DNA from: Deltaproteobacteria bacterium RIFOXYA12_FULL_61_11
Lineage (GTDB): Bacteria; Bdellovibrionota_F; JAHFAK01; YA12-FULL-61-11
NCBI GenBank assembly: GCA_001799195.1
Contig: MGSU01000168.1
Location: 1-8,915, forward strand
Reading direction: 5' to 3'
Length of the DNA: 8,915 nucleotides
A model generated the notes under the pieces. It did no database searches, was not told the DNA's origin, and saw nothing but the letters and a program-made list of their open reading frames with translations. A program made the position numbers and the translations under genes. Below, piece by piece: positions 1 to 8,915 of this stretch; within the stretch, counting starts at the first letter, position 1, and every line of letters starts with the position of its first letter.

Positions 1-257
1 ATGGGTCCGAGCGAGCTGAAGCCTGCCAGGACCCGGCTAAGAGCCTCGGGATCATAGAGGTCTACCACTGCGGCACGTACCGAGGCAGAACCATAGCGCC
101 GGGCGAAGTCGTCGGCGAGGGCCGGCAAGGTCGCCGAGCGCGAGAGTAAGATCGCGCCACCGCCAGCTTCGAGTACGGCCTCGGCCATGGCTCCACCGAG
201 ATGCCCGCATACCCCGGTAAGGAGGGTCCAACGCCCTGCCAGTCCGAAATCGGCCAT
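1..257 (-). CDS. Short-chain dehydrogenase/reductase, N-terminal part (cut by window edge)
   Basis: Only the first 85 codons are present, and the frame is open to the window edge. The N-terminus forms a Rossmann beta-alpha-beta unit with the SDR cofactor motif TGxxGxLG at residues 14-21 (TGVCGHLG). A second strand ends in LLSR (37-40), where a basic residue often favours NADP(H). VVDLYD follows at 64-69, and its Asp66 sits where SDRs contact the adenine ring. The catalytic Tyr-x3-Lys lies beyond the window, so activity cannot be confirmed. The ATG overlaps the stop of the upstream isomerase gene (TAATG), with AAGGAG five bases before the start, so the two are very probably translationally coupled. 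Next to a GmhA-type isomerase, a role in sugar or sugar-nucleotide modification is likely. The substrate is unknown. Confidence 0.85.
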   Translation of the reverse strand, partial: MADFGLAGRWTLLTGVCGHLGGAMAEAVLEAGGGAILLSRSATLPALADDFARRYGSASVRAAVVDLYDPEALSRVLAGFSSLGP

Positions 258-916
258 TACGACTCCTTCCTCGAGTCGCACGAACACGCTCGGGTCGCCC
301 GGTCGGGGCAACACATCGACCTCTCGACGAGGTCGCACAGCAGGTGGTAGGTGGTCAGGTGGCCTTCCTGCACCAGCGCTGTCTCGGCCGAGGGCACGAC
401 GAGGAGGATCGAGCAGAGCTCGGCGAACTTCGCCGGATGGGCAGCCCCGGTCAGGCCAAGGGTTTCCAGACCACGTTGTCTGGCCGCTCTCAAGGCTTGC
501 AGGATATTGGGAGACCCCCCGCTGGTGGAGAAGGCCACCAGGAGGTCACCGGGATGTCCGAGGGCTTCAACCTGCCTGGAGAAGATCGCCTCGAACGCAA
601 GGTCATTGGCCACCGCGGTGAGCAAGGAGGGATTGGCGCACAGGGAAAGAGCGGCCAGGGCGCTACGGTCGCGGCTGAAACGCACTGCCAGCTCTGCCGC
701 GAGGTGATTGGCGTCAGCAGCGCTCCCGCCGTTCCCACACGTGAACACCGTCCCCCCGCGACGCAAGACGGTTACCACCTGGCCGACGGCTTTGCGAAGC
801 GTTGCCTTGAAGGTGTCGGCAGCATGCAGAGCGCGTTGCAGTTCTATCCGCTGGAGGAGGGCCTCGTCGATCGCCGTCTCCCAGGCCTGCTCCAACTCGG
901 TGATCGGTTCGCTCAT
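257..916 (-). CDS. gmhA: GmhA-type phosphosugar isomerase (SIS domain)
   Basis: This 219-residue protein resembles sedoheptulose 7-phosphate isomerase, which makes D-glycero-D-manno-heptose 7-phosphate for LPS core or S-layer heptose. The SIS core shows CGNGGSAADANH at 60-71 and AAEL at 73-76. STSGGSPN follows at 130-137, binding phosphate, then VQEGH at 182-186 with a further His at 191. E75 and H191 match the catalytic Glu65 and His180 of E. coli GmhA, and H71 and Q183 match its metal ligands. DiaA, the initiation-factor paralogue, lacks the Glu, so GmhA is preferred. The frame stays open upstream to 1180, but that stretch holds the divergent promoter. The ATG at 916 (or in-frame TTG at 922) lies behind a GGGGG run and gives the normal family length. 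The last 18 residues, after VERSM, are an unusual Cys-rich tail overlapping the SDR start. The true substrate could be another ketose phosphate. Confidence 0.85.
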   Translation of the reverse strand: MSEPITELEQAWETAIDEALLQRIELQRALHAADTFKATLRKAVGQVVTVLRRGGTVFTCGNGGSAADANHLAAELAVRFSRDRSALAALSLCANPSLLTAVANDLAFEAIFSRQVEALGHPGDLLVAFSTSGGSPNILQALRAARQRGLETLGLTGAAHPAKFAELCSILLVVPSAETALVQEGHLTTYHLLCDLVERSMCCPDRATRACSCDSRKES

Positions 917-995
917 CGCCAATGTTCCCCCGTTTGTTCGAGCTCGGTGCTTCCTACCCGACGCACTCTTCTCTAACGCAACCCGGCCCACGAAG

Positions 996-1021
996 CAATG
1001 TCGAACCTCGCGTTGACATTG
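996..1021. promoter_or_regulatory. Inverted repeat overlapping the -35 box (possible operator)
   Basis: CAATGTC (996-1002) and GACATTG (1015-1021) are perfect 7-bp inverted arms with a 12-bp spacer, so arm centres lie 19 bp apart, about two helical turns. Allowing one extra G in the left arm, the match extends to CAATGTC(G)AA / TTGACATTG. The right arm covers most of the -35 hexamer of the rightward promoter, which is a typical place for a repressor site. It lies between divergent genes, so one factor could control both. There is no experimental support, and part of the symmetry follows from the TTGACA hexamer itself. Confidence 0.35.
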
Positions 1022-1042
1022 CCCCGTGCTCCCCCCTATACT
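1013..1042 (+). promoter_or_regulatory. Sigma-70-like promoter of the PhnD-HAMP-mgtE operon
   Basis: The -35 is TTGACA (1013-1018, 6 of 6 consensus). The -10 is TATACT (1037-1042, 5 of 6), and the spacer is 18 bp. Transcription would begin near 1049, about 25 nt before the ATG at 1074. This rules out the in-frame GTG at 1026, which lies inside the promoter, as the start of the PhnD-like gene. It is the best match to a housekeeping promoter in the window. Confidence 0.75.
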
Positions 1043-1073
1043 CCGGCCGTTGCTCCCCGCTCCGGTGCGAGCC

Positions 1074-1994
1074 ATGACCATCCCCTTCGCCACGATCTCC
1101 CTGCTCGGCCTGCTCGTGCTGGTAGCGGCCCCGGGCTGTAGCGATCCTCCGCGACACCCGCGGGAGAAGCTCCAGACCACCCCCAGCCCCCAAGTCGAGG
1201 CAACCTACACCATCGCGCTGTTCGCGACCATGTCGCCCACGACCATGGTGCGCAATTGGCAGCCCATCTGCGACCACCTGGCCGCCACCGCGAAGCTCGG
1301 CCTCACCCTTCGCATCTTCAAGCGCTATCGCGACATCTATGACCAGGTGCTCTCCTCGGACATCCACCTCGTGGTCGGGGGGACCCTCCTCTATCTGGCC
1401 ATGCACGACAAAGCCGGGTTCTATCCCCTGGTACGGCGCACCTTCGCCGACCAGGACACCAATCGCAGCATCCTGGTGGTCCGCAAGGACAGCGAGGTGA
1501 AAACCCTGCTCGATCTCCAGGGCCGGACCATCGCCTTCACCGACCGCACCTCGACCTCGGGGTACCTGTATCCCGCCCTGCTCTTCGCGAGGGCAGGCAT
1601 CACCAACCTCGAGACCTACTTCTCCCACATGGTCTTCACCGGCAATCACGAATCCACCCTCCTGGCCGTGCTCAATCGCGAGGTCGAGGCCGCGGGTCTC
1701 TCGAACCGGGTCTTCGCCCGCTTCCCCGAGCGCAACAAAAAACTCCGCATCATCGCCAGTTCCCTGGAAATACCCATGGGCCCCATTGGTTGTTCCCGTT
1801 CGGTGCCGCCGGCCCATGCCGAACGACTGAGACAGGCGCTCCTGCACCTCGGTACCGACGGTCGGATGCGCTACCACCTCCAAGCTCTCGGCATCGTCGG
1901 TTTCGCCGAACCGGACGAAGCGACCTACGAAGCCGTTCGGCGCGACCTCGACCTGCTCCTGTCCCTCGGCCTCCAACTCGAGGATTTCCTATGA
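1074..1994 (+). CDS. PhnD-like periplasmic substrate-binding lipoprotein
   Basis: This 306-residue protein belongs to the phosphate/phosphite/phosphonate (PhnD) class of periplasmic binding proteins. It has a signal peptide at residues 1-21 and a probable lipidated Cys22 (AAPGC, a slightly atypical lipobox), so it is likely membrane-anchored on the periplasmic face. Family landmarks are DLQGRTIAFTD (147-157), the ligand-loop motif TSGYLYP (161-167), the GNHE...AVLNREVEAAG segment (190-208) and IPMGPIG (233-239), followed by a helical C-terminus. No permease or ATPase gene is adjacent; instead the next gene, 7 bp downstream, encodes a HAMP membrane protein, so a sensory role is more likely than transport. 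The ATG at 1074 is chosen because the promoter and predicted transcript start lie just upstream; the Shine-Dalgarno is weak. The ligand is unknown, and phosphonate should not be assumed. Confidence 0.88.
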   Translation: MTIPFATISLLGLLVLVAAPGCSDPPRHPREKLQTTPSPQVEATYTIALFATMSPTTMVRNWQPICDHLAATAKLGLTLRIFKRYRDIYDQVLSSDIHLVVGGTLLYLAMHDKAGFYPLVRRTFADQDTNRSILVVRKDSEVKTLLDLQGRTIAFTDRTSTSGYLYPALLFARAGITNLETYFSHMVFTGNHESTLLAVLNREVEAAGLSNRVFARFPERNKKLRIIASSLEIPMGPIGCSRSVPPAHAERLRQALLHLGTDGRMRYHLQALGIVGFAEPDEATYEAVRRDLDLLLSLGLQLEDFL

Positions 1995-2001
1995 GGTACC
2001 G

Positions 2002-2835
2002 ATGAACCTGGCATCCTTCTCCTCGCGACTGGTCCTGTCGAGCGCTCTAGGCGTCGCTCTCATCACGGTGTTCCTGACCGTCCTGTTCGCCTGCTACCAC
2101 CAATTGCGGACCTCCGAACTCGCCGATCAGGAAGAACAGACCCTGGTCCGGACCTTCGGCCTCGGCGTGCGTGACTTCGTCCTCACCCACGATTACGCCT
2201 CCCTCGACGAATTCGTTAAAAGCCTCGCGGGGAACCGGCGCATCCTTTATCTGGTGGTGGGCAGTAAGAACGACGAGATCATCGCCAAGTACACCTCTCC
2301 GGGGGTACCGGTTGAGCTCCTCAACCAATTCATTTGGCAACCGGTCCCGACCAAGGACCTGTCCTTGGAACGTCGAGAGCTCCAGGGCCGCTCGATCGAC
2401 GACGTCTTCCTTCCCCTTACCATCAGTAACCATCTCTGGGGCTGGGTGCGCATCGGCTTCGACCGCAGCACCTTGGAATTGGACTTCGCCACCTTGTTGC
2501 AGTTGGGCCTCCTCTTCCTCTTGCTCGCGGTCCTCCTCGCGCTCGGCCTCGGTTTCCTGCTCGCGAGGCGGCTCCGGCTCGCCTTGGCCCAAGTGGACAT
2601 CGCCCTCGAACATCTGACGCAACGACGCTACGACAAACTCGTCGCTCCGAAAGTCCAGGACGAGGTCGGGACCCTCCTCGATCGATGCCACCGGCTGGCC
2701 ACGCAGCTCAAGGACCACCAAGAGCAGCAACAGAAAGACCGCAGCGTCATGGTGCGCAGACTCGACGAACAGGAGCGAGAGCTGGTGGAATACCGTCTGG
2801 CACGCTCCCGCGCAGCCGAGCACCCGGGAGACTGA
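2002..2835 (+). CDS. Two-TM HAMP-domain signalling protein without an output domain
   Basis: This 277-residue protein has TM1 at about residues 8-32, a periplasmic sensor region of about 130 residues (33-164), TM2 at about 165-188, and a HAMP domain at about 188-240. The HAMP segment runs from LLARRLRLALAQV through the second-helix DE-x-G motif (QDEVGTLLDRCHRL, 219-232). A highly charged Gln/Lys/Glu/Arg-rich coiled coil (about 233-272) follows and the protein ends. There is no histidine kinase, GGDEF, EAL or chemoreceptor hairpin region, and the frame closes with a normal TGA, so it appears naturally output-less rather than cut off. GAGGT, overlapping the previous stop, serves as ribosome-binding site. 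Immediately after a PhnD-like lipoprotein, it probably receives ligand information from that protein across the membrane. What it controls is unknown; the downstream MgtE is a candidate. Confidence 0.85.
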   Translation: MNLASFSSRLVLSSALGVALITVFLTVLFACYHQLRTSELADQEEQTLVRTFGLGVRDFVLTHDYASLDEFVKSLAGNRRILYLVVGSKNDEIIAKYTSPGVPVELLNQFIWQPVPTKDLSLERRELQGRSIDDVFLPLTISNHLWGWVRIGFDRSTLELDFATLLQLGLLFLLLAVLLALGLGFLLARRLRLALAQVDIALEHLTQRRYDKLVAPKVQDEVGTLLDRCHRLATQLKDHQEQQQKDRSVMVRRLDEQERELVEYRLARSRAAEHPGD

Positions 2836-2839
2836 CCCC

Positions 2840-2859
2840 TCGTCCCTCGTCCGGGACGA
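2840..2859 (+). other. Intercistronic stem-loop before mgtE
   Basis: TCGTCCC (2840-2846) pairs with GGGACGA (2853-2859) around a 6-nt loop, giving a perfect 7-bp GC-rich stem in the 46-bp gap between the HAMP gene and mgtE. There is no U-tract, so it is not a standard terminator. It may protect mRNA ends or tune mgtE expression. TCGTCC also recurs as a direct repeat within it, so slippage or chance is possible. Confidence 0.4.
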
Positions 2860-2881
2860 CAGCAGGCGCAAGAGGTGAGGC

Positions 2882-4243
2882 ATGAACGAGACATCCCCGA
2901 CGACCACCCGGCCCACCGACGTCCTGGACCCTGACGTCGTACGTAACCTCCTCGAACAAGAAGACCGTCGCGAGCTGCTGCATCATTTCGAGCCCCTCCA
3001 TCCGGCCGAGATCGCCGAATTGGCCACCCTGCTCGACGTGGAGGAGATCCTAGCCGTCTTGGCCCTCTTCCCCGCCACCCTTGCCGGCAACGTGCTCGAC
3101 GAGCTCAACGAGGAGCTGCGCGGGCGCGTCATCGAATTGGTCGACGACGCCTTCCTGGTCGCCATCCTCGGCACCATCGCCGTGGACAAGGCCACCGACC
3201 TCCTCGACCTGATGCCTTCGCCCAGGCGGACCAGGCTCATCAATAGTCTGGACCTCTCTCGTTCGGCCGAACTGCGCAAGCTGCAACGTTACGATAGCGA
3301 GACCGCCGGCGGATTGATGTCCTCCCAGTTCATCACCGTCACTCCCGAGTTGACCATCGCCCAAGTGGAGCAGCTCGTGCGCTCGCGGCGTCTGCCGTAT
3401 TCCTACGCCCTGTGCGTGGTCGACGACCATCACCATTTCCTCGGCTCCCTGAAGTTCAAAGACATCCTCCTCTCCGCGCGTTCGTCCAGGGTCTCAGCGG
3501 TGATGAATCGCGACACCCTCACCGTGCAACCCGGAGCCGACCAGGAAGAGGTCGCCAACCTCTTCCGCAAGTACGACCTGTTCACCTTGCCGGTCATCGA
3601 CGCCGGACGGAGTCTGCTCGGGCTGATCACCGTGGACGACATCCTCGAGGTCGTCCATGACGAGGGCACCGAGGACCTCTTCAAACTGGCCGGCACCTCC
3701 GAGACCGCCCCGCTCTCGGAAACCATCCTGTCGAAAGTATTCAAACGGTTGCCCTGGCTACTCATCACCCTGTGCGGGGGTATCCTCTGCAGCGTGGTGA
3801 TGCAACGCTTCGAGCATCTCCTCTCGGCCCAGGTTGCCGTCGCGTTCTTCATCCCCTTGATCATGATGATTTCCGGCAACATCTCCATCCAGTCCTCGAC
3901 TATCATGGTCCGTTCCATCGCCACCGGCGACCTCGGCATCGAACACCAGATACTGAAATCGATCCTGCGCGAGATCCTCGTCGGAACCCTGCTCGGCCTT
4001 GCCTGCGGCACCCTGGTCTCCCTCCTCGTCGCGCTGCTCACCGGCAAGCTCGTCCTCGGCGGTATCGTGTTCTTGTCCATGATCCTGTCCATCTCCATCG
4101 CCTCGGCCATGGGCGTGCTGATCCCCATCTCGGTCAATCGCTTCGGCATCGACCCTGCGCTCGTTTCCGGCCCTTTCGTGACCTCGCTCAACGACGTCTC
4201 GGCGACAACCATCTATCTGGTGATGTTGACAATCCTGAGCTGA
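2882..4243 (+). CDS. mgtE: MgtE-family magnesium transporter
   Basis: MgtE is a homodimeric inner-membrane Mg2+ channel that closes when cytosolic Mg2+ is high. All parts are present in 453 residues: an acidic helical N-domain (about 15-138), the junction SETAGGLM (139-146), and two CBS domains (about 145-202 and 203-262). A connecting acidic plug-helix segment follows (DEGTED, 260-265), then a five-TM pore domain (about 289-452). Pore landmarks are SGNISIQSST with MVRSIATGD (331-350) and DPALVSGPFVTSLNDVS (424-440). D438 lies in the conserved last-helix motif that holds the selectivity Asp (Asp432 in Thermus thermophilus MgtE). The start is fixed by a GAGGTGAGG Shine-Dalgarno just before the ATG. 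It is third in the PhnD-HAMP operon, an unusual context for this gene. No leader Mg2+ riboswitch is visible, and the gap is too short for one. Confidence 0.96.
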   Translation: MNETSPTTTRPTDVLDPDVVRNLLEQEDRRELLHHFEPLHPAEIAELATLLDVEEILAVLALFPATLAGNVLDELNEELRGRVIELVDDAFLVAILGTIAVDKATDLLDLMPSPRRTRLINSLDLSRSAELRKLQRYDSETAGGLMSSQFITVTPELTIAQVEQLVRSRRLPYSYALCVVDDHHHFLGSLKFKDILLSARSSRVSAVMNRDTLTVQPGADQEEVANLFRKYDLFTLPVIDAGRSLLGLITVDDILEVVHDEGTEDLFKLAGTSETAPLSETILSKVFKRLPWLLITLCGGILCSVVMQRFEHLLSAQVAVAFFIPLIMMISGNISIQSSTIMVRSIATGDLGIEHQILKSILREILVGTLLGLACGTLVSLLVALLTGKLVLGGIVFLSMILSISIASAMGVLIPISVNRFGIDPALVSGPFVTSLNDVSATTIYLVMLTILS

Positions 4244-4285
4244 CCGGCACCATACTCAACAGGTGAACCAACCGAGGAGGTACAC

Positions 4286-4726
4286 ATGCGCCGGCTGCTG
4301 TTCTTGGTCCTCATCCTCTGCGGCTGTCCGCGCGACCCGGCTCCCCCCAACGCACAACGCTCCGCCAAAGCCGCGGCCGTCCAAACGGTTCCCTCGGTAG
4401 AGGTCCTGCCGGCCCCGGTCGCCACGCTGTCTGCGGTCCAGGAGGGGCAAGACCTGGTGGTCACCCTGACCGGGCTGCTCTCCGAGGACTGCAACGGCTT
4501 GAGCATGACCGCCAAAGCCGGCGTCGAAGCCAGGAAGGAATACGAACGCCGGGGCGAGCTCGTGCGCCTCTACGTCTGGCAATACCGTGACGCCGAGGAA
4601 GAATGCACGGTCACCTCCCCGCACTGGGAGAAACAGATCCGCATCCCCGACCTGCCGCCCGGCACGTGGCGCCTCGTCGCCAACGAAGGGGCTGCCGAGG
4701 TGACCCTCCTCCACCACCAACGCTAA
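4286..4726 (+). CDS. Small lipoprotein of unknown function
   Basis: This 146-residue protein has a short signal peptide with lipobox LCGC, lipidated at Cys14. A Pro/Ala-rich linker (15-50) leads into a domain of about 95 residues rich in beta strands (about 55-146). Cys69 and Cys107 could form a disulfide. The C-terminal pattern IPDLPPGTWRLVAN then EVTL (120-141) is typical of the last strands of small immunoglobulin-like or carboxypeptidase-regulatory-like sandwich folds, where a DLPPG turn precedes the final hairpin. I do not recognise a named family. A consensus AGGAGGT (4275-4281) four bases before the ATG and the 42-bp gap after mgtE indicate cotranscription and strong translation. It may be an accessory surface protein of the operon; nothing in the sequence ties it to magnesium. 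Confidence 0.8.
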   Translation: MRRLLFLVLILCGCPRDPAPPNAQRSAKAAAVQTVPSVEVLPAPVATLSAVQEGQDLVVTLTGLLSEDCNGLSMTAKAGVEARKEYERRGELVRLYVWQYRDAEEECTVTSPHWEKQIRIPDLPPGTWRLVANEGAAEVTLLHHQR

Positions 4727-4796
4727 AACCGTCGTTCCCGGGCCAAGAAAGGCTGGAAAAATCGTGAGTTTCGGGCTATGTAGGAAAGGGGGTCTT

Positions 4797-4817
4797 CCAG
4801 GGTCCGAGCCACCCTGG
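4797..4817 (+). other. Stem-loop between the lipoprotein gene and the 550-residue protein gene
   Basis: CCAGGGT (4797-4803) and ACCCTGG (4811-4817) form a perfect 7-bp inverted repeat with a 7-nt loop in the 147-bp intergenic gap. No T-run follows, so intrinsic termination is unlikely. It could be an operator or a leader hairpin for the downstream gene. Only a very weak promoter candidate precedes it (TGGAAA, 17 bp, TATGTA at 4754-4782), so whether the next gene reads through from the mgtE operon is open. Confidence 0.35.
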
Positions 4818-4873
4818 CGCCCACCCGTAGAACATGGTGACGAACGACGGGACCAGACCTAGCCGAGGTATGC

Positions 4874-6526
4874 GTGGAGAGACGACTATTGCGCGAAGGG
4901 CCCGAGGCGACCTCGCCTCTCCAGCGCCCCGAAAAACCCGATCACGTTGAAGAGACCGTCGCCCTCTTCCGGGAACTCTACGAACGCAACGAACAACGCA
5001 TCCTCGCCCTCTCCGATGCCGACAGCGCAGGGTTGAAGTCCTACCGCGCCAATTACCACAACGAATTCGGAGCCCGGCCCGCAACTCCCGAAGACCTCCT
5101 CCCCCTCTCGGCCTTGACCGAACGGTTGACCGCTGCAAAGCTCATCGTCCTAGGCACCTACCACAGTCTCGACGAATCGGACGACGTGCTGCTGGACCTG
5201 CTCGACCTCCTGCTCGAACAGGGCAGACGGCCCGTGCTCTACACCGATCTGCTGCACAGCAACACGGAGAACCTCCTCGTCGGCTGGAGAGAACGCGGCG
5301 AAGGCCTCGACGACTTGGTCGAGGCGGTGCTCGAACGCTACCCGTATCGCCGGGAGGAACCCCTGCGCGCCTGCTTCTCCCACCTCCGCGACCTCGGCCT
5401 CCCTTGCCATGCCATGGCCTCCGACCTCGCCAATCTGCAGCGCTCCGGCAGGCAATACGCCAACCGGCTCGTGAAGCTGGTCGAGCTCGAGGATGCCCCC
5501 GAGGTCGTCCACGTCCTCACACTGGGGCAATACCACCTCGCCAGAGCCAATGCCTTCGGCAAGATCGAGGAGACCCTTGCCGGCCTGATCCCGGCGAAGG
5601 ATATCCTGCGCGTGTTGCAGAACTACCCCGAACACTATTTCCAACTCGCGGAGGACCGGGCCAGCCACCGACTCAACGTGGTGCGCATGGATGAAACCAC
5701 CCTGGACCTCTCCTACCTCCCTCCCATGCACGTCCAGAGCACGTTCCTCGCCTGGCAGCAAGAGGTGCCTCGCAGGCTGGACAGTTTCAAGGTCTACGAA
5801 GGTTTTCTCGAAATCCTGCGGCAGCTCAAGCAAGAGTTCTCTATCGATCTGATCCAACACGAGGACAAATTGCGGATCTACCACTACCGCGATCTCGGTT
5901 TCCTCGGCGACCTCTACAAGCTGCGTTGCAACGAGGCGGAATTCGCCTTTGTCCGCGAGCAGGTCCTGGCCGGCCAGAGCTTCTACATGAAGAAGCGCAC
6001 CAATCATATCATCTTTTTGGGCAACCTCGCGCTCTCCCACGTGGCTGAAGAAGCCACGCACTACCTCAAACAGAACTTCATCAAGGGCCGGACTACTCGC
6101 ACTCCCTCGGATGAATTCTACTACCACGTGCTCAACGAGATGATCGGCTTCTTCGGCTCGAAGTTGATCTGCCCCGAGCGACAGGCCCCGACCTTCGACC
6201 ACTTCTTCGCCCTGGCCGAGGGAGACGAGGACGACCTCTCCATCAGTCCCTTGGACCGGCGCATCGCAACCGTCGTCCTTGAGCAGTTCAAGACCGGCAC
6301 CATGGCCCAACTCGAGGACTCCCAGGTCTCCGCCTTCGAACCCGAACTCTTCCGCGGTATTGTTCATGCCATCGGGTATCTGATCGGCGAATACCTCTAC
6401 CGCAACTTCGCCGCCCATCTGCTCGATCGGGACTTTCTCAAGGACCTGATGATCAACGAGTACAAGAAGGACCGGTGTTACCGATTGTTCGTCGAGGTCC
6501 TCCAGAGCATCGAGCAACTGGACTGA
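4874..6526 (+). CDS. Cytoplasmic ChaN/TIKI-like protein with an unassigned His/Glu-rich C-terminal region
   Basis: This 550-residue protein has no signal peptide or membrane segment. Residues about 85-240 look like the ChaN/erythromycin-esterase/TIKI superfamily. LIVLGTYHS (90-98) matches the usual first-strand GExH motif, EGLDDLVEAVLERYPYRREEPLRACF (143-168) matches the helical insert, and VVHVLTLGQYHLARANAFGKI (211-231) matches the late strand-plus-His motif. His97 and His221 would be the key residues. The usual Glu of GExH is replaced by Thr95, so activity may differ. Residues about 300-550 are a separate helical region that I do not recognise; it carries HVAEEATH (389-396), an HxxEExxH arrangement capable of metal binding, and a Glu/His-bearing helix pair around 497-515. 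The start is GTG, with GAGG (4865-4868) five bases upstream; the ATG at 4870 is in another, quickly closed frame. Family assignment is by eye and tentative; coding status is firm. Confidence 0.8.
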   Translation: MERRLLREGPEATSPLQRPEKPDHVEETVALFRELYERNEQRILALSDADSAGLKSYRANYHNEFGARPATPEDLLPLSALTERLTAAKLIVLGTYHSLDESDDVLLDLLDLLLEQGRRPVLYTDLLHSNTENLLVGWRERGEGLDDLVEAVLERYPYRREEPLRACFSHLRDLGLPCHAMASDLANLQRSGRQYANRLVKLVELEDAPEVVHVLTLGQYHLARANAFGKIEETLAGLIPAKDILRVLQNYPEHYFQLAEDRASHRLNVVRMDETTLDLSYLPPMHVQSTFLAWQQEVPRRLDSFKVYEGFLEILRQLKQEFSIDLIQHEDKLRIYHYRDLGFLGDLYKLRCNEAEFAFVREQVLAGQSFYMKKRTNHIIFLGNLALSHVAEEATHYLKQNFIKGRTTRTPSDEFYYHVLNEMIGFFGSKLICPERQAPTFDHFFALAEGDEDDLSISPLDRRIATVVLEQFKTGTMAQLEDSQVSAFEPELFRGIVHAIGYLIGEYLYRNFAAHLLDRDFLKDLMINEYKKDRCYRLFVEVLQSIEQLD

Positions 6527-6552
6527 TCTTTGACACACCGCAGCAGAAGGGC

Positions 6553-6581
6553 TGGACAAACGGAGCGCACTGCGGTATACC
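6553..6581 (+). promoter_or_regulatory. Promoter of the secreted PARP-like protein gene
   Basis: The -35 is TGGACA (6553-6558, 5 of 6 consensus). The -10 is TATACC (6576-6581, 4 of 6), and the spacer is 17 bp. The predicted transcript start is near 6588, about 35 nt upstream of the GTG at 6623. This argues against translation from the in-frame upstream start at 6530. A further perfect TTGACA at 6530-6535 has no acceptable -10 partner. Confidence 0.5.
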
Positions 6582-6622
6582 TTTCTCCGTTGGGTCCACG
6601 TCGCTCACCGAGGTTTTCGATC

Positions 6623-7702
6623 GTGTCGAACTTCCTCCTCAGGTCTCTACTCCTCGCCATCGCGGCGATCCTGGCCGGTCCGACCCCTGCCGATGCCGAG
6701 CACGCCTTCTACGACGAGCAACTCTATTCCTCCGAGCAACCCGCGGCCACCCAATACTTCTTCCATTGGACCACCGAGGAATGGAAGGCCTTCGACTACG
6801 AGATCATCGCCCATTATCGCAAGGCCATCGCCGTAGCCCGGAAGAAAGGCGACCGCGAGGTCGACCTCCAGTACCTAGCCGATAACAATCGCCACTTCCG
6901 GACCAATCTACCCACCTACCTGGAAGAACGGCGGAAACAAGAACAGCAAGGCAAAGAGGCGGGCGAGGAAGAAACTGCGCCCGCCGCTCCGCAACCGATT
7001 GGTATGTCCTTCGACCTCGACACCGCCGACTACCTCCTCCAACGTCACTGGGATGCGGTCTGGGCCATCATCACCGCCTCTGACCTGTTCCCCTTCGGCC
7101 GAGGTTTTTACATTGCGACCAATCCATGCAGCTCGATTTTCTACGCCGACAATCGCACCGAACGAAAGAAGAAGGACATCAACAATTTGGTTGTCTTCCG
7201 CTTCAAAGAGCGCCTCGGCCGCAACCCGGTACGTTACTTCCGGGCCTATCGCAATCCCGAGAAGCTCGCCGCTCTATTCGAACACCTGCGACGCACCCAT
7301 CGCCAGGACCTGACCTTCGAGTACGATGCCCGGAAGAGCGAGGGGAAGGACGTACGGTACCTCTTGCCCAATGGCCCGCTGGTCGAGTGGCTGCTCCAGA
7401 ACGTCGATCTGGCCGGTTATTACAACGACGGCGAGGGGACGCGCAGCTTCCTCTCCAATCAATACATCAACGACGACTATCACGTGGTCTACAACCCCAA
7501 ACTGATCTACCAGGCCGAGATCCACACCCTGTGGAATCCGAGCAAGGACCCCAAGAAAGAGACTTTTTACAATATTATCAATGAATTCATCCGTACCGAC
7601 AAGAACAATCCGGATATCAATGCCTACCAGGACAAGACCAACGTCTGCCACCTCTTCCTCAAACAACACCTTCCCTTGATGGAAGATCACTTCGAGTTTT
7701 AG
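6623..7702 (+). CDS. Secreted protein with PARP/ADP-ribosyltransferase-like motif
   Basis: This 359-residue protein begins at GTG 6623, with GAGGT at 6610-6614. This start gives a clean Sec signal peptide (residues 1-25, cut after ADA), whereas the longer frame from 6530 would bury it and include the promoter. The mature protein has FFHWTT (46-51), then a charged Glu/Lys/Gln- and Ala/Pro-rich insert (about 100-125). FGRGFYIATNPCSSIFYAD (158-176) and NNLVVFRFKERLG (187-199) follow. The last two resemble the active-site Tyr loop and following strand of PARP-type transferases (FGKGIYFA...S..Y, then LILLGEVALG). H48 and Y163 could then be the His and Tyr of the H-Y-E triad. The segment DDYHVVYNPKLIY (284-296) resembles the closing strand, but has Asp rather than Glu. 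The fold is my inference from motifs; the reaction and target are unknown, and the protein may be catalytically divergent. Confidence 0.78.
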   Translation: MSNFLLRSLLLAIAAILAGPTPADAEHAFYDEQLYSSEQPAATQYFFHWTTEEWKAFDYEIIAHYRKAIAVARKKGDREVDLQYLADNNRHFRTNLPTYLEERRKQEQQGKEAGEEETAPAAPQPIGMSFDLDTADYLLQRHWDAVWAIITASDLFPFGRGFYIATNPCSSIFYADNRTERKKKDINNLVVFRFKERLGRNPVRYFRAYRNPEKLAALFEHLRRTHRQDLTFEYDARKSEGKDVRYLLPNGPLVEWLLQNVDLAGYYNDGEGTRSFLSNQYINDDYHVVYNPKLIYQAEIHTLWNPSKDPKKETFYNIINEFIRTDKNNPDINAYQDKTNVCHLFLKQHLPLMEDHFEF

Positions 7703-7716
7703 CTTTTAGCTAATAA
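7697..7716. terminator. AT-rich palindrome between convergent genes (weak terminator candidate)
   Basis: TTTTAGCT (7697-7704) and AGCTAATAAAA (7708 onward) form a short stem with a 3-nt loop and one bulged T. The stop codons of both convergent genes (TAG at 7700-7702 on plus, and at 7712-7710 on minus) lie inside it, leaving only 7 bp between genes. The stem is weak and lacks a clear T-run on either strand, so its efficiency as an intrinsic terminator is doubtful. Confidence 0.3.
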
Positions 7717-7925
7717 AAATTATCCCCTCCGCGCGTATAGTGGGAGAGGCAGAGGAAGCGCAACCCATCGGCGACGCGGTTCTTGCACCCGGCTACCGAG
7801 CAGATGCGATCATTCTTAACGCGGGCATCCTTAAGCTCTCGGAAGGGGCTGCGGACCTTATCGCGTTCCTTGCGCTGGTACTCGTTCTCGATGTCGCTCT
7901 CAGGTCCCTCGGTGTAATCGTCCAT
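7710..7925 (-). CDS. Small hypothetical protein with a Cys/His zinc-binding pattern
   Basis: This 71-residue protein has a very hydrophilic N-terminal half, rich in Asp/Glu then Arg/Lys (1-40), that is probably helical or disordered. A compact C-terminal module follows, with Cys42, Cys47, Cys59 and His62 (C-x4-C-x11-C-x2-H). The module reads ICSVAGCKNR...LCLSHYTRGG, like the small single-zinc knuckles seen in many uncharacterised bacterial proteins, where GC..... GLC..HY is recurrent. The start ATG at 7925 has GAGGGGG just upstream. The opposite-strand frame over the same DNA gives a low-complexity hydrophobic product without a Shine-Dalgarno, so the minus strand is preferred. It is convergent with the PARP-like gene and divergent from the TTP-repeat lipoprotein gene. 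Function is unknown; nucleic-acid binding is possible but not shown. Confidence 0.65.
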   Translation of the reverse strand: MDDYTEGPESDIENEYQRKERDKVRSPFRELKDARVKNDRICSVAGCKNRVADGLRFLCLSHYTRGGDNFY

Positions 7926-8049
7926 GTTCCCCCTCGCTGGTCCTGGTTCTCGATTCGATGAGCAAGCGGTCTTCAGAAGACCACCGTTGCAAAGATTGTC
8001 GCTCTATAGAAGAAACCTCCGGGAAAGGCAATCCCTATTCCTCAGTTTT

Positions 8050-8084
8050 CTTCTTCGGCTACGAGAAGAAGTGTGTTGTTTTTT
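8050..8084 (+). terminator. Hairpin followed by a T-rich tract in the divergent intergenic region
   Basis: CTTCTTC (8050-8056) pairs with GAAGAAG (8065-8071) around an 8-nt loop, followed by a G/T stretch ending in a run of six T (8072-8084). On the plus strand this is terminator-like, yet no plus-strand protein gene ends just upstream; the neighbours are the minus-strand gene from 7925 and the lipoprotein starting at 8138. It may be a leader attenuator for the lipoprotein or the end of a small RNA. The stem is not GC-rich, so chance remains possible. Confidence 0.35.
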
Positions 8085-8137
8085 CCAGTCGGAAGCAATA
8101 CCCTAGGATAACGATCGAACCACCTGGAGCGATTCAC

Positions 8138-8878
8138 ATGAACACTCTCGCCCGAATCTTCTTCCTGTCCTTGCTCGTCACCGTCCTGGCCTGCGGAGGC
8201 GGAGACAAAAAAAGCTCCACCGAGGATGCAAGCACCGACACCAGCGCCACGGACCCGAGCCGGACTGGCGATCTGCCGACCACGCCGACCACGCCGACTA
8301 CACCGACGACACCGACTACGCCGACTACACCGACCACTCCGACCGTACCGGCCTATGATCCGACTACTCCCAGTCAGACGATCACCGATTCCTCAGGGTC
8401 CATGACTCTGCAAACCGGCCAGAGCACCAAGACCGCCGATGCGAGTAGCGGGATCAACAGTGTGACCGTGACCAACAGCGCCCAGAACTTGGTCTTCTCT
8501 TTCTCCAACCTGGAGATGGGGTGTAAGAGCGGGTATGGCGCCGACTACGAGACTGGCTATGCTGGTCAATCCTTCCAATTGAACGTGTTCGAGAAGGACG
8601 ACCCAGCCAACACCTCTACTTGCACCGGGAACGTCTTCAAGTCCTTCGACATCAACATCGCCAAGGGCCTGTTGTTCACCGGCACCGAGGTCACGACCAT
8701 CACGGTTACGTACAACAACGCGCAAATCCTGCACGCCGATGAATTCAATCTCGTTTCCGGTACTACGATCACCGGAAGCGGTTCGGCTCCGGTAGGTCCG
8801 ATCCCCGACCCGAGCGCCGATCCCTCAACCCCAGATGCCACCGACGACCTGGTCACCGAGGACGTGACCGCCGATTGA
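8138..8878 (+). CDS. Surface-type lipoprotein with Thr-Thr-Pro tether
   Basis: This 246-residue lipoprotein has signal peptide 1-18 and lipobox VLAC, with Cys19 followed by GGGDKK. Next come a Ser/Thr/Asp-rich linker (25-47) and seven exact Thr-Thr-Pro units (48-68) ending in TVP. A beta-rich domain (about 78-215) follows, full of Ser/Thr/Asn, with Cys129 and Cys162 as a possible disulfide. The C-terminal tail is Pro-rich and acidic (216-246). This is the layout of an exported domain held off the membrane by a stiff, glycosylation-type linker. The frame is open upstream to 7958, but that stretch is compositionally unlike coding DNA. The ATG at 8138 has GGAG (8126-8129) upstream and places the signal peptide at the N-terminus. 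No named family is recognised; adhesive, matrix-associated or envelope roles are all possible. Confidence 0.85.
   Translation: MNTLARIFFLSLLVTVLACGGGDKKSSTEDASTDTSATDPSRTGDLPTTPTTPTTPTTPTTPTTPTTPTVPAYDPTTPSQTITDSSGSMTLQTGQSTKTADASSGINSVTVTNSAQNLVFSFSNLEMGCKSGYGADYETGYAGQSFQLNVFEKDDPANTSTCTGNVFKSFDINIAKGLLFTGTEVTTITVTYNNAQILHADEFNLVSGTTITGSGSAPVGPIPDPSADPSTPDATDDLVTEDVTAD
8279..8341 (+). repeat. Seven 9-bp units encoding Thr-Thr-Pro
   Basis: Seven consecutive 9-bp units of the form ACN-ACN-CCG lie in frame within the lipoprotein gene, followed by a variant ACC-GTA-CCG (8342-8350). Proline is always CCG, while both threonine codons vary among ACC, ACT, ACG and ACA. The array is therefore conserved as protein more strictly than as DNA. 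Being a multiple of three, length changes would keep the frame. Confidence 0.95.
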
Positions 8879-8906
8879 CCAGGAACCTTTCGCACGTTCC
8901 TCCTGG
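8879..8906 (+). terminator. Stem-loop just after the TTP-repeat lipoprotein gene
   Basis: CCAGGAAC (8879-8886) pairs with GTTCC...TGG (8896-8906), with a 3-nt bulge in the right arm, starting on the base after the stop codon. A pyrimidine-rich stretch follows to the window edge, but without a true T-run in the bases available. It is a plausible transcription terminator cut short by the window end. Confidence 0.45.
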
Positions 8907-8915
8907 CCCTCTCCT

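Follow-up and report, generated by a model that had tools for sequence, protein, structure and literature searches.

A candidate exported PARP-like protein without the catalytic glutamate in a little-sampled bacterial phylum

Catalytic domains of PARPs (PF00644; PARP13/ZAP, PARP15 and tankyrase-2) share with the protein described here the exact spacing of the active-site Tyr loop, a His strand upstream of it and a strand after the Tyr helix. The bacterial family to which this protein is assigned below differs from them in carrying FHW or YHY in place of HG[ST], in its signal peptide, in having no conserved Glu and in falling below Pfam recognition. Diphtheria-toxin and exotoxin-A type domains (PF09009 and relatives) belong to the H-Y-E clade of ADP-ribosyltransferases (ARTs), in which the protein described here would also fall, and gave the best structure matches for a model of one relative, L063, but the protein lacks their Glu and their translocation or receptor domains, and identity is very low. 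Among mono-ADP-ribosylating PARPs that lack the Glu, PARP10 (H-Y-I) and PARP16 (H-Y-Y) are active (PMC7955679). These too keep the His and Tyr with a non-acidic third residue, and the protein described here could be read as H-Y-Y, whereas theirs are eukaryotic, intracellular domains with an HG[ST] motif. Tne2 and Tne5 are reported as ART-fold NAD(P) glycohydrolase effectors that destroy NAD in rival cells (PMC13285283). The ART fold would be shared, Tne2 (6b12) being among the fold matches of the L063 model, but they are delivered by type VI secretion, have no signal peptide and showed no sequence match.

The window, by which the whole analysed stretch of 8,915 nucleotides is meant, comes from a fragmented 4.6 Mb assembly of a phylum represented by two genomes in the collection. 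In an rpoB tree, two rows of which were wrong frames, the window genome and one other (G001) formed a separate lineage whose placement is not settled. The open reading frame lies where an earlier note on this DNA had put it, with H48, QRHW (140-143), Y163, D284/D285 and E299 at the residues named there. Its GC3 of 0.755 is similar to that of neighbouring genes. The features discussed are as follows.

6610..6613, + strand: RBS-like GAGG, 9 bases 5′ of the GTG (from sequence)
6623..7702, + strand: 359-aa gene for the putative exported PARP-like/ART-fold protein; start GTG at 6623, stop at 7700-7702
6623..6697, + strand: predicted Sec signal peptide, residues 1-25, cleavage between ADA and EH (by eye from sequence)
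6758..6775, + strand: candidate motif-I strand FFHWTT with H48, residues 46-51 (family column F/Y-H-W/Y)
6776..7039, + strand: residues 52-139, a charged insert separating the His part from the Tyr part; most relatives have a shorter one (alignments)
7040..7054, + strand: QRHWD (residues 140-144), corresponding to the rFW(D/N) landmark of the family (profile alignments)
7097..7144, + strand: Tyr loop GRGFYIATNPCSSIFY, residues 159-174 (motif search, family columns, PDB profile matches)
7187..7225, + strand: strand after the Tyr helix, LVVFRFKERLGRN, residues 189-201, as in relatives (profile alignments)
7364..7390, + strand: LPNGPLVEW, residues 248-256, a candidate third-motif strand (pairwise alignment with L229, not significant alone)
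7472..7498, + strand: DDYHVVYNP, residues 284-292, the other candidate third-motif strand, with Y286 at the Glu position (resemblance, not significant alone)

The protein had been called secreted, and residues 1-25 do form a typical Sec signal peptide, with comparable signal-peptide-like N termini in relatives. Directly upstream lies the gene for a 550-aa uncharacterised protein without a Pfam or NCBIfam family match (4874-6526, +). A 71-aa convergent ORF (7710-7925, -) carries CSVAGCKNRVADGLRFLCLSHY, a possible zinc-binding motif, and a gene farther downstream (8138-8878, +) encodes a lipoprotein-like protein of 246 aa that has a TTP repeat at about 8275-8345. Further neighbours include a phosphonate-binding-type lipoprotein and MgtE. 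None of the window neighbours was like those in the DNA around the relatives compared, and the neighbouring genes do not fix the target of the exported protein.

The loop GRGFYIATNPCSSIFY matches the PARP loop, or motif II (G-x-G-x-Y-x-A-x5-S-x2-Y), exactly. We take Y163, S171 and Y174 to correspond to PARP1 Y896, S904 and Y907 (PARP1 numbering). Searches with the window protein alone found no relatives, so a degenerate DNA motif derived from the loop was run against 257 Gb of genomes and gave 32 matches. In 18 of these the loop lies in an exported protein and follows a [FY]-[HNST]-[WY] strand, and almost all of the 18 come from Bdellovibrionota-type genomes; about 10 were cytochrome oxidase subunit III, from Acidobacteria-type genomes and one gammaproteobacterium, and a few were other frames or proteins. 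The look-alike loop in the subunit III-like proteins (L062, L065, L066, L077, L078, L080, L082, L085, L086 and L088) is GRGLYLASNPANSFYY. Such loops are a trap for ART searches by motif only, and their presence there by chance means that the loop by itself can arise by chance; where a signal peptide and an FHW precede it, the loop does not look like an accident. Matches to the loop pattern in the window's own genome were histidine kinases and non-coding frames, not relatives, and a viral scan with the loop motif returned phage HGT-type ARTs outside the window protein's family. The PADLOC model PDC-M13A, a phage defence candidate that may contain an ART-like domain, matches the Tyr-loop region (7067-7216, +; residues 149-198; E=3.2e-4).

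Profiles built from the loop-motif members had matches in two phyla, in 66 of 368 genomes of the first and 6 of 58 of the second. Among 386 genomes selected for relatedness to the window genome only the window's own matched, with a profile that included the window protein; outside that genome the family occurs in Bdellovibrionota and one related phylum, mainly in Bdellovibrio-type bacteria. Its members are 240-1000 residues long, and genomes often carry several of them, in some cases in tandem (L142, L083, L170). Their consensus runs from a signal peptide through [FY]-H-[WY], F-W-[DN] and A-G-P-G-L-Y-x-A-x-D-P-x-x-S-x-x-[YF]-G to L-[LIV]-x-[IV]-x-[LIV]-P-x-G. The first 18 members were found through the loop, and its conservation among them is partly by construction; the selection of alignment rows also required the loop, so conservation was rechecked on all profile matches. 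The loop Tyr was kept in 110 of the 111 that cover the position, including matches not chosen by loop, in agreement with the earlier reading of this segment as a PARP-type active-site Tyr loop. Ser or Thr stands at the PARP1 S904 position in 56/58 and Tyr or Phe at the Y907 position in 57/58. No curated Pfam or NCBIfam family covers the members, PF00644 weakly matches one of 57 relatives (E=0.02), and a text search of open papers found none on exported PARP-like proteins in Bdellovibrio. Tandem arrays hold two to five diverged copies on one strand (L142, 6 kb; L083; L170; L163) with variation in the loop at Y-x-[AST], suggesting rapid diversification of the family. In two long members (L072:88-2298, -; L087:2-2743, -) Fic-type motif segments, HPFSDGNGRSGR and HPFENFNGRTIR, are joined to the ART-like domain, so that two nucleotide-transfer domains in one exported protein are possible there.

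Direct searches with the window protein returned only itself in its own genome and no relative in 98 related genomes, the phylum, viral and genome contigs, plasmids or phages. The best PDB match by phmmer was a nucleoporin (E=0.89). Pfam gave only a sub-threshold match to Exotox-A_cataly (PF09009; E=0.18) on the loop stretch and none to PARP; the protein did not reach the Pfam gathering cut-off, and the PF00644 profile had no match in its own genome. A family profile from which the window protein was left out gave it 24 bits (E=2.4e-6 with about 2000 shuffles as background), with H48 and the loop in the alignment, and hhalign against the family gave a probability of 90% (P=1.5e-6). Much of this fit is due to the loop, the very feature used to find the family. 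The window protein obtained no score once its loop was masked. When the loop was held fixed and the rest shuffled, 25/3000 and 20/3000 shuffles scored as high (p about 0.007-0.008), so the rest of the sequence adds modest independent support. The order of signal peptide (1-25), [FY]H[WY] (46-51), FW, Tyr loop and strand is, by eye for the first two, that of the Bdellovibrionota proteins (L063, L067, L089 and others), but the insert of the window protein is longer and charged, NP replaces DP, there is no Gly after the last Tyr, and it belongs to no tested subgroup. Subgroup profiles (cluster A, E, B, Fic-linked and others) did not claim it. The window protein would be a deep, isolated and distant member, with a modest fit beyond the loop.

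In the column that contains H48, 42 of the 58 aligned members have H and the others N (7), S (4), R (3) or T (2), which supports the proposal that FFHWTT supplies the His and makes H48 the counterpart of the motif-I His. H48 is followed by W-T, and the family has H-W or H-Y rather than the H-G-[ST] of PARPs. Alignment with relatives also bears out a long charged insert between the His and Tyr parts. QRHW, suggested earlier as a second candidate His motif, aligns to the rFW(D/N) landmark; its His position is usually Phe in the family, so it is no rival catalytic His. At the catalytic Glu position the family has Ala 28, Ser 12, Thr 4 and Gly 4 (n=55). DDYHVVYNP is similar to DDEFVVYDE in a genuine bacterial PARP and to ETFVVYNSEL in L063, and would give H-Y-Y, the arrangement of PARP16. 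It competes with LPNGPLVEW, and neither placement is significant: the C-terminal match of the window protein to PARP motif III (197/2000) is suggestive only, and L229, which gave the best of the pairwise matches, has no significant similarity beyond the loop (545/5000).

AlphaFold2 without an alignment gave a pLDDT of 37 for the window protein, an unusable model. The structure comparison proposed in the earlier note was made with L063, for which 20 alignment rows gave a low-confidence model (pLDDT 57, pTM 0.58; C-terminal half below 50). Its Foldseek matches were almost all ARTs, led by diphtheria toxin (E=0.42), and in VIA-align 43 of the 43 matches listed were ART-fold proteins (best Z 4.1). 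The matches include diphtheria toxin, PARPs, MbcT, C3, VIP2, Certhrax and Tne2, each individually weak, with no competing fold among them; a viral structure library gave no match. The profile search against the PDB, which the note had also proposed, placed PARP domains first: alignment A1 found PARPs only (ZAP, E=0.0099; tankyrase-2, E=1.4), and in the larger A2 11 of 14 rows were PARPs and three unrelated (ZAP, 0.011; PARP15, 0.33). By hhalign the match to three genuine bacterial PARPs was weak (31% probability). An ART fold is probable for the family and, because of family membership, for the window protein.

That the window protein is an unrelated exported protein whose short GxGxYxA loop arose by chance is improbable. 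The chance loops of cytochrome oxidase subunit III, the vanishing of the profile score on masking and a meaningless model of the protein itself all speak for it, but His strand, FW landmark, loop, following strand and signal peptide stand in family order, and both the loop-fixed shuffles (p about 0.007) and the hhalign P-value (1.5e-6) argue the other way. The reading of D284/D285 as the catalytic acid of a canonical H-Y-[E/D] transferase, put forward in the earlier note, is very improbable. Cluster A does have E or D right before the last strand (ETFVVY, DTMVVY, DTFVVY), where D285 lies in the window protein; set against bacterial PARPs (DDEFVVYD, DEFIVYQ), however, this acid falls one place ahead of the Glu position, where cluster A has T and the window protein Y286, and the remaining family members do not conserve the acid. 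For both reasons D285 is not supported as a replacement for Glu. Of the positions singled out for conservation, H48 and Y163 hold up, and the acid corresponding to D285 is not kept.

Loss of the catalytic Glu from the family means that activity cannot be assumed, and a pseudoenzyme is a serious contender at clearly less than even odds: an ART-fold binder of NAD, ADP-ribose, another ligand or a protein, without chemistry, like PARP13/ZAP. The absent Glu and the replacement of His by Asn, Ser, Thr or Arg in 16/58 members (about a quarter) fit it equally well, and the inactive ZAP domain as best PDB match of the family profile speaks for it. Yet the entire nicotinamide loop is conserved over very divergent sequences, the window protein keeps its His, and several Glu-less PARPs are active (PMC7955679). 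We prefer, at a probability of roughly 0.5, a Sec-exported ART-fold protein of the PARP/diphtheria-toxin type, a deep and isolated family member in which the nicotinamide-NAD pocket is kept and the catalytic Glu is not. On this preferred reading H48, G159-x-G161, Y163, S171 and Y174 would form the retained pocket, and export would take the protein away from its own cell's NAD. It could then encounter the NAD+ of another cell, either inside that cell or after its release, and transfer single ADP-ribose units as Glu-less PARPs do (H-Y-I/L/Y), or hydrolyse NAD+; NAD use, target and delivery to another cell are what we infer. The likeliest use would be of another cell's NAD, by a mono-ADP-ribosyltransferase or NAD glycohydrolase, with non-catalytic binding nearly as likely. 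To our knowledge NAD+ is not expected in the periplasm, which counts against the preferred explanation.

Exported PARP-like domains in a Bdellovibrio-type setting have no Pfam or NCBIfam name. Tentatively, and against the odds as we see them, predatory Bdellovibrionota and related deep lineages may export PARP-like proteins in large and fast-evolving sets, with a non-canonical H-Y-[A/S/T/Y] site for NAD-dependent chemistry on other cells, a range that the window protein would extend to another little-sampled phylum. Were these proteins active, predatory bacteria would have in them NAD-dependent effectors whose site works without Glu, comparable in this to human mono-ARTs; were they inactive, the family would amount to a large radiation, in bacteria, of exported pseudoenzymes with an ART fold.
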